48,285 nucleotides of DNA from Flavobacteriales bacterium. Its GTDB lineage: Bacteria > Bacteroidota > Bacteroidia > Flavobacteriales > Flavobacteriaceae. The notes under the pieces were generated by a model. That model did not search any database. It had not been told where the DNA came from and saw only the letters and a list, made by a program, of their open reading frames with translations. Positions 1 to 48,285 of the stretch are shown piece after piece (the first letter of the stretch is position 1; every line of letters starts with the position of its first letter). A program made the position numbers and the translations under genes. Location of the stretch: contig SGZB01000005.1 in NCBI GenBank assembly GCA_004321735.1, forward strand, positions 1 through 48,285. Direction: 5' to 3'.

Positions 1-1964
1 CAAAAATTGGTGCAGGTCCAGACTTACAAGAAGCTATAAATTCAAGCAATGAAGTTTTTAATTTTTTAGAATCTGTCTCAAATAAATATGGAATCGGGTT
101 TTGGAAGCCAGGTGCAGGAATAATTCATCAAGTTGTTTTGGAAAACTATGCATTTCCTGGAGGAATGATGATAGGAACCGACTCACATACTGTTAATGCA
201 GGAGGATTAGGAATGGTAGCAATAGGTGTTGGAGGAGCTGATGCGGTAGATGTGATGGCAGGAATGCCTTGGGAACTTAAATTCCCTAAATTAATTGGAG
301 TTAAATTAACTGGAAAACTTTCAGGGTGGACTGCTGCTAAAGATGTTATATTAAAAGTTGCAGGAATATTAACTGTTAAAGGTGGGACAGGTGCAATAAT
401 TGAATATTTTGGGCCAGGTGCTGAAAATTTATCTTGTACTGGTAAAGGTACAATTTGTAATATGGGTGCTGAAGTAGGTGCAACAACATCAACTTTTGGA
501 TATGATGAGCCAATGGAAAAATACCTTAGAGCTACTGGAAGGGACGAAGTTGCAGATGAGGCAAATAAAATTAAAGATTACTTAACTGGTGATCCTGAAG
601 TTTATGCTAATCCAGAAAAATATTTTGATCAAGTAATAGAAATAAATCTTTCAGAGCTTGAACCATATATTAATGGTCCATTTTCACCAGACATTGCAAC
701 TCCTGTGAGTAAAATGGCTGAGAAACTAGAGAAGAATGATTGGCCAAGAAAAATAGAATGGGGACTTATAGGATCATGTACTAATTCATCTTATGAAGAT
801 CTATCAAGAGCTTCATCAATTGCAGAACAAGCGCTTAATAAAAAATTATCAACAAAAGCATTTTTTGGAATAAACCCTGGATCAGAGCAAGTCAGATATA
901 CTGCTGAAAGAGATGGTTTTCTAGAAATATTTGAAAAACTTGATGCAAAAGTATTTACAAATGCATGTGGACCTTGTATAGGACAATGGGACAGAGCAGG
1001 TGCTGATAGACAAGAAAAAAACTCTATTATTCATTCTTTCAATAGAAACTTTGCTAAAAGAGCTGATGGTAATCCAAACACTCATGCCTTTGTTGCATCA
1101 CCAGAAATGGTTGCTGCAATAGCAATTTCAGGTGATTTAGGCTTTAATCCTCAGACTGACACATTAGTTAATAATAATGGAGAAGAAGTTAAACTTGATG
1201 AGCCAACTGGTTGGGATTTACCACCTAAAGGATTTGAAGTAGACGATAAAGGCTATATTGATCCTGATGCAGATGGCTCTGGCGTGGAAGTTATCATTGA
1301 TCCAAATTCTAAAAGATTAGAAAAATTAGAACCTTTTTTACCTTGGGACGGAAAAAACATTACAGGTGCGAAACTACTTATAAAAGCCTTTGGAAAGTGT
1401 ACAACAGATCATATCTCAATGGCAGGTCCGTGGTTGAGATATAGAGGTCACCTTGATAATATTTCTAACAACTGTTTAATTGGAGCCGTTAACGCTTTTA
1501 ATCAAAAAACAAACTTTGTTAAGAATCAATTAAGTGGTGAATATGGTGGTGTTCCTGATATTCAAAGAGAATATAAAAAGAATAACATTTCAACTGTAGT
1601 AGTAGGTGATCATAATTATGGAGAAGGATCTTCAAGAGAACATGCAGCGATGGAACCACGTCATCTTGGGGTTAAAGTTGTTATTGTTAAATCATTTGCT
1701 AGGATTCACGAAACAAACCTTAAAAAACAAGGGATGTTAGCTTTAACATTTGATAATGAATCTGATTACGATTTAATTCAAGAGGACGATACATTTAATT
1801 TTATCGATTTAGAGAACTTCTCACCTGATAAACAATTGACAATTGATATTATTCACTCCGATGGATCAATTGATAAAATAAAAGCAAATCATACTTATAA
1901 TTCTCAACAAATTGAATGGTATAATGAAGGCTCTGCCCTGAACTTAATAAAAAAAGGGGCTTAA
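1..1964 (+). CDS. acnA: Aconitate hydratase, 3' part (5' end outside window)
   Basis: Aconitase isomerises citrate and isocitrate in the TCA cycle using a 4Fe-4S cluster. The frame is open from base 3, so the N-terminus is cut off by the window edge; 653 residues remain of a protein usually near 755. Visible landmarks are the substrate-site stretch [14 protein letters not shown], the cluster cysteine in [11 protein letters not shown], the CxxC pair in [10 protein letters not shown], and the C-terminal swivel domain with [15 protein letters not shown]. It resembles the mitochondrial-type aconitase common in Bacteroidota. The stop codon lies inside a terminator hairpin. The symbol could instead be acn; identity as aconitase is very secure. 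Confidence 0.97.
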
Positions 1965-1976
1965 ATACCCCTTTTT
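1951..1976. terminator. Symmetric hairpin terminator on the aconitase stop codon
   Basis: The arm AAAAAGGGG (1951-1959) pairs perfectly with CCCCTTTTT (1968-1976) around an 8-base loop that contains the TAA stop codon (1962-1964). The arms end in A5 and T5, so it can act in both directions: for aconitase on the plus strand and for the lipoprotein gene that converges on it from 2526. The T-tract is short. Confidence 0.75.
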
Positions 1977-2001
1977 CAATTTAAAGAATTTACATACAAT
2001 A

Positions 2002-2526
2002 TTATTCTGTTGGTAATAAAGCCATTTCAGCGTTCATGTTAGTTGGATCATAATGGTGCCATTCATTAATGATTTTTCCATCTTCCCATTGAAAACCTAT
2101 AAAAACAGGTGTAACTACTTCATTGCCTGAAATTTTACTAGTTCCACTCCATGTGAACCATGTCTGAGTATGCGTTGATGCTTCATACCCATTATTTGCA
2201 GGATAATTAATAGTCTGTACCCATACACCTAAATCCTCACCTCCATCTTCTGCAAATGACATCTTTATATTTTCAAATACCATGTGCTGAGCTGTTATTG
2301 CTGTAGATATATCATCAACACCAGCAGCTTCAGTAGAATTTATATAGATATTAAGATCAGGAGACCATAATGATTGCAATGCTTCCACATTATTATTTAA
2401 ATAATTTTGATAATGAGCTCTAATTGCATTTGATTTTTCATCGTCAAAAGTTACTTGCACACCCGTTGGTGCTGTATCACAGCCTACGAATAAGGCTGTT
2501 AAAAATATTAGTATTATTTTTTTCAT
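2002..2526 (-). CDS. NTF2/SnoaL-like lipoprotein
   Basis: The 174-residue protein starts with a lipoprotein signal (MKKIILIFLTALFVGCDTAP, lipobox LFVGC with Cys16), so it should be anchored in the cell envelope. The rest looks like an NTF2/SnoaL-type cone fold: an N-terminal helix (AIRAHYQNYLNNNVEALQSL) followed by strands with many aromatic residues and a HTQTWFTWSG stretch, ending in EWHHYDP. No catalytic set can be assigned. It lies 19 bases downstream of a second lipoprotein of the same apparent fold, so the two are probably co-transcribed and may be old duplicates. Family assignment is by pattern only. Confidence 0.7.
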   Translation of the reverse strand: MKKIILIFLTALFVGCDTAPTGVQVTFDDEKSNAIRAHYQNYLNNNVEALQSLWSPDLNIYINSTEAAGVDDISTAITAQHMVFENIKMSFAEDGGEDLGVWVQTINYPANNGYEASTHTQTWFTWSGTSKISGNEVVTPVFIGFQWEDGKIINEWHHYDPTNMNAEMALLPTE

Positions 2527-2545
2527 AATTGTTAATTTTTAATTG

Positions 2546-3100
2546 TTAATTGTTATTTACGAAATTTTCTATTTGAACTGCCATACCATTGACATCCATC
2601 CAATCAGAGAATGTGGCAATCTTGTTATCTTCATTAAAATTGATTACTCCATACCATTTATTATAAACAGGTGCACCTGTTTGAGTATGAGTTGATTTCC
2701 AGGTTCCATAAACCCTCATTACATTAGGATCAGTGTTAGTTTCACCATCTGAATAAAGAGAACCCGACCAATAAGCATAGTCAGAGCCCACCAATCCTTC
2801 ACCTGGATTAAATGTAATTTCATCGAAATTTTCAAAATAATATAACCCAGCAGCTTTGAAATCTTCATATCCTAGAAGAGCTCCACCATTATACTGAGGT
2901 GGACTCCATTGAACGGAATCAGCTACCACACTCATTAGTTGATCAATATCTTCGTTATAAAATCCTGTTGTAAATGTTTCAAAAGCATCAATTTGTTGTT
3001 CAAATTTAGCTTTTTGTTCCTCTGTAACAGAGGGACCTTGAACTGTTGTTGTGCAGGAAACTACAAGGAACAATCCAAGAATTAATAATAATTTTTTCAT
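2546..3100 (-). CDS. NTF2/SnoaL-like lipoprotein (upstream partner)
   Basis: The 184-residue protein has a lipoprotein signal, MKKLLLILGLFLVVSCTTT, with Cys16 as the likely lipidated residue. The mature part has the helix-then-sheet pattern of NTF2-like proteins: a charged helix (residues 27-50), the segment DQLMSVVADSVQWSPP, and aromatic strands with THTQTGAPVYNKWYGVI. It shares the THTQT strand motif with the following gene, which supports common ancestry despite low overall identity. Substrate or partner is unknown. Its leader (3101-3161) is A/T-rich without a Shine-Dalgarno sequence. Confidence 0.7.
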   Translation of the reverse strand: MKKLLLILGLFLVVSCTTTVQGPSVTEEQKAKFEQQIDAFETFTTGFYNEDIDQLMSVVADSVQWSPPQYNGGALLGYEDFKAAGLYYFENFDEITFNPGEGLVGSDYAYWSGSLYSDGETNTDPNVMRVYGTWKSTHTQTGAPVYNKWYGVINFNEDNKIATFSDWMDVNGMAVQIENFVNNN

Positions 3101-3130
3101 AATTGGTTAGTTTTTTAATAACTAAATTAT

Positions 3131-3150
3131 AAAAAAAAAAGAAGTTTTTT
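3131..3150 (-). terminator. Weak A/T hairpin with T-tract after gldN
   Basis: On the minus strand, just past the gldN stop, AAAAAA-CTTC-TTTTTT forms a six-pair A/T-only stem that runs into a T10 tract (3140-3131). It may end the gld operon, but a stem without G/C pairs is weak. Confidence 0.3.
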
Positions 3151-3161
3151 GAGAGTAAGAA

Positions 3162-4025
3162 TTAGTATCCCCACATATCTAACTCAAAATCAAGAATTTC
3201 TTTTTTAATTCTTTCAGATTCGAGAATAATTCTAAGTTGGTGTTGTTGGTTCGATTCACCAGGTCTTTTTACGATATAATCTGTAATCTCTCTATCGCCA
3301 TATACATTGTCATACTTATATATAAATGAGCTAAATCTTCTATTAACTAGAAGGTCATCAAATGAGATTCTATTGTTATTATTTTTATCATTAAAAACTT
3401 GATGTTCAGCAAGAATTTCTCTAATAGATGGATACCAAATCCAAAAATAACCTTGCTCCATTCCAGCTTCCTTTAGATTTCTTCCGTAAGGTTGGATTCC
3501 TAACAATCTATACTTTAATTCGGAATGTAATTTATCAAAATACCATACACCTTTTATTCTGTATGCTGAAATATCAGCTGATGAAGCAAATGTTTGAGGT
3601 CTTGAATCACCAGGAGTATATTTACTTCCATAGAAATCTTTAATTTTTTCAGTCCCTGTAATTCTATTTTTTTCCAAAAAATTATCATTTCTAACATCAA
3701 AAACTTCTTTAATATTTCCATTTTCAATATTCTCCCTGATTACTTTCCATAAAGATTTTCTAGTATCAGTGTATTGCTCATCATTGACAGGAAACAATAA
3801 AGGGAAATTTAATTTTTCGTTTAAATCAATATATTCATAAACAACTTTTGACCATAAAATATCTTTCTCATCAATTTCAGGGTACTCTAAAAATGATGGA
3901 TTAATGCTTTCAATAGAACTGCTAACTCCTATTTCTGAAGGATTTTTAGCATTTAAAAGATTTGATTGAGAATTGATCTCAACAGAGAAAAAAACTAATA
4001 ATACTATTGAAACTATTAATCTCAT
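3162..4025 (-). CDS. gldN: Gliding motility / type IX secretion protein GldN
   Basis: GldN is a periplasmic component of the type IX secretion system that works with the GldK outer-membrane ring and the GldLM motor complex. The 287-residue protein starts with a Sec signal (MRLIVSIVLLVFFSVEINSQ, cleavage near residue 20) and lacks a lipobox. Family-like segments include RKSLWKVIRENIENG, FYGSKYTPGDSRPQTFASS, and the C-terminal EQGYFWIWYPSIREILAEHQVFN. It lies one base after gldM, the last gene of gldK-L-M-N, and this position strongly supports the call. Length fits the family (about 290-340). Confidence 0.93.
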   Translation of the reverse strand: MRLIVSIVLLVFFSVEINSQSNLLNAKNPSEIGVSSSIESINPSFLEYPEIDEKDILWSKVVYEYIDLNEKLNFPLLFPVNDEQYTDTRKSLWKVIRENIENGNIKEVFDVRNDNFLEKNRITGTEKIKDFYGSKYTPGDSRPQTFASSADISAYRIKGVWYFDKLHSELKYRLLGIQPYGRNLKEAGMEQGYFWIWYPSIREILAEHQVFNDKNNNNRISFDDLLVNRRFSSFIYKYDNVYGDREITDYIVKRPGESNQQHQLRIILESERIKKEILDFELDMWGY

Positions 4026-4026
4026 A

Positions 4027-5733
4027 TTATTCCAAAGTTAAAACAAATGGTTCAACATTCGTTGGAGATTTTAAATCTCCATCAATTTTAGTTGCCTTAA
4101 GTACAGTAACAGTCACACTCGATCCCCTTGAAGATCCTCTAATATCTCTTACTGCCTCGTTGCTATTTTCAATTTTATTTCCTTGAACAGTTCTTGTGGG
4201 TAAATTTCCAACTGTAATTTGAAATGCCTCTACATTAATATCATAATCATATAAAAATCCTGGTGGTTTCTCACCTCTAACAGTACCATAAATAAGTGCA
4301 TCTTTTGAAACTTTACTAGAATTGACATAATTAATATCCTGTCCTCCAACTCTTTCAAAAATTGATCCTCTACCCGGTGGTGCATCCTCAACTCTGAAGT
4401 TTAAAACACTTGTTAAATTTTCTTCATTAGCTCTACCAGAAACAACAACATCCATGCTATTAACTCCAGCATTTGGGGCGGCAAAATATCTACTACCAGA
4501 CTTAATTATACTACCATTTCTTCCATTTACTCTAATAGATGTTAAATCAGCTATTCCAGGAAATGCCACTTTAATTTCATTTCTTAGCCCAATATAAAAT
4601 ACCTGCATGTTCAATGGAGATACAATTGCCTCATTAGGTTTTGGTATAACATAAAATTCAGTATCCACTAGAAGACTGTCGGTACTTCCATTATTATCAA
4701 AAAACAAGTAACCAAATATTTTTTTTATTCCTGGTGATGAAAATCGTTTATTTAGCTTAATCTTACCGTCAATAACTTCCCACTCTGTTTCTTTTAATTG
4801 AATGTTATCAACCTTTAAGTCAACTCTATCAGGCTTAAAACTTGAATCAGTATTTCCAACAACTACTTTGGCATCTACTGTACTGTTTGTGTAGTAAGCT
4901 TGTTTATCTGTTTCAAGCAATGTACTTTTTGAATCAAAACTTAACTGACGATCTTTAGTTTTACTTACAAGAGAATTTAAAATTTCATATTCAACAGATC
5001 TTATATCAGATTGAATTTTGGTAAACTTTGATAATGATGCCACTAGTGGAAATTTTTCATAGTTATAATACAACCAATCTTCTTTTATCCCATCTCTATT
5101 AATAACTTGATCGTTTTCTGGATAATTAAATCTTAATGAGAGGTTAGAGAGAGCTGTAGAAAACCCATAATTGGATTGAACAGTTCTTGCATCTCTTGCT
5201 TTTATTGAATCTAAAACTGATTCAACCTTAGCTGGAAAGCCTTTAAAATATTCAATGAATTTTTGGCCTTTAGGTGTGACACCATCATTAATAAAGAAAA
5301 CTTCATCGAGATAATTACTTTTATCCATTACCTGATAATCTCTTCTCTCACTAACTTTTTCATTTCTGTTTTCATCAAGATATTCAATCTCAATCATGTA
5401 ATTATTTTCATCCAATCCAATTAGAGAGTCTTTTAGACTTTGGATGAAATTAAAATAATCATCAGTAATTTCTTTTAATTTAGGCAACTCCTCAGATGGA
5501 ATTTTATAATAATCCTGATTACTATTTTGGTCAATAATGTTGTAAGCATTGTCTATAGAAGTTTTAAGTTCAGTAGTAGATTTTTCCATATCCTCACTCA
5601 ATAGACCTAAAGTTGCTAAAACTTCTTTACTGATTTGAAGAGCAAGCATGGCAATAAACACGAGATACATCATGTTTATCATATTTTGACGAAGCTTTTG
5701 ACTCCTAGTTTGTTTTCCCGAAGATCCAGCCAT
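4027..5733 (-). CDS. gldM: Gliding motility / type IX secretion motor protein GldM
   Basis: GldM forms, with GldL, the inner-membrane motor that uses the proton gradient to drive type IX secretion and gliding; its large periplasmic part spans towards the GldKN ring. The 568-residue protein has a short basic N-terminus (GSSGKQTRSQKLRQ), one transmembrane helix at about residues 18-38 (MINMMYLVFIAMLALQISKE), and a long periplasmic region of a helical domain followed by beta domains. The C-terminal part (GGQDINYVNSSKVS to the end) matches the expected last GldM domain. It starts four bases after gldL, indicating translational coupling. Confidence 0.95.
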   Translation of the reverse strand: MAGSSGKQTRSQKLRQNMINMMYLVFIAMLALQISKEVLATLGLLSEDMEKSTTELKTSIDNAYNIIDQNSNQDYYKIPSEELPKLKEITDDYFNFIQSLKDSLIGLDENNYMIEIEYLDENRNEKVSERRDYQVMDKSNYLDEVFFINDGVTPKGQKFIEYFKGFPAKVESVLDSIKARDARTVQSNYGFSTALSNLSLRFNYPENDQVINRDGIKEDWLYYNYEKFPLVASLSKFTKIQSDIRSVEYEILNSLVSKTKDRQLSFDSKSTLLETDKQAYYTNSTVDAKVVVGNTDSSFKPDRVDLKVDNIQLKETEWEVIDGKIKLNKRFSSPGIKKIFGYLFFDNNGSTDSLLVDTEFYVIPKPNEAIVSPLNMQVFYIGLRNEIKVAFPGIADLTSIRVNGRNGSIIKSGSRYFAAPNAGVNSMDVVVSGRANEENLTSVLNFRVEDAPPGRGSIFERVGGQDINYVNSSKVSKDALIYGTVRGEKPPGFLYDYDINVEAFQITVGNLPTRTVQGNKIENSNEAVRDIRGSSRGSSVTVTVLKATKIDGDLKSPTNVEPFVLTLE

Positions 5734-5737
5734 AATA

Positions 5738-6307
5738 CTATTTGTTCATTGCACCAAGCATAGCTTCATACTTAGCATTTAATTCTTTAACAGTATTTTT
5801 CATTTTTTGGAACTCATCACCAAGTCCCTCAGGCATATTAACGGTTTCGAATGCATCGACAGTTTCTTTTAAATTATGAAGAACCTTGGCAACCTCTTGG
5901 ATATTTGATGATGCAGATGATAAACCTTTATTGAAATCATTTGCATTTTTTTCCATATCAACGGGAACTTTAATAGTTGCTGTTACTTTAGAAGCATTTG
6001 AAATATTTGAGTTTAATTCATTAAGACCCTTCACAGTTCCATCTACTGCTTTTTGTAATGCAGCCGTCTCAACTGCAATTGTACTAACAGCATCTTCTTC
6101 TTCATCTTTTTTCCCTAATAAAAAACCTTGAATTCCTGAAAGGGCAAATATACCTGCTTCAACGGATAGACCAACTATAAGCCAAGTATTGGCTGAAAAT
6201 ATTAATGAGCCGTTTATAATTTTTAGTAATGCACCAATGATTACAACACCCGCGCCCAAACCGAATAATAATTCAAATACGTTATCTGGTAATAATTGTT
6301 TTTTCAT
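5738..6307 (-). CDS. gldL: Gliding motility / type IX secretion motor protein GldL
   Basis: GldL is the cytoplasmic-membrane partner of GldM in the proton-driven type IX secretion motor. The 189-residue protein has two transmembrane helices in its first 65 residues (about 10-30 and 38-62: FGLGAGVVIIGALLKIING, LIVGLSVEAGIFALSGIQGF), the GldL topology. A long cytoplasmic coiled-coil region follows (about 75-189). A conserved Glu sits in the second helix (SVEAGIFAL), where the proposed proton-path residue lies in characterised GldL proteins. It is eight bases from gldK and four from gldM. Confidence 0.95.
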   Translation of the reverse strand: MKKQLLPDNVFELLFGLGAGVVIIGALLKIINGSLIFSANTWLIVGLSVEAGIFALSGIQGFLLGKKDEEEDAVSTIAVETAALQKAVDGTVKGLNELNSNISNASKVTATIKVPVDMEKNANDFNKGLSSASSNIQEVAKVLHNLKETVDAFETVNMPEGLGDEFQKMKNTVKELNAKYEAMLGAMNK

Positions 6308-6315
6308 AATTTTTT

Positions 6316-7722
6316 TTAAAATATTTTATTTGGATTTTCTTGAAAACCTACATCCTCTCCGAGATAACTCTGAACAGTTCTGAATCCAATGTACGATCTT
6401 TTCTTATTTTGATATTCGTAGTCTCTTGTTGATACTTTGAGAAAATGAGCAACATCTTTCCACGATCCTCCTCTGACTACTTTTTTGTTATTATTTTCTG
6501 ATCCTTCAACATTAGGATTTAGACCAGCTACAAAGTCGTTTGCTCCTTTTTCATAATTTGAATCAGTCCACTCTGCAACATTTCCTGACATATTATATAA
6601 TCCATAATCATTTGGCCAGTATGATTCTGCCTCAGCGGTATATAGAATCTGATCTGCAGCATAATCGCCTCTTTCTGGTTTAAAATTTGCTAAGAAACAA
6701 CCTTTTTCATCATAAGTATAAGGGCCTCCCCAAGGATACTCAGCTCTTTCGATACCTCCTCTTGCAGCATACTCCCATTCAGCTTCAGTTGGTAAACGAT
6801 ATCTGCTATCTAATTGTATATTTTTTCTCTGTTTTCTATTGTGTTGATTTTTATAAAAAGTCCTCCAATGAGCAAAAGCCTTAGCTTGTTCCCAAGAGAC
6901 ACCGACTACAGGATAATCAGCATAAGCATCGTGCCAGAAATAGTCGTTATGCATTGGCTCATTATAACTATATTCAAAATCTTTGTACCATACAGTTGTG
7001 TCCGGATAAATTTCTATAGATTGATATTCACTCCATTTATTTTTCTCTATATCAAACTCTCTAAAAGCGTATTTAATACGTTTTGTTTTAAAAGCCCTTA
7101 ATCCGTTTGGAGTACTATCTGCAGGAATAAAGAAGCCTTCATAATCTTCGAGTAAATCAGGACCAATACCACCTTCCAAAACTGCAGCGTAATTAGCATC
7201 TAAATAATCACTTCTATCCCAAGCAATTTTATTCTTCCAGTTAAGTTTGTAAGTAGACTTGTTTTCAATATCTAAAATACCTAATCCGTTTTCTTCAAGA
7301 TATAATTGATATGCAGATTTTTCTTCCCCGTCATCAACTCTATTGTAAATAGGCATAAATTCCCTAAGGGGATCATCCTCATTAATATCCTCTCCAATTT
7401 TAAAATATGCTGCCTTTGCAAGCTCATACCTAACAACAGAATCTCTTACCCAATTAACAAACTGTCTGTATTCACTGTTAGTGATTTCAGTTTCATCCAT
7501 GTAAAATGCTTTTATAGAAACAGTTTTTAGAGTTGGATTTTGATCTAATGCTGCATTTGGATTTGAGGGACCCATAGTGTAAGATCCTGATGGGATAAGA
7601 ACCATACCTTGGGGCTTGTTTGGAAAAAATTTATTTGTCTTTAATCCAACAAGCTCACCCCTGTCACTTTTAGAACATGCAGTTATTAAAAAAAATATAA
7701 TAATTAGAGTAAATCTTTTCAC
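6316..7722 (-). CDS. gldK: Gliding motility lipoprotein GldK (FGE-sulfatase domain)
   Basis: GldK is the outer-membrane lipoprotein that builds, with GldN, the ring of the type IX secretion system. From the chosen start the 468-residue protein reads MKRFTLIIIFFLITACSKSD, an ideal lipoprotein signal with Cys17. The mature part begins DRGELVGLKTNKFFPNKPQGM and carries a formylglycine-generating-enzyme-like fold (IPSGSYTMG, YRLPTEAEWEYAARGG, GNVAEWTDS, RGGSWKD, IGFRTV). I chose GTG at 7722; the frame can extend to a TTG at 7743, but that adds residues ahead of the signal and there is no in-frame ATG. A near -7 box (AATTTTTG) lies just upstream at 7739-7746. Confidence 0.94.
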   Translation of the reverse strand: MKRFTLIIIFFLITACSKSDRGELVGLKTNKFFPNKPQGMVLIPSGSYTMGPSNPNAALDQNPTLKTVSIKAFYMDETEITNSEYRQFVNWVRDSVVRYELAKAAYFKIGEDINEDDPLREFMPIYNRVDDGEEKSAYQLYLEENGLGILDIENKSTYKLNWKNKIAWDRSDYLDANYAAVLEGGIGPDLLEDYEGFFIPADSTPNGLRAFKTKRIKYAFREFDIEKNKWSEYQSIEIYPDTTVWYKDFEYSYNEPMHNDYFWHDAYADYPVVGVSWEQAKAFAHWRTFYKNQHNRKQRKNIQLDSRYRLPTEAEWEYAARGGIERAEYPWGGPYTYDEKGCFLANFKPERGDYAADQILYTAEAESYWPNDYGLYNMSGNVAEWTDSNYEKGANDFVAGLNPNVEGSENNNKKVVRGGSWKDVAHFLKVSTRDYEYQNKKRSYIGFRTVQSYLGEDVGFQENPNKIF

Positions 7723-7776
7723 TAGTATATTCTTATTGTGCAAAAATTGAACCTAAAAATATAGTTTTGGTTTAAA

Positions 7777-8889
7777 TCATACAAACTTATTCTTCATTCT
7801 TTTCAAAATCCTGTCAGAGATAATACCCATTTGACTTAATTTAAAATCATTTTCAGAGCATGGTATTAATTGATTTTTTACACTTATAATTCTATCATCA
7901 ATGTACTCAACCCACCATCTTTTAGAAATATGACTTTTTAGAAATTTTAGATTGTGTCCATCTATTTCTGTATGATAAATCTTAAACTCGTCATGATTTT
8001 CAAAATCATCAATATATCTGGAATTAAAACCGTCAATAACATACCATATCATTTCTGAAACAATTGAGTAACATTCAAGTGAGTGAACAATATTATTGAT
8101 TGTAGAAATTTTACAATCAATACTCTGACCCATAAATTTAGATATCAAGCATGCCTCATATGAATCAATACCATTTGGAGATGTAAGTTTGTAATTAATA
8201 ACATTAGACTTTAAAGCTTCGATAGAAAAATTAATAATTTCTGAATTTCTAGTAATTGGTTCAATTTCATTTATATCATGTTTTAATTGACCTAAACTTA
8301 ACGTCTCAAAATTGAATTTATCAACTAGACTGATTTTTTTTGTATTATTAATATGTTTCAAATACCCAACATTACTAAAGGTTGATAATTTAATATTTTC
8401 ATCAAGTATAATTCTAGACAAATAATTTGAAGATTCATTTTTATCAATACTTTCGCCTATTCCTAAAAATTTATCAATTGAAACAACATCTATAAAATCG
8501 TTTGATTTAAACGACTTACAATAAACATCTATATCTGATTGTGATCCACCAATCATCAATGTATAGACACCTAAATTTGTAAGCTTTCTCATTATCTCTT
8601 GAATTCCAAATACACTATCAGATTTACTATGACCTTGATTGAAAGCACCTAAATCAATCAATTTCAAACTCCAATTTCCAAACTCAAGAGAATATATTTT
8701 TCTCCTAAGATTTTCAACATCTTTAATATCTCCTAAATAAAAAATTGCCAGATCATATGATGAAATTTCATCTAAGTCTGAAACATCAATATTATTGATA
8801 TGAATTTTTTTTCCAAAAGAAGAATGACTCAAGCCTTCATAAAATTTTATGAAATTTTCGCTTGGGGAATTAAAATAATCTTGAGTCAA
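7777..8889 (-). CDS. Arginase/formimidoylglutamase-fold protein, catalytic residues degenerate
   Basis: The 370-residue protein lies between topA (6 bases) and gldK, where flavobacteria usually carry a gene annotated as formimidoylglutamase or arginase. The layout of the ureohydrolase family is recognisable: a GG turn at MIGGSQSDIDVYC where the family has GGD/H, VVSIDKFLGIG where it has the DAHxD motif, LGQLKHDINEIEPITRNSEI, and INFSIEALKSN where it has SxDxDxxDP. Nearly all Mn ligands are replaced, so I infer a non-catalytic relative. Operon position suggests a link to gliding/type IX secretion or simply old synteny. True function is unknown. Confidence 0.7.
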   Translation of the reverse strand: MTQDYFNSPSENFIKFYEGLSHSSFGKKIHINNIDVSDLDEISSYDLAIFYLGDIKDVENLRRKIYSLEFGNWSLKLIDLGAFNQGHSKSDSVFGIQEIMRKLTNLGVYTLMIGGSQSDIDVYCKSFKSNDFIDVVSIDKFLGIGESIDKNESSNYLSRIILDENIKLSTFSNVGYLKHINNTKKISLVDKFNFETLSLGQLKHDINEIEPITRNSEIINFSIEALKSNVINYKLTSPNGIDSYEACLISKFMGQSIDCKISTINNIVHSLECYSIVSEMIWYVIDGFNSRYIDDFENHDEFKIYHTEIDGHNLKFLKSHISKRWWVEYIDDRIISVKNQLIPCSENDFKLSQMGIISDRILKRMKNKFV

Positions 8890-8895
8890 TTACAG

Positions 8896-11331
8896 TTACT
8901 TTTTTAGTAGTTGCTCTGCTTTTTTTAGATCTATTGTCTTTGGATCAGTTTCTTTGGGGAGTTGAACCTTTTTTCTTCCTTTAATTACATAAAACCTACC
9001 CCATCTACCTTTTTCTACTGTAATATTTTTTTCATCAAAAGAGGTAATAATCTTTTCTTTGTCTTTTTTAATTTTTTCTTCAATAAGTTCAATACAATCA
9101 GTTTCTGATAAATTATCAAAATCATAATTTTTATTTACATTAATAAATGTACGATTCCATTTAATAAACGGTCCAAACCTACCTTTACCTTTTGAAACAC
9201 CATGACCTTTATATTCAACAATAGGTTTATCACTTTCTCTTTTTTCTAGAATAAGTTTGATTGCAGAATCTAAATCAATTTCAAAAGGAGATTTTCCACC
9301 AGGAATTGATATAAATTTCTTGTCGAATTTCACATATGGTCCAAATCTTCCAATATTTGCCTCGATTTTCTGATTTTCAAAATCTCCAAGATAGATGGGC
9401 AAATCAAATAACTTGAGTGCCTCTTCAAAACTTATTTTTGAAATTTGTTGATCAGGAAGCAAGCTTGCAAATATTGGTTTTTCTTCTTCATCAACTTTTC
9501 CAATTTGAGCAATTGGACCGTACTTCCCAAGTTTTACACTAAGTTGTCTCCCAGATTTTGGGTCATTTCCAAGGATTCTTTCTCCAGTTTCTCTTTTAGC
9601 ATTTTTTTGGACATCTTTGACTTTTTCTATAAACGGATTATAAAACAAATCAATGATTTTCTGCCAATCTTTATCTCCATTTGCGATAAGATCGAAGTCA
9701 TTTTCAACTGAGGCTGTAAAGTTGTAATCAACAATGTTTTTAAAATTATTAGAAACAAATTCGTTAACTAAAATACCAACCTCACTTGGCACTAATCTAC
9801 CTTTTGTTGATCCGTATTTTTCACTGATTATAGTATTCTGAATTTCATCAGTAATCACAATTTGTTTAATATCTCTTTTAATTCCTTCCGCATCACCTTT
9901 AGAAACATATTTTCTATTTATAATAGTTGAAATTGTAGGAGCATATGTAGACGGTCGTCCAATACCTAACTCTTCAAGTTTCTTAACTAAAGTAGCTTCA
10001 GTAAATCGAAAGGGATATTTTGTATAAGATTGTGTTACAGTTACTGACTGTTTAGAAACATCTTCTCCAATAGATAAATTTGGTAGTAATTCTTTGCTGT
10101 TTTCTTCTTCATTATCTTTTGACTCAATATATAACTTTAAAAAACCATCAAATTTAACTACTTCACCCTCAGACTGAAATACATTATTATGGTTTGAGCT
10201 TTCTACATTAATAACTGTTTTATCAATTTTTGCATCAGACATTTGAGAAGCTACAGTTCTTTTCCAAATAAGTTTATATAGATTAGTTTGATCAGCATCT
10301 AGAATAGGATTTTGCTTTGAAAAATCTGTTGGCCTCACAGCTTCGTGAGCTTCTTGTGCATTTTTAGATTTACTTTTAAAATTTCTTTTTAAATAATATT
10401 GATTGCCAAAATTATTTTCAATAGTGGATTTAATTTCTTTGTGAGCTTGATCAGAAAGATTAACACTATCTGTTCTCATATATGTTATGAATCCCTGTTC
10501 ATATAATTTTTGAGCAGCGGACATCGTTCTTAAAACAGAAAAACCTAGTTTTCTAGATGCTTCTTGCTGTAAAGTTGATGTAGTGAATGGAGCTGTTGGT
10601 TTTTTTACTCCAGGACTCTTTTTTACAGAACTAATTTTGAAATTTGAATTTAAGAATCCTTCAACAAAAGAATTTAATTTTGAATCTTCAGATATATTTT
10701 CTAGATATTTAGCGCTGAAAGTTTCACCTTTAGATGTATTAAAAACTGCAGATGTTTTATAAAACTCTTTTGGAATAAAATCATTTATTTCCTTCTCTCT
10801 TTCAGCTATGAGTCTCAATGCAACTGACTGTACTCTACCTGCAGATAATCCACCCTTAACTTTTCTCCACAAAATTGGAGATATCTTATATCCAACAAGT
10901 CTATCCAATATTCTTCTAGCTTGTTGAGCATCAACTAAAGATTGATTTATTTTTCTGGGATTTGAAATTGCATTCAAAACTGCATCTTTAGTAATTTCTC
11001 TAAAAACAATTCTTTTTGTAGCTGAATCTTCTAATTTTAAAGCTTCTTTTAAATGCCAAGCAATTGCTTCACCTTCTCTATCTTCATCACTTGCCAACCA
11101 AACTGTATCAGCTTTTTTTGATTCATTTTTTAATTTTTTGACTATTTCCTTTTTCTCTTTAGATACTTGATACTTTGGTTGGAAATTGTTTTCAACATCA
11201 ATTCCTAATTCACTTGATGGTAAATCTGAAATATGACCATTACTTGAGACTACCTTAAAATCTCCGCCTAAAAATTTTTCAATTGTTTTAGCTTTTGCTG
11301 GTGACTCTACGATTACTAAATTCTTAGGCAT
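8896..11331 (-). CDS. topA: DNA topoisomerase I (type IA)
   Basis: TopA relaxes negative supercoils through a transient 5'-phosphotyrosine link. The 811-residue protein starts with the Toprim signature KNLVIVESPAKAKTIEKFLG and has the acidic metal motif ASDEDREGEAIAWHL near residue 80. The active-site tyrosine lies in GFITYMRTDSVNLS (near residue 284), and GIGRPSTYAPTI is the family motif. In place of Zn-ribbon cysteines the C-terminus has repeated GRFGP-type modules (KLGKYGPIAQIG, GRFGPYVKF, GRFGPFIKW, GRWGRFYVI), the form usual in Bacteroidota. It is first in a run with the arginase-like gene and probably gldKLMN. Confidence 0.97.
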   Translation of the reverse strand: MPKNLVIVESPAKAKTIEKFLGGDFKVVSSNGHISDLPSSELGIDVENNFQPKYQVSKEKKEIVKKLKNESKKADTVWLASDEDREGEAIAWHLKEALKLEDSATKRIVFREITKDAVLNAISNPRKINQSLVDAQQARRILDRLVGYKISPILWRKVKGGLSAGRVQSVALRLIAEREKEINDFIPKEFYKTSAVFNTSKGETFSAKYLENISEDSKLNSFVEGFLNSNFKISSVKKSPGVKKPTAPFTTSTLQQEASRKLGFSVLRTMSAAQKLYEQGFITYMRTDSVNLSDQAHKEIKSTIENNFGNQYYLKRNFKSKSKNAQEAHEAVRPTDFSKQNPILDADQTNLYKLIWKRTVASQMSDAKIDKTVINVESSNHNNVFQSEGEVVKFDGFLKLYIESKDNEEENSKELLPNLSIGEDVSKQSVTVTQSYTKYPFRFTEATLVKKLEELGIGRPSTYAPTISTIINRKYVSKGDAEGIKRDIKQIVITDEIQNTIISEKYGSTKGRLVPSEVGILVNEFVSNNFKNIVDYNFTASVENDFDLIANGDKDWQKIIDLFYNPFIEKVKDVQKNAKRETGERILGNDPKSGRQLSVKLGKYGPIAQIGKVDEEEKPIFASLLPDQQISKISFEEALKLFDLPIYLGDFENQKIEANIGRFGPYVKFDKKFISIPGGKSPFEIDLDSAIKLILEKRESDKPIVEYKGHGVSKGKGRFGPFIKWNRTFINVNKNYDFDNLSETDCIELIEEKIKKDKEKIITSFDEKNITVEKGRWGRFYVIKGRKKVQLPKETDPKTIDLKKAEQLLKK

Positions 11332-11349
11332 ATGCTAATTTTAAGTTCA

Positions 11350-11377
11350 CAAAAGTATATGATTTTTTAAAACTCAA
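11350..11377 (-). promoter_or_regulatory. Bacteroidota-type promoter of topA
   Basis: The -7 box TACTTTTG (minus strand, 11357-11350) matches TAnnTTTG exactly. A TTG (11377-11375) lies 17 bases upstream, in the place of the -33 element. The leader to the topA ATG is about 18 bases. The -33 element falls in the end of the upstream M28 peptidase gene. Confidence 0.65.
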
Positions 11378-12587
11378 TATTTATTTTTTCAATTTTAGAA
11401 TTTCTTAGGACTGAAACTGTAACCTTATCTCCCTTTTTAAATTTTGATAAAGTTTCCATGTATGACATCATATTTTCAATATCATATTTGTCAATCTGAA
11501 TAACTATATCACCTTTTAAAATACCACCTTTTTCTGCGGGCTTATCAGAAGAAACTCCGTCAATTTTCATTCCTTTTCCATCAAACAAATAATCAGGCAT
11601 TACACCCAGTGTAACACTAAATTTTGGAGACATCCTCGAGTTTTCATCCCTTGTCTTTTTAAACTTTAACTTTCCATTATCATCTAAATCATCAACCAAT
11701 TCAATAATATAATTAGATATTTTTTCAAGACCTTCAAAGTTAATTAACTCAAAATCATCAGTTGGCTTATGGTATTCAGAATGTTGACCTGTAAAAAAGT
11801 GTAATACCGGAATATCACTCAAATAAAAGGATGTATGATCAGAAGGGCCTTGCCCAGATTCGTGCTCTGTTATTTTAAACTCTTTATTGTTTGACAGAAT
11901 AGTTTGTTTAAAAATAGGTGATGTTCCTGTTCCGTAAATTGCCAAGTTATTTTGATCATTCAATCTGCCAACCATATCAAAATTGAACATATAATTAATA
12001 AATTCTAAATCTACAGTAGGATACTTATTGAAATAATTTGAACCTAGGAGACCTAACTCTTCAGCACCAAATGCAATAAATAAGTAATTGTTTGAAGCAT
12101 CAATATTAATAAGTTTAGATGCTAAATCTAAAATAATAGCGATACCACTAGCATTATCATCAGCACCATTGTGAATTTCTTTTTCACTACTCAATGAACT
12201 TGAATTTCCAAAACCAAGGTGATCGTAATGAGCTCCAAAAACAACAGTTGTTTCTGATTTGTTGTCTATAAAACCGATAACATTTGAAGAAATTAAACCA
12301 TCAGAATTGTCCTCGGCAATTGTTGCTCTACTGTGTGGGTTAGAACTGTTTTTGAAATTAAAGGGTTGGATAAATTCCTCAGTACCTTTTGGAAGTAAAC
12401 CAATTTCTTTGAATCTGGATTCGATGTATTTAGCTGCTTCCTTTTCACCATTTTTACCAGCTTCCCTACCCTCATACTTGTCGTCAGACAAATTTTTAAC
12501 ATCAAATTCTAATTTATTTTCGTAAACATAATTTTCTGAACATGAAAAGAGTAATGTTAAAAAAATAAACTTGATAAATAATTTCAT
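11367..12587 (-). CDS. M28-family metallopeptidase lipoprotein with C-terminal PDZ domain
   Basis: A predicted envelope-anchored zinc aminopeptidase of 406 residues. The start at 12587 (ATG) gives MKLFIKFIFLTLLFSCSENY, a lipoprotein signal; an upstream TTG at 12611 only adds a charged tail. The dinuclear-zinc motifs of M28 are visible: HYDHLGFG, NGADDNASG, the catalytic/ligand pair in AFGAEELGLLGS, the Asp in NFDMVGRL, and the last His in GPSDHTSFY. A PDZ-like domain follows at the C-terminus (LGVMPDYLFDGKGMKIDGV, KGDIVIQIDKYDI), probably for peptide docking. The metal ligands look intact, so activity is likely. Substrate is unknown. Confidence 0.9.
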   Translation of the reverse strand: MKLFIKFIFLTLLFSCSENYVYENKLEFDVKNLSDDKYEGREAGKNGEKEAAKYIESRFKEIGLLPKGTEEFIQPFNFKNSSNPHSRATIAEDNSDGLISSNVIGFIDNKSETTVVFGAHYDHLGFGNSSSLSSEKEIHNGADDNASGIAIILDLASKLINIDASNNYLFIAFGAEELGLLGSNYFNKYPTVDLEFINYMFNFDMVGRLNDQNNLAIYGTGTSPIFKQTILSNNKEFKITEHESGQGPSDHTSFYLSDIPVLHFFTGQHSEYHKPTDDFELINFEGLEKISNYIIELVDDLDDNGKLKFKKTRDENSRMSPKFSVTLGVMPDYLFDGKGMKIDGVSSDKPAEKGGILKGDIVIQIDKYDIENMMSYMETLSKFKKGDKVTVSVLRNSKIEKINIEF

Positions 12588-12598
12588 ACTTTTTGATT

Positions 12599-12606
12599 TA
12601 CATTTG
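12599..12606 (+). promoter_or_regulatory. -7 box of the beta-propeller lipoprotein gene
   Basis: TACATTTG fits TAnnTTTG exactly and lies 20 bases before the ATG at 12627. No well-spaced -33 TTG was found. It faces the opposite -7 box at 12609-12616 across two bases. Confidence 0.5.
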
Positions 12607-12608
12607 CG

Positions 12609-12616
12609 CAAAAATA
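12609..12616 (-). promoter_or_regulatory. -7 box of the M28 peptidase gene
   Basis: On the minus strand TATTTTTG fits TAnnTTTG exactly and lies 21 bases before the ATG at 12587. With the divergent box it forms a palindromic core, TTTGCGCAAA (12603-12612). No clear -33 element. Confidence 0.5.
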
Positions 12617-12626
12617 AAACTATTAA

Positions 12627-13676
12627 ATGAAAAGATTTTTTTTGCTTATTCTACTTTTGCTCAACTCCTGTGCCAAACAAAACTCTGATTTAATTAAAAC
12701 TCAAGAGAAAAATTTTAAATCTCTAAAACAATTAACATTTGGTGGTGATAATGCTGAAGCCTATTGGAGTTTTGATGATAAAAAAATTGTATTTCAATCT
12801 AACAATTCAAAATGGGGATTGGAGTGCGATCAAATGTTCTATGGAAATTTTGATCAATCTTATGACGATGAAATACCTAAAATGGTAAGCACAGGAAAAG
12901 GAAGAACTACATGCTCTTATTTTTTACCTAACAATAATATAATTTATGCCTCAACACATGAAGCTCAGGAAAAATGTCCTGAAACACCATTGAGAGTTGA
13001 CGGTAATTATGTTTGGCCAATCTATGAATCTTATGATATATATGAAGCTGATTTTGATGGCAATATTTTAAGAAAATTAACTGATAGTCCAGGATATGAT
13101 GCAGAAGCTACAGTATCACCCAAAGGAGATAAAATAGTTTTTACCAGTGATAGGTCGGGTGATTTAGAACTTTACACAATGAACATTGATGGTTCTAATG
13201 TTAAACAAATAACTTTTGATCTTGGATATGATGGTGGAGCATTTTTCTCCACTGATGGAACAAAAATAGTTTTTAGAGCATCAAGACCTGATGGAGAAGA
13301 AGAAAAAAATAAGTATAAAGAATTACTTTCACAAGGGCTAGTTCAACCAACCAACATGGAATTATTTATTTGTGATTCGGATGGATCAAACCTAAAACAA
13401 TTGACATTTTTAGGAAATGCTAACTGGAGTCCCTTCTTTCATCCTAGTGGAAATAAAATATTATTCTCATCTAATTACAACTCTGATGTTGGATTCCCTT
13501 TTAATATTTACTCTATTGATATAGATGGAAGAAACCTTAAACAAATTACCTATGGTGAAATGTTTGATTCATTCCCTGTCTTTTCCAATGATGGTAAACA
13601 CTTGTTATTTTCATCAAACAGAAATAATGGTGGTACAAGAGATACCAACATATTTTTAGCGGAATGGATTGATTAA
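12627..13676 (+). CDS. TolB-like beta-propeller lipoprotein
   Basis: The 349-residue protein begins with a lipoprotein signal (MKRFFLLILLLLNSCAKQNS, Cys15) and continues as WD40-like (PD40) repeats of the TolB type. Recurrent blade pattern: FDDKKIVFQSN, SPKGDKIVFTSDRSGD, STDGTKIVFRASRPDG, HPSGNKILFSSNYNSD and SNDGKHLLFSSNRNNG, each followed by a LKQLTF or LKQITY strand. That is a six-bladed propeller without enzyme domains. It is divergent to the M28 peptidase and shares its promoter region; in related bacteria such propellers are often next to peptidases. Role unknown, possibly protein binding in the envelope. Confidence 0.85.
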   Translation: MKRFFLLILLLLNSCAKQNSDLIKTQEKNFKSLKQLTFGGDNAEAYWSFDDKKIVFQSNNSKWGLECDQMFYGNFDQSYDDEIPKMVSTGKGRTTCSYFLPNNNIIYASTHEAQEKCPETPLRVDGNYVWPIYESYDIYEADFDGNILRKLTDSPGYDAEATVSPKGDKIVFTSDRSGDLELYTMNIDGSNVKQITFDLGYDGGAFFSTDGTKIVFRASRPDGEEEKNKYKELLSQGLVQPTNMELFICDSDGSNLKQLTFLGNANWSPFFHPSGNKILFSSNYNSDVGFPFNIYSIDIDGRNLKQITYGEMFDSFPVFSNDGKHLLFSSNRNNGGTRDTNIFLAEWID

Positions 13677-13701
13677 AAACAAGACAAATTGTCATGTTTT
13701 T
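13675..13701 (+). terminator. Hairpin terminator after the beta-propeller gene
   Basis: Arms AAAAACA and TGTTTTT with inner GAC/GTC pairs and an A-A mismatch enclose an AAATT loop right after the stop codon, and the structure ends in T5. It overlaps the likely upstream promoter part of miaB. Mostly A/T pairs, so moderate strength. Confidence 0.5.
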
Positions 13702-13702
13702 A

Positions 13703-13710
13703 TATATTTG
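13703..13710 (+). promoter_or_regulatory. -7 box upstream of miaB
   Basis: TATATTTG matches TAnnTTTG exactly and is followed by CATCAG and 18 more bases before the miaB ATG. The nearest TTG is only 11 bases upstream, so a proper -33 element is lacking. Confidence 0.5.
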
Positions 13711-13728
13711 CATCAGTAAAACAATAAA

Positions 13729-15138
13729 ATGATTGTTGAATCTAAAGAAGCTATCAAAGTAGAAAAGACTACTCTAGACAAAAAATTTCACCTAATATCA
13801 TATGGGTGTCAAATGAACTTTGCTGATTCTGAGGTTGTTGCATCAATTTTAGAAAGTATAGGATATTCAAATACTAATACAATAGAGAATTCTGACTTAA
13901 TTCTACTTAACACATGCTCTATTAGAGAAAAAGCTGAACAAACTATTAGAAAGAAGCTTTCAAGTATTGATCATTTAAAGAAAAAAAATCGAACCCTTAA
14001 AATTGGGGTTTTAGGATGTATGGCTGAAAGACTTAAAGAAAAGTTTTTAATTGAAGAAAAGATTGTAGATTTAGTTGTAGGTCCCGATGCTTACAGAGAT
14101 TTACCAAATCTTCTAAAAGAAGTCAATTCTGGAAACGATGCTGTAAATGTATTACTTTCTAAAGATGAAACTTATGGGGATATTAACCCACAAAGATTTA
14201 ATACTAATGGAATTTCTGCATTTGTATCAATTACCAGAGGATGTGATAATATGTGTACGTTTTGTGTAGTTCCCTTTACTAGAGGAAGGGAAAGAAGCAG
14301 AGATCCGAAAAGTATCATAAATGAAATTTTAGATCTAGAAAATAGAGGTTATAAAGAAATAACCTTGTTAGGTCAGAATGTTGACAGTTATTTATGGTAT
14401 GGAGGAGGCTTGAAAAAAGATTTTAAAAATGCATCTGAAATTCAAAAAAAGACGGCCGTAAACTTTTCAAAACTTTTGGATTTAGTTGCGAATGAATTTC
14501 CTAAAATGAGAATAAGATTTACCACATCAAATCCTCAAGATTTTCATGACGAGGTTATTTTTACCATGAAGAAGCATAAAAATATTTGTAATCATATCCA
14601 TTTGCCAGTTCAATCAGGAAGTGACGTAATACTTAAAGCGATGAACAGACAGCATTCAAGAGAAGAATATTTAAAACTTATTTCTAAGATTAAACAAATT
14701 TTACCTGATTGTGGTTTTTCGCACGATATGATTACTGGATTTCCAAATGAAACAGCTCAAGATCATGAGCTAACATTAAGTCTAATGGAAGAGGTCAAAT
14801 ATGATTTTGGCTTCATGTTCAAATATTCAGAAAGACCAGGGACTCTCGCTTCTAGAAAACTTGATGACAATATTGATGAGGAAACAAAACAAAATAGACT
14901 TTCTGAAATCATAAATCTTCAACAAAAGCACAGTTTAGAAAATTTATCAAAATATGTTGGTAATACAACTGAAGTTTTAATAGAAAAGGAATCAAAAAAA
15001 TCAAATGATCATTGGGCTGGAAGAAATGAACAAAACATAATGGTTGTGTTTCCAAAGAAAAATCTTCATCCTGGAGAGCTTGTCGAAATATTTATCGAAT
15101 CAAACACAGCAACTACATTAATTGGGAAAGCAATCTAA
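13729..15138 (+). CDS. miaB: tRNA-2-methylthio-N6-isopentenyladenosine synthase MiaB
   Basis: MiaB is a radical-SAM methylthiotransferase that adds the 2-methylthio group to i6A37 of tRNAs. The 469-residue protein shows the three parts: the N-terminal UPF0004 domain with cluster cysteines in SYGCQMNFADSE, LNTCSIREKAE and GVLGCMAERL; the radical-SAM CxxxCxxC in RGCDNMCTFCVVPFTRGRE; and a C-terminal TRAM domain (about 400-469). HIHLPVQSGSD is a further family motif. It is first in an operon with the AAA activator (1 base apart), lptE, a TPR protein and secG, an order well conserved in Bacteroidota. Confidence 0.97.
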   Translation: MIVESKEAIKVEKTTLDKKFHLISYGCQMNFADSEVVASILESIGYSNTNTIENSDLILLNTCSIREKAEQTIRKKLSSIDHLKKKNRTLKIGVLGCMAERLKEKFLIEEKIVDLVVGPDAYRDLPNLLKEVNSGNDAVNVLLSKDETYGDINPQRFNTNGISAFVSITRGCDNMCTFCVVPFTRGRERSRDPKSIINEILDLENRGYKEITLLGQNVDSYLWYGGGLKKDFKNASEIQKKTAVNFSKLLDLVANEFPKMRIRFTTSNPQDFHDEVIFTMKKHKNICNHIHLPVQSGSDVILKAMNRQHSREEYLKLISKIKQILPDCGFSHDMITGFPNETAQDHELTLSLMEEVKYDFGFMFKYSERPGTLASRKLDDNIDEETKQNRLSEIINLQQKHSLENLSKYVGNTTEVLIEKESKKSNDHWAGRNEQNIMVVFPKKNLHPGELVEIFIESNTATTLIGKAI

Positions 15139-15139
15139 T

Positions 15140-16369
15140 ATGAATCAAGAAGTTCAAAATATTAAACAAAGATTTGAGATTATTGGAACTGATCTAATGC
15201 TTGATAGATCTATTGAAAAAGCCTTAAGAGTATCTCCAACAGATATCTCAGTTTTAATCACTGGTGAAAGTGGTGTGGGAAAAGAAGTATTTCCAAAAAT
15301 AATTCATCAACTTTCTCACAGAAAGCACAATAAATTTATTGCAGTAAATTGTGGAGCAATTCCTGAAGGCACAATTGACTCTGAATTATTTGGACATGAA
15401 AAGGGTGCATTTACGGGTGCTACTTCCACAAGGTCTGGATATTTTGAAGTTGCAGATGGAGGGACAATTTTTTTGGATGAGGTTGGTGAATTACCAATGA
15501 CTACACAAGTCAGGCTATTGAGAGTTTTGGAAAACGGAGAATTTATAAAAGTTGGTTCTTCAAAAGTTCAAAAAACTAATGTAAGAATAGTTGCCGCGAC
15601 AAATGTCAATATGGATTCAGCAATCAAAAAAAATAAATTCAGAGAGGATTTATACTACAGATTGAGTACAGTAGAGATTAATATACCTCCATTAAGGAGA
15701 AGAAAAAATGATATAGTCCTGCTTTTTAGAAAATTTGCTTCTGATTTTGGAAAAAAATATAATATGCCAACTGTAAGGTTAGACGATGAGGCGCAAATAT
15801 TATTAAAGAATTACAGATGGAATGGTAACATTAGACAATTAAAAAATGTCACAGAGCAATTATCAGTTTTAGAGCAAGAAAGAGCAATAAACGCTAGTCT
15901 ATTGGGAAGTTATCTACCTAATCCAGTTAGTAATTTACCTGCTCTGATAGAAGAAAACAATGATGGAAGTGATTTTTCTTCTGAACGGGAGATACTTTAC
16001 AAAATACTTTTTGATATGAAAAAGGATTTGAATGAAGTAAAAAAAGTAATTAGCAAAATTCAAAATGATGATCCTAACTATAAAATCTCTGACTTGAACG
16101 ATATTTCAGAAAAGTTAAATGATAATTTTGATAAGCAAGCCTTAGTCACAATCAATGATAAAAGTGAATACCAAACTCAGAATGATAATTTTGAATACGC
16201 TGAAGAAATTTTTGAGGAGGAAACTCTCTCTATTCAGGACAAGGAACTAGAATTAATAATAAAGTCTCTAGAAAGAAATAATGGTAAAAGAAAAGCAGCA
16301 GCAAAAGAGCTAGGAATTTCTGAACGCACTCTTTACAGAAAAATTAAACAATATGATATTAAGCTTTAA
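15140..16369 (+). CDS. Sigma-54-type AAA+ transcriptional activator without receiver domain
   Basis: A 409-residue bacterial enhancer-binding-type protein. The AAA+ domain begins almost at the N-terminus: Walker A GESGVGKE, the sigma-54 contact loop GAFTGA, Walker B GGTIFLDEVGELP, and the arginine-finger region FREDLYYRLSTVEINIPPLR. After a variable linker of about 110 residues a Fis-type helix-turn-helix ends the protein (RKAAAKELGISERTLYRKIK). No phospho-receiver, GAF or PAS domain is present, so the signal input is unclear. I chose ATG at 15140, just after the miaB stop; the longer TTG start overlaps miaB. Its operon with lptE and secG hints at control of envelope genes. Confidence 0.9.
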   Translation: MNQEVQNIKQRFEIIGTDLMLDRSIEKALRVSPTDISVLITGESGVGKEVFPKIIHQLSHRKHNKFIAVNCGAIPEGTIDSELFGHEKGAFTGATSTRSGYFEVADGGTIFLDEVGELPMTTQVRLLRVLENGEFIKVGSSKVQKTNVRIVAATNVNMDSAIKKNKFREDLYYRLSTVEINIPPLRRRKNDIVLLFRKFASDFGKKYNMPTVRLDDEAQILLKNYRWNGNIRQLKNVTEQLSVLEQERAINASLLGSYLPNPVSNLPALIEENNDGSDFSSEREILYKILFDMKKDLNEVKKVISKIQNDDPNYKISDLNDISEKLNDNFDKQALVTINDKSEYQTQNDNFEYAEEIFEEETLSIQDKELELIIKSLERNNGKRKAAAKELGISERTLYRKIKQYDIKL

Positions 16370-16874
16370 AAGATTTTTTCACCTGTTGTTAATTTTAAGT
16401 TTATCATCTTGTGGAAATTATTCCTTCACTGGAGCATCAATTCCAGAGGGAACAGAAACTTTTCAAGTTAATTTATTTGAGAATAATTCTGGAAATAATG
16501 TAGGGTCTATTTTTGAACCCGGTTTGGATAGAGATTTTACAATAGCATTACAGAATATTCTTGAAAATCAAACAAATCTTCAGCTTGTCCAATCAAATGG
16601 AGACTTATTGTATGAGGGAGAAATTATTGAATACAGAGTTAGTCCGATGACTGCTACATCAAACTTAAATGCTGCACAAAACAGACTAAGTATAAGCGTA
16701 AATGTGAATTTTACAAATTTTTTAAAGGAAGACGATAATTTTCAAAGAAGATTTTCATTTTATTTTGATTATCCCGCTGAACAACAACTTATTTCAGTAA
16801 AATCTGAAGCTCATGAAATTATTTTTGAGAGACTAACACAAGATATATTTAACGCATCTTTAGCAAAATGGTAA
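16353..16874 (+). CDS. lptE: LPS-assembly lipoprotein LptE
   Basis: LptE plugs the LptD barrel and helps place lipopolysaccharide in the outer leaflet. The 173-residue protein has a lipoprotein signal, FFHLLLILSLSSCGNYSF, with Cys20 (lipobox LSSC), then the Bacteroidota LptE pattern: YSFTGASIPEGTETFQVNLF, a predicted strand-rich centre, and the C-terminal HEIIFERLTQDIFNASLAKW helix. It overlaps the AAA activator by 17 bases and the next gene by 7. Identity rests on the pattern and on this conserved place in the miaB-secG operon. Confidence 0.87.
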   Translation: MILSFKRFFHLLLILSLSSCGNYSFTGASIPEGTETFQVNLFENNSGNNVGSIFEPGLDRDFTIALQNILENQTNLQLVQSNGDLLYEGEIIEYRVSPMTATSNLNAAQNRLSISVNVNFTNFLKEDDNFQRRFSFYFDYPAEQQLISVKSEAHEIIFERLTQDIFNASLAKW

Positions 16875-17467
16875 AATTTGACAAAAATTATATCATAAAT
16901 TCCTTATCAGACTCAAGTAATCTAACAATGAAAGATTATGAGGAAATCGAAAAAATATCTAAAGATTTTTCATACTTCTTGCCATCAAAGCTTCTTATGT
17001 TATTAATTTTAAAAAATAATGATGTAATAGAATATTATAAAAAGCTTAATGAGTTTTCAATTCAATTTATTGATAGAAAATTTTTAAAAAAAACAATTGA
17101 AGATGGAAGATCTAACAATGAAATAAAAGAAGTATTTGAAGACATTGAAATTATTAACTCTGCAGAAGAAAATTCTTTTTTAGATTGGATTTTAAAAACA
17201 AAATCGATTAAAAATCAGGATATTTTAGATTCAGAAAATCGTTGGCAAGAATTAAATCTTTCTAATTTAAAAGTTAGTTCAAGGTCACTAAAGAAAATAA
17301 CCAAAGAAGATTACATGACAGAAACTTTAGCTAAAGTTTATGTCAAGCAAGAAAAATACAAAGAGGCTATGAAAGCATATAAGATATTAAGTTTGAAATA
17401 TCCAGAAAAAATCAGTTTATTTGCAAACCAAATTAAAGATTTAAAAAAAAGATTAAAGAATGAATAG
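16868..17467 (+). CDS. TPR-containing protein of the miaB-secG operon
   Basis: The 199-residue protein has no signal peptide and is rich in Lys, Glu and Ile. Only the C-terminal end is recognisable: MTETLAKVYVKQEKYKEAMK followed by AYKILSLKYPEKISLFANQI is one tetratricopeptide repeat with a capping helix. The N-terminal 150 residues look helical with acidic patches. The gene is fixed between lptE and secG and overlaps both by 7 to 8 bases, so its product is made together with envelope-biogenesis proteins. Function unknown; a cytoplasmic scaffold is a guess. Confidence 0.75.
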   Translation: MVKFDKNYIINSLSDSSNLTMKDYEEIEKISKDFSYFLPSKLLMLLILKNNDVIEYYKKLNEFSIQFIDRKFLKKTIEDGRSNNEIKEVFEDIEIINSAEENSFLDWILKTKSIKNQDILDSENRWQELNLSNLKVSSRSLKKITKEDYMTETLAKVYVKQEKYKEAMKAYKILSLKYPEKISLFANQIKDLKKRLKNE

Positions 17468-17792
17468 TTTGTTTACAATAATATTATTTGCAATCATATT
17501 CTTATCATTTTTACTAGTCCTAGTAATTATGGTTCAAAACCCAAAAGGAGGTGGATTATCATCTAGTTTCGGAGGTGGAGACTCACAACAACTTGGAGGA
17601 GTTAAGCAAACAGGAGATTTCTTAGATAAAAGCACATGGTTTTTAGCCACTGCCCTTCTGCTTCTAATTTTATTTTCAAATATCACTTTAAATTCTGGTG
17701 AAACTAAAACTGAATCAGAATTATTAAATAGTGATAATTTTGAAATTGAAGAAGTGTTAGAAGATAATTCTCCAAATACAGAATCTGAATAA
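17460..17792 (+). CDS. secG: Preprotein translocase subunit SecG
   Basis: SecG is the small auxiliary subunit of the SecYEG channel. The 110-residue protein has two transmembrane helices (about 3-24, and about 58-78 around WFLATALLLLILFSNITL), separated by the conserved loop VQNPKGGGLSSSFGGGDSQQ, which is the SecG fingerprint. The acidic C-terminal tail (ETKTESELLNSDNFEIEEVL) is typical of Bacteroidota SecG. Last gene of the operon; no clear terminator follows before groES. Confidence 0.95.
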   Translation: MNSLFTIILFAIIFLSFLLVLVIMVQNPKGGGLSSSFGGGDSQQLGGVKQTGDFLDKSTWFLATALLLLILFSNITLNSGETKTESELLNSDNFEIEEVLEDNSPNTESE

Positions 17793-17796
17793 AATA

Positions 17797-17832
17797 ATGT
17801 CATGATGTCATGATTTAATGCCTCATATATTT
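17797..17832 (+). promoter_or_regulatory. Candidate operator/promoter region of groESL
   Basis: ATGTCATG occurs twice in tandem (17798-17805 and 17806-17813), making the near-palindrome TCATGATGTCATGA (17800-17813). A box TATATTTA (17825-17832) differs from TAnnTTTG at one base and lies 50 bases before the groES ATG. The repeat would cover the -33 zone of that promoter. No CIRCE element is present. Regulatory role is inferred only from place and symmetry. Confidence 0.35.
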
Positions 17833-17881
17833 AAAAAGGTATTTGGCATGGTTGATGACTATAGTTAATAAATTAATAATT

Positions 17882-18160
17882 ATGAGCAAATTAAATATTA
17901 AACCTCTTGCTGACAGAGTTTTAGTAGAACCTCTTGAAGCAGAAACTAAAACAGCATCAGGAATTATTATCCCTGATACTGCTAAAGAAAAACCACAAAA
18001 AGGTAATGTTGTTGCAGTTGGTGCAGGCACAAAAGATAACCCAATAACAGTCAAAGTTGGGCAAACAGTACTTTATGGAAAATATTCAGGAACTGAACTT
18101 AAGCTAGACGGCAATGACTATTTAATAATGAGAGAAAGTGATATTCTCGCTATAGTATAA
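17882..18160 (+). CDS. groES: Co-chaperonin GroES
   Basis: GroES caps the GroEL ring during ATP-driven folding. The 92-residue protein starts [20 protein letters not shown] and has the mobile loop ([20 protein letters not shown]) and the C-terminal [15 protein letters not shown] chose ATG at 17882; the open frame extends to 17843, but the extra 13 residues do not belong to the family. It is 16 bases ahead of groEL, forming the usual operon. Confidence 0.98.
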
Positions 18161-18164
18161 TTAA

Positions 18165-19808
<1,644 letters not shown>

Positions 19809-19826
19809 TTGTCAATAAATTAGGAT

Positions 19827-19858
19827 AAAAAAGCTGCATCACTGCAGCTTTTTTTTTT
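19827..19858 (+). terminator. Strong intrinsic terminator of groESL
   Basis: A perfect 12-pair stem, AAAAAAGCTGCA/TGCAGCTTTTTT, with a TCAC loop (19839-19842) runs into a T-tract up to 19858. It lies 18 bases after the groEL stop codon. The clearest terminator in the window. Confidence 0.95.
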
Positions 19859-19868
19859 ATTATTATTT

Positions 19869-19876
19869 TAATTTTG
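19869..19876 (+). promoter_or_regulatory. -7 box of purH
   Basis: TAATTTTG fits TAnnTTTG exactly and lies 13 bases ahead of the purH TTG start, right after the groESL terminator. No -33 TTG at the right distance. The leader would be very short. Confidence 0.5.
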
Positions 19877-19889
19877 AGAAAAAATTATT

Positions 19890-21395
19890 TTGTCAAATAA
19901 AACCCAAAAATCTGCACTTATTTCCGTTTTTAATAAAGAGGGAATAGAAAAAATAGCCCAGAAACTTAAAGAACTCAATATTCGCATTATTTCAACAGGT
20001 GGAACAGAAAAATATTTAACATCATTAAATTTTGATGTATTAAAAGTTGAGAATTTAACTTCGTATCCATCAATTTTTGGTGGTAGAGTTAAAACATTAC
20101 ATCCAAGTATTTTTGGAGGAATATTGTACCGTAGAGAAAATGAATCAGATGTAATTGAACAAAAAAACTATGATATTCCAAGTATTGATTATGTAATAGT
20201 GGATTTATACCCATTTGAAGAAACGGTATTAAACTCTAGCTCACATGAGGATATAATAGAAAAAATTGATATTGGTGGTATATCATTAATCAGAGCAGCT
20301 GCAAAAAATTATAAAGATGTAGTTTGTGTTTCTAGCATTGATCAATATGATGACTTTTTGATCGACTTGGATGACAGTCAAGGAAATTTCAGCATTGAAA
20401 AAAAACAAAATTATGCTTCGCATGCGTTCAAAATTTCAAGTAATTATGATTCTTTGATCAATGAATACTTAGTTAGTGGCTCAATTTCTGAAACGAAGCA
20501 ATTGAGATATGGTGAAAATCCGCACCAAAAAGGATTTTTCAAAGGAAATTTAGAATCCGTTTTTGAAAAAATTCATGGAAAAGAACTTTCATATAACAAC
20601 CTCCTAGATATTGATTCTGCCTACAACCTTATAAAGGAGTTTTGGGAAGAAGAATGCGCTTTTGCTATTCTAAAACACAATAATGCTTGTGGAGTTGCAA
20701 TAAGAGATAATGTACTAGATGCATATAATGCTGCCTTAGCTGGTGATCCTGTTTCTGCATTTGGAGGAATATTAATAACTAATTCTGAAATTAATGAAAA
20801 AGCTGCTCTTTCTATTGACAAACTTTTTTGTGAAGTAATTTTAGCTCCTAGCTACTCAGAAGAAGCATTAAGTGTTCTTAAAAGCAAAAAAAATAGAATT
20901 ATTTTAAGATTAAATAATATTATTCTTCCTACCCAAAATACAAGATCATGTTTAAATGGATTTTTAATTCAAGACAGTGATTCAATCACTGATAACAGTG
21001 ATAATTTAAAATGTGTGACTGAAATAAGACCTTCTGAATTTGAAATTGAAGATCTAATATTTGCATCAAAAATTTCAAAGCATACTAAATCAAATACCAT
21101 TGTACTTGCTAGAAACAAACAACTTTTAGCTTCTGGCACTGGACAAACATCAAGAGTTGATGCACTAAATCAGGCTATAGATAAGGCTAGAAAATTTGAT
21201 TTTGATTTAAATAAAAGTGTTATGGCCAGTGATGCATTTTTTCCATTCCCAGATTGTATTGAAATTGCATCAGAATCAGGAATTAAATCTGTAATTCAAC
21301 CTGGAGGTTCAATAAAAGATCATCTATCAATTGAAAGCTGTAATGAAAATAAAATTTCAATGGTTTTTACTGGAAATAGACACTTTAAACATTAA
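19890..21395 (+). CDS. purH: Bifunctional AICAR transformylase / IMP cyclohydrolase PurH (TTG start)
   Basis: PurH carries out the last two steps of IMP synthesis: formylation of AICAR by 10-formyl-THF and ring closure. The 501-residue protein has the N-terminal MGS-like cyclohydrolase domain (ISTGGTEKYLTSLNFDVLKV, GGRVKTLHPSIFGGIL) and the transformylase domain (RYGENPHQKGFF, AILKHNNACGVA, the catalytic Lys-His in KHNN, GTGQTSRVDAL, DAFFPFPDCIE, VIQPGGSIKD). The start codon is TTG at 19890: it gives MSNKTQKSALISVFNKEGIE, which fits the family, and there is no ATG nearby in frame. It has its own promoter box after the groEL terminator. Confidence 0.96.
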   Translation: MSNKTQKSALISVFNKEGIEKIAQKLKELNIRIISTGGTEKYLTSLNFDVLKVENLTSYPSIFGGRVKTLHPSIFGGILYRRENESDVIEQKNYDIPSIDYVIVDLYPFEETVLNSSSHEDIIEKIDIGGISLIRAAAKNYKDVVCVSSIDQYDDFLIDLDDSQGNFSIEKKQNYASHAFKISSNYDSLINEYLVSGSISETKQLRYGENPHQKGFFKGNLESVFEKIHGKELSYNNLLDIDSAYNLIKEFWEEECAFAILKHNNACGVAIRDNVLDAYNAALAGDPVSAFGGILITNSEINEKAALSIDKLFCEVILAPSYSEEALSVLKSKKNRIILRLNNIILPTQNTRSCLNGFLIQDSDSITDNSDNLKCVTEIRPSEFEIEDLIFASKISKHTKSNTIVLARNKQLLASGTGQTSRVDALNQAIDKARKFDFDLNKSVMASDAFFPFPDCIEIASESGIKSVIQPGGSIKDHLSIESCNENKISMVFTGNRHFKH

Positions 21396-21400
21396 TTTAG

Positions 21401-21408
21401 TAACTTTA
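21401..21408 (+). promoter_or_regulatory. Possible -7 box of the mre operon
   Basis: TAACTTTA differs from TAnnTTTG only in the last base and lies 17 bases before the mreB ATG. No -33 element is evident. Weak support. Confidence 0.3.
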
Positions 21409-21425
21409 CTAACAACCCAAAAAAA

Positions 21426-22454
21426 ATGAGTTTTTTCGATTTCTGGACAGAGTCAATTGCTATAGATTTAGGAACAGCAAATACACTTATTATTCATAAT
21501 GATAAAGTAGTTGTTGATAGCCCGTCAATTGTAGCATTGGATCAGAAAAGTGGAAAAATTATTGCCGTAGGCCATGAAGCAAAACTTATGCATGGAAAGA
21601 CTCATGAAAATATTAAAACAATAAGACCTCTGAAGGATGGAGTAATTGCAGATTTTAATGCCTCAGAGCAGATGATCGGTCAGCTTATAAAAAGTATTCC
21701 AAACCTTAACAAAAGATTTTATTCTCCTTCTCTTAAAATGGTTATATGTATTCCTTCAGGAATAACCGAAGTAGAAATGAGAGCAGTAAAAGAATCTGCT
21801 GAAAGAGTCAATGGAAAAGAAGTTTACTTAATTCATGAACCAATGGCTGCTGCCATTGGAATTGGTGTTGATATCATGCAACCGAAAGGAAATATGATCA
21901 TTGACATTGGTGGTGGTACAACAGAAATTGCGGTAATTGCTATGGCTGGTATTGTTTGTGATAAGAGTGTAAAAATTGCTGGGGACGTATTTACCGAAGA
22001 TATTGTGTATTATATGAGAACTCAGCACAACTTAGCTGTAGGTGATAGGTCTGCTGAAAATATAAAAATTAATATTGGTTCAGCATTAGATGAATTAGAC
22101 AATCCACCTGACGACATGCAAGTTCAAGGTAGAGATTTACTTTCTGGTAAGCCTAAAGAAATCTCAATTGGTTATCGAGAAATTTCTAAAGCTTTAGACA
22201 AATCTATTATAAGGATTGAAGAGTCAGTTATGGAAACATTATCTCAAACTCCACCTGAATTAGCTGCAGATATTTATAATACAGGAATATACCTGGCAGG
22301 AGGCGGTTCAATGTTAAGAGGTTTAGATAAAAGAATTTCTAAGAAGACAGATCTTCCAGTTTTTATAGCAGAAGATCCATTACGTGCTGTAGTTAGAGGT
22401 ACTGGAATAACATTAAAAAATATTGATCGTTACAAAAGTGTTTTAGTTACATAG
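21426..22454 (+). CDS. mreB: Rod shape-determining protein MreB
   Basis: MreB is the bacterial actin that organises lateral wall synthesis. The 342-residue protein shows the actin-fold nucleotide motifs: phosphate-1 IDLGTANTLI, connect-1, phosphate-2 NMIIDIGGGTTEIAVIAMAG, and the adenosine motif GIYLAGGGSMLRGLDKRIS. EPMAAAIGIGVDI is also typical. Full length. It leads the operon mreB-mreC-mreD-mrdA-rodA, with gaps or overlaps of a few bases, the complete rod-elongation set. Confidence 0.98.
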   Translation: MSFFDFWTESIAIDLGTANTLIIHNDKVVVDSPSIVALDQKSGKIIAVGHEAKLMHGKTHENIKTIRPLKDGVIADFNASEQMIGQLIKSIPNLNKRFYSPSLKMVICIPSGITEVEMRAVKESAERVNGKEVYLIHEPMAAAIGIGVDIMQPKGNMIIDIGGGTTEIAVIAMAGIVCDKSVKIAGDVFTEDIVYYMRTQHNLAVGDRSAENIKINIGSALDELDNPPDDMQVQGRDLLSGKPKEISIGYREISKALDKSIIRIEESVMETLSQTPPELAADIYNTGIYLAGGGSMLRGLDKRISKKTDLPVFIAEDPLRAVVRGTGITLKNIDRYKSVLVT

Positions 22455-22458
22455 ATTA

Positions 22459-23259
22459 ATGCGAAATTTTATTGATTATTTAATAAAGAATACAAGCAGC
22501 ATTATTTATTTATTCTTAATTACTATTGCCTTAACCCAGATTTTCTCAAGAAATTACTACCAGAATTCAGTATTTAATCTATATTTTTCTGACATAACAA
22601 ATAGTTTTATTGATAAAAAAAATAACATCACAAGTTATTTGAAGCTCATTGAAGAAAACAAAAGGTTAGTTCGTGAAAACATATATTTACTAGAAGAATC
22701 TATTAACTCAAATTACTTATCATTAGATAGTATTCAAAAAGATAATTTTGAATTAATACCAGCAGGTATTATATCTAACTCAATTAGATTTGATAAAAAT
22801 TTTATTACGCTCAATGCGGGAGATAATGATGGTGTTGAAATTGATGATGGAATTATAACAAAATTTGGAATTATTGGAATAATTAATAAAACTTCAGATA
22901 AATTTTCAACAGGAATTTCACTCTTAAATTCAGAAATCAAGATCAATGCAATGGTAAAAAAAACAAATCATTTTGGTTCTTTATTTTGGGATGGTTTAAG
23001 CCATGAAAAAGTTAAACTAACGGATATTCCAAAAAGTGCGAACATCTCCAAGGGAGATACCATTGTAAGTGGAGGAATGTCTTATATTTTTCCTAAAAAT
23101 ATTTTGATAGGAGTAGTTGATGATTATTCTATTCCTGAATCAACAAATTATTATGATATTACAATTAGATTATTTGAGGATTTTGGAGCGATTAGAAATG
23201 TTTTTGTAATTAAAAACAATTCGTTTGATGAATTAAAAAGCTTAATTGAAAATGAGTAA
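22459..23259 (+). CDS. mreC: Rod shape-determining protein MreC
   Basis: MreC links MreB to the periplasmic elongation enzymes and activates PBP2. The 266-residue protein has one N-terminal transmembrane helix (about 11-30, TSSIIYLFLITIALTQIFSR), a coiled-coil segment (about 50-80), and the periplasmic beta domains with NSIRFDKNFITLNAGDNDGV and SKGDTIVSGGMSYIFPKNIL, the MreC signature. It is four bases after mreB and overlaps mreD. Confidence 0.95.
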   Translation: MRNFIDYLIKNTSSIIYLFLITIALTQIFSRNYYQNSVFNLYFSDITNSFIDKKNNITSYLKLIEENKRLVRENIYLLEESINSNYLSLDSIQKDNFELIPAGIISNSIRFDKNFITLNAGDNDGVEIDDGIITKFGIIGIINKTSDKFSTGISLLNSEIKINAMVKKTNHFGSLFWDGLSHEKVKLTDIPKSANISKGDTIVSGGMSYIFPKNILIGVVDDYSIPESTNYYDITIRLFEDFGAIRNVFVIKNNSFDELKSLIENE

Positions 23260-23770
23260 TATCTATCAATTATTATTTTTTAGATTTCTATTTTTATCAT
23301 TAGGGCAAATTTTAATATTTAATAATTTTCTAATTTTTGGAAATAATGTTAACATCTACCTGATTTTTGTTTTAGTATTTCCACTTAATTTTAATACATC
23401 TTTTTCTTACATAATCGTTTTTCTTTTTGGTTTTATTTTAGATTTTTTTTCAAATTCAATGGGAATTATAACATTTACATTACTTATTTCAATTCTTATA
23501 AAACCTTATATCCTAAAATTTATTTTTGGAAATTTTGATATCAATCAAGTAAGAAAAACCTCAGAATATATTAGTAAAACCAGTTTATTTCAAAAAACTA
23601 GTTATCTATTAATTATGTTTATATCACACCAATTAATTGTAAATTTTATTGATATTTTTTCATCTGAAAAACTCAAAATAATAATTAATAAGACATTAGT
23701 TAGTACTATCATTTCCATCTTTTTTTCATACATAATTTTATTTATATTTTTTAGAAAGAATGAGAGATAA
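23252..23770 (+). CDS. mreD: Rod shape-determining protein MreD
   Basis: MreD is a polytopic membrane protein of the rod complex. The 172-residue protein is almost entirely hydrophobic with about five helices, including VNIYLIFVLVFPLNFNTSFS and FLFGFILDFFSNSMGIITF, the latter resembling the family's DxxS/G motif. The start is ATG at 23252, which overlaps the mreC stop codon; a TTG two codons earlier is less likely. Assignment rests on topology and operon place. Confidence 0.92.
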   Translation: MSNIYQLLFFRFLFLSLGQILIFNNFLIFGNNVNIYLIFVLVFPLNFNTSFSYIIVFLFGFILDFFSNSMGIITFTLLISILIKPYILKFIFGNFDINQVRKTSEYISKTSLFQKTSYLLIMFISHQLIVNFIDIFSSEKLKIIINKTLVSTIISIFFSYIILFIFFRKNER

Positions 23771-25619
23771 ATTTTTTCAAATCGTTGTTTTAATTATCTC
23801 AGGATTATTGATTATAAAATTATTTGACTTACAAATAATTAAAAATAATTCATCTGATTTCCTCGAAAGAGGTTCAATACAAAAGATCTATGAATTTCCA
23901 GAGAGAGGTTATATATATGACAGAAATAATAAACTTATAGTTTCTAATGAACCATACTATGATTTAATGATTATTCCCAGAGATGTTGAATTAAATGACA
24001 GTACTGAAATTTCAAAACTCTTAAATATTCCAATTCATACATTTAACACTAAATTCAATAAATCCAGAATTTTTTCAAATGTTAAACCTTCAGTGTTCAT
24101 GTCTGGAATAACCAAAAATGAGTTCGCTTTGTTACAAGAAAAATTATGGAAATATAGTGGTTTTTTTATTCAAAAAAATTCTAAAAGAAAATATAATTAT
24201 AAGACTGCATCTAATATTCTTGGCTATACAAGTGAAGTTAATAGTTACGAAGTAGAATCTAATCCGTATTACAAAGCAGGAGAAATGATTGGAAGACAAG
24301 GTCTTGAAAAAACATACGAAGTAAAACTAAGAGGAAAAAAAGGAGTAAAATATCTTCAAAAAGATAAATTTAATAGGATAATTGGAAGTTATAATAATGG
24401 GATATATGACTCTAGCTATGTTCCAGCAAAAAACATAAAACTAACTCTAGATATTGAACTTCAGAAATATGGAGATTCACTTTTAAAAAATAAATTTGGG
24501 AGCATTATTGCTATTGAGCCTAAAACAGGTGAAATACTTGCGCTAGTTAACTCTCCAATATATGACCCTAGCATTCTTGTTGGAAGAGACCGGTCATCAA
24601 ACTACAATACATTAAAGCTAGATTCTATTGGGAAACCATTATTTGAAAGAGGTTTACAAGGTCAATATCCACCAGGATCAACTTTTAAATTAATAAACGC
24701 ACTTATTGGATTACAAGAGAAAATTATTGATGAAAAAAAAACAATTAGATGTGATTATGGACATTTCTACGCAAAAAATTCATTCATGAAATGTCATTGT
24801 GATGAAGGAACATATAATAATTTAAATACTGCAATTTATAACTCTTGTAACACATACTTTGCTAAAGTTTACAAAGAGACTGTTGATAATCAGACATCGT
24901 CTAAAATAGGTCTTGATAAATGGAAAGAATATGTAAATTCTTTTGGAATGGGTAATTATTTAGGATATGATCATCCAACGGGAAGACCTGGTTTTATACC
25001 ATCATCAAATTATTACGATAGATGGTATAATAAATCCTGGAGAGCTTCAACTACAATTTCTAATTCTATTGGTCAGGGTGAAATTTTATCTACACCTATT
25101 CAAATGGCTAACCTTGCTGCAACTATTGCAAACAAAGGTTGGTATATAGCACCTCATTTTGTTAAAGAAATTGAAAATGATTCGATAGATAGCAAATTCA
25201 AAGAAGTTAAAAAAACATTAATTGATGAAAAATATTATGATCCTATTATTAAAGGGATGATAGATGTTGTTGAAAAAGGGACTGCTACTAATTCAAAAAT
25301 TAAAGATATTCTGATTGCTGGAAAAACAGGAACAGCTGAAAACTTTATTAAAATTGATGGAGTAAGAAAACAATTAACTGACCATTCAATTTTTATTGGT
25401 TTTGCACCAGCTGATAATCCAAAAATAGCTATTTGCGTATTTATTGAAAACGGATATTGGGGAACTAGATGGGCAGCACCAATATCAAGTTTAATTATGG
25501 AAAAATATTTGAAAGGATCAGTTAGCCGTAATTGGCTTGAGAGTTATATAAAAGACGGTAATCTGAATGAAGAGTACCTGAAACCATATAAATACAAAAA
25601 TTTTAAAATTAATGAGTAG
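23760..25619 (+). CDS. mrdA: Penicillin-binding protein 2 (rod-system transpeptidase)
   Basis: PBP2 cross-links peptidoglycan during elongation in complex with RodA. The 619-residue protein has an N-terminal membrane anchor (about 5-22), the dimerisation domain (ERGYIYDRNNKLIVSNEPYY), and a transpeptidase domain with SxxK in PPGSTFKLINALI, SxN in IYNSCNTYFAK, and KTGT in IAGKTGTAEN. A Cys pair in MKCHCDEGTYNN stands just before the SxN motif. It overlaps mreD by 11 bases and rodA by 8. Confidence 0.97.
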   Translation: MRDKFFQIVVLIISGLLIIKLFDLQIIKNNSSDFLERGSIQKIYEFPERGYIYDRNNKLIVSNEPYYDLMIIPRDVELNDSTEISKLLNIPIHTFNTKFNKSRIFSNVKPSVFMSGITKNEFALLQEKLWKYSGFFIQKNSKRKYNYKTASNILGYTSEVNSYEVESNPYYKAGEMIGRQGLEKTYEVKLRGKKGVKYLQKDKFNRIIGSYNNGIYDSSYVPAKNIKLTLDIELQKYGDSLLKNKFGSIIAIEPKTGEILALVNSPIYDPSILVGRDRSSNYNTLKLDSIGKPLFERGLQGQYPPGSTFKLINALIGLQEKIIDEKKTIRCDYGHFYAKNSFMKCHCDEGTYNNLNTAIYNSCNTYFAKVYKETVDNQTSSKIGLDKWKEYVNSFGMGNYLGYDHPTGRPGFIPSSNYYDRWYNKSWRASTTISNSIGQGEILSTPIQMANLAATIANKGWYIAPHFVKEIENDSIDSKFKEVKKTLIDEKYYDPIIKGMIDVVEKGTATNSKIKDILIAGKTGTAENFIKIDGVRKQLTDHSIFIGFAPADNPKIAICVFIENGYWGTRWAAPISSLIMEKYLKGSVSRNWLESYIKDGNLNEEYLKPYKYKNFKINE

Positions 25620-26865
25620 GAATTTAATTCTTGAAAAATTTGATCTACTTTCAATTATACTAGTTTCAATCTTAACTATTTCTGGACTTATAAATATCTA
25701 TTCTACCACTTATGTTTCAGATTCTGTGATGTTCTCACTAACTAATCCTTTTGGCAAACAATTGCTTTTTGTTTTCTTTAGCGCAGCTCTATTTTGTATA
25801 ATTCTTTTTTTTAAGGGTAAATTATTTCAGCAATATTCAAGTTTAATGTACTTATTTATGACTATCACATTAATACTTGTTTTATTTTTTGGAAATGAGA
25901 TAAAGGGTGCTAGTTCCTGGTTCAGTTTTTTTGGATTTAGTTTTCAGCCCTCAGAATTTATGAAACCAGTAACTGGATTAGTTTTAGCTAAATTCTTAAG
26001 TAATATACACTCTGACTTAAAAAGAACTAAAGTTCAATTGTACAGTTTCATAGTTGTCTTTATTCCTATTTTACTTATAATTTTACAACCCGACCCTGGA
26101 ACTGCATTAATTTATTTTAGTTTTTTCTTTGTTTTATATATAGTTGGCCTTCCTAGTATATATATGAATTTATTTATTGTTTCTGTAATACTTTTTTTAA
26201 TAACAATACTATTCGATATGAATAACATTATATTATTTATTTCAGTTTTAACTGGCTTGTTAGGTTTAATTTTTTTATACAAAAAAATTAAAATTGGAAG
26301 GTTGTTATTTCTTTCTATTTCATCAATAATATTTATAATATTTATTGATTTTGTTTACAATGATATTTTTGAGCAAAGACACAGGGATAGATTTGAAGTT
26401 GTTCTTGGAATTACAGAAGATAATAGAGGGATAGGCTATAATACTAATCAATCTCAGTTAGCTTTTAAATCGGGTGGATTTTCTGGTGAAGGGTTTTTAA
26501 ATGGAAGTCAAACTAAAGGAAATTTTGTGCCTGAACAACACAGTGATTACATATTTGCAACAATTGGAGAAGAATGGGGATTTATAGGCACATTTACTAT
26601 AATATTAGTTTATACTTTACTCATTATGAGAATGATTAATAGAGCTAATAAACATCGAAATATTTTTAATAAAATATTTATTTACTCAGTTGCATCAATT
26701 TTCTTTTTTCAATTTTCAATAAATGTCAGTATGGTTGTAGGTATTTTTCCAACTGTTGGAATACCACTTCCTTTTATTAGCTATGGTGGATCGAGTATGG
26801 TTGCTTCTATCTTATTATTCGCAGGCTACATTAAATTTGACTCTTATAAGAAAGAAAAATGGTAA
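25612..26865 (+). CDS. rodA: Rod-shape SEDS glycosyltransferase RodA
   Basis: RodA polymerises lipid II into glycan strands with PBP2. The 417-residue protein is a SEDS-family membrane protein with about ten helices. Family motifs are SFFGFSFQPSEFMKPVTGLV, LQPDPGTALIYFSFF (containing the catalytic Asp), the loop FVPEQHSDYIFATIGEEWGF, and PTVGIPLPFISYGGSSM. The last gene of the mre operon; its stop codon directly abuts the stop of the convergent ABC permease, with no room for a terminator between them. Confidence 0.97.
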   Translation: MSRNLILEKFDLLSIILVSILTISGLINIYSTTYVSDSVMFSLTNPFGKQLLFVFFSAALFCIILFFKGKLFQQYSSLMYLFMTITLILVLFFGNEIKGASSWFSFFGFSFQPSEFMKPVTGLVLAKFLSNIHSDLKRTKVQLYSFIVVFIPILLIILQPDPGTALIYFSFFFVLYIVGLPSIYMNLFIVSVILFLITILFDMNNIILFISVLTGLLGLIFLYKKIKIGRLLFLSISSIIFIIFIDFVYNDIFEQRHRDRFEVVLGITEDNRGIGYNTNQSQLAFKSGGFSGEGFLNGSQTKGNFVPEQHSDYIFATIGEEWGFIGTFTIILVYTLLIMRMINRANKHRNIFNKIFIYSVASIFFFQFSINVSMVVGIFPTVGIPLPFISYGGSSMVASILLFAGYIKFDSYKKEKW

Positions 26866-27912
26866 CTAAATTTTTATTTTTTCGGAATAATAATTAGATA
26901 TATACATAAAACTGGTAACTAAAAGCATTAGAAAAATTCCAGGTATTAAAGCCAAATAAGCATTCCCCAGAAGAATATATTGGTAATTTTCTTTAATCAT
27001 ATAACCCCAACTCGGCATTGGAGGTTGAGTGCCGATTCCAAGAAAACTTAATCCACTCTCAAGCAGAATAGATGACGCAAAATTAGTTGCAGCAATAATA
27101 AGTATAGGACCAATAATATTAGGTAAAATATGATAAATAATAATTCTTAAGTTACTTAATCCTAAAACTTTCACTGCAACAATATAATCCTTAGCTTTTT
27201 CAGACATAATTTTTCCTCTTACTATCCTAGCTACTTCTACCCATACGGAGCATCCAATTGCAATATATACTTGCCAAAATCCTTTACCAAGTGAGATAGA
27301 AATTGCAATTACTAACAACAATGTAGGTATTGACCAAAAAACATTTATTATCCACACCACAACCTTATCTAAATATCCTCCAAAATAACCACCAAGAACT
27401 CCGAAGAAAACTCCTAGAACAGTTGAAATCAATACTGCCATTAAACCAATAGATAATGAGACTCTTGTACCTAACATAACTCTACTAAACAAATCTCTAC
27501 CATAAATATCTGTGCCAAACAGATATGTTCTTTCCTCAACATAATTATCAACTATATAATTTAAATTTGAAGATTTAAAAACATTTAAATCAATTAGTTT
27601 TTCAACTGACTCATCATCACTACTTACCAATTTTAAATTTAACTTATCACCAACAGTATTTAGATCTGAGATAGGATATTCATTATAGATTTTTTCAGAA
27701 CCTATGAAAAAATCAAAAAAATTCATTTTATAATCTTTCAAAGGAACTTTGATAATTTTAGTTTTAAACCCAGGCTTTTCAGACTGAATTCTTAGATTCA
27801 TGGAGTTAGCATGAGTAGTTTTATCAGGAATTAAAAAATAAGTAAATAGTGCTGCAAAAAAACAAAAACCTATATACAAAAATGAAAGTCTTAGAGGAAT
27901 GTTGTTTTTCAC
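26866..27912 (-). CDS. Dipeptide/oligopeptide-type ABC transporter permease (DppC/OppC family)
   Basis: An inner-membrane permease of the peptide/nickel ABC importer class. The 348-residue protein has an N-terminal helix, a periplasmic insert of about 90 residues (30-120), then the binding-protein-dependent transport domain beginning TDIYGRDLFSRVMLGTRVSL. The cytoplasmic EAA loop is visible in EKAKDYIVAVKVLGLSNLRI, followed by HILPNIIGPILIIA and GLSFLGIGTQPPMPSWGYMI. The usual partners (second permease, ATPases, binding protein) are not in the window. It is 14 bases downstream of the tail-specific protease, so likely co-transcribed. Substrate unknown. Confidence 0.9.
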   Translation of the reverse strand: MKNNIPLRLSFLYIGFCFFAALFTYFLIPDKTTHANSMNLRIQSEKPGFKTKIIKVPLKDYKMNFFDFFIGSEKIYNEYPISDLNTVGDKLNLKLVSSDDESVEKLIDLNVFKSSNLNYIVDNYVEERTYLFGTDIYGRDLFSRVMLGTRVSLSIGLMAVLISTVLGVFFGVLGGYFGGYLDKVVVWIINVFWSIPTLLLVIAISISLGKGFWQVYIAIGCSVWVEVARIVRGKIMSEKAKDYIVAVKVLGLSNLRIIIYHILPNIIGPILIIAATNFASSILLESGLSFLGIGTQPPMPSWGYMIKENYQYILLGNAYLALIPGIFLMLLVTSFMYISNYYSEKIKI

Positions 27913-27926
27913 ATTTATTGACTTTA

Positions 27927-30017
27927 TTAATTACTCACTATAGTTTCAGAATTGCTATTAATTAAACTTAATTGTTTCAAAATATTTACTCCCTCACTTA
28001 TATAAATATCTTTAGTAAGGTTTTTATGCCATCGATTTCTGTTACTTAAAAGTTCCTTATTTGACATTATATAATCTTTTTCAGACTTGAGTAATTTAAA
28101 ATTTAGATCATTTGAGTATTTTGACAAAGATTCAAATTCCTTCGTCTTATTTTTATTCTCACCAAGATAATTTTGGTAAGTCAAGAATTTTAATGGAATT
28201 GTTTTATTTTTCTGCTGTTTTTCAATCCAATCTGCTCTTTTACTAATTAATTTTAAATAATTGTTATCATTAACTCTACTTTGAGCATTAGAAGAAATAA
28301 AATCCAAACTGCCTTCATTAATCCATGGATTATACATTGCTGGGTCTATTTTATCCCAAGCTAATGGATTTTCTTCATCTTTTTCTCCATTAAATATGTG
28401 CATGTAACTATCAGGAACAATAACATCACTTTTAACTCCTTCCAATTGAACAGATTCTCCATTGATTCTGTAGAACTTATCAGTTGTAATTTTTAATGCA
28501 CCTAAATCAAAATCTGAATTTGAAATAAATTTATTTAAATCAATTACATTTTGAACTGTACCTTTACCAAATGTTTTTTTACTTCCTAAAATAACAGCTC
28601 TCTCGTAATCTTGAAGTGCCGCAGCAAGAATTTCTGAAGCAGATGCTGACATTTCGTTAATAAGTACAACTAAAGGACCATCCCAGACAATTTCAGAGTT
28701 TCTATCATATAAGACTTGTTTTCTGTTTCCAATGGATTTTACCTGAACTATTGGACCTTTTTCAATAAATAAACCGGTCATATCTACAACAGACTGTAAT
28801 GATCCTCCTCCATTATTTCTCAAATCTAAAATAAGACCTTCAATACCATTATTTTTTAATTTGATAATTTCGTTCTTAACATCCTCTGCTGAATTCCTGT
28901 TTTTATAATTAGAAAAATCAACATAAAACTTTGGAAGTGATATGTATCCATACCTAATATCATCTTCTTCAATTAAAGTAGATTTTGCATACAATTCCTC
29001 TAACTCAACTAGTGCTCTAGTAATTTGAACTTCCTTAATTGACCCATCAAGTTTTTTTACAGTAAGTGAAACAATAGATTTCTCAGGACCTTTGATTAAT
29101 TTAATTGCATCATCCACTTTCATCCCAACAATATCAACTGGCTCTTCATTCTCTTGAGCAACTTTAATTATAATATCACCAACATCTAATAATTTATCTT
29201 TCCATACAGGACCACCAATAATGATTTCAACAACTTTGATATTTCCTTCAGTTTTAGTCAATCTAGCTCCAATTCCTGTAAATTTTCCAGAAATATTAAC
29301 ATCGAATCTATCTTTATCCTCAGGTTGAAAATAATATGTATGAGGGTCAAGCTGAGTTAAAAAGGCATTTAGATAATTAGAATACCAATCATCTCTGTCA
29401 AGATCAGTTATAAATTCAAAATAATCTTCAGTATTTTTCTTAACAATAGCTATAGACTCATTATAAATTCTATCATTAATTACACTTAAAGTATCTCCTA
29501 ATTTTAAAGTAGCAATATCAAGTGTTGAAAATTTTAATTGTTTTCTCCATCTATTTTTAATTTCTGACTTAGATCTTGCATATTCCTTTTTTTCAAAATC
29601 TAAATCAATATTTTCATTCAAATTAAAATTGAATTTATTGTTAACCAACTCTTCATAATAAGATTTTACTTCTTTAATTCTAATCTTTGATCTTTGGTAA
29701 ACAAGGTTAAAGAATGATAGATCATATTCTTTTATTTGATCGTCCAATAAGTATTTATACTTTTCAAATTCTCTTATATCTGACTTTAAAAAGAACCTTT
29801 TTTGATTATCCAATTGCTTAATAAAGGAATGATATAAATTTTCGGATAAATTATCATCAATGGAAATTTTTTTATAATGTCCCTTTTCAACAACATATTT
29901 CACTACCTCCATCAATAACCTATCTTTATTAGGATCTGAAAACTTTTTATTAGTTATTGCAAAACCAATAAGTAACAGAGGAAAAATTACAAATAAGTAG
30001 TTCGATCTTAGTTTCAT
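27927..30017 (-). CDS. prc: Tail-specific protease (C-terminal processing protease, S41)
   Basis: A periplasmic serine protease that trims or degrades proteins from the C-terminus. The 696-residue protein has a membrane/signal segment (LFVIFPLLLIGFAIT), a long N-terminal helical domain (TSPc-type, about 30-230), a PDZ domain (GKFTGIGARLTKTEGNIKVV, VGDIIIKVAQENEEP), and the S41 catalytic core with the nucleophile in EMSASASEILAAALQ and Lys in GSKKTFGKGTVQ. A C-terminal DUF3340-type region follows. Its length fits the Prc/Tsp subgroup. It starts the minus-strand pair with the ABC permease and is divergent from surE. Confidence 0.95.
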   Translation of the reverse strand: MKLRSNYLFVIFPLLLIGFAITNKKFSDPNKDRLLMEVVKYVVEKGHYKKISIDDNLSENLYHSFIKQLDNQKRFFLKSDIREFEKYKYLLDDQIKEYDLSFFNLVYQRSKIRIKEVKSYYEELVNNKFNFNLNENIDLDFEKKEYARSKSEIKNRWRKQLKFSTLDIATLKLGDTLSVINDRIYNESIAIVKKNTEDYFEFITDLDRDDWYSNYLNAFLTQLDPHTYYFQPEDKDRFDVNISGKFTGIGARLTKTEGNIKVVEIIIGGPVWKDKLLDVGDIIIKVAQENEEPVDIVGMKVDDAIKLIKGPEKSIVSLTVKKLDGSIKEVQITRALVELEELYAKSTLIEEDDIRYGYISLPKFYVDFSNYKNRNSAEDVKNEIIKLKNNGIEGLILDLRNNGGGSLQSVVDMTGLFIEKGPIVQVKSIGNRKQVLYDRNSEIVWDGPLVVLINEMSASASEILAAALQDYERAVILGSKKTFGKGTVQNVIDLNKFISNSDFDLGALKITTDKFYRINGESVQLEGVKSDVIVPDSYMHIFNGEKDEENPLAWDKIDPAMYNPWINEGSLDFISSNAQSRVNDNNYLKLISKRADWIEKQQKNKTIPLKFLTYQNYLGENKNKTKEFESLSKYSNDLNFKLLKSEKDYIMSNKELLSNRNRWHKNLTKDIYISEGVNILKQLSLINSNSETIVSN

Positions 30018-30096
30018 ATAATTTATAAATGTAAATAAATATTACAGAAAAAATGTTTACTTAAATTAGTTTTATTTCTTTCTGTAAGGTTTTACT

Positions 30097-30104
30097 TACT
30101 TTTG
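30097..30104 (+). promoter_or_regulatory. -7 box of surE-lpxB
   Basis: TACTTTTG matches TAnnTTTG exactly, 19 bases ahead of the surE ATG at 30124. A TTG at the -33 distance is missing. Confidence 0.5.
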
Positions 30105-30123
30105 TTCAAAAATTAGACCACGA

Positions 30124-30894
30124 ATGTCAAAAAAACCTTTAATTCTAGTAACTAATGATGATGGAATAACTGCTCCAGGAATCAGAGCTCTGATTTCAGT
30201 AATGAACGAAATTGGAGACGTAGTAGTAATAGCACCTGATAGTCCCCAATCTGGCATGGGACATGCTATCACAATAAATTCAACATTGGAGTGTAATAAA
30301 ATAACTATTGACAGTGGTCCTCAGATAGAATATTCGTGCTCCGGAACTCCAGCAGATTGTGTTAAATTAGGCATAAATGAGATTCTTCAAAGAAAACCTG
30401 ATTTATGTGTTTCTGGTGTTAATCATGGTTCAAACTCATCAATAAATGTAATATATTCTGGAACAATGAGTGCTGCAATAGAAGCTAGCATTGAGGGTGT
30501 TCCAGCTATAGGTTTTTCTCTTTTAGACTATAATTGGGATGCAGAATTTTCACATATAAAAAAATATATAAAAAATATTACGTTAAAGGCTCTAGAAGAG
30601 GGGCTTCCAAAAGGGATAACTTTAAATGTAAATTTTCCAAAACTTAATCATGATATGATTAAAGGAATAAAAGTTTGTAAACAAGCTGATACATATTGGA
30701 TTGAGAAATTTGATAAAAGAGTAAATCCTCAAGGTAAAGAATATTATTGGCTAACAGGTGAATTCATAAATAAAGATCAATCTGAAGATTCAGATGAATT
30801 TGCTCTATCAAATGGATATATTTCTATTGTTCCAGTTAAGCATGATCTAACAGATTATGAATCTATAAACAAAATCCAAAGCTGGAACTTGTAA
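30124..30894 (+). CDS. surE: 5'/3'-nucleotidase SurE
   Basis: SurE is a metal-dependent nucleoside monophosphate phosphatase linked to stress survival. The 256-residue protein begins with the metal motif LVTNDDGITAPGIRAL, followed by VVIAPDSPQSGMGHAIT, YSCSGTPADCVKLGI, and VSGVNHGSNSSINVIYSGTM, all hallmark SurE segments with the binding Asp, Ser and Asn residues kept. It is one base before lpxB, an arrangement common in Flavobacteriia. Confidence 0.97.
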   Translation: MSKKPLILVTNDDGITAPGIRALISVMNEIGDVVVIAPDSPQSGMGHAITINSTLECNKITIDSGPQIEYSCSGTPADCVKLGINEILQRKPDLCVSGVNHGSNSSINVIYSGTMSAAIEASIEGVPAIGFSLLDYNWDAEFSHIKKYIKNITLKALEEGLPKGITLNVNFPKLNHDMIKGIKVCKQADTYWIEKFDKRVNPQGKEYYWLTGEFINKDQSEDSDEFALSNGYISIVPVKHDLTDYESINKIQSWNL

Positions 30895-30895
30895 A

Positions 30896-31984
30896 ATGAA
30901 ATACTTTATTATTTCTGGTGAACCCTCAGGTGATTTACATGGATCAAAATTAATTAAAGGTATTTTTAAATCTGATCCAAAAGCTGAAATTGCTTTTTGG
31001 GGTGGTGATTTAATGGAAAAAGCAGGAGGTAAACTTTTAACTCACTACAATGAATTAGCTTTCATGGGGTTTATTGAAGTTCTTCTTAATATTTTTAAAA
31101 TTTTAAAAAATTTTAAAAAATGCAAGAAAGATATATTAAACTTCAACCCTGATAAAATAATTTATATTGATTATCCAGGTTTCAATTTAAGAATGTGCAA
31201 ATGGGCTAAAAAAAGAGGTTTTAGGAATTATTATTACATAAGTCCGCAAGTTTGGGCTTGGAAAGAAAAAAGAGCAGAAATCATAAAAAAATACATTGAT
31301 GAATTTTATGTAGTTCTACCATTTGAAAAAAATTATTTTAAGAAAAAACATAATATTAATTCAAATTATTTTGGTCATCCTTTAATTGACGATATAGAAA
31401 ATTTTGAACCACAATTAATTTCTTTCAATAAAAAACCTATTATTTCAATATTACCAGGAAGTAGAAAACAAGAAATAAAAAAAATACTTAATAAAGTTAT
31501 AGATGTATGCAAATACTTCCCAGAATTTCAATTTGTTATCGCAGGAGTAAAACATATTGATAGTAAAATTTATAATAATATTATCTCTAAATCTGATTCA
31601 AACATAGAAATTATCTACGATAACACTTATTCACTATTAAAATCTTCAAAACTTGCCATTGTTACTAGTGGGACAGCAACACTCGAAACTGCATTATTAA
31701 ATATTCCTCAAATGGTTTGCTATGTTACAAACCCTGTTAATATTTTTTTAGCAAAACTTCTTGTAAAAATCAAGTTTATTTCACTAGTGAACTTAATTTT
31801 TGACAAAAAAGTAATTAATGAATTTATTCAATCCGATGTTAATATTTCAAATATCAAAAATGAAATCAACTTACTACTAGGTGAAAAAGGGAGCATAATA
31901 AAGGAAGAATATAAAAGTTTAAGAAGAAGCTTAGGGACTAAAGGTGTTAGTGAAAGAATATCTGCTCACATAGTTAAGAGTTAA
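30896..31984 (+). CDS. lpxB: Lipid-A-disaccharide synthase LpxB
   Basis: LpxB joins UDP-2,3-diacylglucosamine and lipid X to make the lipid A disaccharide. The 362-residue protein (GT19) starts MKYFIISGEPSGDLHGSKLI and shows FWGGDLMEKAGG, FMGFIEVLLNI, YIDYPGFNLRMCKWAKK, YYISPQVWAWKEKRAEIIKK, the FGHPLIDD segment, ILPGSRKQEIKK, and TSGTATLETALLNIPQMVCY. Together with lptE in this window it shows that the organism makes lipopolysaccharide. Its stop codon overlaps the end of the convergent leuS by 3 to 4 bases. Confidence 0.96.
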   Translation: MKYFIISGEPSGDLHGSKLIKGIFKSDPKAEIAFWGGDLMEKAGGKLLTHYNELAFMGFIEVLLNIFKILKNFKKCKKDILNFNPDKIIYIDYPGFNLRMCKWAKKRGFRNYYYISPQVWAWKEKRAEIIKKYIDEFYVVLPFEKNYFKKKHNINSNYFGHPLIDDIENFEPQLISFNKKPIISILPGSRKQEIKKILNKVIDVCKYFPEFQFVIAGVKHIDSKIYNNIISKSDSNIEIIYDNTYSLLKSSKLAIVTSGTATLETALLNIPQMVCYVTNPVNIFLAKLLVKIKFISLVNLIFDKKVINEFIQSDVNISNIKNEINLLLGEKGSIIKEEYKSLRRSLGTKGVSERISAHIVKS

Positions 31985-34779
31985 CAGACGATATTGATAA
32001 TCTTATTAGGAACAAAAATTATTTTTTTTATTTCACGATCATTAATTATCTCTATAACTGATTGATCATTCTTTAGAATATTTTCAACTTTTTCTTGACT
32101 AATTCCTAATGGCAATACAATTTGATACTTAAGTTTTCCATTAACAGAAACAGGATATTTTTTTTCAGTTTCAATTAAATATTTAGGATTATGAACTGGA
32201 TATTCCTCATCAGCAATCGAATTATCATGACCTAGAACATTCCATAATTCCTCAGAAATATGAGGAGCAAAGGGTGATAGCAGAACAATTAAATCTTCTA
32301 AAACTGTTCTTGAATGACATTTTATTTCATTAAGCTTATTAACTAAAATCATTAAAGCACTAACACATGTATTGAAAGAAAAAGATTCAATATCCTCATT
32401 GATTTTTTTTATTGTTCCATGAAGTGCCTTTAGGGATTCTTTATCTGGATCAGATTCACTAATGACCAATTCATTATCATTGAAAAACAATCTCCATACT
32501 TTATTCAAAAAATTATATACCCCAGAAATACCGTTAGTATTCCAAGGCTTAGATTGTTCAATAGGTCCTAAAAACATTTCATATAATCTTAATGTGTCAG
32601 CTCCATAATTATCACAAATGTCATCTGGATTAACAACATTGAACTTTGATTTAGACATTTTTTGGACTTCTCTCTCAACTTTAAATACTTTATTCATAAT
32701 AAACTCAGCATTTTTAAACTCTGGTTGCCAAGATTTAAATTGATCAATATTTAATTCATTATTACTATTTACAATTGATACGTCTACATTTAATTTTTGT
32801 ACTCTATGATTTTCAGTAAGTTCTGCAGAAATATATTCACCAGTTTCAATTTGTCTGTTAACTAATGCAGAATCACCCAAAATCATACCTTGATTGATTA
32901 GTTTCTTAGCATAAATTTCTGTTGGCACTAAACCTAAGTCAAATAAAAACATCTGCCAAAATCTAGAGTAGAGCAAGTGGCCTGTAGCATGCTCACTTCC
33001 CCCCAGATAAATATCAACTTCTCTCCAATACTCTAAAGATTCTTTAGAAGCAAAACTTTCCTCATTATTGGGATCCATATATCTGTTAAAATACCATGAA
33101 CTTCCGGCCCAGCCTGGCATTGTATTAAGTTCTAACCTGAATATTGTTTTATTATTAATAAGTTTATTTGAAACTACTTTTTTATTTTTCACATCCCAAG
33201 CCCATTTATCTGCATTTCCTAAAGGTGGATCACCATTTTCAGTTGGTAAATAATTTTTTACATATGGAAGCTCAAGTGGAAGAGATTCAATTTCTATAGC
33301 CTTGGGTAAATCGTTTACATAATATATTGGTATAGGTTCACCCCAAAACCTCTGTCTGCTAAAAACCGCATCCCTTAACTTAAAATTAATAGTTTTATTA
33401 CCACTAGCAATTTCATTTAATTTTTCACAAGAAAGCTCAAAAGCTTCATTGAAATTTAAATTATTTAAAAACTCTGAATTATCAATCAGGAAGTTTTCTT
33501 TTGACTCATAAGCAGAATCTTCTATACTTATATCTTTAAAAATATTTTTGATGGGAAGATCAAAATGTTTAGAAAATAAGAAATCTCTTTGATCACCACA
33601 AGGAACCGCCATAACTGCCCCTGTTCCGTATGTAGCAATTACATAATCAGAAATCCATATTGGCATCTTATTTCCAGTAAATGGGTGTATTGCATAACTT
33701 CCAGTGAAACAACCAGAAATTGTTTTAACGTTAGATATTCTGTCTCTTTCACTTTTTTTACTTGAAATTTCAATGTAGTTGTTTACATCATTTTCTTGGT
33801 TTGAAGTTGTTATTTTCGAAACTAAGTCGTGTTCTGGTGCAAGAGTTATGAAAGTTGCACCAAAAATAGTATCTGGACGAGTAGAAAAAACCTCAATAGA
33901 ATCTTCAGAATTTTCAACTGAAAATTTAATCATTGCTCCTTTAGATTTTCCTATCCAATTTCTTTGTATTTCTTTTAATGGATCTGGCCAGTCAATAATT
34001 TCTAATCCACTTAACAATCTTTCCGAATACTCAGAAATTCTTATACTCCATTGTCTCATTTTTTTTCTAACAACTTCATATCCTCCTCTCTGAGATAATC
34101 CATCAATTACTTCATCATTAGCTAGGACAGTTCCCAACTTGGGACACCAGTTTACGTCTGTTTCTGAAATATATGCTATTCTAAACTCTTGAAGAATATC
34201 TTCTTTTTCATGATCGTTAAAATCAACCCATTCATTATTGGCAAATTCTCTATCATAACCAATCACATAATCACTTCCTTTTTTTAAAAAACCTTCTTTT
34301 AAATCTTGAATAGATCTGGCTTTTTTTAATTTTTTATCGTACCAACTGTCAAATAATAGTGTAAACATCCATTGTGTCCACTTATAATAATTTTTTTCTG
34401 ATGTTCTTAGTTCTCTTGACCAATCAAAAGAAAAACCCATTCTATCAAGCTGTTCCCTATATCTGTTAATATTTTCTTCAGTTGTTTTTTGAGGATGTTG
34501 TCCGGTTTGAATTGCATATTGTTCAGCTGGAAGACCAAACGAATCATAGCCCTGAGGATGTAATACATTAAACCCTTTATGCCTTTTATATCTTGAATAA
34601 ATATCAGATGCAATATATCCGAGTGGATGACCTACATGTAATCCAGCACCGGAGGGATAAGGAAACATATCCAAAACATAAAATTTCTTTTTAGAGGAGT
34701 CAATCGAGACATTGTATATGCCCGATTCTTTCCAAAATTTTTGCCATTTTTTTTCAATATTTCTAAAGTCGTATTGCAT
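31981..34779 (-). CDS. leuS: Leucyl-tRNA synthetase
   Basis: A class Ia synthetase charging tRNA-Leu. The 932-residue protein has the HIGH motif as HVGH in YPSGAGLHVGHPLGYIASD, a CP1 editing domain (TRPDTIFGATFITLAPEHDL, YGTGAVMAVPCGDQRD), and KMSKS in VQKMSKSKFNVVNPDDI, then the anticodon-binding and C-terminal domains. I chose ATG at 34779 (MQYDFRNIEKKWQKFW); the frame extends to a TTG at 34791, which lies inside the likely promoter box. The editing-site Thr/Asp region looks intact. Confidence 0.97.
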   Translation of the reverse strand: MQYDFRNIEKKWQKFWKESGIYNVSIDSSKKKFYVLDMFPYPSGAGLHVGHPLGYIASDIYSRYKRHKGFNVLHPQGYDSFGLPAEQYAIQTGQHPQKTTEENINRYREQLDRMGFSFDWSRELRTSEKNYYKWTQWMFTLLFDSWYDKKLKKARSIQDLKEGFLKKGSDYVIGYDREFANNEWVDFNDHEKEDILQEFRIAYISETDVNWCPKLGTVLANDEVIDGLSQRGGYEVVRKKMRQWSIRISEYSERLLSGLEIIDWPDPLKEIQRNWIGKSKGAMIKFSVENSEDSIEVFSTRPDTIFGATFITLAPEHDLVSKITTSNQENDVNNYIEISSKKSERDRISNVKTISGCFTGSYAIHPFTGNKMPIWISDYVIATYGTGAVMAVPCGDQRDFLFSKHFDLPIKNIFKDISIEDSAYESKENFLIDNSEFLNNLNFNEAFELSCEKLNEIASGNKTINFKLRDAVFSRQRFWGEPIPIYYVNDLPKAIEIESLPLELPYVKNYLPTENGDPPLGNADKWAWDVKNKKVVSNKLINNKTIFRLELNTMPGWAGSSWYFNRYMDPNNEESFASKESLEYWREVDIYLGGSEHATGHLLYSRFWQMFLFDLGLVPTEIYAKKLINQGMILGDSALVNRQIETGEYISAELTENHRVQKLNVDVSIVNSNNELNIDQFKSWQPEFKNAEFIMNKVFKVEREVQKMSKSKFNVVNPDDICDNYGADTLRLYEMFLGPIEQSKPWNTNGISGVYNFLNKVWRLFFNDNELVISESDPDKESLKALHGTIKKINEDIESFSFNTCVSALMILVNKLNEIKCHSRTVLEDLIVLLSPFAPHISEELWNVLGHDNSIADEEYPVHNPKYLIETEKKYPVSVNGKLKYQIVLPLGISQEKVENILKNDQSVIEIINDREIKKIIFVPNKIINIVC

Positions 34780-34788
34780 TACTAGATG

Positions 34789-34796
34789 CAAAAGTA
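34789..34796 (-). promoter_or_regulatory. -7 box of leuS
   Basis: On the minus strand TACTTTTG fits TAnnTTTG exactly and ends 9 bases before the leuS ATG, followed by CATC as in several other promoters here. The leader would be only a few bases long. No -33 TTG seen. Confidence 0.5.
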
Positions 34797-34881
34797 AGCT
34801 TAATGTTTTAATGGAAAAAAATTAAAAGAATACAATTAACTAGAATTCCTTTATTATTTTTACTCTATAAATTTTCATATT

Positions 34882-35745
34882 TTGACTAAATCAAAAAATA
34901 ATAGATTTTTCTCAAACTATTTTCTTGTTATTGTAAGCTTATCAATAGTATTATTGTTTCTTAGTTCTTTTTTATTTACAGCGCTAAATTCTGAAAAAAT
35001 TATCAATGAATTTAAAGAGAAAATACCTGTTGTTGTTTTTATCAAAAGTGAAAGTAAAAAAATTGAAATAATTCAGTTTGAAAAAAACTTAAATATCAAT
35101 AACAATATTAAAAGTTTTGAATTTGTTTCAAAGGAGGATGCTGCATCTAGTTTATCTGAAGATCTTGGGGAGAATTTTATAGACTATCTTGGATATAATC
35201 CATTATATGACTCATATAATATTTTTTTTACGGCTGAAAATGTAAATACTATTTACATAGATCAATTAGTAAATGAATTTGAAAATGAAAATTTTATTCA
35301 GGAAGTTTCTTATGATTTACCGTTAATTGAATTAATCAATACAAATATTCAAGTTTTAAACAGATGGTTGGTTTTTCTCGGATCTGCTTTCTTTTTACTA
35401 TCAATAATATTAATGAATAATACAATTAGACTTTCTGTTTATTCAAACAGACTAATTATTAAAACAATGCAATTAGTCGGTGCAACAAAGTCATTCATCA
35501 AAAAACCATTTATATTTAGACAATTAACATTAGGCTTATGCAGTTGGTTACTATCATCAATTATATTTTTAGGATTACTGTATTACTTGAAAAACAACTT
35601 TTATGATTTTTCTTTTAAAAATATTGCTGAGTCTCTTGCAATTTCAGGATTAATTTCATTTTTAGTGTGCATTATTATTTCATATGTGTCAACATCGATT
35701 ATTACTGGAAAATTTATAAATTCAAAAATTGATAACCTGTACTGA
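34882..35745 (+). CDS. ftsX: Cell division protein FtsX (TTG start)
   Basis: FtsX is the permease-like partner of FtsE and controls wall hydrolases at division. The 287-residue protein has an N-terminal helix (about 12-35), an extracytoplasmic domain (about 38-160, with EKIPVVVFIKSESKK and FEFVSKEDAAS), then three helices (about 165-190, 213-235, 250-275) with the FtsX motif MQLVGATKSFIKKPFIFRQL. No in-frame ATG lies near, so TTG at 34882 is the likely start and gives a family-like N-terminus. The partner ftsE is not in the window. First in the run ftsX-DUF3098-uppP-truB. Confidence 0.92.
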   Translation: MTKSKNNRFFSNYFLVIVSLSIVLLFLSSFLFTALNSEKIINEFKEKIPVVVFIKSESKKIEIIQFEKNLNINNNIKSFEFVSKEDAASSLSEDLGENFIDYLGYNPLYDSYNIFFTAENVNTIYIDQLVNEFENENFIQEVSYDLPLIELINTNIQVLNRWLVFLGSAFFLLSIILMNNTIRLSVYSNRLIIKTMQLVGATKSFIKKPFIFRQLTLGLCSWLLSSIIFLGLLYYLKNNFYDFSFKNIAESLAISGLISFLVCIIISYVSTSIITGKFINSKIDNLY

Positions 35746-35969
35746 TGAGTAAAAAACAATTTGCATTTGGCAGAAGAAATTATAAGTTTATGTTTATTGG
35801 AATAGCAATTATCGCTTTAGGTTTTTTGTTAATGTCTGGCGGAGGTAGTGATGATCCTAATGTTTTTAATGAAGAGATATATAATTTTAGAAGGATTAGG
35901 TTGGCTCCTGCTCTTGTAATAATTGGTTTTGCTGTTGAAGTTTATGCTATTTTAACAAAACCTGAATAG
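35745..35969 (+). CDS. DUF3098 small membrane protein
   Basis: A 74-residue protein with two transmembrane helices (about 15-31, FMFIGIAIIALGFLLMS, and about 53-70, LAPALVIIGFAVEVYAILT) around a short loop with SGGGSDDPNVFNEEIYNF RRIR. This pattern is typical of DUF3098, which sits between ftsX and uppP in many Bacteroidota. It shares one base with the ftsX stop (TGATG) and one with the uppP start. Function unknown; neighbours suggest cell division or the undecaprenol cycle. Confidence 0.88.
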   Translation: MSKKQFAFGRRNYKFMFIGIAIIALGFLLMSGGGSDDPNVFNEEIYNFRRIRLAPALVIIGFAVEVYAILTKPE

Positions 35970-36766
35970 TGGAAATAATCAAGTCTCTTCTTTTAGGAAT
36001 TATTCAAGGACTTACTGAATTTTTACCAGTATCATCAAGTGGTCATCTAGAAATTTCAAAATTAATACTAGGATTCAATTACGAAAACACAAGTAGTCTT
36101 TTCTTTACCTTAGTTGTTCATCTAGCAACTGCATTAAGTGCAATTATTTATTTCAAAGATGATGTTATTTCAATTTTAAAAAGTGTTTTTACATTCAAAA
36201 AAGATGAAAATACTTTTTTTGCCCTAATGATAATTATTTCTATAATTCCTGCAGGATTAATTGGCTATCTTTTCGAAGATCAAATCAGCTCACTTTTTGA
36301 CGGTAATTTGACACTCGTTGGGTTCATGCTAATAGTAACAGCTATTATATTATTCTTTTCTGACAGAGTAAGTGATAAGAAAAAAAAGATCAATTTTATG
36401 AGTTCTGTGATTATTGGAATATCACAAGCTTTTGCAATTCTGCCTGGAATATCAAGAAGTGGATCTACAATTGGTACATCGATTTTTCTAGGAATTGACA
36501 GAGGAATTGCTGCTAAATTTTCTTTTTTAATGGTTGTTCCTGTAATACTAGGTTCATCTTTAAAACTATTAGTGGACAATGAAATTAATTTAGAGCAGGA
36601 TAATCTTATAAACTATACTTCTGGATTTATTGCAGCTCTTATTTCTGGATATTTTGCATGCAAGTGGATGATTGTTTTTGTTAAAAAAAGTAAATTAATT
36701 TATTTCTCAATATACTGCTTAATAGTTGGTATTCTTTCAATAGCTGTATCTAATCTCTATGGATAA
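35969..36766 (+). CDS. uppP: Undecaprenyl-diphosphatase UppP/BacA (GTG start)
   Basis: UppP removes a phosphate from undecaprenyl diphosphate to recycle the carrier lipid for wall and LPS synthesis. The 265-residue membrane protein carries both signature motifs: LGIIQGLTEFLPVSSSGHLE near the N-terminus and LPGISRSGSTIGTSIFLG near residue 155. About eight helices. The start is GTG at 35969, whose G is the last base of the preceding TAG stop. It overlaps truB by 8 bases. Confidence 0.97.
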   Translation: MEIIKSLLLGIIQGLTEFLPVSSSGHLEISKLILGFNYENTSSLFFTLVVHLATALSAIIYFKDDVISILKSVFTFKKDENTFFALMIIISIIPAGLIGYLFEDQISSLFDGNLTLVGFMLIVTAIILFFSDRVSDKKKKINFMSSVIIGISQAFAILPGISRSGSTIGTSIFLGIDRGIAAKFSFLMVVPVILGSSLKLLVDNEINLEQDNLINYTSGFIAALISGYFACKWMIVFVKKSKLIYFSIYCLIVGILSIAVSNLYG

Positions 36767-37463
36767 AATAAATTATGACTCTCTAATTGAAGAGGGTGTT
36801 ATTTTACCAATTTATAAACCACTCATGTGGACATCTTTCGATGTAGTAAAATTTGTTAGAAATTTACTAAAGAAAACATATAACTTAAAAAAAATCAAGG
36901 TTGGTCATGCGGGTACTCTAGATCCATTAGCTACTGGAATACTTGTACTATGCATAGGAAAAAAAACTAAAGAAATAAACAAGATTCAAGAAGAGAATAA
37001 AATTTATTTAGCAACAATAAAAGTTGGAGAATCAACACCATCCTATGATAGAGAAACTGAAATAGATAATACATATCCTACATCACACATAAATGAAGAA
37101 CTCATAATTGATTCAATTAAATCTTTTAGAGGTAAATCTGAACAGACCCCACCAATTTTTTCTGCATTAAAGATTGATGGAAAAAGATCCTATGAACTCG
37201 CAAGGAAAGGTGAAAAAATAATTCCAAAAAAAAGAGAAATTGAAATTTTTAAATTTAATTTATTGAATTTTAAAAATTTAGAAATTGACTGTGAAATAGA
37301 GTGTTCAAAGGGAACATATATCAGAAGTATTGCCAGTGATATGGGTAAAAAACTTAATTCTGGAGCGTATTTAAAATATTTAGAAAGATATTCAGTGGGG
37401 GAATATTCAATTAAAAATTGCTTACAGATTGATGAAATAAAAGACTTATTATCCCTTCAATAA
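36759..37463 (+). CDS. truB: tRNA pseudouridine-55 synthase TruB
   Basis: TruB makes pseudouridine at position 55 of the T-loop of tRNAs. The 234-residue protein has YKPLMWTSFDVVKFVRN, the catalytic Asp in KVGHAGTLDPLATGILVLCI, the QTPPIFSALKIDGKRSYELA motif, and CSKGTYIRSIASDMG. It ends soon after the catalytic domain, without the PUA domain of longer TruB proteins, as usual for Bacteroidota. It overlaps the convergent aat gene by 15 bases. Confidence 0.97.
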   Translation: MDKINYDSLIEEGVILPIYKPLMWTSFDVVKFVRNLLKKTYNLKKIKVGHAGTLDPLATGILVLCIGKKTKEINKIQEENKIYLATIKVGESTPSYDRETEIDNTYPTSHINEELIIDSIKSFRGKSEQTPPIFSALKIDGKRSYELARKGEKIIPKKREIEIFKFNLLNFKNLEIDCEIECSKGTYIRSIASDMGKKLNSGAYLKYLERYSVGEYSIKNCLQIDEIKDLLSLQ

Positions 37464-38081
37464 ATCAAGAAAATTTTTTCTCGAAATATTTTCTCCTCCT
37501 AAACTTCTTAAGTGTTCCGATGGAACCTGACAATCAATAAACTTATATTGGTTTTTTTTAAGCTCTTTAACCAAATAGTATAAAGCAACTTTACTAGAGT
37601 TTGATGACTTTGAAAACATACTTTCACCACAAAAGATATCACCAAGATCAATTCCATATAGGCCACCTACAATTTCATCATCATCCCAAACCTCTACTGA
37701 AATAACCTTACCAGTTTTGTGTAATTGTGTAAATGAATCTATTAGTCCCTTTGTAATCCATGTTCCATTTTGACCAATTCTTTTAATGTTTGCACATGAA
37801 TTTATGACAAATTCAAAGTCTTTATTGAACGTAACTTTATAGTTGGTTTTTCTCAAGAAAGCTTTAAAACTCTTTGATACTTTAAGTTTATCAAGAAATA
37901 AAACCATTCTAGGATCTGGGCTCCACCAGGCTAAACTTTCATCAGACTCAAACCAAGGAAAAATACCTTCTTTGTAAGCTTTAAATATCCTATCGGGGTG
38001 TAAATCACCTCCAAATGCTACAATACCAATTTCATCAGCATCATTTGGAGAAGGAAACTCAAAACTTTCACCAAGTATCAC
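37449..38081 (-). CDS. aat: Leucyl/phenylalanyl-tRNA-protein transferase
   Basis: Aat adds Leu or Phe to proteins with N-terminal Arg or Lys, marking them for ClpS/ClpAP degradation (N-end rule). The 210-residue protein has the motifs FPSPNDADEIGIVAFGGDL, GIFPWFESDESLAWWSPDPR, GQNGTWITKGLIDSFTQLH, and GGLYGIDLGDIFCGESMFS, followed by IDCQVPSEHLRSLGGENISR. Full length. It is last in the minus-strand run greA-HIT-DUF3127-aat, 5 bases after the DUF3127 gene. Confidence 0.97.
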   Translation of the reverse strand: MILGESFEFPSPNDADEIGIVAFGGDLHPDRIFKAYKEGIFPWFESDESLAWWSPDPRMVLFLDKLKVSKSFKAFLRKTNYKVTFNKDFEFVINSCANIKRIGQNGTWITKGLIDSFTQLHKTGKVISVEVWDDDEIVGGLYGIDLGDIFCGESMFSKSSNSSKVALYYLVKELKKNQYKFIDCQVPSEHLRSLGGENISRKNFLDLLKG

Positions 38082-38086
38082 AATAC

Positions 38087-38458
38087 TTAAAATGGTAAAT
38101 CATCTGGCTCATTGGTAGATGAGTCAGGTATATTTAAATCTTCCTTTGTTGGTAATGGTGGTAATTGAGATTCAAATTCATCTACAACTTTCTCTATTCT
38201 CCACCCTTGAATTGAATTAAAGTATTTTAATTCTCCTTGTTGGTTAGTCCATTCTCTCCCTCTTAAATTTATATCAATTTTCACGAAATCATCAGCTTGA
38301 AATGAATCCAATAAACTAGTCCTATCTTGGATAAATTCTATTAATATATTTTGGGGATATTGTTCTTGAGTAGTGATAACAATTTCTCTTTTACGAAAGC
38401 CGTTAGATCCGTATTCTTTAGTTTCACCAATTAATTTAATTTTTCCAGAAATGTTCAT
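38087..38458 (-). CDS. DUF3127 protein, predicted OB-fold
   Basis: The 123-residue protein reads MNISGKIKLIGETKEYGSNG, then FRKREIVITTQEQYPQNILI and GREWTNQQGELKYFNSIQGW. This is the DUF3127 pattern, with an OB-fold-like strand order resembling single-stranded-DNA-binding proteins. The acidic tail ends in EPDDLPF, much like the acidic DDLPF/DDIPF tip by which SSB proteins recruit partners. It overlaps the HIT gene by 4 bases (ATGA). Nucleic-acid binding is an inference from the fold and tail. Confidence 0.85.
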   Translation of the reverse strand: MNISGKIKLIGETKEYGSNGFRKREIVITTQEQYPQNILIEFIQDRTSLLDSFQADDFVKIDINLRGREWTNQQGELKYFNSIQGWRIEKVVDEFESQLPPLPTKEDLNIPDSSTNEPDDLPF

Positions 38459-38847
38459 TTTATATTACTATTTATTTTTAATGCTAAATTTTCAAAATCC
38501 TTTTTTTCTAATTGAATATTTTTTGAAAAGTCCATATCAGACATTGAGTTCAAAGGTATCAAATGAACGTGAACATGTGGAACTTCAAGTCCTACGACAG
38601 AAAGGGCAACTCTTTTGCAAGTTACACTTTTCTCAAGGCCATTTGCAACTTTTTTAGAGAAGTTCATAAGCTTATTATACTCAACATCATTTAAATCAAA
38701 TAAATAATCAACTTCTCTTTTTAAAATACATAAGGTATGACCAAATGAATTTGGGTTAATATCTAAAAAAGCAAGACAGTCGTCATCTTCGTAAACTTTA
38801 TAACATGGAATGCTACCATCGACTATTTTAGAAAAAATTGATGCCAA
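38455..38847 (-). CDS. HIT-family hydrolase
   Basis: A histidine-triad nucleotide hydrolase or transferase acting on purine nucleotide conjugates. The 130-residue protein starts ASIFSKIVDGSIPCYKVYED and carries the triad HVHVHLIPL near residue 95 preceded by GLEVPHVH. The middle His is the expected nucleophile. The Zn-binding cysteines of some HIT proteins are not present as a CxxC. It stands between greA (4 bases) and DUF3127 (4-base overlap), a constant Flavobacteriia arrangement. Physiological substrate unknown. Confidence 0.95.
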   Translation of the reverse strand: MASIFSKIVDGSIPCYKVYEDDDCLAFLDINPNSFGHTLCILKREVDYLFDLNDVEYNKLMNFSKKVANGLEKSVTCKRVALSVVGLEVPHVHVHLIPLNSMSDMDFSKNIQLEKKDFENLALKINSNIK

Positions 38848-38851
38848 TTAA

Positions 38852-39322
38852 TTATCTTGATATTGAAATAATTTCGAATTTAATAACTCCGTTAGGAACA
38901 GAAATTTCCGTTATATCTCCCTTGGTTTTACCCAACAGGCCTTTTCCAATAGGTGAGTTTACAGAAATTTTACCTTCTCTTAAATTAGCTTCACTTTCAG
39001 CAACTAATTGGTACTCAAGTTCCATATTATTAATCAAATTCTTGATTTTAACTTTCGATAAGACAAGTATTTTTGAAGAATCTAACTGAGATTCATCAAT
39101 CAATCTTGCATTCGCTAGAGTTTCTTCGAGTTTAGAAATTTTTAACTCAAGAAGACCTTGCGCCTCTTTAGCTGCATCATACTCAGCATTCTCGCTTAAA
39201 TCACCTTTATCTCTAGCCTCTGCAATAGCTTTTGAAGCCAAGGGTCTCTCAACATCTTTAAGCTGATTAAGCTCACCTCTGAGGTTTTTTAAACCTTCTT
39301 TTGTGTAATATGAAAAACTCAT
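38852..39322 (-). CDS. greA: Transcription elongation factor GreA
   Basis: GreA rescues backtracked RNA polymerase by stimulating transcript cleavage. The 156-residue protein has the N-terminal coiled coil with the acidic tip in DKGDLSENAEYDAAKEAQGL and the C-terminal FKBP-like domain (YQLVAESEANLREGKISVNS, SPIGKGLLGKTKGDITEISV). I chose ATG at 39322 (MSFSYYTKEGLKNLRGE); upstream in-frame codons would run through the leader hairpin. First gene of its operon. Confidence 0.96.
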   Translation of the reverse strand: MSFSYYTKEGLKNLRGELNQLKDVERPLASKAIAEARDKGDLSENAEYDAAKEAQGLLELKISKLEETLANARLIDESQLDSSKILVLSKVKIKNLINNMELEYQLVAESEANLREGKISVNSPIGKGLLGKTKGDITEISVPNGVIKFEIISISR

Positions 39323-39331
39323 AATATATAG

Positions 39332-39356
39332 AAAAAAAAAGTCCTTCTGAAGGACT
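39332..39356 (-). promoter_or_regulatory. Palindromic hairpin plus T9 tract in the greA leader
   Basis: The perfect palindrome GTCCTTCAGAAGGAC (minus strand, 39355-39341) forms at least six pairs (plus an outer A-T) with a CAG loop and is followed at once by nine Ts (39340-39332), then 9 more bases to the ATG triplet region at 39322. It looks like an intrinsic terminator or attenuator placed between the greA promoter and its coding region. Confidence 0.7.
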
Positions 39357-39359
39357 AAA

Positions 39360-39367
39360 CAAATATA
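39360..39367 (-). promoter_or_regulatory. -7 box of greA
   Basis: On the minus strand TATATTTG fits TAnnTTTG exactly. It ends only four bases before the leader palindrome, so the transcript should begin at or inside the hairpin. No clear -33 TTG. Confidence 0.55.
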
Positions 39368-39406
39368 CAAATTTTAAAAAAATCAGCATTTTTAGTAATT
39401 TAAGAT

Positions 39407-39832
39407 ATGATTAAAAGAATAAGTTTAATCTTATTTATCTTTTTATTTAATTTTTGTGAAAAACAAGATGAAAATATAAATCCATTTATCCCAGATGTAA
39501 GTTTTGAAAAAACTATAAACCTTAGCCTACCAAACTATGACAACTTAAATTATAATGGAGGATCTTACTTCTTACAAAATGTTGGAGTAAAAGGAGTTAT
39601 CCTATTTAATTTAAATAATTCAATCTTAGCTTGGGAAGCTAGTTGTCCAAATGAAAAACCATCTAATTGCTCAACAATGGAAATTCAAGGACTACAAGCA
39701 GAATGTCAATGTAATTTTAATCTATACAGTTTAGCAAATGGTCAACCTTTAAAAATAAACACAAGTAATTCTTATCCAATGGTAGCTTATTTTACACAAA
39801 AAAGCGGCAACTCATTGAGAATATACAACTGA
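39407..39832 (+). CDS. Rieske-like lipoprotein with incomplete cluster ligands
   Basis: The 141-residue protein has a lipoprotein-type N-terminus (MIKRISLILFIFLFNFCEKQ, Cys17). The mature part resembles the small Rieske-type proteins often found in flavobacteria: GVKGVILFNLNNSILAWEAS, then SCPNEKPSNCSTMEIQGLQA and ECQCNFNLYSLANGQPL. A true Rieske centre needs CxH and CxxH/CPCH-type pairs; here the second motif is CQCN and the first CPN, so both His ligands are missing. It therefore probably binds no 2Fe-2S cluster. Its 3' end carries the terminator of the convergent receptor gene. Confidence 0.65.
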   Translation: MIKRISLILFIFLFNFCEKQDENINPFIPDVSFEKTINLSLPNYDNLNYNGGSYFLQNVGVKGVILFNLNNSILAWEASCPNEKPSNCSTMEIQGLQAECQCNFNLYSLANGQPLKINTSNSYPMVAYFTQKSGNSLRIYN

Positions 39833-39842
39833 GTTACCGCTT
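39798..39842 (-). terminator. Terminator of the His-rich receptor gene, inside the convergent gene's end
   Basis: On the minus strand AAGCGG-T-AACTCA (39842-39830) pairs with TGAGTT-G-CCGCTT (39814-39802) across a 15-base loop and a single mismatch, then a T6 tract (39803-39798). It lies 23 bases after the receptor stop and overlaps the last codons and stop of the opposite lipoprotein gene. Confidence 0.75.
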
Positions 39843-39864
39843 ATTAATAATACTAAACTAAAAC

Positions 39865-41967
39865 TTAAAACTGATAGTTAATTCCTACTGAAATGTTTCT
39901 ACCCATTTCATGAATTCCCATAGTTTTTAATCTTGACATGTGATCGAAATAAAGCTTATCTGTTAAGTTATTTATCGACCATCCTATCTTTAAATCATTT
40001 GATAAAAACTCTACATCATATGTACCAGAAAGATTTAAAAGAAAATAAGAATCTGTTTTTGTTTCAAATTGTGCAACATTTTCCTTTTTTCCTTTTAAAA
40101 CTGCCTCTAATTCAAACGAACTATTATTAAATTCCAAATTAAAAGATTGTTTTAATGAAAGTGGAGCAATAAAAGGTAGAACATCACTATTTGATTTTTC
40201 ACCTCTTAAAAACTCTAAAGAAGTTTCATATGATAACCAATCTAAAGAAGATTGTCTGTTATAATACAACTCTCCACCAAAAATATTTGCATCATCTTGA
40301 ACGTAACTATAAACAGGAAATTCATCCATTTCTTCACCAGTAGGGTTTAAATAAATATAATCTTTAAGTGAATTCGCAAATAAATCAAATCCAAATTCAG
40401 AATTTGAACCAAATGTTGAAATTGAGAAGTCTATTTGACTACTTTTTTCTTCACTTAAATTTTGATTACCAACATAGTACCTCGAAGTTCCATGATGAAC
40501 TCCGTCTGCAAATAGTTCAGAAAGATTAGGAGCTCTATATCCTGAAGAAAAATTAAGTCTAAGTATACCTGAATTACCTAAATCGGTTTTTAAACCTAAT
40601 GAAGTAGTTAAACTATTGTATGTTTCATCAAACTGACTTTTCTGAATTCTTCTATAATCTGTTCTCAATCCAATCATTAAATCCCATACTTTTCCATGGA
40701 AATGAGCAAGACCAAATAAACCAAAATCATTTTTAGAAGCATCAGGCAATAATTCTTCTTCACCATAATTTATATTGTCTTGAAACTGTAAAGATGATCC
40801 AAAAACAAATTCAGTTTTCTCAGAGCTAGAAATTAAATATTTCAAATCTATGCTTGTGTTTTTTAATTCAGCAGCTAAGTGGGCACCTTCACCATCGTGA
40901 TCATCATGATCTTCATCATGATCTTCATCATGATCATCATCACCATGATCGTCGTCATCTCCGTGATCATCATGATCATCATGCTCTTCGCCATGTCCGC
41001 CAAATTCTTTTCTATCATTTATTGTGTGACCTACTGTGATTTCAAGCTCAGATTTATTATTAAAAATAAAAGTATTTTTCCATGAAATTAGAGTGTTCTC
41101 AAGAGCCTGAAACTCTGGTTCCTCATCTTCATGATCTTCATCATGATCCTCATCATGATCGTCATCATCTTCGTGGTCATCATCTCCATGCTCATCGTGA
41201 TCATCATGCTCTTCACCGTGAGGAATTCCAATATTAGTTTCAGAGTAATTTAACCTTAACTCAGAAATGAATTTGTCTGAACTGTAACCAAGTGCAGCTT
41301 TAAAGTCAGTGTTTTCAAAAAAAGTATTTTCAACTTCTCCTTCAGGTGTACTAAAGTTTCCATTATCTACATAACTTCCTTGAACTATGTAGTTAATTCC
41401 ACCAACAGATCCTTTTAAACCAAGGTTATTAGTAAAACCATTAAAATTAGAGTTAAATAAACTACCAAACTCAACTTGGGGATTACCATCAATAAAACTA
41501 TCAGGTGAAACATAGATAACACCTCCAATCGCATCACTACCATAAAGCACTGACATTGGACCTTTTATAACTTCGACAGATTGAGTTCCAAAGGGGTTAA
41601 TTTCAATACCATGTTCTTCACCCCATTGTCCATTCTCAAATCTTATATTTTGTGTAAATGTTACAACTCTGTTTCCAGAAAGACCTCTAATTACAGGTTT
41701 TAAAATTCCTGGACCAGTAGTAATTGCTGATAATCCAGGAATTTTATCAAATGATAAAACAGGATTATTTGATAAATTGATATCATTCAATGAAAGTTTA
41801 TTAACTCTCATTACGTTATTTTTAAGTGATTCTTTAAAGGGAGTTGATACTACAACTTCCTGTAGACTCACAGGTATAATTGTATCTTTTTCAACTTCTT
41901 GAGAAAAAGATTGATTTGTATTAAGTGTAAATAGTATAACAAGTATACTTAGTATATATTTTTTCAT
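39865..41967 (-). CDS. TonB-dependent receptor with two His/Asp-rich insertions (probable metal receptor)
   Basis: The 700-residue outer-membrane receptor has a signal peptide (MKKYILSILVILFTLNTNQS), a TonB-box-like PVSLQEVVVSTPF, a plug domain (ILKPVIRGLSGNRVVTFTQN, GVIYVS) and a 22-strand-type barrel ending GRNISVGINYQF. Two insertions, at about residues 249-283 and 323-363, are almost only His, Asp and Glu (for example HGEEHDDHDEHGDDDHEDDD). ZnuD-type zinc receptors carry similar His/Asp loops, so zinc or another divalent metal is the likely substrate. It is 38 bases downstream of a small Cys/His protein. The insertions are encoded by imperfect CATGATC-type repeats. Confidence 0.88.
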   Translation of the reverse strand: MKKYILSILVILFTLNTNQSFSQEVEKDTIIPVSLQEVVVSTPFKESLKNNVMRVNKLSLNDINLSNNPVLSFDKIPGLSAITTGPGILKPVIRGLSGNRVVTFTQNIRFENGQWGEEHGIEINPFGTQSVEVIKGPMSVLYGSDAIGGVIYVSPDSFIDGNPQVEFGSLFNSNFNGFTNNLGLKGSVGGINYIVQGSYVDNGNFSTPEGEVENTFFENTDFKAALGYSSDKFISELRLNYSETNIGIPHGEEHDDHDEHGDDDHEDDDDHDEDHDEDHEDEEPEFQALENTLISWKNTFIFNNKSELEITVGHTINDRKEFGGHGEEHDDHDDHGDDDDHGDDDHDEDHDEDHDDHDGEGAHLAAELKNTSIDLKYLISSSEKTEFVFGSSLQFQDNINYGEEELLPDASKNDFGLFGLAHFHGKVWDLMIGLRTDYRRIQKSQFDETYNSLTTSLGLKTDLGNSGILRLNFSSGYRAPNLSELFADGVHHGTSRYYVGNQNLSEEKSSQIDFSISTFGSNSEFGFDLFANSLKDYIYLNPTGEEMDEFPVYSYVQDDANIFGGELYYNRQSSLDWLSYETSLEFLRGEKSNSDVLPFIAPLSLKQSFNLEFNNSSFELEAVLKGKKENVAQFETKTDSYFLLNLSGTYDVEFLSNDLKIGWSINNLTDKLYFDHMSRLKTMGIHEMGRNISVGINYQF
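40880..41219. repeat. Two low-complexity GATCATGATG-type repeat tracts inside the receptor gene
   Basis: Tracts at about 40885-40995 and 41124-41215 are built from imperfect repeats of CATCATGATC and TTCATCATGATC. They encode the His/Asp-rich loops of the receptor. The two tracts resemble each other, so they may have arisen by copying and could change length by slippage or recombination. Confidence 0.8.
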
Positions 41968-42005
41968 TTTTAATTAATTTGATTTTTAGTAATAAAGTTT
42001 GTTTG

Positions 42006-42308
42006 CTACACTACTGTAGGTGGACCTCTATTACTTTTAAAATCAAGATTAATTTTTATGAAATTTATGTAGAATTGAGTTTCTTCTTTTTTCGGGTGTG
42101 TATTAGTTTTTTGAATGACTGTACATTCTTCAGCATAGTCAAACTCATTAATTAAAAAATCACAAGTTAAGCAGTCATATTCATGTTCATGAAAATGTAA
42201 CGAGGACTCATTACATACTTTATGATTACCATCAAGCACATGTGTTATGCCATAAATTGTCGGTAATAATACTACTAGATTAAGAAATAATGCAATTAAT
42301 TTAATCAC
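42006..42308 (-). CDS. Small Cys/His-rich envelope protein ending RGPP (GTG start)
   Basis: The 100-residue protein has an N-terminal hydrophobic segment (about 3-25), then potential metal ligands: His23, His29, Cys32, HFHEH (38-42), CLTC (46-49) and Cys62. It ends NRGPPTVV. The layout (membrane segment, His cluster, CxxC, C-terminal R-x-PP) recalls DUF2946-type proteins of metal loci, but homology is not proven. It lies between two TonB receptor genes (17 and 38 bases), so it is probably co-expressed with them. The start is GTG at 42308; no ATG is in frame. Export and metal binding are inferences. Confidence 0.7.
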   Translation of the reverse strand: MIKLIALFLNLVVLLPTIYGITHVLDGNHKVCNESSLHFHEHEYDCLTCDFLINEFDYAEECTVIQKTNTHPKKEETQFYINFIKINLDFKSNRGPPTVV

Positions 42309-42312
42309 TAAT

Positions 42313-42320
42313 CAAATATA
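42313..42320 (-). promoter_or_regulatory. -7-like box before the small Cys/His protein
   Basis: On the minus strand TATATTTG fits TAnnTTTG exactly, between the upstream receptor stop and the GTG start, with only 4 bases left. If it is used, the transcript would be leaderless; it may be chance in A/T-rich sequence. Confidence 0.3.
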
Positions 42321-42325
42321 TGAAT

Positions 42326-44479
42326 TTAGAATCTTAACTGAATACCTGCTAAAAAATTTCTTGTTGCTTGAGGATAGTACCCTGTTCCCTCGATAGTTGT
42401 GACTCTGTTAGGATCAGACCAGGTATCATCATATGTGTAGTAATAACCATTGGAAACATACTCAACATTAAAAACATTATTAACTAATAATGAGAATGTA
42501 ATAGAATCAAACACATAAGTATTATCGAATGCATGTGAGAAATTCAAATCATTAACAAAGTAACTATTCAATAAAGAAAATTCAGAATCAGTATTTGACA
42601 TATATTGTTTACCAACATACTTTGACAGTAATGATAAACTTGAATTATCACTAATAGCATATATTAATGCATTGGAAGCCACAAAATCTGGTGAAAAAGA
42701 AATATTTGTGTTACCAAAATCAACTAATTGTCCATTAAAATTTGATATAATAGATTTATTTTTATTTGAACTGAATGATAAGCTTGTGTTAAGATCAAAT
42801 AAATTATTAATTGAATAAAAAGATTCAATTTCTAGTCCTAATCGATGACTTGAACCGCTATTATTTCTTATAGGATTTCCAACATCATCAAGTGTACCAG
42901 TCAAAACTAACTGATCATTGTAGATCATTAAATATGAATTAACATTCAATGTTATGTTTTCATTTCTGTATCTCCAACCAATTTCAAAATCATCAAGCTG
43001 TTCAGATTTTACGTTATTATTGTTTTCATAATCAGTTCTGTTGGGTTCCCTGTTTGCTCTTGAGTAAGATGAATACAGAATTGAATTGGAATTTAATTTA
43101 TAAGAAACTCCAAATTTTGGATTGAAAAAATTATGTTTTTTGTTTAATAACATTTCAATTAAATCAGAAGTAGTTCCACTAGTTGTATATTTTACATTCC
43201 GAAATTGTAGATCACCAAATAATTCAAAATTATTGATCGAATAAACAACTTTAGTAAAAAAACTTAAGTCATTTTTTTTACCATTTCCATTATAATATCG
43301 ATCTCTAATTTTTCCATCTGCACTAAAAGTTCTAGCCCATATCACTTCACCAAAATGATCTCCATCATAATCACTAAAAGAACCATTGAAAATAAAATCT
43401 AGATTATCACTCTTATAGTTAGTTGAAAAATTCAATACATAAAAATCATTATCTAACCATCTTCTACGTATAATATCGGTTGTACCTAATATATTTCCAT
43501 TAGAATCTAAGTCAGAACCTACGATACCGCTATAACCGTCAACTGAATCATCTTCTCTGTACTGCTCAAAATAACCTCTTCCGTCAGTATAATTTAGACT
43601 TAGATTGGTTGACCAATTATCATCAATAGTTTCGTTCCAATGCAACTGAAAATGATCCTGCTTATAATTATCAATCTCGTTTTCGTAAGTATAGGGATTT
43701 TGTCTTCTGTTCTCTTTTATCTGATCACTTGTTACACCAAACCAAGCTTGATATCCTCTTTCATGACCTCCAAAAGTTAATGCTTTAATTAATGTATTTT
43801 CATCACTATATGATCCTTGAATAAAATAAGATTTTAAGTCGGAAAAGGCTCTGTCAACATATCCATCAGAGTTTATTTTGGACAATCTACCACTTAATTC
43901 AAAATTATTGATCAAACCAGTACTGAACTTAATCGTATTTTTAAAAGTATTATAACTTCCAAATGAGCTTGAAATCTCCGTAAATGGATTCTCACTAAAG
44001 CTATCTGTTAGAATATTAATACTAGCACCAAAAGCCCCTGAGCCATTTGTTGATGTTCCAACTCCTCTCTGTAATTGCAAACTTTCAACTGATGAAGAAA
44101 AATCAGGTAAATTCACCCAGTATGTACCATGAGATTCTGCATCATTAAATGGAATTCCGTTTATTGTAATGTTTGTGGCTTGAGGACTTACTCCTCGAAC
44201 TCTTATTCCAGTATATCCAATTCCAGCACCGGCGTCAGAAGTTGTAACAACAGATGGGAGATATTTGAGCAAAATTGGTAAATCTTGACCTAAATTTCTT
44301 TTTTCATATTGTTCTCTTTTTACATTTGAAAATGTAATAGGTGATGAAAATTTCGCCCTTAAAGCCTTAACAATAACTTCGTTTAAGTTTTGTGGAGTAC
44401 CCTGAAGGGTATCCATAGTTTGTTGTTGTGAAAATGATAGATTTGATATAATAAATACCGTTAATAATAATTTCTTCAT
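42326..44479 (-). CDS. TonB-dependent receptor under TPP riboswitch control (probable thiamine receptor)
   Basis: The 717-residue outer-membrane receptor has a signal peptide (MKKLLLTVFIISNLSFSQQQ), a TonB-box-like stretch (LNEVIVKALRA), a plug domain (AGIGYTGIRVRGVSPQATNI, TINGIPFNDAESHGTYWVN, LQRGVGTSTNGSGAFGASIN) and a C-terminal barrel ending in ATRNFLAGIQLRF. It has no carboxypeptidase-like N-terminal domain, unlike SusC proteins. A TPP riboswitch covers its leader, so it most likely imports thiamine or a thiamine precursor. PnuC-like and kinase genes lie directly upstream and fit the same job. Confidence 0.9.
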   Translation of the reverse strand: MKKLLLTVFIISNLSFSQQQTMDTLQGTPQNLNEVIVKALRAKFSSPITFSNVKREQYEKRNLGQDLPILLKYLPSVVTTSDAGAGIGYTGIRVRGVSPQATNITINGIPFNDAESHGTYWVNLPDFSSSVESLQLQRGVGTSTNGSGAFGASINILTDSFSENPFTEISSSFGSYNTFKNTIKFSTGLINNFELSGRLSKINSDGYVDRAFSDLKSYFIQGSYSDENTLIKALTFGGHERGYQAWFGVTSDQIKENRRQNPYTYENEIDNYKQDHFQLHWNETIDDNWSTNLSLNYTDGRGYFEQYREDDSVDGYSGIVGSDLDSNGNILGTTDIIRRRWLDNDFYVLNFSTNYKSDNLDFIFNGSFSDYDGDHFGEVIWARTFSADGKIRDRYYNGNGKKNDLSFFTKVVYSINNFELFGDLQFRNVKYTTSGTTSDLIEMLLNKKHNFFNPKFGVSYKLNSNSILYSSYSRANREPNRTDYENNNNVKSEQLDDFEIGWRYRNENITLNVNSYLMIYNDQLVLTGTLDDVGNPIRNNSGSSHRLGLEIESFYSINNLFDLNTSLSFSSNKNKSIISNFNGQLVDFGNTNISFSPDFVASNALIYAISDNSSLSLLSKYVGKQYMSNTDSEFSLLNSYFVNDLNFSHAFDNTYVFDSITFSLLVNNVFNVEYVSNGYYYTYDDTWSDPNRVTTIEGTGYYPQATRNFLAGIQLRF

Positions 44480-44511
44480 AAAATTTAATTAACGAGATTC
44501 TATAGTTGAGT

Positions 44512-44581
44512 AGCATTATCCCTTACAAAAATTACTTTGTCAGGTTCAATGGGTATAATCTCAGCCTTAGCACCCCAATTA
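44512..44581 (-). promoter_or_regulatory. TPP (thiamine) riboswitch, THI element
   Basis: On the minus strand the aptamer core is clear in order: GGGGTGC (from 44576), CTGAGAT (44564-44558), TACCC (44555-44551), TGAACCTGA (44548-44540), a P5 helix CAAA/TTTTG around GTAAT, and AAGGGA (to 44519). These are the invariant parts of the TPP aptamer. The P3 arm is minimal. The 5' edge overlaps the TAA stop of the kinase gene (44581-44579). About 35 bases separate it from the receptor ATG; AATCTC (44499-44494) there can pair with the aptamer's GAGATT and may form part of the switch. Confidence 0.92.
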
Positions 44582-45145
44582 GATTACAATATTAATTAAT
44601 TTATCAATAATTTCAATTGACTTTAACTTTCTTTCTAAAAAAGAGCCATTAATTAAATTATATGTTTTATTGTGTTTTTCTAATGTTTTTTTAAAATATT
44701 CAAAGATTTCTTTTCTCTCATTTGGCTTATCTCTTAAATCATCCTTTACCCATGGAATATCCACATCCATCAGAAGATATAGATCGTATTTGTTTTTTAT
44801 AGCATATTCATTAATTAGATGATCACATTTATCGAAGTATATTTCAGAGTATATTTTAGTAGTCAGTAAATCTGTATCACAAAAAAGAATTGAATTACAT
44901 TTTTTTGAGGCTTCATTTTCTAATCTTATTTGACCTTTAGCTATGGAAATCAAATCATCATAGGAACATATTTCTTGATTTAAATCATATTTCTTTTGAA
45001 GATACTCTCTTGCATACTCTTCAACATAAATGGAATTATAATGATCAGCTAATTCTTTTGCAAGAGTTGACTTACCTGTAGATTCAGGACCAAAAAGAAC
45101 AACCTTTATGCAGTTTGAATTTGTTTGTTGTAAAGTTCTTTCCAT
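44579..45145 (-). CDS. Stand-alone NadR-type P-loop kinase (candidate thiamine kinase)
   Basis: The 188-residue protein is a nucleoside-kinase-like ATPase: Walker A GPESTGKSTLAKELADHYNS, EEYAREYLQKKYDLNQ, a Walker B-like LFCDTDLLTTKIYSEIY, and LLMDVDIPWVKDDLRDKPNE with the lid Arg residues. It matches the ribosylnicotinamide kinase domain of NadR but lacks the HTH and adenylyltransferase domains. It overlaps pnuC by 40 bases and its stop codon opens the TPP riboswitch, so I infer that it traps imported thiamine by phosphorylation; nicotinamide riboside is the alternative. Confidence 0.8.
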   Translation of the reverse strand: MERTLQQTNSNCIKVVLFGPESTGKSTLAKELADHYNSIYVEEYAREYLQKKYDLNQEICSYDDLISIAKGQIRLENEASKKCNSILFCDTDLLTTKIYSEIYFDKCDHLINEYAIKNKYDLYLLMDVDIPWVKDDLRDKPNERKEIFEYFKKTLEKHNKTYNLINGSFLERKLKSIEIIDKLINIVI

Positions 45146-45735
45146 TTTATGTATCCAGCAATAGCAATTATTGTAAATATAAAATATTGAATACTAGTAA
45201 ATGCTAAACCTTTATGTAAATAAAGAGGGACTGAAATTATATTACCAACTATCCAAAAAATCCAACTTTCAACTTTTCTCTTTGCCATTAACCACATTGC
45301 TGCGAAAAATATTGCTGTCGTCAAGATATCAATATATGAAACAATGGTTTCCCATTTGTCAAAAAATGTATACACTAAAGAAACAAAAACAGAAGATGAA
45401 ATAAACAATAAAACAACTATTCTGATATCAGAATTAGAAACTTTTGAGATTGGAGATACAGTATTATTTGTCCCTTTAAGCCAAAAATACCAACCATAAA
45501 TACTCATAATAAAGTAATAAGCATTTATAATCATATCACCCAATAGTGACCACTTAAGTAGTAGGTATACAAAGATTGAGGTATTAATCATACCTGTTGG
45601 AAATACTAGAATGTTATTGTTTTTTGAAAACCAGACTGAAAGGAAACCAAAAAAAACTGCAATAATTTCTAAACTAATATCAATATTAGAATATTGCGAA
45701 TATTGAAAAAATAATTGATCAAGAAAGTCCATCAT
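45106..45735 (-). CDS. PnuC-family vitamin transporter (probable thiamine carrier, PnuT-like)
   Basis: PnuC proteins are inner-membrane facilitators for nicotinamide riboside, and relatives (PnuT) carry thiamine; a cytoplasmic kinase traps the substrate. The 209-residue protein has about seven helices and the family's YGWYFWLKG (W-x-x-W type) motif, plus ALWLMAKRKVESWIFWIVGN with conserved Trp residues. Start is ATG at 45735 or 45732 (two adjacent ATGs). It overlaps the phosphopantetheinyl transferase by 17 bases and the kinase by 40. Next to a TPP riboswitch and receptor, thiamine is the likely substrate. Confidence 0.87.
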   Translation of the reverse strand: MMDFLDQLFFQYSQYSNIDISLEIIAVFFGFLSVWFSKNNNILVFPTGMINTSIFVYLLLKWSLLGDMIINAYYFIMSIYGWYFWLKGTNNTVSPISKVSNSDIRIVVLLFISSSVFVSLVYTFFDKWETIVSYIDILTTAIFFAAMWLMAKRKVESWIFWIVGNIISVPLYLHKGLAFTSIQYFIFTIIAIAGYIKWKELYNKQIQTA

Positions 45736-46351
45736 CAATAAAAACTTTAGAACAAATATATTCTTTGTTTATTTGAAATTTACATATAAGATTGGTTATC
45801 GATCCGTCAATATCAACATAAGCATTTGCTAAATTATTTTTAATATCAATTGTTGAGATAAAAATTTGATCTTTAAAATTAATTCCAGGATATTGACATA
45901 ATTTATAAATAGCTTCTTTCAAAGTCCAAATCAAGGTTATGTCAGAAATATTTTCCATACTTATATTTTTTATATCTGTTTGATTTAAAAACTTATGTTT
46001 AATATTTAGTATCTGTTTTCTTTTTGTTTCTATGTCTACTCCACATGATTGATTTGACAAAAGCAGTGTGACATAATTTTTACAATGACTAATTGAAATA
46101 AATTTTCCAGATTTTAATTTTGGTGCCCCAAATTCATTATAAGAAAGATCATTTGGGTCTAATTTACATAACCTAAGAAGTAATCTTGAGCATAAAAACT
46201 CAAGTGCTTTTTTAGAATTCTTTCTTTTTGCAAGAATTTCTAACTCATAGTTTGTGAGATTAAGCTTTGAACGAAAGAAATTAATATCCTCAGAACAATG
46301 CCAAATTAAGTGAGTATATAATGAATCGTCAGATGAATATGAAAGTGGCAT
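45719..46351 (-). CDS. 4'-phosphopantetheinyl transferase
   Basis: This enzyme moves the phosphopantetheine arm of CoA onto carrier proteins. The 210-residue protein is of the Sfp/HetI-like long type with motifs LCSRLLLRLCKLDPNDLSYN, GAPKLKSGKFISISHCKNYV, the Mg-binding GVDIETKR, and WTLKEAIYKLCQ (WxxKEAxxK). All core residues are present. It leads the run with pnuC (17-base overlap) and the kinase. The operon link to vitamin uptake may be only positional; a similar gene order with pnuC occurs in other flavobacteria, from memory. Confidence 0.9.
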   Translation of the reverse strand: MPLSYSSDDSLYTHLIWHCSEDINFFRSKLNLTNYELEILAKRKNSKKALEFLCSRLLLRLCKLDPNDLSYNEFGAPKLKSGKFISISHCKNYVTLLLSNQSCGVDIETKRKQILNIKHKFLNQTDIKNISMENISDITLIWTLKEAIYKLCQYPGINFKDQIFISTIDIKNNLANAYVDIDGSITNLICKFQINKEYICSKVFIDDGLS

Positions 46352-46381
46352 TTAAGCCGAAAATAAAAAAAAATAGAGGTT

Positions 46382-46639
46382 TTAAGAAACTGGATCTACG
46401 GAAACGTAAGACTTATTGTCTTTTTTCTTAGTAAATTTTACAACTCCATCAATTTTAGCATGAAGAGTATGATCTTTACCTAAGTAAACATTATCACCTG
46501 CCTTGTGTTTAGTGCCTCTTTGTCTAACTATAATATTACCAGCAATAACACTTTGTCCTCCGAAGATTTTAACTCCAAGTCGTTTCGATTCTGATTCTCT
46601 ACCGTTCTTAGAACTACCTACACCTTTTTTATGAGCCAT
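46382..46639 (-). CDS. rpmA: 50S ribosomal protein L27
   Basis: L27 lies near the peptidyl-transferase centre. The 85-residue protein begins [20 protein letters not shown] and continues [39 protein letters not shown], the full bacterial L27 pattern. The N-terminus starts right at AHKK, so no leader peptide needs to be removed. It is 6 bases after rplU, the usual L21-L27 pair. A T9 tract follows the stop, but I see no good stem in front of it. Confidence 0.98.
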
Positions 46640-46645
46640 TTCTTT

Positions 46646-47071
46646 TTACTTTTTAGTTGATTTAGCTGCTGATTTCTTCGCAGCAGGTTTTTTTGTAGCT
46701 GCTTTTTTTGCAACTGGCTTCTTAGCCTCAGCTTTGACATCTGCTTTTTTGACTGCAGATTTTTCATTTACCTTTTCAATAAGAATTTCTGTTAAAGCCT
46801 GTCTGTGACCATTTTTAACTTGATATCCTTTTCTTCTTTTTTTCTTGAACACAATAACTTTATTGTCCTTAACATGTTGTAAAATCTTTGCTTGAATCGA
46901 GGCACCTTTAACAGTCGGAGTTCCAATAGTTACTTTAGAGCCATTATCTAATAATAGAACATTATCAAAAGTGACTTTCGAACCTTCCTTACCTTCTAAT
47001 CTGTGTACAAACAATTTTGAATCTTTTTCAACTTTGAATTGCTTTCCTGAAATTTCAACTATTGCGTTCAT
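46646..47071 (-). CDS. rplU: 50S ribosomal protein L21 with Lys/Ala-rich C-terminal extension
   Basis: L21 binds 23S rRNA. The 141-residue protein has the L21 domain in residues 1-102 (MNAIVEISGKQFKVEKDSKL, GTPTVKGASIQAKILQHVKD, KKKRRKGYQVKNGHRQ), followed by about 40 residues that are mostly Lys and Ala (KKPVAKKAATKKPAAKK and the like). Typical bacterial L21 stops near 103 residues. I chose ATG at 47071; the frame extends to a TTG at 47089 inside the promoter box. First gene of the rplU-rpmA operon. Confidence 0.97.
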   Translation of the reverse strand: MNAIVEISGKQFKVEKDSKLFVHRLEGKEGSKVTFDNVLLLDNGSKVTIGTPTVKGASIQAKILQHVKDNKVIVFKKKRRKGYQVKNGHRQALTEILIEKVNEKSAVKKADVKAEAKKPVAKKAATKKPAAKKSAAKSTKK

Positions 47072-47086
47072 AATTTTAAGCGTGTG

Positions 47087-47117
47087 CAAATATACAAGGA
47101 ATACAATAATATCCCAA
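47087..47117 (-). promoter_or_regulatory. Promoter of rplU-rpmA
   Basis: On the minus strand the -7 box TATATTTG (47094-47087) fits TAnnTTTG exactly, and a TTG (47117-47115) lies 20 bases upstream as a -33 element. It ends 15 bases before the rplU ATG. One of the two best promoter matches in the window. Confidence 0.65.
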
Positions 47118-47200
47118 TATTTTCTTTTTTTTTAAATCATAACATTTTGTTAACTATTTTATTTAAAATTATTATTAACTTATGTAGTTAAAATCATAAT

Positions 47201-48285
47201 ATGAAAAAGGTTCTTTTTACTCTAATAACTTTAATTTCTTTAAATGTAAATTCTCAGTCAATTGATTATGAATTATATACACTAGATAACGGACTTGATG
47301 TTATTTTACATCAGGAAAATAGCTCACCTGTTGTAACAGTTTCAGTTATGTATCATGTTGGAGCAAAAGACGAAATTGAAGGTAGAACAGGATTTGCACA
47401 TTTCTTTGAACACTTACTTTTTGAAGGAACAAAAAATATTGAAAGAGGAAAATGGTTTGATATAGTTTCATCAAACGGTGGATCAAATAATGCAAATACA
47501 TCACATGATAGAACTTATTATTACGAAACATTTCCTTCAAACAGTTTGGAATTAGGTTTATGGATGGAAAGTGAGAGAATGCTCCACCCAATAATTAACC
47601 AAATTGGGGTTGATACTCAAAATGAGGTTGTTAAAGAAGAGAAAAGACAAAGAATTGATAATGCCCCATACGGTGCGCTCATCTATGGAACTGCTGTAGA
47701 CCCTTATTTGTATCCAAAACATCCATATGGAAGATCTGTAATTGGAAGTATGGAAGATCTTGATGCAGCTACATTACAAGAATTCATTGATTTTAACAAC
47801 AAATGGAATAATCCCAATAATGCAGTTTTAGTTGTTGCTGGAGATATAGAAATTGAAAAAACTAAAAATCTTATTGAAGCATATTTTGGAGATATTCCTA
47901 ACAATGGAGAGGTTCCTGTAAGAGAAACTGTAGTTGAAGACCCAATTAGTGAAACAATCAAGTTAACTGAATACGACAGTAATATACAGATACCAGCTAA
48001 AGCTTTTCTATACAGAACACCAGGTATGACAGATAGAGATTCATATGTGCTACAATATATTTCTGCAGTATTAAGTGGTGGAAAAAGCTCAAGAATGGTA
48101 AAAAGAATGAAAGATGATGAAAAAATTGCTTTGGAAGTTATTGCATTCAATCAACCACAACAAGATTATGGTAAATATTTAATGGTTGCTCTTCCTGTTG
48201 GGGAAACTTCATTAGAAAAGCTTAGCACAACCATGGATGAAGAAATAGAAAAAATAAAATCAGATCTTATTTCAGAAAGAGAATT
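47201..48285 (+). CDS. M16-family zinc peptidase, 5' part (3' end outside window)
   Basis: A pitrilysin/insulinase-like zinc protease, open to the window edge (361 codons visible). It begins MKKVLFTLITLISLNVNSQS, a Sec signal with likely cleavage before Gln19 or Ser20, so it acts in the periplasm or outside. The inverted zinc motif HFFEH is in GFAHFFEHLLFEGTKNIE (near residue 65), and the distal Glu ligand fits VVKEEKRQRIDNAPYG. WNPNNAVLVV-type and GDIEIEKT segments are also M16-like. Related genes often come as a pair of M16 subunits; a second may follow outside. Divergent from rplU; no clear own promoter found. Confidence 0.93.
   Translation, partial: MKKVLFTLITLISLNVNSQSIDYELYTLDNGLDVILHQENSSPVVTVSVMYHVGAKDEIEGRTGFAHFFEHLLFEGTKNIERGKWFDIVSSNGGSNNANTSHDRTYYYETFPSNSLELGLWMESERMLHPIINQIGVDTQNEVVKEEKRQRIDNAPYGALIYGTAVDPYLYPKHPYGRSVIGSMEDLDAATLQEFIDFNNKWNNPNNAVLVVAGDIEIEKTKNLIEAYFGDIPNNGEVPVRETVVEDPISETIKLTEYDSNIQIPAKAFLYRTPGMTDRDSYVLQYISAVLSGGKSSRMVKRMKDDEKIALEVIAFNQPQQDYGKYLMVALPVGETSLEKLSTTMDEEIEKIKSDLISERE

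Follow-up and report, generated by a model that had tools for sequence, protein, structure and literature searches.

A small flavobacterial reading frame with a C-terminal Arg-Gly-Pro-Pro as a probable arrest peptide and metal sensor for the TonB-dependent receptor that follows it

Metal-responsive arrest peptides are a young class, in which CruR and CutF, both linked to copper, are the best worked-out cases that we met. Published reports show that ribosomes can be arrested by RAPP or RGPP when it lies near the end of a small exported protein (PMC12992588, PMC10951233), a block that has been explained by cryo-EM (PMC10951233). RAPP and RGPP are described as arrest-prone, EF-P-refractory versions that are enriched upstream of TonB-receptor genes, and arrest by CruR has been demonstrated in vitro (PMC12992588). 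CruR itself (Bp2923, DUF2946/PF11162) lies upstream of a TonB receptor in Bordetella pertussis, where its RAPP is reported to be needed for expression and its CXXC for the copper response; the CXXC occupies residues 90-93 and the RAPP residues 139-142, a spacing given as 48 residues, and the gap to the receptor is 162 nt, with control by Rho-dependent termination (PMC9426467). CutF of Rhodobacter capsulatus carries a CxxxC; Cu switches it on, its target is a multicopper oxidase, and a stem-loop covers the ribosome-binding site of the next gene (PMC9973294). DUF2946 is reported to include both CruR (PMC9426467) and CutF (PMC9973294). Bacteroidota account for 40% of the published CutF-like list after normalisation and 19% otherwise, and nickel or cobalt has already been proposed for CutF-like clusters made of His only (PMC9973294); Bacteroidota are also among the groups reported to lack copper-related arrest uORFs (PMC12992588).

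The upstream open reading frame (uORF) considered here lies in a window of 48,285 nt, the whole stretch of DNA that was analysed, at 42006-42308 on the minus strand, as do its parts, the hairpin and the receptor after it. It encodes 100 amino acids from a GTG start to a TAG stop, begins 17 nt after the stop of one TonB receptor (42326-44479), and ends 38 nt before the ATG, at 41967, of a second (39865-41967; 700 aa, Pfam Plug and TonB_dep_Rec_b-barrel), which we propose to be the controlled gene. A sequence-only reading of this DNA had described a small protein with HFHEH, CLTC and a C-terminal RGPP between two TonB receptors, 38 bases before a receptor with His-rich loops, and this is what we found: HFHEH spans residues 38-42, CLTC residues 46-49 and RGPP residues 94-97, and the downstream receptor has His/Asp-rich loops with up to 11 His in 60 residues. 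The single hydrophobic segment of that reading corresponds to an N-terminal helix at codons 2-25 (42234-42305), a predicted export signal or anchor that coincides with hydrophobic alignment columns. This helix is the one confident part of an AlphaFold model with a mean pLDDT of 71.8 and a pTM of 0.31 (mean pLDDT 95 for residues 1-10 and 94 for residues 11-20). The count of at least eight possible metal ligands in 62 residues also holds, with six His and four Cys within residues 23-84 of the translation. The putative metal site is the cluster at codons 23-49 (42162-42242), comprising H23, H29, C32, H38, H40, H42, C46 and C49, and the proposed ribosome arrest site is RGPP at codons 94-97 (42018-42029), three residues before the stop.

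The consensus of the Bacteroidota -7 promoter element is TAnnTTTG, and a weak likeness to it, TATATTTG, is found at 42313-42320. Such an element stands 12 nt before the start in the window and in the relatives L035, L037 and L040, and is weakly enriched across the family (28/103 uORFs vs 195/1259 other ORFs). The GTG start is shared by L035, L036, L037 and L040, and L038 has TTG.

The window protein had no meaningful match in Pfam or NCBIfam up to E=10 and none in a PDB profile search at E<=1, and an Rfam scan of 39000-45000 returned nothing at gathering score. Relatives of the protein were found in 117 of 199 genomes from the same taxonomic family (E<=0.01, own genome counted), and a profile of the uORF family (A1) matched 15 of 23 genomes of the genus and at least 52 of 395 genomes across the phylum, the latter a lower bound because no more than 11 candidates were scored in each genome. 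Among the named carriers are Winogradskyella, Bizionia, Algibacter, Flaviramulus, Tamlana, Lacinutrix and Psychroserpens. Our alignment holds 103 members, the window's included, from 101 sources (100 regions and the window). Gene starts were called mechanically throughout, 23 of the weakest matches of the family search (E 0.00126 and above) were left out, and L125 yielded no ORF under the start-codon rule, though the profile finds a member there. A related set (A3, n=17, mostly from genus g128 of the same family, plus L137 from another family of the order) aligned to A1 with an hhalign probability of 99.3% (E 4e-20) and has RxPP in 17/17; tblastn of plasmids with L137 and with the window protein gave no match. 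The kind of switch is already known, and the flavobacterial uORF family is without a name or a Pfam/NCBIfam model: we found no description of it in the literature searched, where the word stem 'flavobacter' is absent from the main text of PMC12992588, PMC10951233 and PMC10987492 and where the supplementary lists of PMC9973294 and PMC12992588 may contain members.

The strongest feature of the family, ahead of the Cys motif, is RxPP. R94, P96 and P97 are invariant (103/103), with Gly at position 95 in 67 members, Ala in 35 and Asp in one, and exactly three residues follow the motif in 64/103. R[GA]PP occurs in none of the 1259 other ORFs of at least 80 aa called mechanically in the first set of loci. 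The conserved look of the RGPP end had been pointed out from the sequence, and its candidacy as an arrest motif had been missed. Five of the proposed ligands are conserved in at least 90% of the 103 members (H23 in 99, C32 in 98, H38 in 99, H40 in 98 and C46 in 102), as is P16 (102), and two further His columns precede C32 (90/103 and 92/103), of which the window has the second alone (H29, 92). The spacing from C46 to R94 is 46-48 residues in 97/103 members and 47 in the window. Alignments without conserved Cys and His had been named as what would refute the sequence-only reading. Family-wide, H23, C32, H38, H40, C46 and RxPP are kept; the second Cys of the CxxC, C49, is found in 42/103, H42 is not conserved, and the ligands of the window's own genus vary.

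Ligand drift is seen within the window's own genus. All four genus relatives in the alignment, L035-L038, are without C32, L036 and L037 have NFQ in place of HxH, and further genus members show rearranged His-rich stretches, some with a long His-rich run before the CxxC. The CxxC itself is found in 15/15 genus members examined, 47 or 48 residues before the Arg, and all genus members with changed ligands keep both RxPP and the receptor. When members were split by the class of their receptor, a crude division by best-hit identity over 30% to the window receptor in which L099, with a 799-aa receptor, enters the first class via a short match, the alignment columns most tied to receptor class were not the His/Cys ligands.

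Linkage of the family to TonB receptors is close to complete. Every one of the 103 members is followed by an ORF on the same strand, and in 90 of them that ORF is a TonB receptor; 51 of these receptors have over 30% best-hit identity to the window receptor and 39, mostly of about 799 aa, fall below. Among the other 13 members, ten have a lipoprotein of about 180 aa next, of which eight then reach a receptor and two end at contig edges; one, L086, has two family uORFs in tandem (6083-7323) with the receptor after the second; and two have other neighbours, a 136-aa protein and a protein with a weak PepSY_TM match. At the named loci, a same-strand receptor lies within 700 nt in 80/80. As these searches had used the uORF as bait, we also ran the search in reverse, with the receptor as bait and no selection for the motif, looking for an ORF ending in R[GA]PP up to 350 nt upstream. 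Such a uORF was present at 15/16 genus loci, the window included, and at 26 of the best 29 family loci (30 matches listed, 29 plus the window, among 63 genomes matched; the uORF of L271 entered this set as L290). The receptors of L295 and L297 are cut or split at the 5' end, and upstream of those of L309 and L324 there was no uORF in any of three frames. Within the genus, the uORF (15/23 genomes) and the receptor (16/23) occur together, which is not independent evidence because both sit in one locus of incomplete genomes. A receptor tblastn of plasmids gave 14 records, and the three regions inspected list no small same-strand gene directly upstream in a gene table that is incomplete.

Several neighbouring genes deserve mention in their own right. 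The lipoproteins of about 180 aa between uORF and receptor (L042:6874-7419, L048, L052, L054, L079, L093, L109 and L126) mostly carry ..NEEE.. close to the N terminus and HEPT, or something like it, close to the C terminus; His-rich stretches are present in some, and two members scanned had no Pfam match below 0.01. They are possibly outer-membrane metal-binding partners. In the window, 39407-39832 is a small lipoprotein-like ORF with several Cys (CPN..C..CQC), with no NCBIfam match up to E=10 and no Pfam match below 0.01. The receptor upstream of the uORF (42326-44479) has two same-strand neighbours, a NadR-like AAA_28 kinase (44579-45145) and, at 45106-45738, a transporter of the PnuC type for nicotinamide riboside; 42326-45738 is possibly a cluster for nicotinamide riboside uptake that includes an outer-membrane receptor of its own.

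Folding predictions point to an mRNA hairpin that joins the end of the uORF to the start of the receptor. In the window its 5' arm lies within the uORF (42026-42054), the last codons and stop of the uORF form the apical stem (42006-42019), and the 3' arm (41972-41997) ends 4 nt before the receptor ATG; the predicted energy is -22.3 kcal/mol (z -5.05) and none of 200 shuffles was as stable. For the family we used 81 of the 90 members with a receptor directly downstream (gap 20-90 nt; median gap 42 nt), 80 of which entered the footprint/P-site scan. The median cost of opening the receptor start region was 8.57 kcal/mol free and 3.50 kcal/mol with the mRNA held open as far as the leading edge of a ribosome placed on RxPP. 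The median gain was 4.11 kcal/mol, as against 0.43 in shuffles (20 per locus) and 0.16 in 212 native gene pairs (p=8e-28), which were same-strand neighbours taken from these loci, equal in mean GC, with a ribosome placed 15 nt before the stop of the upstream gene. A gain of at least 2 kcal/mol was seen at 61/81 uORF loci and 18/212 native pairs, leaving 20/81 members below 2. In a second set of 63 further loci, taken from the 80 named loci after 17 were skipped as duplicates or for their gap, the median gain was 3.80, with at least 2 kcal/mol in 43/63, a comparison made without native controls.

With the footprint alone blocked, P sites at -9 nt of the first Pro codon or further upstream gave a median gain of at most 0.5; the median was 1.3 with the P site at -6 and stayed near 2.5 between -3 and +6. 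In both sets it climbed from below 0.5 to above 2 as the P site moved from -9 to -3 nt; in the first set it then stayed flat to +6 and was a little lower at +9. RxPP is thus marked out by the hairpin solely as the earliest position at which a stall would help. Of the bases under the ribosome, those between +6 and +15 nt, relative to the first Pro codon, pair most with the start region; pairing was counted up to +15 nt only, and the 5' arm may reach further. Their 3' partners are found for the most part between -6 and -20 relative to the receptor start. The window and its nearest relatives fit the hairpin model less neatly than the family does. The 5' arm of the window hairpin lies mostly upstream of RGPP, and blocking the footprint alone gained only 0.90 kcal/mol, whereas placing the ribosome 6-30 nt upstream of that position gained more than 6; with the 30 nt behind the ribosome kept unpaired as well, for example by a queued ribosome, the opening cost fell from 7.84 to 1.26 kcal/mol. 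The gain was likewise below 1 kcal/mol in the close relatives L035, L036, L037 and L040, and was 6.29 in L038.

Together, these data make it probable, in our judgement, that the uORF is a regulatory arrest peptide, a nascent-chain metal sensor that would control the following TonB receptor, rather than a metallochaperone. The suggestion of a sensor for the receptor, one of the roles offered by the sequence-only reading, was a good lead, with sensing placed in the nascent chain in the reading we favour. In our model, a ribosome translating the uORF would stall at the C-terminal Arg-Gly-Pro-Pro. The hairpin would otherwise hide the receptor start; as long as the stalled ribosome, and any queued behind it, prevent the hairpin from closing, the receptor would be translated. 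At that moment the His/Cys cluster, which precedes the arrest site by about 47 residues, would have just emerged from the ribosome or the translocon; plentiful metal could bind it, and the chain would then fold, pull and release the arrest, upon which the hairpin would re-form and receptor synthesis would stop. The released peptide would probably be degraded, by analogy with what is reported for CutF.

Within this model we lean towards metal turning the receptor off, a sign suggested both by what an uptake receptor is for and by CruR, CutF having the opposite sign. An arrest uORF in which metal instead strengthens the arrest and switches the receptor on, as in CutF, or in which the signal is the status of export or of the TonB system, is less probable but deserves real weight. 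CutF pairs that sign with a start-hiding stem-loop, which the hairpin predicted here resembles, and SecM-type arrest peptides are reported to sense export (PMC9973294). Against these readings, an uptake receptor is normally needed under metal scarcity, and a pure export monitor has no need of a conserved His/Cys cluster.

The hairpin data also bear on whether the arrest might act through Rho-dependent termination, with the hairpin incidental. Among characterised cases upstream of a TonB receptor, CruR comes closest (PMC9426467), and the window's genus shares its CxxC and spacing. The flavobacterial gaps are short, however (median 42 nt vs 162 nt), and the start-hiding hairpin is enriched and recurs in the second set of loci, which together make this reading rather unlikely.

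We consider the other role proposed from the sequence improbable, namely a metallochaperone that acts as a mature protein in the periplasm or membrane; in that reading it would deliver metal to the receptor or receive it from there, with RxPP as a structural or docking motif. The protein is rich in His and Cys, has a hydrophobic N-terminal helix and is nearly always found beside a receptor, all of which such a role would explain. Several findings are harder to reconcile with it. Conservation in the family peaks in a published arrest motif next to the stop, set at a constant distance from the Cys and absent from the 1259 other ORFs; the ligands drift while RxPP stays; and confidence in the model is low beyond the N-terminal helix. 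A chaperone also leaves unexplained the predicted hairpin that couples the end of the uORF to the start of the receptor. Finally, the idea of a chance ORF or an artefact of an AT-rich genome, prompted by the GTG start, the length of 100 aa and the lack of a family model, has virtually no probability left and is refuted by 103 aligned members with fixed motifs and synteny and by recovery from the receptor side; the pattern common to the 103 homologues shows that the uORF is a real gene, beyond chance.

As to which metal would be sensed, we put the chances of zinc at about even, regard copper as a possible though somewhat unlikely ligand, and see iron or heme as possible. Zinc is favoured because the site is rich in His, because the His/Asp-rich receptor resembles ZnuD, and because copper-related arrest uORFs are reported missing from Bacteroidota (PMC12992588). 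Its rating is lowered by the profile scores of the window receptor, which reached 176 bits with the heme-receptor model (TIGR01785) against 135 bits with the ZnuD model (NF038289); the copper model (TIGR01778) gave 71 bits, and all three scores are below the cut-offs, which for ZnuD is 950. The receptor-based evidence for zinc, drawn from sequence likeness, is weak. His content of the uORF did not rise with that of the receptor in 48 pairs (Spearman -0.18, p 0.22; -0.28, p 0.05).

The lead to DUF2946 held in one respect: the architecture agrees with a family reported to include CruR and CutF. Formal membership did not follow, as the window protein had no match to PF11162 (gathering score 23.7 bits) up to E=10, and weak matches at E<=1 were confined to 6/103 family members (best 0.0074) and 4/17 of the A3 set (best 1.4e-4). 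No DUF2946 member above the cut-off was found in the 196 genomes of the order or the plasmid searched. That plasmid, pMOL30, carries L150 (1459-1806), which we take to be a CzcI-like protein from a heavy-metal efflux operon. Like the uORF family, L150 is small, with an N-terminal hydrophobic segment, a His/Cys cluster and a C-terminal RAP/RP stretch, and it has a weak DUF2946 match (E 0.018); unlike the family, it has RAPDRPQW followed by three residues in place of RxPP, possibly a degenerate or different arrest motif. The CzcI model NF045614 matched 2/103 uORF family members (best E 0.001).

Another small Bacteroidota protein with Cys and PP, HYC_CC_PP (NF047658), was considered as the identity of the uORF family and rejected, since hhalign gave 34% over 18 columns of the N-terminal hydrophobic stretch only. 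Its model had no match to the window protein up to E=10, and R-x-P-P was found in 0/10 members examined. HYC_CC_PP itself is present in 46/99 genomes of the same order at E<=0.1, with 32 over the cut-off and none in the window's genome. In most of the ten members examined (L139-L148) a PP or a NAPP-like motif stands close to the C-terminal end, and these proteins may be another leader-peptide class.

The uORF family is common in Flavobacteriaceae, and its His/Cys ligand set is kept next to TonB receptors that are in many cases rich in His. If our reading is true, it could provide a non-copper case of a metal-responsive arrest peptide, explain post-transcriptional control of outer-membrane metal uptake in flavobacteria, and offer more than 100 natural variants with drifting ligands and a fixed arrest motif. 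If zinc is indeed the metal, it would place arrest control of an outer-membrane receptor in a phylum reported to be without copper-related arrest uORFs (PMC12992588).

Set against the described systems, the family shares features with each. Like ApdA, ApdP and the small RAPP/RGPP uORFs of Gram-negatives, its members have the motif near the C terminus and are predicted to be small secretory proteins upstream of genes that include TonB receptors (PMC12992588, PMC10951233, PMC10987492). The published filters for CutF-like proteins were fewer than 150 aa, PP in the last 15 residues, a signal peptide and a same-strand gene within 1000 nt, and the window ORF fits them in size, PP position and neighbour (PMC9973294). 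Like CutF, it combines a signal sequence, a metal motif, a C-terminal Pro-Pro and a stem-loop over the start region of the next gene, the signal, the metal site and the hairpin being predictions here. Like CruR, it is a small ORF with a predicted export signal that heads a TonB-receptor operon and is poorly structured by prediction, and in 15/15 genus members its Cys motif, a CxxC, stands 47-48 residues before a C-terminal RxPP near the stop, close to the 48 of CruR. Unlike CruR, the wider flavobacterial family keeps H23, C32, HxH and C46, often without the second Cys, and its loci have a short gap and a predicted start-hiding hairpin in place of 162 nt and Rho. We tentatively suggest, with somewhat less than even confidence, a flavobacterial family of nascent-chain zinc sensors that would sense through a His/Cys site, act through a start-hiding hairpin, and join the metal-released arrest of CruR to the stem-loop of CutF.
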